This document shows, piece by piece, positions 1 to 64,000 of a stretch of DNA of 64,000 nucleotides. The translations under genes and the position numbers were made by a program. Origin of the DNA: Serendipita indica DSM 11827 (lineage: Eukaryota; Basidiomycota; Agaricomycetes; Sebacinales; Serendipitaceae); assembly GCA_910890315.1 (NCBI GenBank), contig CAJVGD010000001.1:1364001-1428000 (forward strand). The letters are read 5' to 3'. The first letter of the stretch is position 1, and the number at the start of each line of letters is the position of its first letter. The notes under the pieces were generated by a model, which had not been told where the DNA came from, ran no database searches, and saw only the letters and a list, made by a program, of their open reading frames with translations.

Positions 1-2
1 TG

Positions 3-215
3 CGAGGGGCGTTTGAGCTGGGGGCAGTGGTAAACGTATTGCTGCCCCACGACCCTTGGAGATTCTCAGCGGAGATACGCTCAAAGGAGGAGCGCGAAGT
101 GCTGGCAGTATGGAGCGAATTCAAGCTGGCTGAAGTGCGGTGGGAAGGGACATCGGTAGGAGCGGGCTTTGACGAAATCAAGGTGTCATTTGCTCGAGGA
201 ACATTGATACTCTGA
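3..215 (+). CDS. C-terminal end of an unidentified gene (partial)
   Basis: An open frame enters from the left edge of the window and runs 70 codons to a stop at 213-215. It reads like ordinary protein: charged and hydrophobic residues mixed, two Trp-containing stretches (HDPWRF, LAVWSEF) and no low complexity. It ends in GTLIL. I do not recognise the family. The frame is open back to base 3, so the true start and most of the protein lie outside the window. The nearest gene downstream, RPS21, is on the opposite strand and convergent, leaving about 680 bp for two 3' ends. It could also be a chance open frame, since no splice or homology evidence supports it. Confidence 0.4.
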   Translation, partial: RGAFELGAVVNVLLPHDPWRFSAEIRSKEEREVLAVWSEFKLAEVRWEGTSVGAGFDEIKVSFARGTLIL

Positions 216-894
216 CTCGGCGGGCTTGTGAGGCCAGCATGGGGAGCAGGACTCGAGGTCGTGGCGACAGCGTTACGCGGATCTACGCTGGATCTGACGA
301 CGTTAAATTGAGGTTGCGAATGTGCTGGATAGCTAGAGACTACGCTAGGAGTCGCTGTAGTCGCTGGACGCGTCGTCACAGGTACCGCTTGGGTGCGACC
401 GCCGATAGCGCGACTGTCGACGGCTGTAGGCGCTGGAACGGGCTGCGACGAGTGCCTAAGGACAGACGATCTATGAAATCTGATTGTCTCTGCGTCCGAC
501 GGGGGCTGGGCGACTGGGGCGTCTGATCTCCAAAACGAGGGTCGAAGTGACCGCTGAGCCCCTATTGTCCAAGCATATAAGCAACGCAGAAACACTAAAC
601 GACGTTCTAGACGTCCTAGACGCACCCTGGTCGGTGGACTTTCTGGTCTTGAACATTGTCTGACTGGGGGGAAAAGAATAGGAAAAAGGAAAAAGGGGAA
701 AAAGAAAAGATGCGAACGAGTCCAAGATGCACAGATCCCCGAGGATATAAAGGCCACCACACTGGGCCTCATGTCCCAAACGTGTGGGCCTTCGATCACT
801 ACTCAGTTTATAAACCACTCGCAGAATATTCAGCAGAAAAAATCGTTCGATTAATTGTCTGAAAAAAAGAAGAGACTACAGGCGAGAGGCTTCT
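216..894. other. intergenic stretch, no supported gene
   Basis: Convergent gap between the left-edge partial gene and RPS21. Several short frames cross it on both strands, but none has recognisable motifs or splice-consistent neighbours. An A/G-rich run lies near 665-710. Nothing resembling a tRNA or repeat was seen. Confidence 0.5.
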
Positions 895-1318
895 CTACTT
901 TTGGTACGACCAAACACCCTTGAGCACTACAACACACGCTCAGCAAACGGTTCAAGAGCGCATAACACGTTGAGTACGAGTACTTACAGCCCGATTTCGT
1001 TGCCAGTCTGTTCAAGCTGTCGTCGGCCTCGCCATCTGCGCGCACTTGGCCACAGAGCGCAAACGTTGTCGACGTCGAGAGCGCTTTGCCATCTGCATCC
1101 ACGTCTGCAATGCTAATCTGCACAGATGCGTGGTCCTTTGATGTAATCAGGCGGTCTGTGCCCATTGTTAGTCCCAAATTCTCCCCATCCTACAAACACG
1201 CACTGGTCGCCGAGCACTTGCGCGGGACGTAGAGATCAACAAGGACACCCTAAACATCTCGTCAAAACTGTCTTCAAAATCTCCTGCAGTAGCCCGTCCA
1301 TACTTGGTCGTTTTCCAT
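895..1318 (-). CDS. RPS21: 40S ribosomal protein S21 (eS21)
   Basis: Small-subunit ribosomal protein eS21, acting in cytoplasmic translation. Four exons can be joined on the minus strand. The first holds only ATG plus four codons (MENDQ). The second carries the family signature [13 protein letters not shown], the third has [13 protein letters not shown] and [11 protein letters not shown], and the last ends VWSYQK followed by a stop at 895-897. All three introns are short with GT-AG ends, and the joined product is 86 residues, close to the usual 83-87. The third intron begins GTAAGT and splits a Leu codon. Start choice rests on MENDQG, matching the MEND start typical of the family. The very short first coding exon is common in fungal ribosomal protein genes. 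Identification is firm. Confidence 0.93.
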
Positions 1319-1440
1319 CGGTCGGCAGATTCAAGGTTTGTTGGTGCCAAACATTCAAGGCTCGCCCCGGCACTCTCCGGTCATCTCCCCCTTCAGTTTT
1401 AGCTCGACATTTCATTGTTTTGTGAACGAGGATCACGTCC

Positions 1441-2821
1441 CTATTCTTCATCTATACGTCGCCTCTTCTTTGGTCGGCTTTCCCCACCTATTCTAGAGCG
1501 GTGTTTCGTCCCGCCAGCCCCTACAACTCCCGCCGATGCCGATACGCGCTGAGACGAGACGGCTCCAAAGAACGGTCGTGATCGCTTGTCCTTTTGTGCC
1601 ATCTTCTTCTGTCGCTTTTCCATCGCCTTTTTCGCTTCCTTTCCTGACATGCTCTCGAATTTCGCCTCGAGTGTCATCTTCTTCTGGTCGGCTGAGCTCA
1701 GGGGGTGAGTGAGTGCCACTCGGGTGATCATCCGACGATACCTTTCTTCATGTACCACGCCTTTTTGCCTTGCAAACGCCTCTCCCTTTCCTCCCTCTTG
1801 GCTTTCAGGAGAACATCTCGTTCGAATGCTTCCCTCTTGCTCCGCTCAATTGTACTCTCCGTTCTCCTCACCGCCCTTTCCAGTTTCTATGTCTGGTCAG
1901 TCAGGTGTAAACACAGCTCGAATGTGTATTACCTCGACTTCACGGCCTCGTTCCTCCCGGAGGTGAGCAGGACTGCTGGCCAACAGCTTTTTGGCCCTCG
2001 AGAGATTTTGCTTCAGGGTTTCGAGCTCCTGGGATCGTACATCTGCCAGGAATGTATAGTCCTTACGAAAATGATCAGCAGAGAATTCTCCTGCAGCATC
2101 TCCGAAGCGAGGATCTCGATATTTCTAAGTCTTTTGTGAGAGAGCGTGTATGCAGAGGGCCTTTCACTTACTATCGGAGTCACCTCCACGACCATTCGTT
2201 TTCGTGAGACTGGCCTCTTGGACGACATTTCCATTGGCCTTGAGAGGTCAGTCAACATTGAACAGACGTGATCAAAGCTAACGCACGCATGCTTGTTGGC
2301 TCGCTTCTCCTTGGGTTTTCTTAAAGTCTCGCCCGCCTTTGAAGTCTCGGCCACTGGTTCCTCGTCTTCATCATCACTAGAGTCTGAACTTGCAGATTCG
2401 TCAGATCCACTTTCGTTCTCTTCTTCCTTTGCCAATGCCTTGTTGGCTTTGAGCAGCGCTCCAAATGAGAGAGACGCCAGATCTAATCTCGGTTTTAGTG
2501 TCTAGTTTTACGATACCGCGTTGAAAACTTGCCGTCTTTGATACTGCGCTGGGCACTTGTAAGTTTCTGCGGGTTCGTTGCCACTGTTAAAACAGCACTC
2601 ACAGGTCTCGAAGGTTCTATCGCCTCATAGTCGATTTCGTCGTCTTCATCCACCCATTGTGAAACCCTTGGTGCGTCCCCTCCTTCACTTTCCGCTTCTT
2701 CACCGCCACTCTCGCTTTCAGATGAAATTTGCTCATCGGACGAGCCTTTAGACAACTCAAAAGTCTGCGTCTCCTGTTCTTGTACTCGTTTCCTCTTTCT
2801 TTCAGCGGCAATAGCGGGCAT
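1441..2821 (-). CDS. RRP36: rRNA biogenesis protein RRP36
   Basis: Nucleolar protein of the 90S pre-ribosome (SSU processome), needed for early cleavages of the pre-rRNA. The joined product has an acidic N-terminal half rich in Glu and Ser. Then come the family motifs LSFGALLKA, NKHAPMEMSSKRPVSR and YRDPRFGD, a Lys/Arg-rich helical stretch (KREERERRLQGKKAWYMKK) and a C-terminal basic tail ending KKRRRIDEE. Five exon junctions are supported by frame and motif continuity. The first intron (2483-2532, 50 nt) uses a GC donor, GCAAGT, since only this choice restores the conserved LSFGALLKA frame. The gene starts 178 bp from divergent PIS1, so the two probably share a promoter. The PF06102-type fold and order of motifs make the call secure. 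Confidence 0.92.
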
Positions 2822-2999
2822 GGTCCAAGTCCAAGTTTATAATTGCATACGACTCGATTGTCAATCCGGACTCCGCTCTTGTCGCACAGCCTAGCACCGC
2901 GTAGAGACGCGCCAAACTGACTTTTCTTGCTGGTGCATCTTGGCCGTTACGCCCTTTTATCGCCGACGAGACCTTGGACCCTTCCCCATCTCAGTCGAC

Positions 3000-4052
3000 A
3001 TGCCTTCCGCGCCGCTGCTTGTCCCAGGTGAAAAGTCACGAGATGTCTCAACTGCAAGTGTGACTCTTGACGCAAAGGAGGCTGTCGACATTGCCCAGGG
3101 ACTCGAGGAGAATGTATTTCTATTCGTCCCTAATCTTATAGGTGTGTTGCTCTCCAACTGAAGTCTCAGACGCTTACGATAACCCGTACATAGGGTATAC
3201 GCGTATCATTCTCGCTGCCGTTGCACTCAACTATATGCCGTACAATCCCTCGTTTGCAACAGTCTTATATGGTCTAAGTTGCCTTCTGGATGCCGTAGAT
3301 GGACATGCAGCGCGTCTCTTGCACCAGACATCGCGGTTTGGGGCCGTGTTGGACATGATTACAGACAGGTTAGTCACGCTTGGTGCCGTGAGCGCTCGGC
3401 ATTCGCCGCGCTTGTCGAAACTGATCATTCAACTCTTATCGCATGCAGATGTACCACCTCGGGTCTACTTTGCTATCTTTCCTCTGCATATCCGTCATAT
3501 GCTCTCGCGTTCCAGGCCCTCATTGCGCTCGACTTTAGTTCACACTATGTTCATATGTATAGGTGCGATCAGTCACCCAAGAGTGCGATGGAACTGACAA
3601 CTCTCAGTACTCTATTAACTGGTTCAAAGAGCCACAAGGTTATAGAGACCGACGTTAGCCGCGTCCTTAGTTTCTACTATAACAACCCTATGAGCGAATC
3701 TTGGGATCGTACACCGCCGCTAACCTTTAGCAAGACGACGCTTTTCATCTTTTGCGCGTGCAATGAACTCTTCTTCTTTGCACTCTACCTCATGAAATGG
3801 GATAATACGCCTCTCAACCTGCCAATACTCCCTCCCTTTGGTCTTATCCCTGGCTTGGCGACTTGGGTTGCCAGCTTGACCTTTGCGAAAATCCTCGCCT
3901 TGATTACATTCCCCATCTGCTTTGGCAAGAACGTGATCAACGTTGTGCAGGGTTGGAAGGCGAGCAAGATTCTTGTGGGCGTCGATCTTGCGGAGCGTAC
4001 CAAGATGCGAGATAGAGAGCGCCAGGAGCGTGCTCAGAAGGAGGTCAAATGA
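3000..4052 (+). CDS. PIS1: phosphatidylinositol synthase (CDP-DAG--inositol 3-phosphatidyltransferase)
   Basis: Makes phosphatidylinositol from CDP-diacylglycerol and myo-inositol in the ER membrane. Four exons (3000-3141, 3194-3368, 3449-3562, 3608-4052) give 291 residues. The CDP-alcohol phosphatidyltransferase signature D-x2-DG-x2-AR-x8-G-x3-D-x3-D is complete: DAVDGHAARLL followed by SRFGAVLDMITD. Each intron join falls inside a conserved stretch (NLIG/YTR, ITDR/CTTS, HMY/STL), which confirms the splicing. Several hydrophobic segments surround the motif and continue to the C-terminus, which ends in a short basic-acidic cytosolic tail. The ATG at 3000 is the first that gives a plausible N-terminus; a non-ATG upstream extension was ignored. 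Divergent from RRP36. A second enzyme of the same superfamily, CHO1, lies about 8 kb to the right. Confidence 0.95.
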
Positions 4053-4402
4053 CCTGCGTCATCTCTCCTCTCTACGTAAAGGGACGGGTTTGAGGTATAG
4101 ATTAGCCCTTGTCGGGAGCTCGTATATAGATAGACCTAGTGTTTAGCAGTTGTAGAGTAGACTATAGAAGATCAAGCTTTATGGCGAAACTTTGCCGGTA
4201 CCAGTGAGCGCAATACAAACTTGAACCCAACCTCTTCATGAACGGCGAGAATAGTAATACCTTGTCACCAGGCATGTGTCTAGGTTCTTTATAGATGTGT
4301 TGTCTGACTCTTTGTTAGAGGATGAAGGTCTTCTCAACAAAACGATTGCTTCTGGCGAGGTCGAGTGAGCGATTGGCAGCCAAATCGTCGGCATCTGTAT
4401 TA
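4053..4402. other. intergenic: PIS1 3' end and upstream region of the PP4R2-like gene
   Basis: No gene seen. It contains an in-frame upstream ATG at 4322 that would extend the following protein by 27 residues. I left it out because the extension looks unlike the family start. Confidence 0.5.
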
Positions 4403-5427
4403 ATGGATGACGACAGGAACTGGGAGCAACTCAGAGAAGTCCTCACGAAGCGCATAGCCGCCGTATGTTAGCATCACTCCAGCGCCTGTTTGTCACCCAT
4501 TTCTAACAGCCTTTATTACCTGGACGACGTCTATACCAGTAGAACGTACAAGAGTTTCTCCAACGGGGCTCTGATCCTCTTATTGAACGATCAAATCTCC
4601 CAGCGACAACAGATGGGCTTGTCCTTCCGCCCTTTAAACCTCGGGCAAATAACCCCGCGTATGGACCGACAAGGACGCTCCCTAGTGAGATGACAGAACA
4701 AGAAGCAAAGGATATGCTTGAGATCGTCGTCAATATGCTCGAGGGATTTGCCGAGTGCGTTTCTCATGGTGGAGTGTGCCCTAATCTCGTCTCAACAGTA
4801 AATTTCTATAGCTCGGCGCCATTCACAATCAAGCGCGTTTGCGAACTGGCGCTCCTTCCAAGAAATCACTATCGCACAGTCGGCAAATATCTTCGTGGAC
4901 TTGAAAAAACGCTCCTCGTCACATCGTCCCCCCAGACATTCAGCGTCGCTTCAGATGACGGGAAACCTTCTGTATATAGCACGCTCGGGATGGAAGGCGT
5001 ACTCAAGACGGTTTCGACGCCAATATTCGAACCCATTCCATTCTTGCATGACGATGCTAGACGGAGGTCCCAGTCGCGCAGTCCCCCCGCTTCGCCACTC
5101 AGGCTGCACAACTCGCTGGCCATGAGCGAGGCGCCCGCGGATGAGCCTAAAGGATTTGGATTGGTGGATGAATTGGATACACCTGCACCTGGTCACATGG
5201 CAAGTAAGCCTAACCCACTCACGGCCACGACCAGCAGCGAGCCCTCTACGCCTTTGAGCGATCCGACAGCATTGCCTTCGCTGAGCGACAGATTTGTCAA
5301 GGAAGGCGGCGATGAAAAAGAGGCGGAGAAAAAGGAAACAGAGGTGCAAGGAGGTGGAGAGGAGAATAAAAACGAGGATGCAGAAGTAGAGGTTATGGTG
5401 CTGAGCCAGGAAGGCAGCGATCCCTAA
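4403..5427 (+). CDS. PSY4: protein phosphatase 4 regulatory subunit 2 (PP4R2/Psy4 family)
   Basis: Regulatory subunit of the PP4 (PPH3-type) phosphatase, which acts on DNA-damage signalling substrates such as phosphorylated H2A/H2AX. The start MDDDRNW matches the short leader of the family. Two introns are needed, one ending at the TAG before NVQEFL and one ending at the TAG before SAPFTIKR. After joining, the PP4R2 core is clear: PFTIKRVCEL, then NHYRTVGKYLRGLEKTLLVTS. The last 130 or so residues are low-complexity, Ser/Pro-rich then Glu/Lys-rich, and end in EGSDP, as the acidic tails of this family do. The gene is tandem with PIS1 and convergent with GCN3, only 15 bp apart at the stop codons. 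The exact first exon boundary is less certain than the core. Confidence 0.85.
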
Positions 5428-5442
5428 AGGGCATGCAATAAA

Positions 5443-6903
5443 CTAGGATTCAGAACGCAGGGACATTGTGACAAGGTAGCTACTGATGCCCTCTGGGGTC
5501 AGGATGCCCGCATCCGTGAACAAGAGCGTAATGTATTCTGGCGGTGTATAGTCAACCTCTGGGTTGCGTCCTGCTTGGTTAATCGGCATCACGTTGGACA
5601 TCGAGCTGCTGAATGAGGGCTGAGGCGGCACCTTTGGCACACTCGTGGCAGTGAAGAGCAGACTCGGCATGGTGTCTGAAGTCCTGAGTACTGGGTGATG
5701 GCGTCTGGGAGTCCCAGGAAGAGGTGAGTTTGTGCCGGAGGTAGGAGGTGTAGAGACTAAATCAAATGAGAGGATGTGGTCGTTGTGTGTAGGAAGATCG
5801 TATTGCGAGAGAGGAAATAGACGCGTCCATTTGTAGCTGAAGTAGGCCTAAGCTCCACAATTACATATGGTGACAATAACGCACCTTTCAGCCAGAACAT
5901 GAACTGGCTTATGGAACGCATGGGCCAGCATCGCAATTTGGCACGATCCAATCGCGTTTACGATCCCGCCGCTCTCCACAACAGCTTCGCATCCGACCAT
6001 GACAATGTCGACCTTTTCCATCGTGTATGCCACAGCCGAGTCGAGAATAATTGTGCAGGGGATCCCTGGCGTTGCGCCATCAGTCCAGGGCCTCGCCCAG
6101 TACACGGTGGATTTTACCTTTTGCAGTCAAAATCTCATGTGTCTTGATACCCAGCCCCCTCGGTCTCGTCTCTGTGACATAGACAGATATTCGGCGACCC
6201 TTGTTATGCGCCATTAGTAACGCATTGACCACAACGCGCGAGTAACCGTGGGTCAGGATCTAGTAGGAGTGAGCTCGTATCAAATATTCAGCGTAGAACG
6301 TGCCACTGAATCGTCTTGAATGAATGCATCGACGTGGTTGGCAATCGTATCCTTGACTTGTTTCGTATTCTGGGCGTACTCTCTAACTGCGGCTATGATG
6401 TGACTCTTGAACCCCTCAAAGTCCTATGGATTAAAAAGTAAAGACGTGTGAATAGGGAGTCTGTGCTCTAACCTGGCCAAAGTCACGTAGTGATGAGATA
6501 AACTGGTAGAAGACATCGCATCCAGCAGAAAGCGAGACGGAATTGTGCGAGTAATGCCTCTTGAGTCTCGTCGCAGCGTCTTTCACGGCCTCCATAAGCT
6601 CGAACATGGTCGCAACTATTCACGTCGAGTCAGTCTTCGTGACGGGGTGGCAAAGAGGAACAGAGGCCACATCCATACCTTCTGTCTGAGCTATCAGCTC
6701 TGAGAGACTTTGCATGGCTGCTACTGGCATCGAAATCTTAATCCAGGCAATGAGACAAACCCTTGGACGACCAACACACGACTGACATCTGGATCATTTA
6801 CAAACGACTTGTAGGCGGCAATAATATCGAATTTGGAGCCTGTCGTCTCCTTGTGGGCCATCGTGGATTGCTTTAGGAGCGCTACTTGTGGTGACTGAGC
6901 CAT
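5443..6903 (-). CDS. GCN3: translation initiation factor eIF2B subunit alpha
   Basis: Regulatory alpha subunit of eIF2B, the guanine-nucleotide exchange factor for eIF2; it senses phosphorylated eIF2 in the integrated stress (general control) response. Exons on the minus strand give an N-terminal helical part (KFDIIAAYKSFVNDPDV). Next come the Rossmann-like core HGYSRVVVNALL, then SVYVTETRPRGLG and IPCTIILDSAVAYTM. Near the end are ESGGIVNAIGSCQIAMLAHAF and the C-terminal NPEVDYTPPEYITLLFTDAGILTPEGIS. These are diagnostic for alpha rather than beta or delta. I place the start at MAQSPQVALL (6903), because the longer open frame above it gives an unlikely Ser/Pro leader. If that leader were used it would look mitochondrial, which does not suit this protein. 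Divergent from the AAA ATPase gene, 247 bp between starts. Confidence 0.92.
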
Positions 6904-7150
6904 GGCAGTCGAGTATGGTCGAGGTTTAGACTTTGACCTGTTCAAGCTCGTCAAGGGCGCGGCGTGCAAGCTAGTATGGGATGTAAAAAGTTTTGGAGGA
7001 AAGTAACAAAGTATCGATGTGGTGGAGAACATGCTGCATGCAGCCCAGCCCAGGGGACGCCGAGGTTGAGTCTGCAGGGATTACCGTAAAAGGAAGGAAA
7101 CTAGCAGCCCAGGTTAGCCCTGACCAACTCGGGCGAGTCACGACTTGACC

Positions 7151-10100
7151 ATGCATTCAAGAGTTTTACGGGCAGAATGTAGTACACTTTCAAAATCACT
7201 CAACAGTACTGCACATTTGGGACGACGAGCACCACGGATTCCCCAGGCTCTGCATCTCCATCACCGTCGAAACACGTCCATGGTCCCATCCATACCGACA
7301 CCTCCCCCAAACGAGCCACAAGACGACGAAAGACCTGCAAAGGGTCGCGGTCGTCCGCGGCTAAAACAAGGAGTCGATCCAAAATCTGGAGACAGTGTTC
7401 AATTGCCGCCAGAGCTTGCTGAATCACTGTTATGGATTCCAGACAAAGAATCTCATCCAATAAAGCATTCTCTTCCTCCAGAAGAGATGATGCAAGACGC
7501 CCTCGCCAATTTACATGTATCCTTGCTCCCGAAGACGCAACATAGAGCAACGCACCCGACTTCTGCTGGACCTCCCATTGAACCAAGCATCACTCTATAC
7601 TGTCCTATTGAAGGTGGGACCTATGTCATCGATGAAACTGTCCGCGAACTGGCGCGAAGAACAAACTCGGAAGTTTTAACCTTGGACGCACTCGACCTAT
7701 TGGCAGGGGAATGGGGTCCATATGGAAAAGGTAATTCTTTCCTCGTCCTTTTCCTAAGTATAATTCTCAGATTTCATTTTAGCGGCGGCAGCGCTCCAAT
7801 TACCCTCGAATCCGCTTCAGCTAGGCGAGTTTCAGCATGCTCGACAGTCAGCACGAGAGGAAGATTCGGATGATGAGGGTGATATGGGCTCGGTGATTTC
7901 ACAAGCTGTCGAGGGTTTACAGAGTGGTCGCCCACCGTTTGGCATCACGATCCAAACACGCAAAATCAGCAGTGGCAGCAGTAATCATCAATCACGCAAG
8001 CAATTCTTCCAAGAGCTTGTCAATATACAACGAAAAGGCGACGAAGATGCGGAACCCCGTCCTCGCTTGATCTATTGTAGGGATTTGCAGCTAGTCAGCG
8101 AGTCCCTACAACACTGGTTCCCAACTTTTGTCGAAGCAGTCAGACTCCGAAGGCAAGGACCAATGCCACGGGCACAGGGACCTATCCACAGCCCGACCGT
8201 CATCATCCTAGGAGTATCACCATCCATCATTACACCCCGCACCACACCCTTCATTGGTTCTGAACCAGGAGGTCTGGTTAACTTTATCACTAACCGTAAT
8301 CGCTCTGGAATGGGCGGCCGGGGACCAGTCAGTCCTCCGTCTCCACCCAAAGTTGTCGAATGGGACGAAACAAATGCAGCCCAACGTGCGCGCGATAGAA
8401 GGCTTTTCGAACGTTTGAGTAAATGGGAGAAGCAAGATGCTAGGGTGTTCTACTCTGAATTGCCAGACCTCCACTTGTCTTCTGACTCTCCAAATCCCAG
8501 AGGACCACCTAGAGGATTAATGAGCTTGTTTGTCGCCCTGCCTGGTGTTGGTGGGCCCCCAGCTATTGCTCCTGCTCCTCATGAGGAGGATTCGCCTCGA
8601 GAACGACCAAGCGACCATGAAAGGTGAATCTGTCCCTCATAGCTGATGTATTCGGCTCATAACTCACTACGCTCACAGGATGACTGTAATCCTTCCCAGG
8701 GCTAGAGAACCCGGACAAGAAAAGGCTACTCGAACACAAAGGCGTTTACAGGCAAACGAAATCAACATGCGGACGGCGATAGGTAGCCTTGGAGGTGTGA
8801 AATGACTCATTTATGTAGTTAACCACTCATCGTTTACCGCAGGCAAGCTCGCAGACAATAGTCTGCAGGAACACGCAGCTCAAATGTCTAGCGACTCCGA
8901 GTCGAATCAAAATCACACGCAGTCAATGATTTCAGATTGGAATCAACGCGTAGAAACCTGGCAACAAGTCAAACAGGTCGCTGATCGCGCAATGGGCTTG
9001 TTGGCGGGACTCAAGGTGATAGTTCCATTGAAATATCATCACTCACATATTGACTTGTCGCAATGTACAGAAAAATAGTGGCACGCCCACTCTGGAACCC
9101 ACAGATGTGTCGTGGATTGCCGTGGCCGAAGGCTGGAATCAAGAGCGAACGGCAAGCGCGAACCGTAAAGATTTCATCTCGAGTTTTACTAGCAAGCGTG
9201 TGATCGAGCACGTGCAGCCTGAAAGAGCCCAGGGGACCGAAGAAGATGAGGACTTTGAAGAAGACTCTGACTCGGAAATCTCGGATATCGAAGAACTCAT
9301 AGAGCAACTTCGCCGTGACCCCTCGCTAGACCAGCACGAACAACGACTTCTTGGCTCTATTGTCAATCCAAAACACCTACCGACGACGTTTGCCGACGTT
9401 CATCTTCCGGCTGCGACAATAGACTCGATACGGACGATTGTCTCGCTTCCACTCCTTGAACCCACAGCTTTTAGCTATGGGGTGCTGAAGCAGCACGGCA
9501 TGAATGGTGCTCTTCTGTTTGGAGCACCAGGGACGGGCAAGACTCTTAGTGTCAGAGCTTTAGCGAGGGAAAGCGGTGCTAGAATGATGATTGTCAAGCC
9601 GTCGGATGTCATGGACATGGTATGTCATCCACCGCTAAAGATCTCACCGCTGACACCTTGTAGTATGTAGGCGAGGGCGAAAAGCTTGTCCGAGCTGTTT
9701 TCTCACTTGCGCGACGGATATCGCCTTGTGTCGTCTTTATAGACGAGATAGATGCACTCTTAGGTGCACGCTACTCAGCCAGAAGTAGCGGCGGAGACTT
9801 GGCACATAGAGGCGTCATCACAGAATTTATGCAGGAGATGGACGGGCTCAAGAGTAGTCGTGACACGAATGTCGTTGTTATTGGTGCGACAAACCGGCCA
9901 TTCGATCTAGACGATGCTGTCTTGCGACGACTTCCTCGAAGGCTGTTGATTGATCTACCTGGGGCGAAAGAGAGAGAAGGTAAGCACTACGATTAGGTAT
10001 ACGATCAAGTCTGAGTGCGCCTTAGCGATCCTTCGTATCCATCTCGCCGACGAGCAATTGGCGCAGGATGTAGACGTCACCAAGCTGGCCGAGAAAACGG

Positions 10101-10623
10101 AGAGCTTCTCCGGATCTGACCTCAAACGTACGTAATCCTCTGTGGCCGCCAGATAATGGGCTGACTGGAACTAGATCTTTGTGTTGCGGCTGCGCTGGAC
10201 GCGGTCAAGGAACATACCCACCTACCGTGGAATACCCCCAAGGACCCGTCGACAGACGTCGACACTAAGCCAAAATCCGTGGATATCAAGTCCTCACAAT
10301 CCGAATCTTCTACAGACGCGATCAAAGATCCAAATACAGAGAGCCCGTCATCAACCGCAAAGGAAGAGAGCGAGGACACATCAAACTCTGATAAGGAGGA
10401 TGTTAAACCAAGACGCATTCTCAGGATGTCACACTTTGAAAAGGCGCTCAAGGAGATTACACCGTCTGCTTCCGAGCAGCTAGGTTCGCTCGCCGATTTA
10501 CGCAAATGGAACGAAGAGTTTGGTGAGGGCGGACGAAAACGCGGACGAAGAATATGGGGAGGGAAGTTTGGCTTTATTGTCAAGCCGGAAAAGACAGAGG
10601 AGGGCCGGGTGCAACAGCCATAG
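7151..10623 (+). CDS. large AAA ATPase, Msp1/ATAD1-spastin-like ATPase core, probably mitochondrial
   Basis: A single AAA module sits near the C-terminus of a long protein. Visible are Walker A GAPGTGKT, the pore-region DVMDM/YVGEGEKLV, Walker B VVFIDEIDAL, sensor 1 GATNRPFDLDDAVLRR with the arginine finger RRLPRR, and a C-terminal ALKEIT...LRKWNEEFG helix typical of the meiotic clade (Msp1, spastin, katanin). Two thirds of the chain precede this: an Arg/His-rich leader that looks like a mitochondrial presequence, then a Pro-rich segment, then an uncharacterised region with a PRLIYCRDLQ patch, then an acidic hinge (EDEDFEEDSDSEISD). Long single-AAA proteins annotated as mitochondrial AAA ATPases are known in fungi. 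The substrate is unknown to me. Between the AAA core and the last helix is a Ser/Asp-rich insertion of about 80 residues. Multiple short introns interrupt the gene. Confidence 0.82.
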
Positions 10624-10752
10624 ACCATGCATTTACGTCTGTGTTCATGGTACATCATTAGGGATACATTGTACATTTCTCTAGTCTCCATCCTCGTCAC
10701 TGCCTTGTCTGTTGCTTTCTGTCAGCTTACATCTACGCTTCTCTTTTGTCTC

Positions 10753-11844
10753 TTACTGCGTCTTCTGCGTCTTTCGCAAGTGCCTTCCCTTCCTCTGAGG
10801 CTTGGTGGGTGGGGGAGATGCCTCGCGCTCAAGCTGAGAGGATTCTAATTGGTCTTCTCCTTCCTCTTCTTCGACTGCCTCTGAACGCATGGTGCTCCTT
10901 CGTTTGCGAGCCTTGAGGTCATCGTAGTCGGCCGGGAGTGACTCTTCTCCTATATCTCGAACAGCGCCTCGTCTGGTCCAGTCTGCTTCACAATTTGGAC
11001 ACTTGAGTCGTGGTGTCGTACGGCGGAGGAGGTCGTAACAATGACGATGAAGATAGGTGTCGCATTCGTCGAGGTGGCTGTCGCATGCGATCCCTAATGT
11101 GCATAATTCTTTGCAGTGTGCACAGTCGAATATTTCGTCCTCGTATGTACGCCGCAGATAGAGTTCGAGTTCTATCAACGCTCGAGTCGACAGAGTATAT
11201 CTTCCTCGTGGGCTCTTGTATAGCCATCCGTTGGCTACGAAGTTTTTGAGAGTTGCTTCTGCTTGCGATTTGGGCATGCTAGGCTTCAATGAGGACGCTT
11301 CACGAAGACAGGCAATCTCTCCAACGCAGAACGAGTCACGAGGGGCGAGGACGATATGATCAATCTGTGTATGTCATCAGAATTAAAGCAAATCACTCAA
11401 TTTTGTTTACGTACGACAGCTTTGTAAAGCCCAATTTCGGCAGGAGTGTATTCTGTGGCCACTTTAGCAATCTCACCTTCAACTGTGTTGACCTGCATAA
11501 CGATTAATCTGATATATGAGACTTGCAGATGTGTACCAGTGCCCATATCCGTTTGCCTGAGACTTCGTCTATTCGCGACTTGAACTCGATGGAAAGTGGG
11601 ACCAAAGTCTCGTTGATCTCCTGAATGTAGATATTGACTTCTGCAGCATTGTACATTTGAGGAATTTCGTCGTTTAGTGCTATGCATCGTTCAGTCTGGC
11701 GTGAAGTGTGGGTCATTTCTGCGCCTTACAACGGCAAGCCTCTTCGGATTTCTTCCAGAGGACTGCTGCCAAGTCCTCGGAGACGTATCGACGAGATACC
11801 ATAGCTTGCTTAAATAACCGGTGAACATCTTTATTTTTAACCAT
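10753..11844 (-). CDS. NSE1: SMC5-SMC6 complex subunit NSE1 (RING-like)
   Basis: Subunit of the SMC5/6 complex, where the Nse1-Nse3-Nse4 module supports DNA repair and has RING-type ubiquitin ligase activity. The N-terminus MVKNKDVHRLFKQAMVSRR is the winged-helix start of the family, followed by EINETLVPLSIEFKSRIDEVSGKRIWAL and a winged-helix region ending NFVANGWLYKSPRGRYTLSTRALIELELYLR. The C-terminal variant RING reads CAHCKELCTLGIAC...CDTYLHRHCYDLL...LKCPNC, with all the expected Cys/His pairs. A basic/acidic tail of about 55 residues follows. An upstream in-frame Met at 11949 would add 35 residues; I prefer 11844 because it matches the family start. Tandem with CHO1. Confidence 0.92.
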
Positions 11845-12009
11845 TGGTAAAATGGCGGTAGAGTTCAAGGAGTGTTTTACCACAAATGGGCGAGTAAAGA
11901 GGGGTAAAGTGGCCAGGACTGCGTTGGAAAAGCTATATACAGTGTCCATATATCCCGGATATAATCAAAAGGCAAGATTTGGCCCTGTGTCACTCGCGGG
12001 AACAACGCA

Positions 12010-12843
12010 TCAAGGCTTGGGTACCTGGAGCGTTTTGCTAACCATAGCAGCAGCCCACGCCCCAAAGATGAGCGAAACATAATGAACGTCCCCGGAGCCA
12101 TCTTTAGATTCCCATAATGTGAACGTCCCAAGTGGTAAGCCTTGCTCAGACGCGACCCAGCCTTTTTGTGTCCAGAAGGCCAGTAGGCCGACAAGAATAA
12201 GCGTCGAAGGGATAGGGAGACCTTCAAAGTATCTCGATTTACCAGTAGCATCTTTGGGAATCAACGCAACCGTCGCGTTGAAGCGAGCCAAACGAGCAAG
12301 ACCGCAGCAGATGAAACCGGTAAGGATGACTGTATCGATCCAAGTTCGTAGTCCGACATCAAATGCCAACACAGCAGGGGCGACACCAAAAGAAATCTAG
12401 AAGGTAAACAACAGGCAATAAGCGTCGTGTGCAGGTTCGGAGACGATGTCGCGAGTGACGCACTAAATCCGCCAAACTATCCAGTTCTTGACCGAGAAGG
12501 CTCGCACTCTTTCTCCACCTCGCAACCTTTCCATCGAAAAAGTCAAACATGAGCCCAGCGAGCGGGTACGTGAGCGCTGCCCACAAGTGCGTCTTGTCGT
12601 TTGTGAGCAAGTAGCGCGCCGAGGAGAAGATGGAGAAGGAGCCACAAAAGCCGTTCATGATTGTGACGAGGTCAGCGAGACGAAAATTTCTGGGGGCATT
12701 GGAGTCAGAACAGCGAGAACGTGTTTGCAACGCAGGACAAGCTACCTGACGAGTGAAAAGTGTCCATCACTATCCTGATATTGATGCAGCGCGTCTTCTT
12801 TGGTTTCTTGACGCTTTTCTGGTTTGGCCGTTCGTGAGGTCAT
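12010..12843 (-). CDS. CHO1: phosphatidylserine synthase (CDP-DAG--serine O-phosphatidyltransferase)
   Basis: ER-membrane enzyme making phosphatidylserine from CDP-diacylglycerol and serine, the first step of the fungal de novo route to PE and PC. Three exons join cleanly: [11 protein letters not shown]...HFSLVR, then [16 protein letters not shown] through LDSLADL, then [12 protein letters not shown] to the stop at 12010-12012. The catalytic signature [20 protein letters not shown] followed by LDSLAD fits D-x2-DG-x2-AR-x8-G-x3-D-x3-D exactly. Hydrophobic segments at [29 protein letters not shown] and [10 protein letters not shown] are consistent with a multi-spanning protein. The start is fixed by the absence of another upstream in-frame ATG before the neighbouring gene. 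It shares a head-to-tail arrangement with NSE1, COQ7 and ALG13, all on the minus strand within about 4 kb. Confidence 0.94.
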
Positions 12844-12966
12844 GATGAGGACGAGGTCAAGTTCAGAGCCCCCGGGAGTATTCAATCTCGGAGACTCGAC
12901 TAACGACAATTACAGCCGATACAGAAGTATTTATTTTACTTTGGAATATAACAGCATATAAAATAT

Positions 12967-13733
12967 TCAGAACCGTTTGCAGAGCTGTATGGCAATCTGG
13001 CAGCCCCCCTCGACAATTGTAGTCAACAGAGCATGATGTGGTGCACGCTGTGAGTGATTCTCTACAGCGGTATCAAGATGTTCGAGCTCGTCGTCCCTAA
13101 ATTCTGTAATCACTTGCTGCAGCAAAGGAATGCTACTGTGAACGCCTTCAATCTGTTTCAAATCCCGCAATTGGCTATACATATGTCAGATGAAGGCGTA
13201 GCCTAAGCGTATTGGACATACTCATCGTAGTGCTCGCCAATGACCGTCTCAACTGCCTCTGTGCATGCCATGGCGGCCTCTTTCCCCATCATAGCAGTAG
13301 CAAATCCTAGTCCATATCCGGCAATCTTTGCTACCTCTGTTAAAATTGTCGGCCGTACGTCGTGCTGCTGCTGCAACTTGTCCATCACCGCCAAGTGCTT
13401 CTTCTCTTGATCCCACATTTCCTAACTGTGTTTTAGGTTCGCTTTGCTCGCAATTGGATTGCGACAAACCTGGATGAGCGGTCCAGCCTTTGGGTCTCGT
13501 CCAAGCACCGCTAGTTGACCCTTGTATATCCAGTTTGCTGCCACTTCACCAGCTTGGTCTACTCGTATAGCAGCATCAAGAATTTCCTTTTGTTCTGCCG
13601 TCAGGCCTCTTGGCGACTCTGTAGTCGCCGCATCCTGAGGGCCTTGAAGATATCGTGCGGAAGCCAATGATGACATGCATCTACATTGTATTCGAACTGA
13701 ATTTTTGCAAGCAATGCGCGCTAATGTCGACAT
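12967..13733 (-). CDS. COQ7: 5-demethoxyubiquinone hydroxylase COQ7 (CLK-1/CAT5)
   Basis: Mitochondrial di-iron monooxygenase that hydroxylates demethoxyubiquinone in the penultimate step of ubiquinone synthesis. The N-terminal MSTLARIACKNSVRIQCRCMSSLASARYL is basic, lacks acidic residues and looks like a matrix-targeting presequence. The ferritin-like core follows in three exons. Ligand-bearing helices are visible: RVDQAGEVAANWIYKGQ, MWDQEKKHLAVMDKL, ACTEAVETVIGEHYDE and FRDDELEHLDTA; the protein ends LCKRF. The two introns lie between the helices and close with normal GT-AG ends. It stops 123 bp from the CHO1 start and begins 46 bp from the ALG13 stop, a very tight tandem arrangement. Confidence 0.94.
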
Positions 13734-13779
13734 GAATCAAAGAACTAGTGGAATTGGGAGAGTTCAAGATATTTCTTGG

Positions 13780-14411
13780 TTAGATGAACCCCATCTCTTC
13801 GTCCAAAATCCTGCTAAATTTGGAGCCATCGTACTCTGGAAATCGTTCAAAGTCTTTGGACATGGCCTGCTGAATCGCTTCCGCCAGGTCGCTGTCATAT
13901 CAGGTCAGAATGTTTGGAAGGCCCGGTTTTCGACACGCACCTAACTGGAGAGGCAATCAAGTACCCAGAGGTGTCCAGAGCCTCTGCAAGTTCCGCTTGA
14001 TGGTTATGAAGCAGCGTTTCGTTGGGGACTGCAATGAGTTTGCGGCCCATTCGTAGGACCTCGATGATCGTTCCAGACCCTGCATCTGTTTTAGTACCTG
14101 ACAGACACTCCAATTTGAATCTACCGGCGTGACCGATGACCAAGTCGGCCGCGGCATAGTTGTCCTTCAAGCTCTTCTTGAACCTCCATATCGACGTTGA
14201 GATGCCATTTATTGGCGTATCCAGTAGAATTTCATCGTTCCAGATCCTTGGGCTCAGCGGAACTTTGCTATTTCCGCACTGGATTACCAAACGGTCAAAG
14301 CCAGTCTTCTTCAGGCTTTCGAAGACATCGTTGCTAAGCACAGCGGCAACCAGAGCATCAAACTTTGTTGAACCAACCGTGACAAACACGCATTTGCTAT
14401 CAGAGCTCATG
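13780..14411 (-). CDS. ALG13: UDP-GlcNAc transferase catalytic subunit ALG13
   Basis: Cytosolic catalytic half of the ALG13-ALG14 N-acetylglucosaminyltransferase, which adds the second GlcNAc to the dolichol-linked N-glycan precursor on the ER. The start MSSDSKCVFVTVGSTKFDALV has the canonical FVTVG-TxFD motif. After introns the C-terminal Rossmann half gives DLVIGHAG, GSGTIIEVLRMGRKLIAVPNETLLHNHQAELAEAL (the UDP-GlcNAc binding loop) and a closing helix SKDFERFPEYDGSKFSRILDEEMGFI. The stop is at 13780-13782. The product is about 180-190 residues, the size expected for the stand-alone subunit. The open frame extends 160 codons upstream of the chosen start, but that part has no family similarity and would overlap the 3' end of the Pumilio gene. 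Confidence 0.92.
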
Positions 14412-14804
14412 TCGACGCGAAATCCGTCGAGTGGTTTAGCATTAGAAGTGGGCGTATATATATCAGACTCGGAATAAACGAGGGGCAAGTGGAAACCACT
14501 ATGAAATGAGCGGATGTGGGTTTGGATTTGCGTGTGATGCAGAAACGAGTGTCTAATTGTCCAGATGAAGATGCGAGCGGACGGCGAAGGACTGTGTGAG
14601 GAAGGGATTGGATGCCAACTGAGTACCCTGAGGCTTGTGTGAGGTAGAGGCGGTGCAGGATGGAGAGAAGAGGAGACACGACAACAACACGATGGATAGT
14701 TTAGAAGAAGGGCCGAATGCAAGAAGGAGACAAATATTGTTCGCCAGAGGATTGATGCCGAGGAGGGTGATGATAGGAAGAGGGTTGTGGGACGTTGGTC
14801 CTGT
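14412..14804. other. intergenic: ALG13 upstream region and Pumilio-gene 3' flank
   Basis: An uninterrupted minus-strand frame happens to cross this gap, but its composition (Ser/His/Leu runs) looks like translated non-coding DNA. No other gene was seen. Confidence 0.5.
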
Positions 14805-17800
14805 TTAGATTCCGGGGGGCTTGATCTCCCTGGTAGGAGTAGAAGAGTCGCCGCTCTCCGACTTGTTGGCATTATGTGCCGTTCGCGAGTGATATTCACG
14901 GGCATTGATATCGATGTTTCTCACTTGCAGGATCTTTTCAACTGCCAGCAAAGTCAGCAAGGTCGAAAAGGAGGGTGTCGACGTACCCGCAATGATGTGC
15001 TTTGCAAAAGGTCCAGATGATGCGTATCGTCGCATATTGTGCAGCTGTGGTCGGAGTGCGGTCAACAATGCATCCAAAGGTTTGCCTTCGGCCACCTCGA
15101 GCGCACGCTGTAAAACATAGTCTGCACAGGTGTGAATTCGAGTCTTTCTATTGCTTCAGTGACTCACTCGCGAATTGATCCTTGATCATGGTAATGATAG
15201 GATTCATGCCGTCCGGTCGCTGCACGCTAATCTCTTCAATAAGTGGCCGCCTTTGCTCAACTGTGCCATTGAGGATCGCTTTTTCGCAGACGTTGGAGGC
15301 GTATTTGTGTTTCGACATGGGCAGCATATGACCAGTCAATGCCTGGATCACTCGAGTACGGTCATGAGACGACCCTTTCTCAAGGATAAACTGCATGACA
15401 TAGTTCTGAATGCCAGGATGAGGCTGCATGTGGAGGTGAATAAATAAATACGCACCCCATATTGATCCTGCATCAGTTCTAATGTCCGAAGGTGCATTTC
15501 GTTGAGCAGTGGCCTCGTGAGCTCGGGCTCGACATGCTCAAAGCATCGCTGCAACACCCTACAGCCATATGGATGCGTTGCCATTTCGAATACATGTGTC
15601 TTGAAGGTGTTGACAAATAGCGAGTGATCGGACAATGGGCTTTCCAGGAACTTTTGAATGACCTAGCATGATCGGCGGGTTAAGCGCGTAGGGATCGGGA
15701 TGTCACACGGTCTCACATGGTTCCCATTGGCATCTTTCACACACTGCAAAATGTGGCCATGGAGCTCGGCGACCCAGTGTGCCTGTTCCGCCGCGCCCAG
15801 ATAGTCAATCATCTATGGACGCCTTGTCAGTCTTCAAGCCCCAGATAGAATACAATGCTTACCTTTTGGAGTACCCTGCATCCATAGATGTCAAGAGAAA
15901 GCATGACTATGTGCCCCTGGAGCGTTCGCGCGATTGATGCTCTTTCCTCCGGTGTGCCTAGTTCGCACAGTCGTTGCAAAACCTGTAAGCAGTCAGACCG
16001 CCGAGAGGAACGAGGCACTAATGTGACCCACATAATTGCCAAACACATTCTGCGCCGAGGAGATGACATGATTGGGGATAATCTCACGGTAAACCATATT
16101 ACGGTTCGCCTCAGTGGCCGTGGTCAGCTTATGCTGGATAAACCGACTTCCGTGCTGATCTTTACTGAACTCGACAACGTGACCGGCAATGTCCTGCATC
16201 ACAATAAGCGTGCGCAAGTCGACAAGGTCCAGTACATACCTGGAGGTCCCACCGTTTGTTCCTGTTGTTTCTAAAGTCTTCGAGAACGGTGCTCCGATGG
16301 ACGGGAACCGATTCACGCTGTTCTCGCCGCACATGCCGATTAACAGCATGGTTTGTCTGTTGTGGTAGATTTGGAGTGGGCGACGGACGATTGTTCGAAT
16401 TATGTCGCCCCCGAGGAGGTAATGCAACAGACTTGACGGCTGGGTTGGGGATATTGGATTGGTGTCCGACAAAGGGCCCGCTCGATTTGGATGGTGGGAA
16501 CGATTGTGGGCGCACCATACCGTTGACAAGATGATACTGCTGACTAGCAAGCATCACATGCGATGAACCCTAGAATATACGAGGACAGCCCGTCAGTCTA
16601 TAATTTGAAACGGCCCTCATCGGCGAAATGTAGCTTGGAAACCTACGTGATTGGAATTAAACCGTCTCTGCCCACCTAAATCGACTACAGGAGATTGTAA
16701 ATGGGGGGGCATAGGCGGAAGCGGCGCATTCCAGTTGACAGGTTGGCTTGGAGTCGCATAATAGAAGCCTGTACCGGGTGTGGGCATGCTCGCGATTGTT
16801 GGACTTGTTATAAATTCCGAAAAGAATGCTTGCGGCCCCGAAGGCGGCTGCGCACGACGGAAGTAGTCATGTGCTGCCGACGGAGGGGGAGGATGCGCGA
16901 GCACGGGACTAAAAAGGGTGGGTGGGTGCATTGATTGCGTCGGAGAGGTATACGACATCTGTTCATACGAATATCGATATTCTCCCGAGGCCGGATAGCT
17001 GTTGTTGTGGTAGTGGGCGCCGAAGGCTCCGGACGGCGATTGTGGCAAGTGAGCGGTCTGGAGTGTCAGCTGCGGATAGCCTTGGTGGTGATGAGATTGG
17101 TGGTGAGAGACGCCGTGGGTTGGTGTCCCAGCGATGGTATGGAACGATGAGGAGGGCGCGTATAACTGCGAACTGTCTGGCGTGGCGTCAAGTACAGATT
17201 CCGACGGGTCTTGCGCTGAATCGACGGAGCCCATCAGTGAGGGGGTAGTCACGGTATGAACAGAATTCCTGGCGGACGACGCTGGACTGTACTTATCCTC
17301 AAACGCCTGAGGGACGAGTGAATAAACGGTCACTTCCGTAAGTGACGGAACAAGAATGCGTACACTTATCGGATGAAGGTGGTCTTCATCACCAACATTT
17401 GGAGCGATTTTTGACATTAATGAGCGGGTCGCAGCAATTTGGCTGCTGTCCGCATCCACGGCGCTAGAGAGTGACCACACGTCTACAGGAGCAGCCTCCG
17501 TCGTCCACTCGGGGATCTGTGTGGTTGAAGCCCAAGTTTGGTTAAAGAGCGTGGCATCGGATGTCTGCCAGGGAAGAACAGTCAGTGTCAGAGAATACGC
17601 CTTTTTGCAACCGGTTGGTGCAGGGAAATCAAAACATTAGAAGAAGGATCAACCAACCTGCCAGGACTTGCGCTTGTTCGGGAGGCCAACGATCTCAAAG
17701 GCGTTTGGCGGGCTCGAGGAGGCGAGCTTCCTGTGTGTTTTGGCCTGTGGTTGGGTGTGTCAGCACTCAGACTCTAGGGTAATACATCTAGTGAAAATAC

Positions 17801-17873
17801 GCACAGACGAGCCGGGGGAGCCAGCAGGAGAGTGCGTCGTGGAATGTGAAAGAGGGAGAGCCTTGGTGGCCAT
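14805..17873 (-). CDS. Pumilio-family (PUF) RNA-binding protein
   Basis: Sequence-specific RNA-binding repressor of mRNA translation and stability. The start [18 protein letters not shown], with the second exon [29 protein letters not shown], is confirmed by GT-AG introns. A long Ser/Pro/Tyr/His-rich N-terminal half follows ([18 protein letters not shown] and similar). The Pumilio homology domain occupies the C-terminal third, with repeats such as [60 protein letters not shown] and [15 protein letters not shown]. These give the usual SxxxQ, CxxxQ and NxxxE-like base-reading triads. A closing helix VEKILQVRN and a short disordered tail ending KPPGI complete it. Seven or eight repeats can be traced. 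Which yeast paralogue (Puf3 or another) it matches I cannot say. Confidence 0.9.
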
Positions 17874-18570
17874 TTTCTGGGGTTGTGTGAGAGTTTGAGA
17901 CCGGAAATATTGCTTTGCAAGTCCCACGGGTCAAGCAAGTCAGTGGCTAACGAATCTTGGGCCAAGGCGGGGTGGAAGCCGGCACGACCACGGTGTCTAC
18001 GGGGAAGATATAGTAACCTCTTGAAACCTTGAACGTATTTTGGGGCCTTTTTGATAGGCTCAAGGCTCAAATACGCGTAGATCTATGCGCACGAGTGGCG
18101 TCTCATCAAAACGCGGGCGGAAGAGGGTTCAAATGGGTTGAAACGAATAGAAGAAATAAAGATAAGGACTTTAGGCCCAGGTTTGAAGGCCAGAGAGCAA
18201 AGGCGGGAGAGACGAGGATAGTGAAACACTACGGAAAACAAGAAACAGCAAGCATAAGCGATGACAAGGGTGCTAAAGAAGCATTGAATATCGCTCATCT
18301 GGCGGAGCATGACGTTGGCTGAGTCCGTCGGGGAACTGTTTCTGATTGTTACGCACCCACGACTCCTCGGGCTTGTCCCATACGCGGGAACAAGGAGAAG
18401 TCATTTACTTCGAACCTTCTTTGCCCCGACGCTGCGACGCGTTTGATGGCGGGCGTCCACGTCGGGGTTGCAATTCATTCCCGCCCCCGTCGTGCCTTGC
18501 GCTCTCCGCGCCTCAGAAGCACCGCGTATCGCTGAGAATGCGTAGAAGTCCAGATCTCGATTATATACAT
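17874..18570. other. intergenic: Pumilio upstream region and kinesin 3' flank
   Basis: Some 700 bp between two minus-strand genes. A short minus frame continuing past the kinesin stop (18401-18570) is out of phase with the conserved kinesin C-terminus and was not called. No RNA gene or repeat was recognised. Confidence 0.5.
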
Positions 18571-21500
18571 CTATGCTCTCTGTGGACTGAAGAACCAGCT
18601 CGCACGCTTGCCTGCAAGCCACCATCCCGTCAGCGACTCTTATTCAGCCCGGAGAAGAAGAGAAGGCTTACTCGTATTCCCATCTTCCTGTAGCCTCGCC
18701 AACGGGTTCGCCGATGCTCCGCTTCCGCTGTATCCGCTGCCAGAAGAAGGTGCTGGCGGCGGGCCTGTATTTGTCGCGTTTCCACCACCTCCGCCGCCTC
18801 GGAGCGGCTTGGCGATCCGTCCAAAGTTGAGAGACGATGCATTGGCCACCTTTTGCGCTGATCCACGCCGATCATCAGCCACCCGCGATAGGGAAAGTTG
18901 GGTACGTACATCGGGCTTGCTCCAGGCGATCTCGGACAGCCTGCAATTGAGCTTCGAATTTCTGATTCTGAGCCGCAAGTCGTCGATCGGCATCCTGCAG
19001 CAACGCCTCGAGATTTTGGATTCGCTCGTTCCGCGCAAGCAATTTGCGCTCTGCAATTCCAGCCTCCTTTTTTAGCGAGCTGTTCTGGTCGACGAGCTGC
19101 TTTTGCACCAGCGTCAGTTGCTCGAGATTGCGCTCGAGGAACATCATCTTCCTCTGCTGTGTCTTGCTGCTGCTGTTTCGGATCACATTGCCATATTGCT
19201 CCTTAATCTCGTCCAATTGGATTTCCAATTCAACCACCTTGTGAAGTGTGAGTAATAGTCGGCTCGGGGAGCCATTCACGCACTTTTTCGCACCGATTCT
19301 GAAGATCCCTCATCAGTGATTTCTTCACTCCATCAAACTCGGCTAGTTGAACCGCAATTGCTTTTCGTGTTCGCTCCAAGTCCTGTGCGCTCTCTGCTAG
19401 GTTCTTGCCACCCTCGATACCGGCCGACGTCACGGCAAACGCGCGCTAACAGAGCGGAGATTCAGGAATAGACATTCGAGCGACTAGTCAGACGGACCTT
19501 GAGCTCCTCATTGACACCCTTCAAATTGTCAATCGTCGCGTTGAGACTCCGGATCTCGTTCGCCTTGAGGTCAATCTGCTGTTTGAGATCCTGCACTTCC
19601 CCTGTATGGGCCTGTTGGCGAGCGACATATTGTGCCTCCAATTTCGCCTAGGCGACAGAGTTTCAGCCACTGAGCGACCTGGCTAATGCGATCAATACCT
19701 TGAGTTCTTGAATTGACTCGGCTTGTCCGTCAATATTAACGGCCTCATCATGAATTGTTTTCTCTGCCAACAATCAATATCACCCCACACGGGGACATGC
19801 CCCATCTCACCGAGTAATTCTTCGTATTCGACTTCGAGTGTCTGCAGTCGCTGCTCGAGTTCGTCTCTTCGCCGGCTCAGAAGCTCATTCTCCTCTTGGG
19901 TCTGAGCAAGGCGATCGAGAGTCTCACGCACAAACTGCTGCTGCTCTCCTACCTGCCTTCTGAGGACATTGAGATCATCCGGGGACAGATTGCCGGCTGT
20001 CTCCGAGTCTAGCTTCGCCAGGGTCGCGCGGAGCTGCTCTTCCTTCTCGGAGAAAGCACCCTGCTACGCGGAGATGAATGCATCCTTTGAGGAGAAGACT
20101 ATGCGGCTGACCGTGTCGAACTTTGCCATCATCATGGCCATCTTCTCAGCCTTCTTCTTCTCCTTGTCTTCCGCTGCGGCATCCTTCTGGTTGAGTCGAA
20201 GCTCAGCAATCGTCTTTCTGAGTTCTTCGAGGTCGTTGTTCAGATCAGCATTTTGCTCTTTAAGAATGTCCATCGCAATCACGCTCTCCTTGCTGTCATA
20301 GTCCAATCTCTCGAGTTGGAGACGAAGTTCGTTGAGTTGACTTGACATGGCCTTGTTCTCCAACGATGTCGATGCCTCTTGCTCTTTCAAGAACGCGAGT
20401 TCCTCTTTGAGATCCGCGACGAGCTTCTGCTGCATCTTCAATGCGCTTTCCTGTCATATAAATCAGTATAATGGCTCAGATTATGCGAGATCAGAAGCGT
20501 ACTCTCTCCGCAAGCAAGTCACTGAGTTCATTCTCTCGCCTCAAGAACTCATCCCTCTCGTCTTTGTCCAATCCAATAGCCGTTGGGGTCTGGGGTCGAG
20601 AGTCTAGGTCTGACCGAAGATCCGCAAGTGCTGGGTTGATAGGAGTCATCGAGCGACCCGGCGTCGAAGGAGTCGTCGATGTGGGCCTCTTGATGGGAGC
20701 ACCGCCAGCAGCAATCTTTTCCTGTGATGTCCATTCTGATTGAGGAACCTGTTTACCAGAACGCCAGACAGCGAGTTCCGCCTCGAGGGCTGCGATATAG
20801 AGTTGGTAGGATGCATTTGCCGCTTGTGACTTCTTGAGGAAATTCTTCAGCTCTGCGGGTGATAACTCGGCATTGACACGAGCCGAGTTCTTGATAGATT
20901 TGGCTCTAATACCAAAGCGTAGTGTACTGAGTGTCTCCGCTTCGTTGTAGCCGCATGGCGAACAATTGATGATCAAGGTTGTACGAGAGTTGCCACCCAG
21001 TGATTCTTGAAGAATACGAGTCAACTTGGAGTCTCGATAGGGAATGTGTGCAGACTATATAGATCGTGAGTATCGAATATAGAGATCAGTGAGTACTCAC
21101 TTTGCCATCCGTCAGAGCATTAATGACCATGCCAAGCGCGGATAGAGACTTGTTGATCTTCTTGGCCTCTTCGAGTGTTTGTCCAGTGGCACCGGTCTTT
21201 CCAACCTTCTCCGAACCAGCAAGATCGACGAGGTAAAGGTTGCCCGTCTTGACACCGCCGGTGTCTGTATTCTTCTGGTTGATGGTAATAAGGAAGATGG
21301 AATGTGATCTTGAACTTTCAGCATTCATGTCTGATGAGGAGTTTAACATAGTTGGTTGACATATCTTTCCGCTTACTTGTAGCTGTCACAACGCGAGCTG
21401 CGCCACCTTGTCGCATGATTTCGTAAACTTCTCTGGCGTTACTAACGTAGTAGTCTGAGAGTCCTTTGACGTAAACGCCTTTGGACTTCTCCTCGTGCAC

Positions 21501-22290
21501 CTGCAGGTTGTCGTTTTGTGCTGCAACGCATGGTCAGTCTGCGGGTAGGTTCCATGGAATGCACCTACGAGCCAACAGATCGCGAATGCGTTCAAGATAA
21601 ATTTCCATGTATGAAACTTTGACCAAATATTCCAGATTCGGATCCGACTCTGCAATTGAGGCGAAGATCTGTTCCGTTATCCGCGGAATGATGCCTTTGA
21701 GGTCCTCTGAATCAATATCGGCACCCTGAGAGCCGTTAATCCTAACTCTTTCACATGTCCAAGTAAGGGGACACACCATCATTGTGAAAGTTTTGCCGGA
21801 TCCCGTCTGTCCATACGCAAATACGGTTCTGCAGATATTTTAGGATACCTGTGTTAGGATTTAAATGATGATTACCCTGTATGCACGCGTTAGCATAAAC
21901 GATGGGGCGGGGTTACAAACATACCATTATAGCCATCGAGAACGTCTTATCAGAAGGGTGTAAGACTCTGAGAGCTCATGAAACAAATCAAGGATCACCT
22001 TTAACTATTCTAGAAGAAGCTAGCGTTAGCCAGACTTGTGGCCACTCCACGGCAGTGAGCAATACACACCCTTTGACGCCATAATCAAACACCTCGATCT
22101 GTTTTGTGCCCATAGGGAAGATTCTATCAAAAGTGAAACCATCCTTCTCTGGTCCCGTCGATAGTTGGGCCGATTTGAGTTGGACCGTCTTGAAGCTGTC
22201 GTCAAAAGAGACGACGATGTCGCCTCCTTCGCGCATCTCGATCGAGTTTGGCGGCCTGAACCGACATACGACCTTGATATTGTTGGACAT
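18571..22290 (-). CDS. kinesin-1 heavy chain (conventional kinesin)
   Basis: Plus-end-directed microtubule motor for vesicle and organelle transport in hyphae. [16 protein letters not shown] opens the motor domain. P-loop GQTGSGKT, switch [10 protein letters not shown], switch II DLAGSEK and the neck region [15 protein letters not shown] are all present. Long coiled coils follow, then the fungal tail [13 protein letters not shown]. The last exon, after an intron near 18620-18665, gives [13 protein letters not shown] and a stop at 18571-18573. The motor is broken into many exons. Around the P-loop, exons of 11 nt (21999-22009), 21 nt (21925-21945) and 1 nt (21876) are required to keep the conserved [21 protein letters not shown] reading (see separate entry). 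Divergent from PIK1, 185 bp between starts. Confidence 0.95.
21829..21924 (-). other. single-nucleotide microexon with its two flanking introns in the kinesin gene
   Basis: On the minus strand the exon ending TATAATG is followed by a 48-nt intron (21924 down to 21877: GTATGT donor, CTAAC branch site, CATACAG acceptor). Then comes one G at 21876 and a 47-nt intron (21875 down to 21829: GTAATC donor, CTAAC branch, CTGCAG acceptor). The next exon starts AACCGTATTT. Only inclusion of that one G keeps frame, giving GYNGTVFAYG, the invariant kinesin sequence before the P-loop. The Gly codon GGA takes its three bases from 21925, 21876 and 21828. A single 96-nt intron would shift the frame and lose the P-loop. 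Confidence 0.85.
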
Positions 22291-22475
22291 GGTGGATGAT
22301 CGCCTGGTTGCTCAGCGGAACGCGCAAACTGCCCGCGCCAAACGCGTGTCGAGCCGTGATCTCGCGGTAATAGACGCTTGAACGAGTAGAAAGGCACCTA
22401 AAATCTTGTCGTTTGCTAGCCAACAGCCCTCCACTCAGTGGTGGCCAGGAGCAAGTTACCTTGGACCTTCATGCA

Positions 22476-26248
<3,773 letters not shown>

Positions 26249-26397
26249 GGTATTTGACTCAATGGCAGTGAAAGAAAATATGCGGGAGGGGTGTCGCATC
26301 TATAAGTCATACTTCTAATACATATTACAAGGAAACCCGAGTGTTGAACGGAAAAGCGATATACTACAGAGGACATTAGTCTATGTGACAACAGTTT

Positions 26398-28717
26398 TCA
26401 TTCTTGAGGGGAGAAATCCCAAATCTTGATGTCACCATCGTCGCTCCCGCTAACGATTTTATCGTCTGAGAGTGCGAGGCATGTCACGGCACCACGGTGT
26501 CCAACGAGCGTCGTCTGGCACGTCCCCGAATCGCGTTCCCAGATTTTAATGGTCCGATCGTGGCTTCCTGAAACGATGCGGAGCCTGTCTGCAGCGACTG
26601 CCCAGACACCTTCAATATGACCGAACAACGTCTTGATCAATCCACCAGTCTCGACATCCCACACACGAACAGTATTGTCCAACGATCCAGTAATCAAGAC
26701 GGGGACGGGTCGCGAGTGTTCAGGTTCGTAGGGCAGCTCGTATGCCTGATCGAGCGACTTAATATGCGAGTAGGCTGCGTCTTGCAGCGGCGAATTGGAA
26801 TTAGAGCGGTATGCTGTCGGGTCAAAGCCATCGGGTGGCGTAAACTGCGGGCTTTGATAGCCAGGGTGATCAGAAGATGGCGGGCTCGGGATGCTGAGGT
26901 TGGCCGGAGCGAATCCCGGCAGACCAGACGGAACGGTATTGTACGGGTGTCCAATCGTCGAGCCATCATTGGCACGAGGGACAGACTCGTCTTGTCGCAT
27001 GAGTTTGGATTGATCCACCATGATCAGCTTGAGACTCTGGATTTGACCCGCGTGTCCAGTAAAGGAACGAACGCAGACACGGTTTGCCAAGTCCCAGAGC
27101 CGAACGATGCCGTCGTCGGATGCGCTGAATAGCATTTTGCCGGCTGGAATGTTCAAAGGGTCTGCATTGGGGCCATGGCCTGCTTCAGCTCGTGTCGGAT
27201 CATCCCAGAGCAACACGGAATTGACCCAATCGAGGTGCCCTCGTAGCACGAAACTGTCTTGGGAGCGGAGGTTCCACACTCGCACCGTGGTATCAACGCT
27301 CCCACTGACGATAACGTCGTCGTCAAACGCAAGGGCGACGACACCGGCCGAGTGTCCTCGAAGCTCCTTGAGACACTCTCCAGTTCTCCAGTTCCAGATA
27401 CGGAGAGTGGAATCCATGCTCCCGGTGATGAGTTTGACTTCATCAAATTGAAGGGCCCGAATGGCTCTTGTGTGGCCCTGAATGCAGCGGAGCTCTTTGC
27501 CTTCTGCCATGTTCCACACTCTCACCGTGTGATCATAAGACCCGGTAATCAACACTGGGTACTTGACCGTGGCGAGGCGCTCTGCAAATTGCAGACACAT
27601 AACGCCATTGGCATGTCCCTTGAGTGTACGGCCGACGAACCGTCCACTTCGCCAATTGCGCTCGAGCCTGAGTCGTTCACAATAGACATTCTTCCACGGA
27701 CGAGTGCGGATTTCGGTGAGGGATGAGGGCGTCGAGGGCTGTGGCGTTGATTCACGTGAGGTGGACGGGGTGGCAGACAGACTGGAGCTGCAGCTGGAAG
27801 AGGAAGTCTTGATGCGTTTATTGGCCGATAGGATTGAATCGTGTTCTTGTCGCTGTCGCTTGTTGTCGGAGTGGACCCGAAACGGTCTCACCGGCATTTG
27901 GAGTTTCTTCATGAGTGGGAGCGCCCAACCGCACTTTGTGCACTTTTTGTTGATGTGCTGCTCGCAGATGCCCTTCCATAGCACGTCGTCATCAGCCAGT
28001 CCTCGCCATTTGCGCGATACTTGGGCTGCTCGGCCTAGAGAAATAGCGTCGAGGTAGCCGAGAACACGAAGCGAAATCTCCGACGGTAGTACGGTGAATG
28101 GGTCGATCCGGATAATGTTTTGCAGTTCTTGTGAGAGTAATGAGAGTTGAGAGAAGCAGCACATGGTCAAAATGCCCTTGAGGATGAGTGCTCGGCTCGG
28201 ATGCGACGACGAGCTGAACGTGGACCAGATTCGGTTCACGGCTTCTCTCTCCGAGACCGGAAGAGCATCTAGACTCTAGTGTACACAGTCGTTAGCGGTG
28301 TAGGTCGAGCGAAAGCCAATGTCCGAACCTGCTGCATTGCGACATTCGCTCCTTCGTCTGCCATTCGCTTGTGGCGCACACATAATTTGCGCGTACTGAG
28401 AACAGTGTCACTTGAATGAGACGCTACAGATGATTCGTCGCGCATTTCATGGTCTGGGGCCAGGGGATGAGCAATCGTGGTGGGTTCCAGACTTTAAGGT
28501 CTGGTGACTTGCCTTGGGCAACGCCGGCGACCATCGCGGGCGCAGTAAGAGAGGGAACCGAGTTTGAAGATGATGGGATAGACGAGGGAGACGCTGTTTT
28601 GTCTGCGTTGTCGAGCAGGCGGGCGACGAACAAGTTTTGTGGGACGGGGAGAGTGTCGCAGGGAGTCTGGGAAGCCTGGAGCAACCCGGACGAGGTTATA
28701 TCACGCACAGAAGCCAT
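26398..28717 (-). CDS. MET30: F-box/WD40 substrate adaptor, MET30/sconB/Pof1 family
   Basis: Substrate receptor of an SCF ubiquitin ligase that controls sulfur-amino-acid regulation and cadmium response in yeasts and moulds. Conserved order: STRKLCVRHKRMADEGANVAMQQ, then SLDALPVSEREAVNRIWSTFSSSSHP. Next is the F-box LPSEISLRVLGYLDAISLGRAAQVSRKWRGLADDD, followed by WKNVYCERLRLERNWRSGR and seven WD repeats beginning LKGHANGVMCLQF. The upstream first exon MASVRDITSSGLLQ joins through a GC-AG intron (28454-28512, donor GCAAGT) that restores phase exactly (VAQ/DHEMRDE). Repeats 5 and 6 are separated by a long Pro/Ser insertion of about 100 residues. An in-frame Met at 28849 could extend the N-terminus. 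The stop is at 26398-26400. Confidence 0.9.
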
Positions 28718-29101
28718 TGAATCGGCTTTCAGAGGTGACGCCTGGTGGAGGATGGGCCCGCAAAGCACAAGGTGGGGTCCAAGATAGACAAACACCGAAG
28801 TGGTCGATAGCGTGATTGCACGCAACTCTCCCAGACTCAAGCGCGACATTCAAACACTCAAAACTCCGACAATACACGGTCAGGTTCATAAAGAGTTCTC
28901 CCGCGGGTTAATTCGCAATCGTATACCGCGCGCTAAGTGATCATGCAAAAGTGATTGGACGAGCGAGGGACAACAGAGAAACTACAAGCGCTTACGGGCA
29001 GTCATGGTCGTCACAAAAATGTCGTCGTTTATCAGCCTGGCCGGGCCTCGAGCCAGAGTCGTCTCCAAAACGACGGTTTTCCGCTCCAACTAGCCTTGCT
29101 C
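28718..29101. other. intergenic: MET30 upstream region, GSK3 3' flank
   Basis: Short gap between two minus-strand genes. A plus-strand frame covering MET30 exon 1 (28449-28787) is its antisense shadow. Nothing else was seen. Confidence 0.45.
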
Positions 29102-30743
29102 TCAGTCTAGCGTGATCCGCAGCTCCTCGAGGGGTATCGGTTCAAAGTTGTCGAGGTCGATGCCTCTGTCACCAAGCTCTGGTCGGCACCAGTCTGGCAC
29201 AAGGCGGCTGTTGAGGTCAGGGCGGATCGAGAGCTCTGTGAGAAAGAAGCAGCAGCACGTCAGTATCGAATAAAATTCCAAGGCGCCATCGACTGCGACA
29301 CAGACCTTCCCTGGTAAAATCAAACAGTCTCGGAAAGTCCCGGCCGTTGGGCATACGGACACCCTCAATTCGGAGTTCATCAAAGAATGAATGAACCATG
29401 CCTTCAATCGCTGTAAGGCGTGCCGACGGGGTGTATTCGAGCAGCTTTGAGACGAGCTCGATCGCATCTTGCGGGGTGCGGGGTCGGAATACCTTGCGGC
29501 CCCGGTTCAGCAAACATTAATCAAGAAAACGCAATAATGTCACCTTGCTGAATGGATGCGGCTTGATCTGGGGGAACTTGTGCTCCATGTAGTTCGGGTT
29601 CATCGTCTTGATCTGCTCTCGGGTCGGCGTACCAAGAATCTTGATGATTTCGACCAGTTGATCGATACCACTCTCTCCCGGGAACAAGGGTTGTCCAAGC
29701 ATGAGCTCGGCCATTACGCAACCAGTCGACCAAATATCTCGTTGCAAAAATGTCAGCTAGAGGATCCTCGATACTTTTAGAGACATACCGATGCTCGTTG
29801 CATAGTTTGTGGCACCAAAGATGAGCTCTGGAGCGCGGTAATATCGCGAGCAAATGTAGCTGACGTTGGGTTCGCCGGCAATCAGGATTTTGGCGCTCCC
29901 AAAGTCGCAGAGCTTCAAGACGCCGGTTTGCGGATTGAGAAGGAGGTTTTGAGGCTTGATGTCACGGTGGCAAATGCCGACGGAATGGATATACGCCAAG
30001 GATCGGAGGAGTTGGTACATGTACAGCTTGACCTGGAGGATTGGCATGGGCTGCTTGAGTTTTACATAATGTCTGCTGGCACGATACACGGTTTCTGGGA
30101 CGAATTCGAGGACGAGGTTGAGGTACACCTCGTCTTTCTGCGTGGAACGTTTTCGATGAGTAACGACGGGCTGGGCTGGCCTCTGGGGCCACAAATGATG
30201 GCAAGAGCTCACCTTTTCACCATTGGAATAGAAAAACGAGCGAAGCTCGACAACGTTTGGATGAGAGACTAGGCGCATGATCTGGAGCTCGCGGTTCTGG
30301 TGGTGTACGCCCAGTATCAGCGAGGCTGTTGCAGTTGCGGGGACACGATCCTCGACGACGGCGAGGGATGGATATACGCACCTTGAATCGCTTGTCTTGG
30401 AGGACTTTCTTGATCGCAATTTCCTCCTCTTCCTTTGGGACGTTGAGGAGGCGTGCGGCGAACACGACGCCAAACGATCCGTTGCCTATTACTTTGCAAT
30501 TCGTGTACTGAATCTCCTTTGCCTCTCCCGTCTTTCCATCTGACGCGACAACTTTGACAATACGCGTCGGGTCGTCTGGTATGCCGCGGGACAGCATGCG
30601 TGGGCAGCGCCAACGGGGGGCGTGAGCGCAGGACGGAGGATGCGCAACAACGAGCAGGAAACGGAGCGAGATGAGCGACAGTGACGATGACAGAGATCTC
30701 AAGACTCACGAGAGAGCTTGATGCCATTGATCGGACCAGACAT
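29102..30743 (-). CDS. GSK3: glycogen synthase kinase 3 (GSK3/shaggy)
   Basis: Ser/Thr kinase of the GSK3 family. All landmarks are visible: glycine loop GNGSFGVV, catalytic Lys in [15 protein letters not shown], helix C as [32 protein letters not shown], and the activation loop [21 protein letters not shown] with the regulatory Tyr. Then come [33 protein letters not shown] and a C-lobe with [15 protein letters not shown]. The C-terminal extension ends LEELRITLD. The first exon ([11 protein letters not shown]) is 34 nt long; its intron ends so that [19 protein letters not shown] continues in frame, close to the usual NDPxKVVKVxASDGKTG. Introns of about 50 nt split the rest. Tandem with MET30. 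Confidence 0.95.
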
Positions 30744-31281
30744 TTTGCGTCGACGGGCGCTGAGCGATGTAGTGGTGACCGCAGAGGAATGTAGAATTCA
30801 AGCTAGGCGGCGTATTACAACGTTTTCGTGACGGCGCGTAGAGATTTTGTTTAAGACGGCGACGAAGAGGTGCAAGGGGCAAATCAAGTTTGGTTCACCT
30901 GACTGAGTCCACACGCGACCAGCCCTCTTCTCAGGTTTAGTCCCGGCAATCTCCAATTCTGCAATTACGCTCATCTCACAAAGGCTGCAATTACGCTCAG
31001 CTCATTCCAGCTCAAGTGGGGGTCTGCCTTATCGCCCAAACGCTGCAAATGTCGACGCGCAGGGGACTACAGGGGCTCAGAAATCACCGACGACGAGAGC
31101 ACGGCGTCGAGTCTCGGCCAACGCAATAGAGCCACGGCGACAAGCTCGTGATCACGGAAGGCCCAGATGAAGAAATGAAACATGCGTCCGTCTCGGGTGG
31201 CTTGTAGCGACCTCGGCCCCGAAGGCTGGCGATCTCTCATGTCATTCAGGTCTAAATGCATGCAATATGTTCGACTGATGA
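30744..31281. other. intergenic: GSK3 upstream region and OST3 3' flank
   Basis: No gene was supported; a 65-codon minus frame (31067-31261) has no recognisable motif. It contains a short perfect direct repeat, listed separately. Confidence 0.5.
30959..30999. repeat. two copies of a 15-bp direct repeat, 26-bp period
   Basis: CTGCAATTACGCTCA occurs at 30959-30973 and again at 30985-30999, both upstream of GSK3. It may be a small promoter duplication or a paired factor site; function unknown. Confidence 0.7.
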
Positions 31282-32511
31282 CTAGATAAGTAATCGGAAA
31301 GGATAGGCTGCAAGAGCCTCAGTAAACAGTCCGGGTGGGCGTAAACAACATCACGTACCTTGATTCTTGAGTCCAAATAGAGATAGAAGAACTGAGAATA
31401 AGAGGAAGATGACAGTACACCAGATATACACTGCCAGCCGCTGCTTGTAGGGGGAGAGGATGCGAGGGACGAGGAAGATGAGGGCACAGTACGAGAATCC
31501 AAGCGTTCCATCTATCAAACGTCAGAAACCGACCAAATGTCTGCTAGATAAAACAACTCACAAATGCCCGCAAGCACCTGAACTTCCATCCCGTACATGT
31601 TTTGATATCCACCAGCGATCCACGACGGTCCACTCCTCCCACTTCCAGTCATAGGCGACCCACGAATGCGTACAAACATGATTCCCGACGTAAAAACGAC
31701 GCAGGCGATGGTGATGAGGAGTGCCCAAATCCAACGAGAGGTCAAGATTGGCAGGATAAACCTGAGTGCTAACAAGAATGCAAACACTCCAGATACAGAT
31801 GTGGTGATAAGTGCCCAGTTGACCGGTGCCTTGTAAGGAATTTTGGTTGGTGTATATTTGGAGAGCTCTGTTGCCATTGTCTCCGCATCGAACCCGCTTT
31901 GAAAGAGTATAAACCTTGGAATGAATGGACGGAATATACTTACAGTGAATTAAAGTCCCAAGGCTGGGGATCCAACTTGCCGTTTGCTGGTCTTCTGGGT
32001 CCGCGAGCAGCTGGATAATACTGCATGACTGGAGCAGAAACCAGTTGTAACTATAGATTTGCATTAGTCTACGAGGCGGTATTTTGGAAAAGGTTGACTG
32101 ACACGTCTAAACGTTTCGACCGCGTCTGTAAACTCGAGTGTCGCAAAGAAATGCTGATTACGCTGCTCCGTGGGCACAGTACTCCATGCTTTCGCTACAG
32201 TAGCAAACTGAGGGGCAAAATCCCTGTAGCAAAGGCGCGGACGATGAGCGGTGGGCGACAGCTGGCCATGGGCGTACATACCGACAAGGTGCGCATTTCA
32301 TTGTAGGGGAGAGTGCCGTGAATTGCACCGAGACGCTCCATTCGCGGTCTTTAGCCACGATTTTCTCAAACAGGCCGGCGTCGAGCGGGACGATGCCAGC
32401 GTTTTTGGCAGCGAGGTCAACGAGGAGCTGGTGCGTCTGCTCTGTAGATGCTGCGAATGCGTGCAAAATGCTGCATGCAGCGGCCAGGATTCCAGCGAGA
32501 CCTGTCCGCAT
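31282..32511 (-). CDS. OST3: oligosaccharyltransferase subunit OST3/OST6
   Basis: ER-membrane oxidoreductase subunit of the oligosaccharyltransferase, which holds acceptor proteins by mixed disulfide during N-glycosylation. MRTGLAGILAAACSILHAFAA is a clear signal peptide. The luminal thioredoxin-like domain follows, with SVSVQFTAL, the CxxC motif KCAPC/RDFAPQF across an intron, and QHFFATLEFTDAVETF. Four membrane segments then come: WALITTSVSGVFAFLLAL, WIWALLITIACVVFTSGIMFV, then after an intron a segment with LGFSYCALIFLVPRIL, and WCTVIFLLFSVLLSLFGL. It ends with KNQ/AYPFRLLI and a stop at 31282-31284; the last intron splits the Ala codon. Starts 62 bp from the divergent questin-oxidase-family gene. 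Confidence 0.92.
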
Positions 32512-32573
32512 TATTAGAAGTAGTTCAAGAGGTCAAGAAGCTGGTTACCCCTCAGAGCTGACGACCTTTGGCT

Positions 32574-34108
32574 ATGGATTCACAGAATCTGCTCGAGCAG
32601 CTATTTCCATCTCCTAGAGCTCCTAGAGCCCCGTTGGCACCAAGCCCGTGGCCTGGAGTAACCGCCGAGTCTACGCAAACTCTTGCCGAGTTGCTGAGAG
32701 CTAATCACATCAAGTATCACTGCTTCTTCAACGACAGTAATTTTCACAAGTAAGATGGATACCTCTGTTTACAGCAAATAGCTCATTGGACGTCTAGCCA
32801 CCTCGTTCATCATTTGTTGGCAGCATTTGCTCTCGGATGCACTCCTACGCTCCTCAATGCAGCCTACAAGCTCCATGCCGACTATCAACGCGCGCTAAAG
32901 CCCAGTCCGAGCGACATCACAGAGGAGAATTGGACAAAGCACCTCGCCCAACCACAGTAGGTAATGACGACCTCGTAGTGTCATTGCTGACTGAGCATGC
33001 GATCAGGTACTATCCCGGGTATCTTTCATTCTTCCAAAATCAGATACTACAACGTGGAATGGCAGAAGTTCTGGAAGCCTATGTCTTCTCCCCGGCAGCA
33101 AATAAGCCAGGTGTAGACATGTTCGCTCGTTTCTTCTCTGGGCTTGTCCATCCTTTAATCCACTTTGGGCATGGCCCAGAGTTTGGTCTTCCAGGAATCG
33201 CAGCAGAAGGTAGCATCTCGTTGAATTACGGCACAGATCCCCTCTCATTATTTCATTCAGGACTGGCCATGACCGCCGTAAGCAAAAACATTGCCGGTGG
33301 ACTATTCCCTCCTTTGTTCTTTGAGCAAGAGGTCCCACCGGGACCGGGCCCTCATGCACTCAGTATTGCAGCGCGTCTGATTGCCGACCCCGAGCTTGCA
33401 TACGGCAAAGGAGCTGATCCGAAATCCCAAGCTCGCTTTCAAGACGCAATAAAACGCTCGGGGGATCGTCTTAGAGAGTATTACGCCGCATGGAGCCCCG
33501 AGGGCCCGTTCACCGAAAAGTACGAAGAACTTGTCTGGCTTGTATGCGCAATCTATGGCTTCTCGGGATGGAAGAAGGGCAAAGTATTCCAAGCCAACTT
33601 CTTCATGCTGCATCTCGTCACTTCAAGCTTGTTCGTATCGTCCATCCACGATCTCTTGACGCCGCGGTCGCAGAAGCTCTTCCTGCGCGGATTCCTCGCC
33701 ACCTCGTTGACATACTATGTCGGTCACGGTCGCATTTCGTGGGACATTGCAGAATTCTTTGCGGAGCCACTTTCATCCTATCCAATGCCCCCACAGCCAG
33801 ATCCCTCACCAGCAAGCTCGACACTCGACCGATCGCATATCAACCAAAACCCATGGTTTGCCATCTTGCAATCGGCACTCAGTCACCCAGACGAGCATCT
33901 AATCAAAATCCAACGAAGTCTTGCTCATTACGCGGCACGATGGGGTCAATGTCCCAAAGGTCATTTGAAGGAGACAGAACTGAAAGGGGCAGAGAACATT
34001 GACGGCTCGCTCTTTCTTCGCCTTGCCATTCTCACTGGCAAAGCGAAGGCATGGGTTCGCGAGGGCGAGCCATCTTATGATGCAGAATGGAATAGGAGCT
34101 ACTTGTAA
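32574..34108 (+). CDS. questin oxidase / AflY family protein (DUF4243)
   Basis: Family of fungal Baeyer-Villiger-like oxidative enzymes, best known from polyketide pathways (questin oxidase, AflY) but also widespread outside clusters. Here it stands alone among housekeeping genes. MDSQNLLEQLF opens the protein. Exon joins give NFHNHLVHHLLAAFALGCTP (the conserved paired-His helix), [47 protein letters not shown] and LHLVTSSLF. YYVGHGRISW comes near the end, and it finishes WNRSYL. The His-rich HHLVHHLL-like and HPLIHFGHG motifs are the likely metal/cofactor-binding centre, by analogy. The intron at 33212-33262 is 51 nt, in phase and stop-free, so retention would insert 17 residues. The in vivo substrate is unknown. 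Confidence 0.85.
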
Positions 34109-34261
34109 AACCCGTGTATGGAATCAATCTTGAGCAATGTAGTCAAAAAGCGAGACTGTATTGGCAATACTGGTCAAAACAAGGGGCGTGTAAGCGTAGT
34201 GTAAGCAAAATAACAATATAGAACAGCGGGTCCAGGACTTGGGGTTATGGTCGTGGTTCAA

Positions 34262-37200
34262 CTACGACGCCTGGAAGACATCCACATAGCGGCTTCGTGG
34301 ATTCCGTTTCGCACCAGACCTGACGCTTCCTGCTGGAGACGCACTTCCAGACGGTGGGGGTGGCGTTTGTCCCAATGCGCGTGGCGGAGGTGGCATTCCA
34401 CTCTGGGGTGCAGGGGATCCTCGTGACGGCGGAGCCGAATCGGACACAGAGAGGGGGGAATCTGTCGATGCAGCGGAGAGCGACGAGCTGGGGCGTGATG
34501 GTGGTGCGAGGCCAGAGTGCGGTGGTGGTGGCTGAACGACGGATGCTGCACGAGGTGGCGGCGGCGTTGCCGTGTTGACTGCAATGCCTGCACGACTGGG
34601 CGAGGCAGTTTGTGCTCGTGCTGGTGGCGGAGGAGGAACACTAGGTCCTGTCGCTGCCTCAGCTCCAGCCTTGATCAACCAGTTAGTACGATCTTGTGAT
34701 GAAATACAAGAACCTCACCCTTTTATTGACCCATTTCTTGAGATTTTCGTCATAATAAAACGCATTTTCCTCTCCAAGCTTCGCTCTGACCGGCTTGGGA
34801 GTTGAGTCAGAACGACGAATCCAACTAAACCATCCCTTGGCTGGAGCTATCGAGAAGTGAGACTGAGTAATGGCTTTTAAATCAAACATACCAGCTCCTG
34901 GATCTTGAGCGGGTTGAGCTGCTTGTGGAGCAGGTGTAGGAGCCTTTGAAGCGGTTGGAGAATCCTTCTTTGCAGCCTCGCCGTCCATATCATTGTCGAC
35001 ATCCTCTTTCTTTGGTTTCTTCGAGTTCCCAAAGCCCAAATCCTCGAGGTCATCGTCCATCTCCACTCTTTGGCTTGTATTTTTCCCCACAGTAGATGCC
35101 GAGGAAGAAGGCACAAGAGTCTGATCCGTATCCATGAGCGAGATAAAGTTGCCGGCGTCGCCATCGTTGCTCATGAATGTAGTCGCTGTTGGCGTTACCC
35201 CATCCGTGTCGTTACTCTCTCCCCACCATGTCGCATACAACGGTTTCGGTGCATCCTCTGACGCTTCTGGAGCTGTGCTTTGCGTTCCGGGCGTTTGAAT
35301 GACGGGGTTCGACGGAGGCTGATAGCGGTTCGGGAACGACGTAACAGCTGCTCCTGCTGAAGAAGGCTTTGCGATCGGAGACGCCCGCCCCTTGGAGAAA
35401 TCAACAGCAGACGCAGCCCTCGGTGGCGGTGGAGGAGCAGGAAGAGTTGCAGCGTGAGTTGGGGGAGGTCTCATACCAGCCGCTGAGCCACTACGACCAA
35501 TGGAAGACGAGGCTGAATGCAGGTTGGCAAACGATGGACTTGGGGACGGATGTGTTGACGGCGTCGCGGACGATATCGAACTGTAATGCGAAAACGGTCC
35601 GACTTGAGGAGTGATTTCCAGAGACTTTTTGCCTTGTGATGCCTCTTCCCCTTGCGGAAGTTCGTCTCCTTGGATCAACTTCTCCAGGCCACCCGTGAGC
35701 CAATTGTTGAAAGAGCGCACAGTCGGCTTGGAAATCCAGGCTTTGGTCTTGTCTGCATGAGGCGCCTCAATGAGCCGGTCTTGCAGTTCTTCAAGCTGCT
35801 GCAAAAAGGTCGTGGTGAAGTAAGGAGAGCCTCGCGTATTTGATCGCATAGTCACGCCAATGGCATCCGTGTACCTGGTGAATGGTCAGCCGCTGCCCGG
35901 CTCTAGGCAAGGTAGTTACCTCTTGGCGAGCGTGATCTCTCCCATCTCCGCAAGACATGTCGCATGCCAGAAGCGGTATGCCTGCAGGTGCTGTACACCA
36001 TGGAAAGGTTCTTGGCCCTTGACAGTGGGCAACAATGACATTGCAAACTCGGCCACCTCCGAGAAAAGGATCGACGAGAGATCCGCACGGAAGGATGGAT
36101 GAACACTAGGATTCGCTGAACCGAACAGTATCGCTCGTACTCCCGGCGCCCCGACACCAGTAAACAAAGAAGTGCCCAGCGAGAGCATATAGCTAAGGAT
36201 TTTGAGAAGAGTTTCTCGTGATAAGACTGTGACTCACCAGCAATGTGCGGCTTCCACCCAATTATTGGCCATCAGATAATCACCCAAAGCCGTCGTTGCA
36301 TTAGTATTACCTGGCGGCTGATTTGAGATTGTCGCGGCCAACAGTTTCTTCCACTGCACCCAAACGTGGTCGGGTACGGATGTAGCCTCTGTCGCTGGTT
36401 GGTCCAGCAATAGCGGACCATTCGGGAATTGACCACCCAGTCCTTGGACAGCCATGCCAAGTTGCTTCGGTGGGATCAGGAGTTTCACTATCAAACAAGG
36501 TCAGTGATATAAGTCACATGAGGAGGTTCACCCACATGCAGCAGGACCGTCGCCCGCGAACAGGCCGTATGCAAGTCTCAAGCTCTCTCGGTTATCGGCA
36601 ATTGAAAGCGAGTTGTCCGCTCCAGCAGGTGGTGTCAGCTCCATCTTGATAAATTCGTGAGCCACCTCTTTCCACGATTCCTCGTCAAGTCCTCTTGAGA
36701 TCAACAACGCATGTGCCCAAAGTCGTGCATCAAGGGCAACTCTATACGCTTGTTTGCGATCTCCACGAAGCAACAAATCTTGGATTTGATCCAGTGTCGA
36801 TGCTTTGACCTGATAGGAAGCAACCACTGGTTCGCGACCCCCGTCGCCATAAACCGAAGATACTGGGCCGTTCATGGCGTATGCAAATGCGGGGGCTGGT
36901 GCACCGCCCAACGTTCCAACTTCCGAGGCAGGTCCGAGTAATGTCGTCTTAATGGCTTCATCGATCGCTGGGCTACACTGACTTAGCCCTGAGTGGCTAT
37001 GAAGTGCGAGGGAACGTACCTTCCAGATAATTTGCCGTCATTTTCGACCCAAATCTTCAGCAATTTGAGCAAAACCACTTTCCCTTCCGCTTTTGCGGCT
37101 GCCCCTGCCTCGCCACCAGTGGTCCCAACATACATAAATCCACCTTCTGCTTCCGTGATCCGGCTGTCCAGCCATTGTAGTAGCGCAGTCTTCTTGGCCT

Positions 37201-39449
37201 TGATCGCCGCACCGGTCGTCTGCAAGACACTGGTAGCCCCACCAGGTCCTTGATCATTGAACAAAGGTCCCGGAAAGGAGCCCTCGGTAACATCGTATGC
37301 GGACGTCGGAACGACATCCTTGAGGAGTTTGACAGTCAAGGCAGTCGATGGCCGACCTGGAGCCATTCCATCAAATGCGCCCATTCCAGGGTTATTGTGG
37401 AAGCAGGAAACCACGCGCCCACCAAAGCCAAAGCTAAAGATGGGAACACGGACGGATGCTCGCCCCAGTGGATCGTTTGTGCCCAGAAGGGATGGGGACG
37501 GGGCATACGCAGAAGGTACCACTGGGGCTGCAGGTGCAGACACATATTGAGGGCTACCGAGCATGGGCGGTTCAGCGACGATAGGCGGGGGTGCGTAATG
37601 GTATCCCGCCGGTGGTGGGGGTGCTGGCTGTCGAGTGAGCCCAAGATGTGACTCCTCGCTCATAGTACTCCTCCTGCTCGCCTGCCCTACAGCATTATAC
37701 GGATCATGAGAGATTGGCACTCGCTGATTTGGAGGAGAGTGGGACAAGTCGATAATGGGAGACGGGTCCACAGCGGCTAACATGGAAATGGGCTGAGCAG
37801 GGGCCGGTGGAGGAATGAGCGATGCGCCAGGTCCATAGCGATCGCTGAACGAGCTGGAAGGCGTCAAGCCCGATTTAGGAGGCGGGGGCGAAATGGTGCT
37901 ACGCGGTGCGTATGGGTTCGCCTTTGGTGGTGGTGGAACTGACTTAGGTGCCGGTGGGGGTACACTATGCTGTACTGGTGGGGGCGGAGCAGTGAACGAG
38001 CTACTCCTCGCAGGCTCAGTGTTTGCAGGACGCTGGATGGGAGCATATGGGTCCATGGCTTTTGGTTGAGATGCATTGCTCGCGTTGCTAGATGTCCTAT
38101 TGTGTAAATTCTCGACGATTTCGTCGGTTTCAGGTGGTGGATATGGTTCTTCGATACCAGCTTCCTCGACATGCCGATCCTGAAGATAGTCATTTGCACC
38201 AGTCATATTTGGGACCCTCGGTGTGGGGTCACTTTCCATGTCTAGTGATTCATTGTACGTAAACTCGGGTCTGGGCGTCAACTCGGATTCCGCGACGGCG
38301 AGCAGAGGCTCCGAGACACGCGTCGCTGCACTTGGTGCCCGAGGAGGGCTCTTCATAGTCTGTCGCGTCACAGAGGCTGCGCTGGTTGGACGTGAATGCG
38401 TCCCAGCACTTGGGGTTGTACTTGGCGGGCGGGCATAATTGTTGACCGACCGATTGGAGGACGTACTAGAAGGTCTCGGTGGTGGGGGTACCGATGATGG
38501 TGGTGGTGGCACATTAGGATTGGGCGCATAGGGCGACATGGCCCGGGCGACGTGGGGCGGTGGAATCGAGCCAGCCCTAGGAAGTGGTGGCAAATTATGT
38601 GGGGGAGGAGCCTGTTGAGTATTCCGCATCGGAGGTTGTCCATGCACTGCACCCGGTGGAAAGTAGCCGGGGCTAGTAGACGGCGGTGGATTGGCCGGTG
38701 CTCTCTGGTATGGAGCGCCTGCTGGATTGTGTCCAAAGGGTGGTGCTGGCGCATTCGAATATGAAGACCTTGGCTTTGCAACTGGAGTAGTGCGAATCGG
38801 AGGGTCATATGCGTTGGGAGTGGATCTATACTTTGAAACGTCGATGGACGTTGGTGGTGGTGGTTTTGGGACATCTAGTGACGGTAGAGGATTGTACGCG
38901 TTGGCTGGAGGCGCGTACGACGTCGCTGGAGCGTATGTCTGTGGAGAGTAGTTTGGGGCTGGCGTATACGGGCTGTAATTTGTCTGTTTTGGCGTTGCTA
39001 ATACGATTATAAGCACATTTTCCGCATGAATAGACCAAAACAGATTACGTACGACGGGCGCTGATGCTTGCATAGGGATCTGCTGTACTTGCGTGGGCAG
39101 CCGGCGCGGTATACGTGGAAGGCGGGGAGCTAGTCACTGAAGGTGTATATACCTGAGGTTGATAGCCATTCGTATGTGGCGCATAGGGGTCCGTTGGCGG
39201 TATTCCTTGGGAACTGGTCTGGCTACGAACGGTGGGAGTAGACTTGAGCTGGCCATACGGGTCGTAGGAAGTATTACTTTGCTGCGCGTCTTGATGTTGC
39301 TCATAGTTCTGAGTTGTAGTATAATCGTGCGAGTGCTCCAGAGACTCGCTGGCGGTTGGTTCCTCTTGGGTCACCGAATTATCTGCAAAAAAATCTGCTG
39401 CGCTATCATCTCCTGTTCCAAACAGCGAGTCTGCTGTTCTCTGATCCAT
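34262..39449 (-). CDS. SEC16: COPII coat assembly scaffold SEC16
   Basis: Large peripheral ER protein that organises ER exit sites. The start MDQRTADSLFGTGDDSAADFFADN is the usual acidic N-terminus. A very long Pro/Ser/Tyr-rich disordered part follows with many PPPP and NPYAP motifs. The central conserved domain begins PIFSFGFGGRVVSCF and continues with a helical ancestral-coat (ACE1) region: LLKDVVPTSAYD, LLQWLDSRITEAEGG, VVLLKLLKIWVENDGKLSG, then ALDARLWAHALLISRGLDEESW and later helices. The C-terminal Sec23-binding region has GWFSWIRRSD and KLGEENAFYYDENLKKWVNK, followed by a Pro-rich tail ending VDVFQAS. Several introns interrupt it. An upstream in-frame Met would add about 30 residues; I use the one that gives the family-like start. 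Divergent from the RRM gene by 85 bp. Confidence 0.92.
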
Positions 39450-39534
39450 CCTCTGCGTTCGTCCGGCGGCGCGGCCAGAGCGTCCGGGTCGAAAGTCTAG
39501 TGTACGATTTGTGCCAACATACCTGGACCTCACC

Positions 39535-40311
39535 ATGTCCTCAGCCAGGAATCTCCTCCAAAAAGGTGTTGTAAACGTGTATAACCACCGTCTTTGGCAT
39601 ATTTTAACCTCTTTGCCGCAGCTGCTCGGGAAATTGGCACACGACATCGCGCTCTGCGCTTGGAAGGTGTACCGCACTGGGTGACACCAGGAGACATCAG
39701 ACGAATGGCAGAACGTGCTGGCGCGATAGGAATCAGAGATGGTAGGTTTGGACCTTCCTCAGAGCCCTCATCTCACAAGTGTGTAGCATACATCGAGTCG
39801 GAAAAGGGTATTCAGACAGGGACAGCCTTCGTCGAGTTTGAAGCACCGTCTCTTACTCGTAAAGCAGCCGATTTACTTAAAAACGCACAAATATCTGGTA
39901 TTCCGATCACCATTGCAGGCTACGTTCATGCGAGGAGCCCAAAGTTTCACAAAAGGACGCGAATAGATCCTTTGAAACCTATCGCACCCATCGCACCGGC
40001 TACAGCGGTCATCTATGGGATCCCAAAATCGTTCAAGCTGAAAGACGTGAGGGCGTTTCTGCACGAATACAAATTTGCTACGTTTGGCACGCCAGAAGAA
40101 GCATACGAGCGTGTGTTTGTGTGAGTACAATCGATGTGTACGGGCATTGGCTGAGGTACCAAAAAAAAGTTCGTCTGGGGAGATGACCCGATGGGCTATT
40201 CGATTGCAATCCATGTCGGACGCATGGAGACTTGTGCGGCATTTGCATATGCGACGGTTCAGATTTGGTCAGCGAGGGGAAACGCTCATTGGTGCTCGGG
40301 TCGTGTATTAG
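39535..40311 (+). CDS. RRM-type RNA-binding protein, possibly mitochondrial
   Basis: Exon 1 (MSSARNLLQK) is joined across an intron to AAREIGTRHRALRLEGVPHWVTPGDIRRMAERAG. That is an RNP2-like strand (LRLEGVP) followed by helix 1 of an RRM; AYIESEKGIQTGTAFVEFEAP supplies the RNP1-like GTAFVEF and GIPITIAGY the last strand. A second RRM-like start (TAVIYGIPKSFKLKDVRAFLHEY) follows, and the chain ends RGETLIGARVVY. The first 25 residues are basic with no acid until REIG, which could be a mitochondrial presequence. The intron at 39742-39786 is 45 nt, phase-preserving and stop-free. I do not recognise a named orthologue. Its start lies 85 bp from SEC16 on the other strand. Confidence 0.72.
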
Positions 40312-40545
40312 CGCATGTATATCATTATCTCTAGTATAAAACCATTCTCTTGCGAGGTTTCCAAGTCTTTCTAGCTACCAGCTTTGAGGCAGCCATCTCC
40401 GGCTATGACCTTCATGTGAATCCGGCATCGCTAAACCCTACAACGATTGACGACCTTTCACGAGCGCGCATTCACCGCGCAGATTTGACGTCTCACCCCT
40501 CAATCTCTTACCTCGTCGCCTGCACAGATACGTTCTGGCCTACCA

Positions 40546-43330
<2,785 letters not shown>

Positions 43331-43558
43331 TAAAAATGCCGCCTCCGCCTCTGGTCGGCACGTCCCGCCGGCTAGTTAGATTCTGTCATCTAGGCAACGT
43401 GTATTGTGTTTTATCCCATTGGTTCAATTGGCTCTAAGAGGCTGACCGGGCCAATCGAATCCCGTGCTTGCCTGCTGGTTGAATCTCAGGTGGCGATGCA
43501 CGCCCACTTCGACGAAGCCGACACATCAGGTGGTCCAATCTCTTAACCCGTTGAAAGG

Positions 43559-43565
43559 TATAAAA
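43559..43565 (+). promoter_or_regulatory. TATA box of annexin copy A
   Basis: TATAAAA, 60 bp before the ATG of annexin copy A. The spacing matches the other three copies. Confidence 0.7.
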
Positions 43566-43618
43566 GTCTCCTCAAAGCATCAGATGAATATTCAGAAAGC
43601 ACTTCATCTCGTTTAAAC

Positions 43619-45002
43619 ATGGCTCATCGAGTGAGCACAATGCTTGAGGGACCCCGGGGATGTTACTGACCTCACATCGCATTGTAGACTAATAACCTTC
43701 CGCTTTATCAACCTCGGGATGCACCAGGTGCCGATAGTGCTGTTGCTACAGCGACAACGACCTCACTAAGACGGCAAACCGTCGACGAGCCAGAAGGATA
43801 TGCCACCTACTTGGGTACTGTTCTCTCAAAGGGAGCGTTCCAGCCAAATCAGATACATACGATCCTGCACTCGACGTCGAGGGCATTTATAAAGCCTGTC
43901 ACGGTATGGGCACTAATAACATCAAACTAATCAAAATCCTCGTCAAAAGGGTGAGTCACTTGACGCGATTTCTAGAGGAATCTAATGAACTGGGTAGACT
44001 TCTCAAGAGATTCAGATATTGCAAACAGCGTATATGAATAAGCGACAAAAGCAGCTCGTTCAATTGGTCATCTCAGAGACCTCGGGCAGCTATCAAACGG
44101 CAGTTGCACTCCTCGCGAGTGGTGCACTGGGAGGAGATGCATACCTACTCAAGAAGGTGAGATATTTGTCATGACACATGATTGCAGAGTATGCTTATAC
44201 TTGTCCAAGGCGGTCGAATCCAAGACGAGCTCGCGCGTGCGACTGGCCCTCCTCACAGAACTCATCGTCATGCGTTCAAAGCCAGATCTAATCAAGCTCA
44301 AAGAGTACGTCAGCGCGACGCAGCACCGTAGTCTGGCCAGCGTTGTCAACGATGCGATACGCATGATGGACACTTCGATACAAGACGGCCTCATCGAAGC
44401 TTTCCGACTATGTATGCTCACGGATGAACGTGTCGTCGAAGAAGAGGAGGTCATGTCGAATGTGCAAATCATCAAAGCGTTTCTCGAGGGTGAGGAGACT
44501 ATTACTACAAAGCGGTTGTATGTACTTCATCCTATCGCCAAAGGTCTGATGCTAACGATACGATAGCTTGGAACTACTCTTGGATCGCCCACTGTCGTAT
44601 TTGCGCCGACTGGTCGACGGGTATAAGACGCAGTTTTATGGTGTCAACCTCTCGCAAGCCGTGACAGAGTCACGGGATAGTCGGCTATCACCCGCACTCA
44701 AAGACGTACTCGGATATGCATTGCTCACAGCCGAGCACGAGACGGAGGGAACTATGGAGGGCGTTATACGCGACGCACGACGCATCGAGGCGGACCTTCA
44801 AGATGATTACCTGCTCACCGTACGCTTGGTTCGCGCGCACTGGAATTCGGCTCGATTCCGGGCACTCCTAGCAGAGTGGGCAAAGCTTAAGCCAGAGAGT
44901 GGGAACCCGATCAAACGCGTCAAAAAGCACACTCGGTTGAACTTGGAGACGCTCTTGGTGAGGATGATCGAAAAGGCCGAGTCGGTTCCGATGTCTTCGT
45001 GA
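43619..45002 (+). pseudogene. annexin copy A, frameshifted in the second coding exon
   Basis: Same layout as copies B and D: a 12-nt first coding exon MAHR, then TNNLPLYQPRDAPGADS, repeat 1 (GIYKACHGMGTNN), repeat 2 (RLALLTELIVMRSKPDLIKLKEY), repeat 3 (LELLLDRPLSYLRRLVDGY) and repeat 4 with the fungal annexin hallmark RLVRAHW, ending ESVPMSS. Compared with copies B and D the segment coding GTxLxKGSVPAKSDTYDP is one base shorter near 43832. The frame therefore runs into a stop before the first intron, at about 43930. Downstream exons are all open and splice sites look normal, so the loss is recent or is a sequence error. If real, no full-length annexin is made from this copy. Confidence 0.72.
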
Positions 45003-45676
45003 TCGGCATTAGTAGGCTACATTATTTCATTTTTGGTTCATTATTGCTCTATTGTACGATAGTGTATAATTCGTCACTAAAATAGCATTTGTCTGTTAAA
45101 CTGGTCATCAAGTATGAGAATACGATGGTCACATACGACGCCTACTTGCTCCTCACTGGCAAATGTCTGAACACACCAGTCTTTAAGGTGTATTCGCTTG
45201 GTTGGTACGTTACCGACGGCGTATCTGATAAACTTGCACCGAGTTACATCCGGAAGGAGACTGGTGGCGCAGGAGGAGACAGTCTCTGGTTGGGAATTGT
45301 CCTAATTAGTTCCAACTAGTTATTTCTCAAAGTCTGTTTATTTTTTATTTAGAGACTATGTGCACGAATAACGGGGTTGGCTCACTCCCGCCAATCCGCC
45401 AGGTCCGCCACGTCTTCATTTCCGTTGCTAGTTGGGATTCTGATGTTTGGACGGCGCATATCCTTTGTTTTCCTGATTGACTCGATCCCTTTGAGCGACG
45501 GGCATGTATCGGTCGCTTTTGAGGGTTGACATCCCACCCCGTCATGATTCCGCTGGCCAACTGCAACTGGTCGGGCTGATCACTGAACCCATTGGTAAGC
45601 CTTTGGGGGTATAAAAAGGAGCACTTCATCGAGGATGGGCTAAGCATTCCTCACAACACTTCTATACTTCTGCATC
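45003..45676 (+). other. intergenic: copy A 3' flank and copy B promoter
   Basis: No gene called. The last 90 bp before copy B resemble the equivalent region of copy D (the CCAT...TAAGCC...TTGG arrangement before the TATA box), so the promoter was duplicated with the gene. Confidence 0.55.
45610..45617 (+). promoter_or_regulatory. TATA box of annexin copy B
   Basis: TATAAAAA, 67 bp before the ATG of annexin copy B. Confidence 0.72.
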
Positions 45677-47043
45677 ATGAGCCATCGAGTAGGCACTGCG
45701 CTTGACGGAAAGAGGACGCTACTAACGTGCTTCTGCGCTGCAGACTGATAACCTTCCATTGTATCAACCCCGTGGTGCACCAGGTGCCGACCGTACTATC
45801 GCTACAGCCCCAAGACGACGAGCAGTCAACGAGCCAGAGGGATTTGCTACCTACTCGGGCACGATCCTCCTCAAGGGGAGTGTCCCAGCCAAATCAGATA
45901 CATACGACCCTACGCTCGACGTCGAAGGCATTTACAAAGCCTGTCATGGTATGGGCACCGACAACGCCAAACTAATCAAAATCCTCCTCAGAAAGGTGAA
46001 CTACTTGGCGAGATTTCATGGAGAAATCTAATAGAATCGACAGACTTCTCCAGAGGTTCAAATACTGCAAACAGCGTACATGAATAAGCGACAAAAGCCG
46101 CTCGTTCAACTGATCATCTCAGAGACTTCGGGCAGCTATCAAACCGGCCTTGCACTCCTCGCCAGTGGCGCACTTGGAGGGGACGCATATCTACTCAAAA
46201 AGGTATTTACATCGACTGTCGCGAATTGCTACAGTGGCTCATAATTATCAAGGTGGTCGAGTCTAAGACGAGCTCACGCGTGCGATTGGCACTGCTCACC
46301 GAGATTGTCGTCATGCGGTCAAAGCCAGATTTAGTCAAGCTCAAAGAATACATCAGCGCGATACAGCACCGCAGTCTGGCCAGCATTGTCAACGACGCCA
46401 TACGGATGATGGACGACTCTGCACAAGAAGATCTCATTGAAGCTTTCCGGCTTTGCATGCTTCCAGATGAGCGGGTCGTCGAAGACGGAGAGGTCATGTC
46501 GCATGTCCAGATGATCAAAGCCTTCCTCGAGGGCGAGGACGATATCAGTATAAAGAATTTGTCAGTCCTTACTCGCATTTATAGGACAGTTACTGACGAT
46601 AGAATAGCTTGGAGCTACTCTTGGATCGCCCATTGTCGTATTTGCGGCTACTAGTCGACGGGTACAAGACACAGTTCTACGGGGTCAACCTCTCGCAAGC
46701 TGTCGAGGAATCGCGCGATAGCCGACTATCGCCCGCACTCAAAGACGTACTTGTGTACGTATTGCACACGGCCGAGCACGAAACCAGATTGGGTATGGAG
46801 GGCGTCGTGCGCGATGCACGACGCATCGAGGCGGACCTTCAAGACGACTATCTCCTCACGGTACGCTTGGTCCGGGCGCATTGGAATCCGGATCGATTCC
46901 GTGCAGTACTGGCAGAGTGGGCTAAAGTCAGACCGGAGAGCGGGAGCCCAGTCAAGCGCATCAAGAAACACACACGGCTGCATTTGGAGACACTATTAGT
47001 CAAGATGATTGAAAAGGCCGAGTGTGTGTCGTCGCGATCATAG
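45677..47043 (+). CDS. annexin copy B
   Basis: Calcium-dependent phospholipid-binding protein of the annexin family. Exon 1 codes only MSHR; exon 2 gives TDNLPLYQPRGAPGAD and an unstructured leader up to VNEPEGFATY. Four annexin repeats follow. Repeat 1 has EGIYKACHGMGTDNAKLIKILL and QTAYMNKRQKPLVQLIISETSGSY, repeat 2 RLALLTEIVVMRSKPDLVKLKEY, repeat 3 LELLLDRPLSYLRLLVDGYKTQFYG and repeat 4 RDARRIEADLQDDYLLTVRLVRAHW. It ends ECVSSRS. Only repeat 1 keeps a GMGTD type-II calcium loop; repeats 2-4 lack a clear GxGT, so calcium binding may be weak. Introns match the other copies in position and phase. All exons are open. Confidence 0.85.
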
Positions 47044-47459
47044 GGACAGCCATAGCGTCCATGGTTCATTGTTTCCAATCTATGATATTTGCCGACTAAT
47101 CATGATTCCGTTTGTATAGTTACATGTTATATATACACTTTCCTCGTTGAAACTGGTGGCTAAATATACTAGTCAAGATATTGCATTCCATAGAGACCTT
47201 CATAGGATTGCTATCGGAGTTATATATACACCAACATTTGCCACTATGTCAGTAGTGAAAAATCCACGCCATAATCTCCGCTATAAATACTGCCATAATC
47301 TAAATTCAAATATAGCCCATGACGGGGATTGGTGGTCCATATATCCCCGGTATCAATAAAACGCATAGATGGGCCGTCAAGTCAGAGCCAGCATGAGGCT
47401 CCTAGAGCAAATTGGCTGCTCCACTCTATGTCACCTGTATTTGACGAGTGTCCACAGTC
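47044..47459. other. intergenic between convergent annexin copies B and C
   Basis: AT-richer than its surroundings, with no gene recognised. It lies between the 3' ends of copies B (+) and C (-), where the inversion of copy C has one of its edges. Confidence 0.5.
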
Positions 47460-48872
47460 TCAAAGCCACTTGTCAATATTACGATGCAACCATGAAGATG
47501 CAGGGACCGGCTCAGCCTCTTGGATCACCCTCACCAATAGCGCCTCCAGGGCGCACCGCGTGTGCTTCCTGACACGCTCGACCGGGTGCCCACTCTCTGG
47601 TCGGACCTTGGTCCACTCTGCTAGGAGTACACGGAATCGATCCTGATTCCAGTGTGCACGAACTAGGCGTACTGTGAGCAGGTAGTCATCATGAAGGCCG
47701 GTCTCTATGCGGCGCACATCACGTACAACACCCTCCATGGCTCCCTTCGTCTCGTGTTCGGCTGTGAGCAGGGCATGTATAAGCACCTCTTTGAGAGTGG
47801 GCGATATCCTACTGTCACGCGAGTCCTCGATGGCTTGAGAGAGGTTGATGCCGTAAAACCGTGTCTTGTACCCATCGACAAGCAGACGTAGATGCGATAA
47901 TGAGCAGCCCAAGATTACTCCCAAGCTATGATATCGTCATTAGGAATCTTGACTATAAATGAATGACGTACAGCTTCTTCACCGTGACATCCTCCCCGCC
48001 CTCGAGAAAGGTTTTGATTGTTTGCACATTCGACATAACCTCGCTCTCCTCGACCACCTCTTCTTCCGTGAGCATGCATAGCCGGAAAGCTTCAATGAGG
48101 TTTTCTTGTACCGAAGCGTCCATCATCCGTATGGCGTCGTTGACAATGCTGGCCAGACTACGGTGCTGCGTTGCGCTCACGTATTCCTTGAGTCTGATCA
48201 AGTCTGACTTTGATCGCATGACGAGAATCTCGGTGAGCAGCGCCAGTCGAATACGCGAATCCATCTTTTGTTTACTCGCCTGAGGATTATAAGGACCTCT
48301 GTGGCCACATAGAAGAGACCCAATGACTTACCTTCTTGAGTAAGTATGCATCTCCCGCCAATGCGCCGCTCGCGAGAAGTGCAAGGCCCGTCTGATACCT
48401 ACCGGAAGTCTCTGAGACAACCAGGTCGACGAGCGGCTTCTGTAGCTTATTCATACAAGCTACTTGCAGCATTTGAATCTCTTGAGAAGTCTATAATCTT
48501 ATCAGTCTCTCCCAATGCAATTTCGCCAAAGGAGCCACCTTGCTGACGAGGATTTTTGTTAGCTTCACATTATTGGCCGTGCTCCGACAGGCCCTGTGGA
48601 TGCGTTTGACGTCTATTGTAGGATTGTATGCATCAGACATGGCTGGAATGCCGCCTTTGAGGAGAGGGGTGCCCAAGTAAGTGGCACACTCCTCTGGCTT
48701 GTCAACGGGTTGTCGCCTTGAAGAACCACCTTTCGCTATAGCCACAGCGCGGTCAACATCTTGCGCATTACGAGACTGGTAAAATTCAAGACCGCCAGCC
48801 TGTAGCTAGTAGGGAGTTCAGTAACGTCCTGTAGCTGGTTTCTTCAATCGTGATGCTCACCCGTCGGGTCAT
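47460..48872 (-). CDS. annexin copy C, inverted and most divergent
   Basis: The same exon plan on the opposite strand: exon 1 MTRR, then AGGLEFYQSRNAQDVDRAVAIAKG. The leader PVDKPEECATYLGTPLLKGGIPAMSDAYNPTIDV matches the other copies. Repeat 1 is IHRACRSTANNVKL, repeat 2 RLALLTEILVMRSKSDLIRLKEY, repeat 3 LGVILGCSLSHLRLLVDGYKTRFYG and repeat 4 RDVRRIETGLHDDYLLTVRLVRAHW. The tail is longer than in the other copies, ending WLHRNIDKWL. All exons are open and introns have GT-AG ends. The GxGT calcium loop of repeat 1 is replaced by RSTAN, so this copy has probably lost calcium-dependent binding there. It also has a different N-terminal leader, which in annexins is the part that confers specificity. 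Confidence 0.82.
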
Positions 48873-48939
48873 GCGCTTGTAGAGACGTGTTGGAGCCTTG
48901 AGGATAAGAAGTTTGATTTTCAGCCAGTCTATGTGATCC

Positions 48940-48945
48940 TTTATA
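48940..48945 (-). promoter_or_regulatory. TATA box of annexin copy C
   Basis: TATAAA on the minus strand, about 73 bp before the ATG of copy C at 48872. Confidence 0.68.
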
Positions 48946-50040
48946 CTTTATCAACGACCCCGGGGTGCACGGCTCAGTAGCACCGGCGGCCGTGTTATAA
49001 GGTTGGAGAGCACGCTGTTTCCTCGCATTTACTGTTATCCATTGGGGATCGAAAAGCAGAAACAATGCATAGAAGCTGTTTTGGAGCATGGCCAACTGGC
49101 GATTGGGCGGGCCGCATCTGGATTGTGTGGTGTAACCATTGGATGTATGTGACAGGAACATGCGTTGGCATGCAAGCAGTCTAGAGCGCATAGCATTTCA
49201 GTAGCTTGTGATTTAACGATCACTCTTCGATCACACGCTGTAGATTGTCAATAATTCTGCGTCGACATTAATGTCGATCTGCTGGGCAAGTCCCACACAT
49301 TATTGGTGCTGATGAAAGTACTCAAGATATCACCCTTTATCGTATATGCTAGAGGTGTTACATAGAGCGAACAATGCCAAATGTACATGTGAAGCGAATC
49401 GCATGTCCGCACCAAGACCAGCCACATGCACCTCCTGAGATGTGCAGCCTTTTGTTCGCGCTCACTCCAAGACGGTATCCACGCTCTTTCCAAATTTGAC
49501 CTCCCGACACCGGAGAAGTTCAGAATCTGGTTCAGATGCAACGAGGTTATGCAGTGCTGCTAAGAATCCGCGACGGCCTCCACGCCTCGTTGGCTGAAAA
49601 GTGGTGCATTTTCCTCTGAAAGTGGTGGTTAATACGTTATTGAGGTCATGTTTGACAGTGTCGGCGCTGCACTCGGAAAAGAAAACCGCGTGATATTAGT
49701 AAAAAGTACAGCCTATGAATGCAATTGTTTACGTATCGACCTTGACAAGCTCTCGAGGTGTGGTTATCTTTGGGGATACGATGAGTTGGCATTGACTCGG
49801 AGAGAGTGATCAACGCAGCCTGCGCACGTACAGGAGCGATCTGCCAATCCCCACTCAGGTCAGGCGCATTTCTGCTGGTTGGCTCTTTGTCATGCTCAAA
49901 CGACGCGCGTTCCTTTGTTCTCGTGATTGCCCTTACTGTTTGGAGAGACTGGCGCCGATGGACTTCCTCTTTGGAGTGACACCGCCACAACGGCTGGTGT
50001 GCTGGTCCACCGGATTGCGCCCATCAGTAAGCCCTTGGAC

Positions 50041-50048
50041 TACATAAA
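50041..50048 (+). promoter_or_regulatory. TATA-like box of annexin copy D
   Basis: TACATAAA, 70 bp before the ATG of copy D. It is in the same position relative to flanking conserved bases as the TATA box of copy B. Confidence 0.55.
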
Positions 50049-50110
50049 GGCATACGAGGCGCGAGATGGGCTGAAGATAAACTCTTGCTCACTCCACTCC
50101 ACTCCTCATT

Positions 50111-51483
50111 ATGACTCACCGAGTGAGTACTACGCTCGACTAAGGACGCGAGAACGCTACTAACTTGCTCCTGCGCTGCAGACTGATAACCTTCCATTGT
50201 ACCAACCCCGTGGTGCACCAGGTGCCGACCGTACTATCGCTACAGCCCCAAGACGACGAGCCGTCAACGAGCCAGAGGGATTCGCGACCTATTCGGGCAC
50301 GATCCTCCTCAAGGGGAGTGTCCCAGCCAAATCAGATACATACGACCCCACACTCGACGTTGAGGGTGTCTACAAAGCCTGTCATGGTATGGGCACCAAT
50401 AACGCCAAATTGATCAAAATCCTCGTTGGAAAGGTGTGCAATTTATAATTGGTGTCGCTTGGGTTGGAATTTATGGGCGATAGGAATCCCAAGAGATTCA
50501 GATACTGCAGACGGCATATATGAAGGCTCGACAGAAGCAGCTCGTCAACTTGGTTGTCGACGAAAGTTCGGGCAGCTATCAGACTGGTCTGGCGCTCCTC
50601 GCAAGTGGCGCACTGGGAGGGGATGCATATCTACTCAACAAGGTGAGGCATCGGTTGTTGCGGGGTATTGCGATACTTATGATTATCAAGGTGGTCGAAC
50701 CCAAGACGAGCTCGCGCATACGACTAGCACTTCTCACCGAGATTCTCGTCATGCGATCAAAGCCGGATTTGATCAAACTCAAGGAGTATGTCAGCGCAAC
50801 GCAGCACCGTAGTCTGGCTAGCATTGTCAACGACGCAATACGGATGATGGACGCTTCGGTACAAGAAAATCTTATTGAAGCTTTCCGGCTATGCATGCTC
50901 ACGGACGAGCGGGTCGTCGAAGATGGAGAGGTCATGTCGAATGTGCAAACCATCAAAGCCTTTCTCGAGGGCGAGGAGGATGTCAGTATCAGAAACTTGT
51001 ACGTCGCTTATCAAGGATGATTGAGGCTGCCGCTCACGATAGAATAGCTTGGATCTCCTCTTGGACCGTCCACTGTCGTATTTGCGCCTCCTAGTCGACG
51101 GGTACAAGACACAGTTTTACGACGTCAATCTCTCGCAGGCCGTGGCAGACTCCCACGATACCCGATTATCACCCGCACTCAAAGACGTGCTCGTGTATGC
51201 GCTGCTCACAGCCGAGCACGGGACGGAGACGTCGATGGAGGGTGTCGTACGCGACGCACGACGGATAGAGGGGGATCTTCAAGATGATTATTTACTTACA
51301 GTGCGCTTGGTTCGCGCACATTGGGATTCGGATCGGTTCCGCGCGGTTCTGGCAGAGTGGGCAAAAGTCAAACCAGAGAGTGGGAGCCCAGTCAAACGCG
51401 TCACGAAACACACGCGGTTAAACTTGGAGACGCTGCTAGTGAAGATGATTGAAAAAGTCGAGTCGGGTTCGCGATCACCATAA
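50111..51483 (+). CDS. annexin copy D
   Basis: Very close to copy B. Exon 1 is MTHR; exon 2 TDNLPLYQPRGAPGAD and the leader are nearly the same as B. Repeat 1 is GVYKACHGMGTNNAKLIKIL, followed after the intron by ESQEIQILQTAYMKARQKQLVNLVVDESSGSY. Repeat 2 is RLALLTEILVMRSKPDLIKLKEY, repeat 3 LDLLLDRPLSYLRLLVDGYKTQFYD and repeat 4 RDARRIEGDLQDDYLLTVRLVRAHW, ending VESGSRSP. The calcium-loop Asp seen in B is Asn here (GMGTN). All five coding exons are open. It stops 29 bp before the convergent PDCD5 stop codon, so the two 3' UTRs must overlap. Confidence 0.85.
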
Positions 51484-51512
51484 ATGCCACAGCATTTTTC
51501 CATGTACACATG

Positions 51513-51980
51513 TTATATATCCCAATCGTCGTCGTCTATATCCCTTCGTCGTTGAAACTGGCAATCTGATCAGAGGAGTTGGATGCGTGATGAGGAAAAA
51601 ATACGTACGACGATGCTCCCTTTTTTGGGTGCAGAGCCACTTTGTGCACCATCGGCTTGATCCAAGAGATCAATAAGCTGTTTCTCCGAGACGCGGCCCC
51701 GGAGCTGACCCGACTGGAACATGCGAACGAGGATGAGCTCGACTTGGTTGCTCAACTGTGGGTTGACGAGTGCGATACGATTTACTAAATGTATGGACTG
51801 TTACTAAAACTTTCCAACGACGTTGAGGTCACACATACGGCGCTCGCGGGCGTCTGACTCGAGCAGCGTGGCGAGCATATCTCGTTTTGCTTGCTCCTCT
51901 TGTGCGGCTTTCTGTGCCTTTGCGGCACTCTCATCTGCGTCCTGAGCGCCGGCGGTCTTGTGTAGTTTGGAAATGTCCAT
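51513..51980 (-). CDS. PDCD5/TFAR19 family DNA-binding protein
   Basis: Small helical protein conserved from archaea to man, linked to apoptosis in animals and to chaperonin/tubulin folding in yeast studies. Three exons give 120 residues. The first is an acidic-Ala N-terminal helix, MDISKLHKTAGAQDADESAAKAQKAAQ. The family core follows: RDMLATLLESDARERLNRIALVNP, then QVELILVRMFQSGQLRGRVSEKQLIDLLDQ. The last exon is FQRRRDIDDDDWDI, the classical basic-then-acidic end. Both introns fall inside conserved stretches, confirming the splices (ERL/NRIALV and GSIV/FQRRR). Convergent with annexin copy D; 47 bp downstream of the next minus-strand gene. Confidence 0.93.
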
Positions 51981-52027
51981 TATAGAAGGGGTTCAAGAAG
52001 TACAAGACGCCGAGTACACCACTAGAT

Positions 52028-52491
52028 CTAGACCCAGATAGCTTCCTTGTAGACTCTGATTTCTCCATCCTTGAGTGTGATTTGGTTTGTGCGTCCAATC
52101 GAGGGCGAGTTGTAACGCTGCAGGAGTCTACGGGTGGTTTGTGGGTCCAGTTTGAATTGCTGTGCGAGAGTGTCTGGATTTTTGACGTCTTTTGCCATGT
52201 CGTAGAGGTGTGAGAGGGCGTATGCGTCGAGTTTGTTGGTGAGCGTCGTGTTTTCAGACTGGGCCCGTGTGCGGACGATGTGCGTCATTTGTGCGTGGGT
52301 CTAGAGTAACATTATTAAGATGAATGTACATATAATCTACATACTTTCTGAAGGACCATGGGCGAGTCTACGGCGACCTGGCCGAGTTTTGTGAGATTTG
52401 CAAGCAGCTGTTCTGGCCTCTCTGGAGGTTTAGGCGCTCTGGGCACGGCGGCCGAGGCAGATTTTGCAGATTTCGAAGCAGCGTGGCCCAT
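52028..52491 (-). CDS. small MG-start protein, possibly NDUFAF4-like complex I assembly factor
   Basis: Two exons give about 140 residues: MGHAASKSAKSASAAVPRAPKPPERPEQLLANLTKLGQ...SPMVLQK, then THAQMTHIVRTRAQSENTTLTNKLDAYALSHLYDM and NPDTLAQQFKLDPQTTRRLLQRYNSPSI, ending VYKEAIWV. The N-terminal MGxxxSK is a good N-myristoylation site. The helical end, a winged-helix-like turn (LAQQFKLDPQTTRRLLQRY), resembles the C-terminal half of NDUFAF4/HRPAP20-type complex I assembly factors, which also begin MG. This is by eye only and I hold it loosely. The splice is GT-AG in phase 0. The start lies 56 bp from the first in-frame ATG of the divergent GDS1-type gene (332 bp from its called start). Confidence 0.55.
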
Positions 52492-52823
52492 GAAAGAAAG
52501 TGACGGGACAAGTGATCGATACACAAACGGGGGGTGGTGGTGGCAGGATGGCTGAGCGTACCAGATTGAACGCGGCAAACTTGGACCACGACCTCGCTTG
52601 GGCTCGCAGACGATCCCAGAGCCCCGGGCGACTAGCAAATAATTCCCAATATTCCCAGATATTCCACCATCTCATGCGCCCAGATGTCCCAAGAGCTCCC
52701 AGAACATCCCGGCTTTCTGCAGCATCCTCGTCGACGCCATCCGCGACGACACTCGCCAGCACATCTCTAATTTCCACAAATACAGCTCCTACCTCATCCT
52801 CTTCCATCCTCCCAAAGCCAAAG

Positions 52824-55800
52824 ATGGCCCCGCCCCTTGCCCCCGCCGTTGCTGGCCTCGTCCAACACGCCCGGCCCCTCCGAGCCGTCGTGTCGCGCGC
52901 GCTCCAGCTTCATCCAGAAGATGAGAGCGACAATGTACTCGCGGTCGTCTTTGCTCTCCTCGAACGCGCTGGGAATCGCGCAATGTCCGTCAAGGAACTA
53001 GGCGAGGCCGCGTTTGCTCAGGGATATCTACGTACCAGGTATGTCCCTGTCCTTTTTTCTGATTTTTCCGTGATTTTTGGCGACGTGGCTGACCGTGCCC
53101 GAAATATTGCACTTGCTCCCCCCGGACCCCTTTTAAATATTTTACCATATATTTGCGATTTAAAAGCCCGTCTGCGGCTGGCCAGGCCATTGGGACACAC
53201 ATCCGCAACCACATTGCTCGACACGCAGACGCTCCCTGGACGCAACTCCTTTCCAGCTACAAGCTCGAAGGCGGCACCCCAGACGAAGAGGCGCGCATCG
53301 GTGGCGCCGTCTATTGCGCCTCGCTCGCCTCTTGTCGACGCGGCACCACCGTCTGGTATATGTCAAGGGCTGCCGGTAAACCTTGTCCGTTTGAGCGCAT
53401 CGGCGTCTCTGTTCCTCAGCCCGTAGACCCCAGTGCCCCTCCTCCTACCACATCATCGTCCCCGCCGTTGTCTGGCCTCAAGCGGAAAATCCCACCAGAC
53501 GAGGCACACGATGGCACGCGCCCTGCAAAGATCCGAATCACCCTCCGACTGCCCCCTCGCAAGCCCATTCCAAAACGTCCCCGTCCAATTCATTTCCCGA
53601 CACCCTCTATTTCCGATTCAGACTGCGATGATGACGACGACGACGAGAGCTCGACCGGACAGAGTGGTAGTGGCAGCAGCAGCAGCAGTGACGAGGAAAT
53701 GCTCGTCGACGACTTTAATACGCTTCTTGCAGCCGATGTCCCTATCGCAATTCCCTGTCCAGCAAGAGCCGCCCTCGCCTCGACGTTTACCGGCCATCGC
53801 AGGCAGCCAAGCCACCACCACCATCACCATCATCACCATCATCGTCAGTCCTCGCTATCCTCCTTGGATCCTGCATCCTTTGTCCAGCAATTCTTTGACA
53901 CATGCGAGCCTCCACCAGACTCGGAAGACGACGATGACGACTTTCACAATTCGATGCTCCGTCCAAACGTCGACGAACAGCTCCAGGCGGTCAAAGAAGA
54001 GTTGGATGTAGACGCCATTGAAATGGACGACGACGAATTACTCCTTCATTTCAAGACGGAAGACTTTTTGGATCTCGACATCAAGGAAGAGGAACTCGTC
54101 ACACCGCCTCCTGCAACCGAGCCGAGCGGAGAAATGACTGCTCATCCAGAACTCGATTGGTCTGGCGTCAAAGTTGACGAGGGGGTGTTTAGCCCACTCG
54201 AAATGCTCGTCCCTCCTGGTGGCGACTCGTCGGCTGCTACCGCGCTCCAAACACCCGTCACGGCCACCCCATTCATCCAATCCACTTTCCCTCTCCCATC
54301 GCTCGTCACTGCTCGTGCGATCCGCGCAGCCATGTCCAGACATTCGTCCATTTCCGCACCGCCACCGACTCCGTGGATCAAGACGGAGGAGGACCCGCTC
54401 CTGTTTCCTTCTCGTCTTTCTCCCGACGGTCTGTCCATTCTAGAAGAAGACGAACTCCTCTCCAACCCGGATGCGTTTTTCCCAAACCCTTCGACGAGTC
54501 CCGACCCACGGTTCCCAGAGGCGTCATCATCAAGTCCTGCGCCTATTTTGCCATCCGAAGTCGACCTGCTGCGGCCGTGGGAGAGTGAGACGTGGGCGCC
54601 GATCCCAGGCCCCGAGAGTGTTAGCACAGACGATGTCGATAGCATCACGTACACGGATGTCACAGACGATGTAACAGCAGCAACAGGTTTGGTTCAGCCC
54701 AGCACGTCTGCACCGAGCCTCAACCGCAGTTCGCTCTCATTCCCCATCCCGGTCACTTCACGCATCCTCGGGACAAATGGACGAGCGCCCAAGCCTCCTC
54801 GGCTTTCGATGAGCGCACTGACGACGCTCAACAAGCACCATAACCTGTCCCGCGTTCACGGTCATGGTGGACATGCACGACGACATTCCCATGCGGCCGG
54901 CGTAACGACCAAGAATCGGAGATTGTCCGTCATTTCGACTGCATTCTCCGACTGGACGAGTACAGGTACACCAGAGGATGCCGAGACGTCTGCCGCGCCG
55001 CTCGCCACGCCTTCGCATACGGGCTGGAGAATGTTTCCGTGGCCGCCTGCAGCTCCTACGCCTACTCTTGCTGCTACCCCTGCACCTTGTTCTGTTGCGG
55101 GTGGTGTATCGGAGAATGAGGAAAAGGCCAGTGTCGAAAAGGAGGATGTGAGCATGGCGAGTCCCCAAGAGGCTTCGCCTTTGGTCCCATTGGTCAACGA
55201 TGAGACGACGGATGACGAGCTTCATCGATGCTTGTCTGCGCCCACGTTTAATCAAGTCCTCCAGAAGACGCTCCCGACGGGTGTCCGGATCTCGACTCTG
55301 CTCTTACTCGGTAAGCAACCCTTTGGACTTTTTCGGAGTTTGGGTTACTCATTGGCTCGCTTAGGTATCCCGGTGTTTCAATGTCGTATCGATTCGCCTC
55401 CTATCGAGCTTATTCGACGAATGGACACTGATTATGTAAACATTTCGACCATTATGTCTCTCGCCCAGCACCTCGCGCAAGCCACGGCCACTCGCTTCCG
55501 AAGCAATAGCAGCGCAACCAATGCCAGTACGTCGGGAACTTCTGCAGTAGCATCGACTGCGCTCCCGACCCCGCCGCCTGCAGAGGAACTGCCGCCGAAT
55601 CATGTCTACATCAACTCGGGCGCGCGCGTCATTCATGGTGGATGGGTCTCGTTGTCGACGGCGCGTTCAGTCGTCAAGAATTATCATGATTTGCCCGCCT
55701 ACATTCGTCGCGTGTTTCTTGCGGACCAACTTGCCGAAAAGTTTCCCGAACCGATTCGGCATGTCAAGGCCATTTTGACCGCTCGACAAGCGAGTAAACA

Positions 55801-57232
55801 ACAGCAAGTTGGATTTGGAAAGCCATTTGCGAATCCGAGTTCGCTCAGCGCGCACGAGTTGCTTGTGAGCGTGACATTGCCCCCTCGTACGACGCCGCGT
55901 TCTGCGGCAGAGGCCGGTGCGAATTTGCCATTGGCAGCCTCTGGTGTGGTTGTTCCTACTCCATCTGCACCTACGACGATGACGGCCCGCGGCGCGCCGC
56001 TTGCGCTCAAGACGAAAGCGGCTGCAGCTGCCGCGGCGGCTCGAGCGTCATTCCCGCTTTCGCCAATTGATGCTGTGACGAATGCGAATGTGCAGCTTGG
56101 GAGGGTGAATGCGAATGGCGTCCATCATGGTGCAGCGATTGCGCAACAGAACATCATGTCCCTGACGGATCCGATGGGCGAGCACGATAAGCCCTGGACG
56201 ACGTTGCTTGGCAAGACGATGGTCGAGCCCAAAGAGGAGGAACCGCTCAAGCCTGAAGAAGAGGAGATTCTCAAGGCGATTCTCAAGAGCCCGCCACGGT
56301 CGCAGGTGCTCCCCAAGGATGTTGAGGAAGAAGGGGATAGTCAGGAAATGTGTGTGGATGACGAGTTGGAAGAGGAAGAAGTTGCGCGGGGCGTCGTCGA
56401 CTTGTCGTCGGATGTCGAACGAGAAGACAAGGATGTTGGCGGACAAGAGGCTGAAGAGGAACAAGAAGAAGAGGAAGAGCCTACTATCCGCATGTCGACT
56501 CGTTCTGCGCGCAAGAGGGCGTCCGAGTCTGCGCCTCCAAAGCAAGTTTCGCAAACGCCTTCAGCGCCATCGGCACCTGCTGCGGAAAAGACGACGAGGA
56601 GACGGAATCTTCGCCATGTACAGTCCGTCTCCAGCGTGTCTTCTGAACTTACCGTTTCGGAGAGCGAATCATCTGCGCCGCCGCCGTCGTTGGACAGTCG
56701 ACCAGCGCTCAAGGGCAAGTCGACCAATCATCCTCTTGTCCCGACATCGTCGTCGAACATGGAACGTGCTGGCGCTGTAGAGGATGTGAAGAAGGAGAGT
56801 GCCGCTTCGTTGCGCAGTCGTGCTGCTCGTGCACGAGGGCGTGGACGCGTCAAGCCACGAGGAGTCGTCACACACGGTGCAGAAAATGGACCACGCGTGC
56901 GGATCATTGAAGTCGAAGAGCCCTCGCGTCCCTCGCCGACGTCGGATGCTGAATCGTCTGGAGAGGAAGAAGAGGAGAGCAGCAAGCCTCGACGATCGGT
57001 CCGGATCACCAAGCAGGTTCATCCAACGAATGCCACAGCTGATCGTGCGACCAAGCGTGCTTCACTCAAGGAAAAGCCTGCTCCGGCTCCTACGACAAAC
57101 GGTGCGTCTGGTGTTGAGAAGAGTAGCAAGACGCATGAAGGTACGCGAACGCGAGGCAAGCGTGCGAGTACACCTGTTTCAGAGGCTAGCTCGGAACGAG
57201 TACGACGACGACAGACTGCGGCGCGGCACTAG
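52824..57232 (+). CDS. GDS1-type winged-helix protein with a KilA-N/APSES-like domain
   Basis: Probable nuclear regulator. The N-terminus has VLAVVFALLERAGNRAMSVKELGEAAFAQGYLRT, spliced across a 128-nt intron (53039-53166) to SPSAAGQAIGTHIRNHIARH. This is a GDS1-type winged helix also seen in fungal chromatin proteins. A long acidic, Ser/Pro-rich region follows with ten consecutive His. The middle carries GVRISTLLLL/GIPVFQCRIDSPPIELIRRMDTDYVNISTIMSLA, and later GGWVSLSTARSVVKNYHDLPAYIRR, which read like the DNA-binding KilA-N/APSES fold. The C-terminus is acidic, then basic with AT-hook-like GRGRVKPRG, ending RRQTAARH. The start at 52824 (MAPPLAPAVAGL) is preferred; an in-frame ATG at 52548 is possible. 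A 54-nt intron (55311-55364) is in phase and stop-free. Confidence 0.78.
53813..53842 (+). repeat. CAC/CAT trinucleotide run coding ten His
   Basis: Ten consecutive His codons (CAC/CAT mix) inside the GDS1-type gene. It is likely a slippage-prone, length-variable stretch. Confidence 0.9.
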
Positions 57233-58031
57233 TCGACTTTCCCCTCCCCCGCCTTTTACGCACACACACCCGGTGACGAAGAGAATGAAGCAAAGACCAT
57301 CGAGCCATAATTGCATCGCATTTACACGGCACGATATTTAACTCAACGCTGTATCACCATCAAGAACTGTTTTCTCCCCCCCGACCAAAAAGGCTCTGAA
57401 CCGCTTATTACTACCAAAATTTCCGTCTTTTCTTCGTCCTCGACGTGCCAAATCCCAAAAACTATTACGACATAGTTTTTTTCCACTCTTTGTCATCTTT
57501 CGTCGTCGTCGCGCTCGCTTCGAAAAACCCGCAAGTCTTCTCTTATCCTCTTTTTGTTTTTTGTTCTTGTATGTGTCTTTCTACATCTTGGTTCTTCTCT
57601 CCCTCTGCGCTCTCTCATCCATCCCCACTCTTTATTCCTGCGATACCGTTCACAATGCGATACCCATTATGACAGACGATGTTTGCTCACGATCATACAG
57701 TATCACACTTGTTGCATATATCAATACAAATCGGTTCTGCGTTATATTGTTGCCAATCGTCAGACGAACATTGAACATGAGGAGATTCACGTGAAAGCTA
57801 ACGATATCATTATCGATGAATCTTACAGATGAGCACGTTATGCCGTCGGTGCGGCTTCTCTGTCGTTCCAGAGGCAGGAGATTCAATGGCGGGCATGGCA
57901 GGCACCTGGCAGATGTGATACTGATATCATCTGCCATCTTCTGACCATGTCTACAGGCGTGATTATTCAAAGAATTTTTGGAGCCTGGCCGACCGACAAA
58001 ATTTTGGACCTCTCTCCCTCTGCCATTCCTC
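57233..58031. other. intergenic, pyrimidine-rich first half
   Basis: The 3' flank of the GDS1-type gene is strongly C/T-rich (57240-57640), then the upstream region of the NACHT-WD40 gene follows. Short frames here lack motifs; no gene called. Confidence 0.5.
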
Positions 58032-61000
58032 ATGAAACGAGCGATTGGTATATTTCGCGACTCATGTAAGCCTCGCAAAAAGGGTGTGGAGAGTCGGCAA
58101 TCGACGTCTACGTCGACGTCGACAGGCCATTGTACCGACGACGACCGACCGTCCACCACCCACCCTCCCCAGTCGATAAGCAACTCGAAAGCGGAGAGAT
58201 GGCTCGCTCGAGTTACACTGATGCTCAGCGTGACCAAGAGCGTCGCTGATGCTGCCGGGTTCGCGCCGCTCAAAGGAGCCTGCGAAGCCGTGGGGACGCT
58301 CTTGGAAACTATCCAGGTGAGTATTCGCCCTTGGGTAACTCTTATTAGCGTGGTGTTAACGAGTTTTAGGCCGTTTCAGATAATCATTCGGCATGGTATG
58401 AGCTCTTGCGGACCGTTCAAGAGCACGCGACCACATTTCAACGGCACCTGGACCAACTAGGCATCAACGACGTCCTCGAAGAGCATGGAAACTCGATAAA
58501 GGAGTCGATTAAGCAGTATTCCACGTATGTATATACCCTTTGAATTGACGTAAACTGACTAGGAATAGCGTTCTCCACGAGTTGATTGCCAGCATATGCG
58601 TCGATTCAGGTCTCGAAGAGTCGCAAACTGAACAAGACCTTACGCTCAAGCAACTGGCTCAGCGTATAGGTACAACAAAGCTAGAGGCTGGTCTCATCAT
58701 CGACTATGAGAAACGCCTGAAGAACGCAGAATGGCGTATTATGGTCAGTATCATTCATCTTACAATGAAGGCTATTTAACGCTAGATGTAGTGTTCGCTC
58801 ATTGTCTATGTCAATACCTCGGTGAACGCATCGGCGGACGCGGATATATTGAAGAAGCTTCAAGTCAGGGAGTACACGCGTCCACGAGAATGTCAAGTAG
58901 GGACACGTGTGGAAATTTTGGAGCAATGTCAAACCTGGGTCCAAGACCCCAAGGCGCCAAACATTCTGTGGATCAAAGCGGCGCCGGGGCAGGCAAGTCG
59001 GCCATTGCATCAAGCCTAGTGCGTGTACTAGGGATCAAAAAACAACGCCTGGGATCAAGTTTTTTCTTCCGCCGTCAAGAAAGCGCCATCACAACAACAA
59101 AGGCGCTACTGCAGAGCGTGGCCTATGATCTCGCTCGCCATCCCACCATCCGCAAACACCTCGCCAGGATGCTAAAAGGGGATGAAATTGATTTGGCGAC
59201 GCCAAATATTGATGAGCTATTTCATCAATTGGTCGCGGAGCCACTATTGAAGATTGGCAATCTTCCCAACGACCAGACACCCGTGGTCATTATCGATGCA
59301 TTGGACGAATGCGGTGGTCTAGAAGGCGCATATTCTGCAGAACGTCAGCAGCTAATGCGAACTCTCGTCCTATGGTCCAAGCTTTCCAATTGCAAGTTGG
59401 TCGTCACCAGTCGCGAAGAGGACGACATATTGAGGACTTTCACTTGCAACCCTCCATTCACTATCGATGTCCTCATCGGAGATAAGACGGCGAGTCAATC
59501 CAAGCAAGATATTCAAGCCTTCTTGGGGGAAGAACTGCAAAAAATTGTTGCTGGTCACTCGACACTGCCTGTCAAATGGCCTGGAGCAGCAATCATCGAA
59601 CTATTGGCTGCCAAAGCTAATGGTTTATTCATCTGGGCGTCTACCGTGGTGGAATATCTTTGCCGTGGTAGCCCAAAGCAGCGCTTGGAGCATATCGTTC
59701 ATGGAGGGGGCGGCGCCACCCTGAACGAGCTATATACTACTGTGCTTCATGCTTCTTTCCTGGATTCAGATGGTTTACGGCAGAAGATGCGCACAATCAT
59801 CGCGGTAATCATTGTCTCGAAAGAGACTCTGGGTCTGCAAACACTAGCAGACCTCCTTGAAATGGATGACTGCACAGTCAAGCACATATGCAATGCACTG
59901 CGGCCCGTGCTGGAGGTTGATGGAAGACTTTGCTTTCGACATCAATCTTTTGTGGATTACCTTTTGGATCCACATACTGCATCTTTGTCACCTTCCCTCA
60001 CGACAGGTGACTGCGACCGGATTCTTGCCCGGCAATGCCTACACGTGATGAAAAAGAAGCTTCGGTTCAATATTTGCGAGGTTTCATCCTCCTATTTACT
60101 CAACAAAGAAGTCCTGGAATCAATTTCGTGCCTTGAGGCCTACATTCCGGCACATCTGCAATATGCATCACGCTACTGGGCAGATCATTTGCATAACTCG
60201 CCGGCGAATGAGGAGATGGTGGCCCTTGTCCGACGTTTCCTCAAAGTTCAGTTCCTCTCCTGGCTTGAAGTTGCTAGCTTCGGGGGCTTTGTGGATGAAG
60301 TGCCGTCGATCCTGTCTATATTAAACATCTGGCTAAAGGTAGCTTTACCATTTCATCAACTATCGATCCACTGATTTTGTCCCCAGGCAAATGGCAATGA
60401 TGGCCTGGCACCACTTGTAACGGACATGCGGCAATTCACTATGGACTTCAAGAAGGTCATAAAAGAGAGCGCATGTCACATCTACATATCTGCATTGCCA
60501 CTATCCCCCCAATCTTCAGCAGTCAAGATGCAGTATGAACGTCGATATCCAAACACGCTACGGGTGACTGCTGGCGGCTACCGAAGCTGGTCTCCAGTCA
60601 TTAAGACAATCTGCGGGCATATTGGTGCCGTTAAAAGCGTAGCATTTTCCCCGGATGGTCTCCGAATTGTTTCTGGATCAAATGACAAGACGGTACGACT
60701 TTGGGATGCAGACACAGGTAGACATGTGGGGCAGCCGCTCGAAGGCCACACTAGTGCTGTCTGCTCAGTCGCATTCTCTCCAAATGGCCAACGAATCGTT
60801 TCTGCTTCTCAAGATCAGACCATTCGATTGTGGGATGTTGACACGGGTGGACAAATAGGACTGCCGTTTGAAGGACATACCAAATCCGTCAACTCAGTCG
60901 CTTTCTCACCAGATAGCCGTCGAATTGTTTCGGGTTCACATGACAACACGGTGCGCCTGTGGGATGTGGACACAGGTAAACAAATAGGGCATCCACTCAA

Positions 61001-62685
61001 AGGACACACTGGCTCAGTTTGTTCAGTCGCGTTCTCACCAAATGGCTCGCTAATCGCTTCTGGTTCCCATGACAAGACGATACGGTTGTGGAATGCGGAG
61101 ACAGGCGAACCAATACGGTCACCCTTCGAAGGACACGTTGAATCGGTCAACTCAGTCATGTTTTCGCCAGACGGCCTCCGAATTATTTCTGGTTCGGACG
61201 ACAGAACAGTACAGCTGTGGAACGTGGCCACAGGCAAATCAATAGCATCGTCACCCAGAGGGGATTCCTGGTCACTCAAATCAGTTGCATTCTCCCAAGA
61301 TGGTCTCCGAATTGTCTCTGGCTCAGATGACAAGACGGTGTATTTTTGGGATGCAAAGACTGGCAGACAGGCAGGAGCACCATTCAGAGGACACACCAAA
61401 GGAGTCAACTCTGTCGCATTCTCACCAGATGGTTGCCGGATTGTCTCTGGTTCAGACGACAGTACACTACGGTTGTGGAATGTGGAAACTAGCACAGAAG
61501 ACGGGTTCAAGTTCAGTGGACATACCAAAGGGTTCAACTCGATTGGGTTCTCACCAGATGGCCGTATCGTCGTTTCTGGCTCAACTACTGGGGCAGTGCG
61601 CTTGTGGGATCTGGAGAAATCTAGAAAGATCGCACCACTCAAAGGGCACACGATGTCGGTCAAGTCGGCTGCATTCTCGCTAGATGGTCTTCAAGTCGTT
61701 TCCGGCTCCGACGACAAGACGATACAGTTATGGAATGCAAAAACGGGTGAACATATGGGGAAGCCATTCGAAGGACACCAAAAGGGCGTCAACTCGGTCG
61801 CGTTCTCCCCAGATGGTCGTCGAATTGTTTCTGGATCTCAGGACAAGACAATTCTGTTGTGGAGTGCAACGAGTGGTAGACGAGGTCCACCTCTTAAGGG
61901 ACACACGGGGGGGATCAACTCGGTCGCATTCTCACCGGATGGTCTCCGGATTGTTTCAGGCTCAGATGACAAGACTGTGCGATTTTGGCACGTGAGACTG
62001 GGAAAGAGACAGGTCCGCCACTCAAAGGACATACCGCGTCTGTCAAATCAGTGGCATTCTCACCAGATGGTCGCCGAGTTGTTTCTGGTTCAGATGACAA
62101 TACGGTACGACTATGGGATGTAGAAACCAGTAAAGCAATAGGGAGGCCACTCCACGGACATAACTGGTCCGTCAATTCGGTCGCATTCTCGCCGAATGGT
62201 CGCCACATCGTTTCTGCTTCGTTCGACAGGACGGTGCGTTTGTGGGATGCAGAGACTGGTATGCAGATAGGATTGCCCTTTGAAGGACACACCTGTTCTG
62301 TCAATTCGGTCGCCTTTTCGCCAGATGGTCAACAAATCATCTCTGGTTCAGATGACGAGACGGTGCGACTATGGGATGTGGCCACTGTATACTCTGTGAG
62401 TATTTGAGTTTTAGATTTGTATACATGCTTATGTTTATTCAGACGACAGCGGTTCTTAATCCTCATTGTCGGATCGAAGTTGATGGGTGGCTCCGTGGGC
62501 CGAATGGCAAAGTACTCTTCTGGGTACCACCAGAAATTCGAACTGGGCTTGAGCGACCAGGAAGTTCTATTATCGGCCGTTGCCAGCGAACAACCCTTGA
62601 TACATCCAGGTTCATGTACGGAGAACAATGGACCTGCGTCAAGAAGGCAAGGACCGATGTTAAAGAATACCGGAAGATAGAATAA
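58032..62685 (+). pseudogene. NACHT-WD40 (NLR-like) receptor gene with two single-base frame breaks
   Basis: STAND-type P-loop protein of the class used by fungi in non-self recognition. The N-terminal part (SKAERWLARVTLMLSVTKSVADAAG, then LKGACEAVGTLLETIQAVSDNHSAWYELLRTVQEHA) looks like a four-helix adaptor domain. Next comes the typical linker ADILKKLQVREYTRPRECQVGTR...ILWIKAAPG. NACHT follows with GAGKSAIASSL, FFFRRQESAITTTKALLQSVAYDLA, Walker B VVIIDALDECGG and KLVVTSREE. Fourteen WD repeats and a C-terminal tail (RIEVDGWLRGPNGKVLFWVPPEIRTGL) end the protein at 62683-62685. Two breaks stand out. A run of four G where five are expected, at about 58985-58988 inside Walker A, shifts the frame. 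One G is missing in repeat 11 near 61994. Either the gene is decayed or both are base-call errors in homopolymer/repeat sequence. Confidence 0.78.
60618..62396 (+). repeat. 14 tandem WD40 units of about 129 bp
   Basis: Each unit reads like GHTxxVNSVAFSPDGxRIVSGSDDKTVRLWDxxTG. Units are very alike in DNA as well as protein (repeated TTCTCACCAGATGG and ATTGTTTCTGG words), which suggests recent unit exchange. Unit 6 begins DSWS in place of the GH pair, and unit 11 holds the frame break. Confidence 0.88.
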
Positions 62686-63660
62686 TTTATAGGATATATA
62701 TTGGATGTATTGTGTAATCTGTCGAATTCCGCTTGTACTATCACCTTGGAATACATATTCTTGTTCCTCGTGCTCGTAACTGCTAATGCCGATTTATAAT
62801 ATGCAAATTGCACTCATATCTATCAGATACTCTCTCGCTCGGCCCTATTTGTAGAGCAGCGCGCATATCGAGGGAAGGATGAATGAGGGTGTCGACTACT
62901 AGTTACACAGTTTGAGAGCGCCTATAGATAGGATTTACCGTTCCATCTTGTACCTGGCCGTCAGTCGACGCCTCTTGTCCATTCTAGCCCATCTCCTCTA
63001 TTGTCGACTCGACTAGACGATCTGCAGTAGACCCTACACAAAAGCAGCATTTTTACATAGGAGGCGACTCGACAGCTCTCAGAAGCTGCGACCGTAAACT
63101 ACTCTTGTGGCGAAAGCTGAAAGGATGGCCTTCGGCTCACCGATTCCACGTATCATCTCTTCTTAGAAGCCGGCTATCGCAGAAGAAGGAAAGAATAAAT
63201 TTGCCTAAAGAGGACATAGGGCATCTACAAGTGAGCCAAGGCATCGGATGGATGAATTAGAAGATTCCTGTGATCCCCGACGGTCCCTTAGTCCTTGAAT
63301 GACTTGTCCTGACACATTTTAAACATGTAATTCATCACTGTTCCAAGTCAGCCTCAATTATAAGTTGCAAAAGTAAGGCTTACGATGCGTCTCGGATTGT
63401 GGGCGCGTAGCCTGAATACCGTTAAAGTCGTAACCGACATGTCGTCCCAAGGTGCCGAATGGGATCTTGCATTGCGCAGCTGGACGCACTGGGTCTTGAC
63501 CGCACGTTGCCAGTGGCCCAACATTCGTCGCCGTCGTTTTATCTCCTCTACCATACTCCTCCACCATCTTGGCTGTGAGCACGCACTTTGTCTCCTCTCC
63601 ACGACGTACTCCCTCCCCCTCGTCCTCCCCCCGCCCTCCGAAACGCGAAGAGGGATCGAG
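62686..63660. other. intergenic between convergent NACHT-WD40 and eRF1 genes
   Basis: Nearly 1 kb with no supported gene. A 74-codon minus frame (63358-63582) has no family resemblance and was not called. No tRNA, LTR or transposon end was recognised. Confidence 0.5.
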
Positions 63661-64000
63661 TCAAACATATGCATCATCATCGTCGCTCAAAAACTCGTCG
63701 GAGTCCTCATCGTACGAGGCAATGTTTGAAAAGTCGACCTTGTATCGAAGTAAGCCGCCGATACCACCAAAGCCCTTGACGAATTGAGCCCCTTCTTGGG
63801 ACTTGTTGGTAACAAACTAGTTTATCGTCGTTAGTAGAGATTAAGATGTCTCTTGATCCGTACCTCGAGTTGTGCGCCAAACTCTTGATATTTTTCGGCA
63901 AACCACTCGAGCAAACTCTGCGGCTCCCCGACAGTATCCATTTCTTGACCCGTCGACTTGTCGATAAACTTGTCGCGGTCCTTTTCTTGCTCCTTGTTGG
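63661..64000 (-). CDS. SUP45: eukaryotic release factor eRF1, C-terminal end (partial)
   Basis: Class-1 translation termination factor. Two exons lie in the window. The first enters from the right edge as [45 protein letters not shown]. After a 47-nt intron comes [29 protein letters not shown], the most conserved piece of domain 3. The acidic tail [18 protein letters not shown] ends with a stop at 63661-63663. Domains 1 and 2 (NIKS and GGQ) lie beyond the window. Identification is firm because [31 protein letters not shown] is diagnostic. Confidence 0.95.

Follow-up and report, generated by a model that had tools for sequence, protein, structure and literature searches.

A probable one-nucleotide coding exon ahead of the P-loop of a kinesin-1 heavy-chain gene

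The window analysed here (i.e., the whole stretch of DNA, 64,000 nucleotides long, C1:1364001–1428000) carries on its minus strand a gene that was modelled by hand from an ATG at 22290 to a stop codon at 18571, with 16 GT-AG introns of 46–60 nt. The sequence-only reading had taken this gene for a kinesin heavy chain, which is borne out by the match of its motor to the conventional kinesin of Neurospora (1goj, E-value of 2.2e-162 via a PDB sequence search, ungapped around the site discussed below) and by a Pfam Kinesin match of 388.9 bits for the protein encoded by the structure that we prefer. The PDB search with the motor matched 158 distinct sequences, and our statements rest on the best 60 of these 158, in which rows 1–26 carry the names kinesin (heavy chain), kinesin-1 or KIF5, including two chimeras that contain claret segregational protein, and row 27 is KIF3B. 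Among the matches listed, the predicted motor is nearest to kinesin-1, and its P-loop (GQTGSGKT, residues 91–98 of the manual model) is intact. Moreover, a 10-residue stretch at the C-terminus of the translation, read by eye, resembles the IAK motif of kinesin-1. An NCBIfam scan of the full protein returned just two weak matches, far below their cut-offs. On the plus strand, a divergently transcribed neighbour lies at about 22600–25800, and a 15-residue stretch of it near 25600, also read by eye, is presumably as in phosphatidylinositol 4-kinases. The features of the kinesin gene that are needed here are as follows:

18571..22290, minus strand: kinesin-1 (conventional kinesin) heavy-chain gene, ATG to stop (manual model, 16 short introns, 969 codons)
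21999..22009, minus strand: exon 2, an 11-nt microexon that completes Gly74 and codes for I-V-K and the first base of Asp78 (manual model)
21925..21945, minus strand: exon 3, 21 nt, with the rest of Asp78, V-L-D-G-Y-N and the first base of Gly85 (manual model and PDB alignment)
21877..21924, minus strand: intron 3, 48 nt, GTATGT...TGCTAAC...ATACAG, branch A at 21890 (manual model, signal scores)
21876, minus strand: predicted exon 4, the one nucleotide G, second base of the Gly85 codon GGA (enumeration and trained gene model)
21829..21875, minus strand: intron 4, 47 nt, GTAATC...TCCTAAA...CTGCAG, branch A at 21840 or 21854 (manual model, signal scores)
21777..21828, minus strand: exon 5, with the last base of Gly85 followed by the conserved motif with the P-loop (manual model and PDB alignment)

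Introns 1 to 4 enclose just 33 coding bases between the Gly74 and Gly85 codons, in exons of 11, 21 and 1 nt, and the IVKDVL of the exon 2/3 region also occurs in animal kinesin-1 sequences aligned among the PDB matches listed. The coordinates that had been proposed for exactly one G (21876) between introns of 48 and 47 nt proved exact (minus strand, 21924–21829). Joining AATG, G and AACC yields AAT GGA ACC (Asn-Gly-Thr), in which the three bases of the Gly85 codon (G|G|A in the manual model) come from three exons, as had also been claimed. Because DVLDGYN and TVFAYG fix both frames, the spliced length between exons 3 and 5 must be 1 modulo 3, and codon 85 reads GNA, which encodes Gly only if N is G. 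Both introns, this frame requirement and the motif can be read directly from the DNA, and we found no equally good alternative to them. The site thus has the AG-N-GT arrangement between two complete spliceosomal introns that characterises a nuclear single-nucleotide exon (with intron 4 being weak), and its single base is needed for both the frame and the conserved protein sequence.

The two introns differ in quality, with signal scores at the 99.2th (intron 3) and 17.4th (intron 4) percentile of 495 training introns of the gene model described below. The GTAATC donor of intron 4 lacks the G at +5 that is present in about 82% of training donors, and its CTAAC (branch A at 21854) lies far from the acceptor and is directly followed by CACAG. 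The branch site favoured by the gene model is instead TCCTAAA (branch A at 21840), 10 nt before the end of the intron. The claim that each intron has its own GT donor, CTAAC branch site and AG acceptor therefore holds as far as two complete introns are concerned, while the branch site of intron 4 is likelier CTAAA than CTAAC.

Splice structures across the site were enumerated with GT or GC donors, AG acceptors and either a single intron or two, none of them shorter than 20 nt. Together, the 46 single pairs and the two-intron combinations gave 31 structures free of a stop codon, five of which retain FAYGQT, and the exact motif is restored by the 48-nt and 47-nt introns around the single G alone, in agreement with the original frame argument. 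The other four comprise an 80-nt GC-AG intron that adds five residues, a GC-AG/GT-AG pair that loses three motif residues, a pair that includes a 24-nt intron and inserts extra residues, and a 92-nt GT-AG intron (21920–21829, donor GTTTGT) that adds one Ile and yields NGITVFAYG. The 92-nt intron is the sole other all-GT-AG structure enumerated that keeps the frame without an intron shorter than 30 nt, and its signal (22.4th percentile, length uncounted) is no worse than that of intron 4. A different splice pair that keeps the frame, which had been named beforehand as a potential refutation, does exist in this form, but several observations disfavour it. A stronger donor (GTATGT) lies 4 nt upstream of its own (6.46 vs. 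3.29), its length class is rare (7 of the 495 training introns measure 85–110 nt), and the Pfam Kinesin match falls from 388.9 to 382.5 bits. Furthermore, a search with 26 residues around the motif hit 155 distinct PDB sequences (many being constructs that derive from the same few kinesins), and query and chain spans were equal (by eye) in 60 of 60 among the matches listed, indicating no net insertion in the motif among them. The motif spacing is likewise kept in all seven other readable kinesin genes of the genome (model calls). Together with the path scores given below, this makes the 92-nt intron very unlikely.

As a genome yardstick, we built our own gene model, which follows codons exactly from exon to exon; its training set was the window together with a further 200 kb of its contig (264 kb). 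Training started from 14 kinesin introns (excluding introns 3 and 4), and later rounds used introns of called genes with flanking exons of at least 40 nt, so that introns 1 to 4 were excluded throughout those rounds. Strands were called separately, and some of the called genes may be spurious. The output comprised 83 genes of at least 200 aa, with 623 introns and 543 internal exons, and the training introns had a median length of 49 nt (23 of 63–84 nt, 7 of 85–110 nt and 37 above 110 nt; i.e., 44 of 495 reach 85 nt). In the kinesin gene, 15 introns were called, of which 14 are identical to the manual model. Intron 10 is 48 nt long in the trained model vs. 51 nt in the manual one, and since the trained model ends the gene at 18640, without the 16th intron, the C-terminus and that intron are uncertain.

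The trained model called the one-nucleotide exon unprompted, and did so again when the signal, length and codon tables were taken from outside the window alone (376 introns), a hold-out that is incomplete in that background, penalties and branch-site choice came from the joint run. Its full path through the two introns and the single G scores 9.7 nats above that with the 92-nt intron (146.8 vs. 137.1), and if the donor at 21875 is disallowed, 7.4 nats are lost and the resulting protein has no P-loop; the model has no exon-length term, so that a one-nucleotide exon is charged nothing extra in these figures, and a realistic prior would reclaim several nats. A pipeline that forbids one-nucleotide exons might choose the 92-nt intron, but our model, when so restricted, chose otherwise.

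Exon 4 of the kinesin gene is the only 1-nt exon among the 543 internal exons, which include one of 0 nt, none of 2 nt, one of 3 nt and 14 of at most 12 nt. The 3-nt exon (ATA, C1:1035660–1035662, plus strand), flanked by well-scoring introns of 54 and 47 nt, is a candidate called by the gene model. At position 3563 of the window, on the plus strand, the model called an intron of 194 nt directly abutting one of 45 nt, leaving a zero-length exon, perhaps in place of a single 239-nt intron beyond the model's 200-nt intron limit, or else at a ratchet-like site. Towards the 3′ end of the kinesin paralogue on C15, introns of 51 and 52 nt similarly abut with no exon in between (model call). Such zero-length calls are possibly artefacts of the intron limit or of abutted introns, and since the model made them both in the window and in a paralogue, very short exon calls can be artefacts as well. 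The predicted kinesin exon, in turn, is backed by protein homology independently of its gene-model call.

Skipping of the G would correspond to a single 96-nt intron and lead to a stop after 100 codons. As the true structure, a 96-nt intron would require an adjoining one-base assembly error or true deletion, and its combination with a base error had likewise been named beforehand as a potential refutation. Its junctions end in short G runs and its signals are good (73.7th percentile, length uncounted), but the rest of the frame is open, and none of the seven called introns of 85–110 nt contains an AG-N-GT split. The 96-nt intron would further need a chance split into two genome-typical introns. 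This was assessed by leaving the first 6 and the final 20 bases of the interval untouched and replacing the middle 70, with splits having to leave introns of at least 38 nt. Any AG-N-GT split arose in 694 of 20,000 dinucleotide shuffles and in 1,355 of 20,000 replacements by random genomic 70-mers, and a split scoring as high as the actual one arose in 0 of 20,000 in both cases. We therefore regard the 96-nt intron with a base error as improbable. Even less credit can be given to an intron of 95 nt that would have non-canonical ends (GT...CA or TA...AG): its mRNA would be indistinguishable from that with the one-nucleotide exon, because the exon base is G and CAG precedes exon 5, but its ends and length are unusual and it would leave two complete introns as a coincidence.

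The 401-bp stretch around the site matches only itself in the 24.7-Mb, 55-contig genome (E-value threshold of 0.001), by which a copy of the site elsewhere in the genome was rejected. Kinesin matches in the genome number 21, and group by position into at least eight genes including that in the window. According to the model calls, an intron at the NG|T codon occurs in none of the seven others. Three paralogues (C5:687k, C2:193k and C5:184k) have introns within YGxTGxGK and a fourth (C18) has one just after GKT, while that stretch is free of introns in those on C11, C15 and C19. In the C5 kinesin at about 183800–184300, a model-called 12-nt exon codes for most of the GQTG in the P-loop, which means that microexons in P-loop motifs occur beyond the window gene as well. 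An origin of the site by tandem duplication of a single intron was rejected, as introns 3 and 4 resemble each other no more than random pairs do (71.6% of 3,000 pairs sampled from 340 introns are as similar). No relative and no orthologue turned up in the contig collections scanned, which were prokaryotic and viral. A phosphate transporter fragment encoded by this genome aligns with PDB 7sp5 over 192 residues, 191 of them identical (the sole mismatch is the first residue, next to an exon edge). Since 7sp5 is PiPT of Serendipita (Piriformospora) indica, a basidiomycete that lives as a root endophyte, the DNA is likely from that fungus.

Taken together, the G at 21876 is best read as a constitutive one-nucleotide coding exon of the kinesin-1 heavy chain, abutted by two ordinary short GT-AG introns, a reading to which we assign a probability of roughly 0.87. 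We infer that the RNA is spliced as modelled, with each of the two short introns being recognised by intron definition. The available part of one report (PMC6616335), which deals with ascomycetes and fission yeast, holds that the splicing machinery recognises short introns of fungi across the intron. The single-base exon had been described as close to the physical limit of exon definition; we do not share this view, since the splice sites of short introns in fungi are understood to be paired by intron definition (PMC6616335, on ascomycetes), so that a 1-nt exon should pose no special obstacle. The intron 3 acceptor (ACAG|G) overlaps in bases with the U1-binding stretch of the intron 4 donor (AGG|GTAATC), making joint occupancy hardly possible, and introns 3 and 4 would therefore be removed one after the other, as Guo and Liu proposed for APC11 (PMC4674806, available part). 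The stronger intron 3 would most likely go first, and the donor would then become TGG|GTAATC, slightly weaker than AGG|GTAATC (1.9 vs. 2.7). The mRNA would then read AAT-GGA-ACC and the motor would retain its exact motif. It is most doubtful that this exon serves as a switch for dosage or fidelity, i.e., a regulated 1-nt exon in which 96-nt skipping or use of the CACAG (a 76-nt intron ending at 21849, 50.5th percentile, length uncounted) would give out-of-frame mRNA and splicing efficiency would set the motor level.

The consecutive removal of adjacent short introns by intron definition recalls the stwintrons of ascomycetes, in which a splicing element of the external intron is interrupted by an internal one (PMC6616335, available part). 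That definition fails on the kinesin sequence, where the GTAATC donor of intron 4 is unsplit and starts one base downstream of the AG of intron 3, and where the intervening base would remain in the mRNA between two intact introns. A stwintron is accordingly barely conceivable here.

The predicted exon is probably a new case of a known, very rare gene structure. Its closest counterpart is the single-nucleotide exon of Fusarium CYP621A (Nelson and Syed 2026, PMC12940212), as described in the available part of that report: a G in AGGGT, forming the middle base of a Gly codon. Both are fungal genes with an AG-G-GT core and a central Gly-codon base in a conserved motif. CYP621A, however, is an ascomycete P450 whose interval spans 139 nt in F. 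graminearum and which is documented by 20 orthologues and by SRA reads, whereas the kinesin is a presumed basidiomycete gene with a 96-nt interval, known here from genomic sequence. Arabidopsis APC11 (Guo and Liu 2015, PMC4674806) likewise has a constitutive 1-nt coding exon needed for the frame, but its base is A, its interval spans 422 nt, and it was proven by cDNA and reporter mutants. The 1-nt microexons of plant APC11 and VPS55 resemble the kinesin exon in being missing from annotations, but are conserved across land plants and supported by RNA-seq and RT-PCR (PMC8831610, available part, which also warns of many false detections among exons shorter than 3 nt). The Fusarium authors regard CYP621A as the second example, and as the first from a fungus (PMC12940212), and seem to leave VPS55 uncounted. 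One-base exons have also been described in mitochondria, namely in placozoan cox1 (PMC5436844), and the term recurs in an Ophiostoma mitogenome paper (PMC12308204, both in part). In the available text of Rhizoctonia and Cryptococcus genome papers, "microexon" appears once each, as an aligner setting. The open-licence literature searched yielded no single-nucleotide exon in a basidiomycete nuclear gene and none in a kinesin, and the present exon may be the first from the nuclear genes of a basidiomycete, as far as that literature shows.

The one-nucleotide exon predicts the spliced reading AATGGAACC, with ...AATGGAACCGTATTTGC as the diagnostic k-mer stretch across the spliced site, while AATGGTATAACC and AATGAACC would be contrary to it. 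Gene-finding software usually misses one-nucleotide exons, and the locus offers a clean test for annotation software, as shown by our own gene model losing the kinesin P-loop when such an exon is forbidden. If confirmed by RNA, a single-nucleotide exon would be added in a core motor gene. Finally, the Fusarium authors suggest, as the favoured route to single-nucleotide exons, a G lying between AG and GT (PMC12940212, available part), and, if the present reading is true, two fungal cases with an AG-G-GT core in a Gly codon would fit that suggestion.
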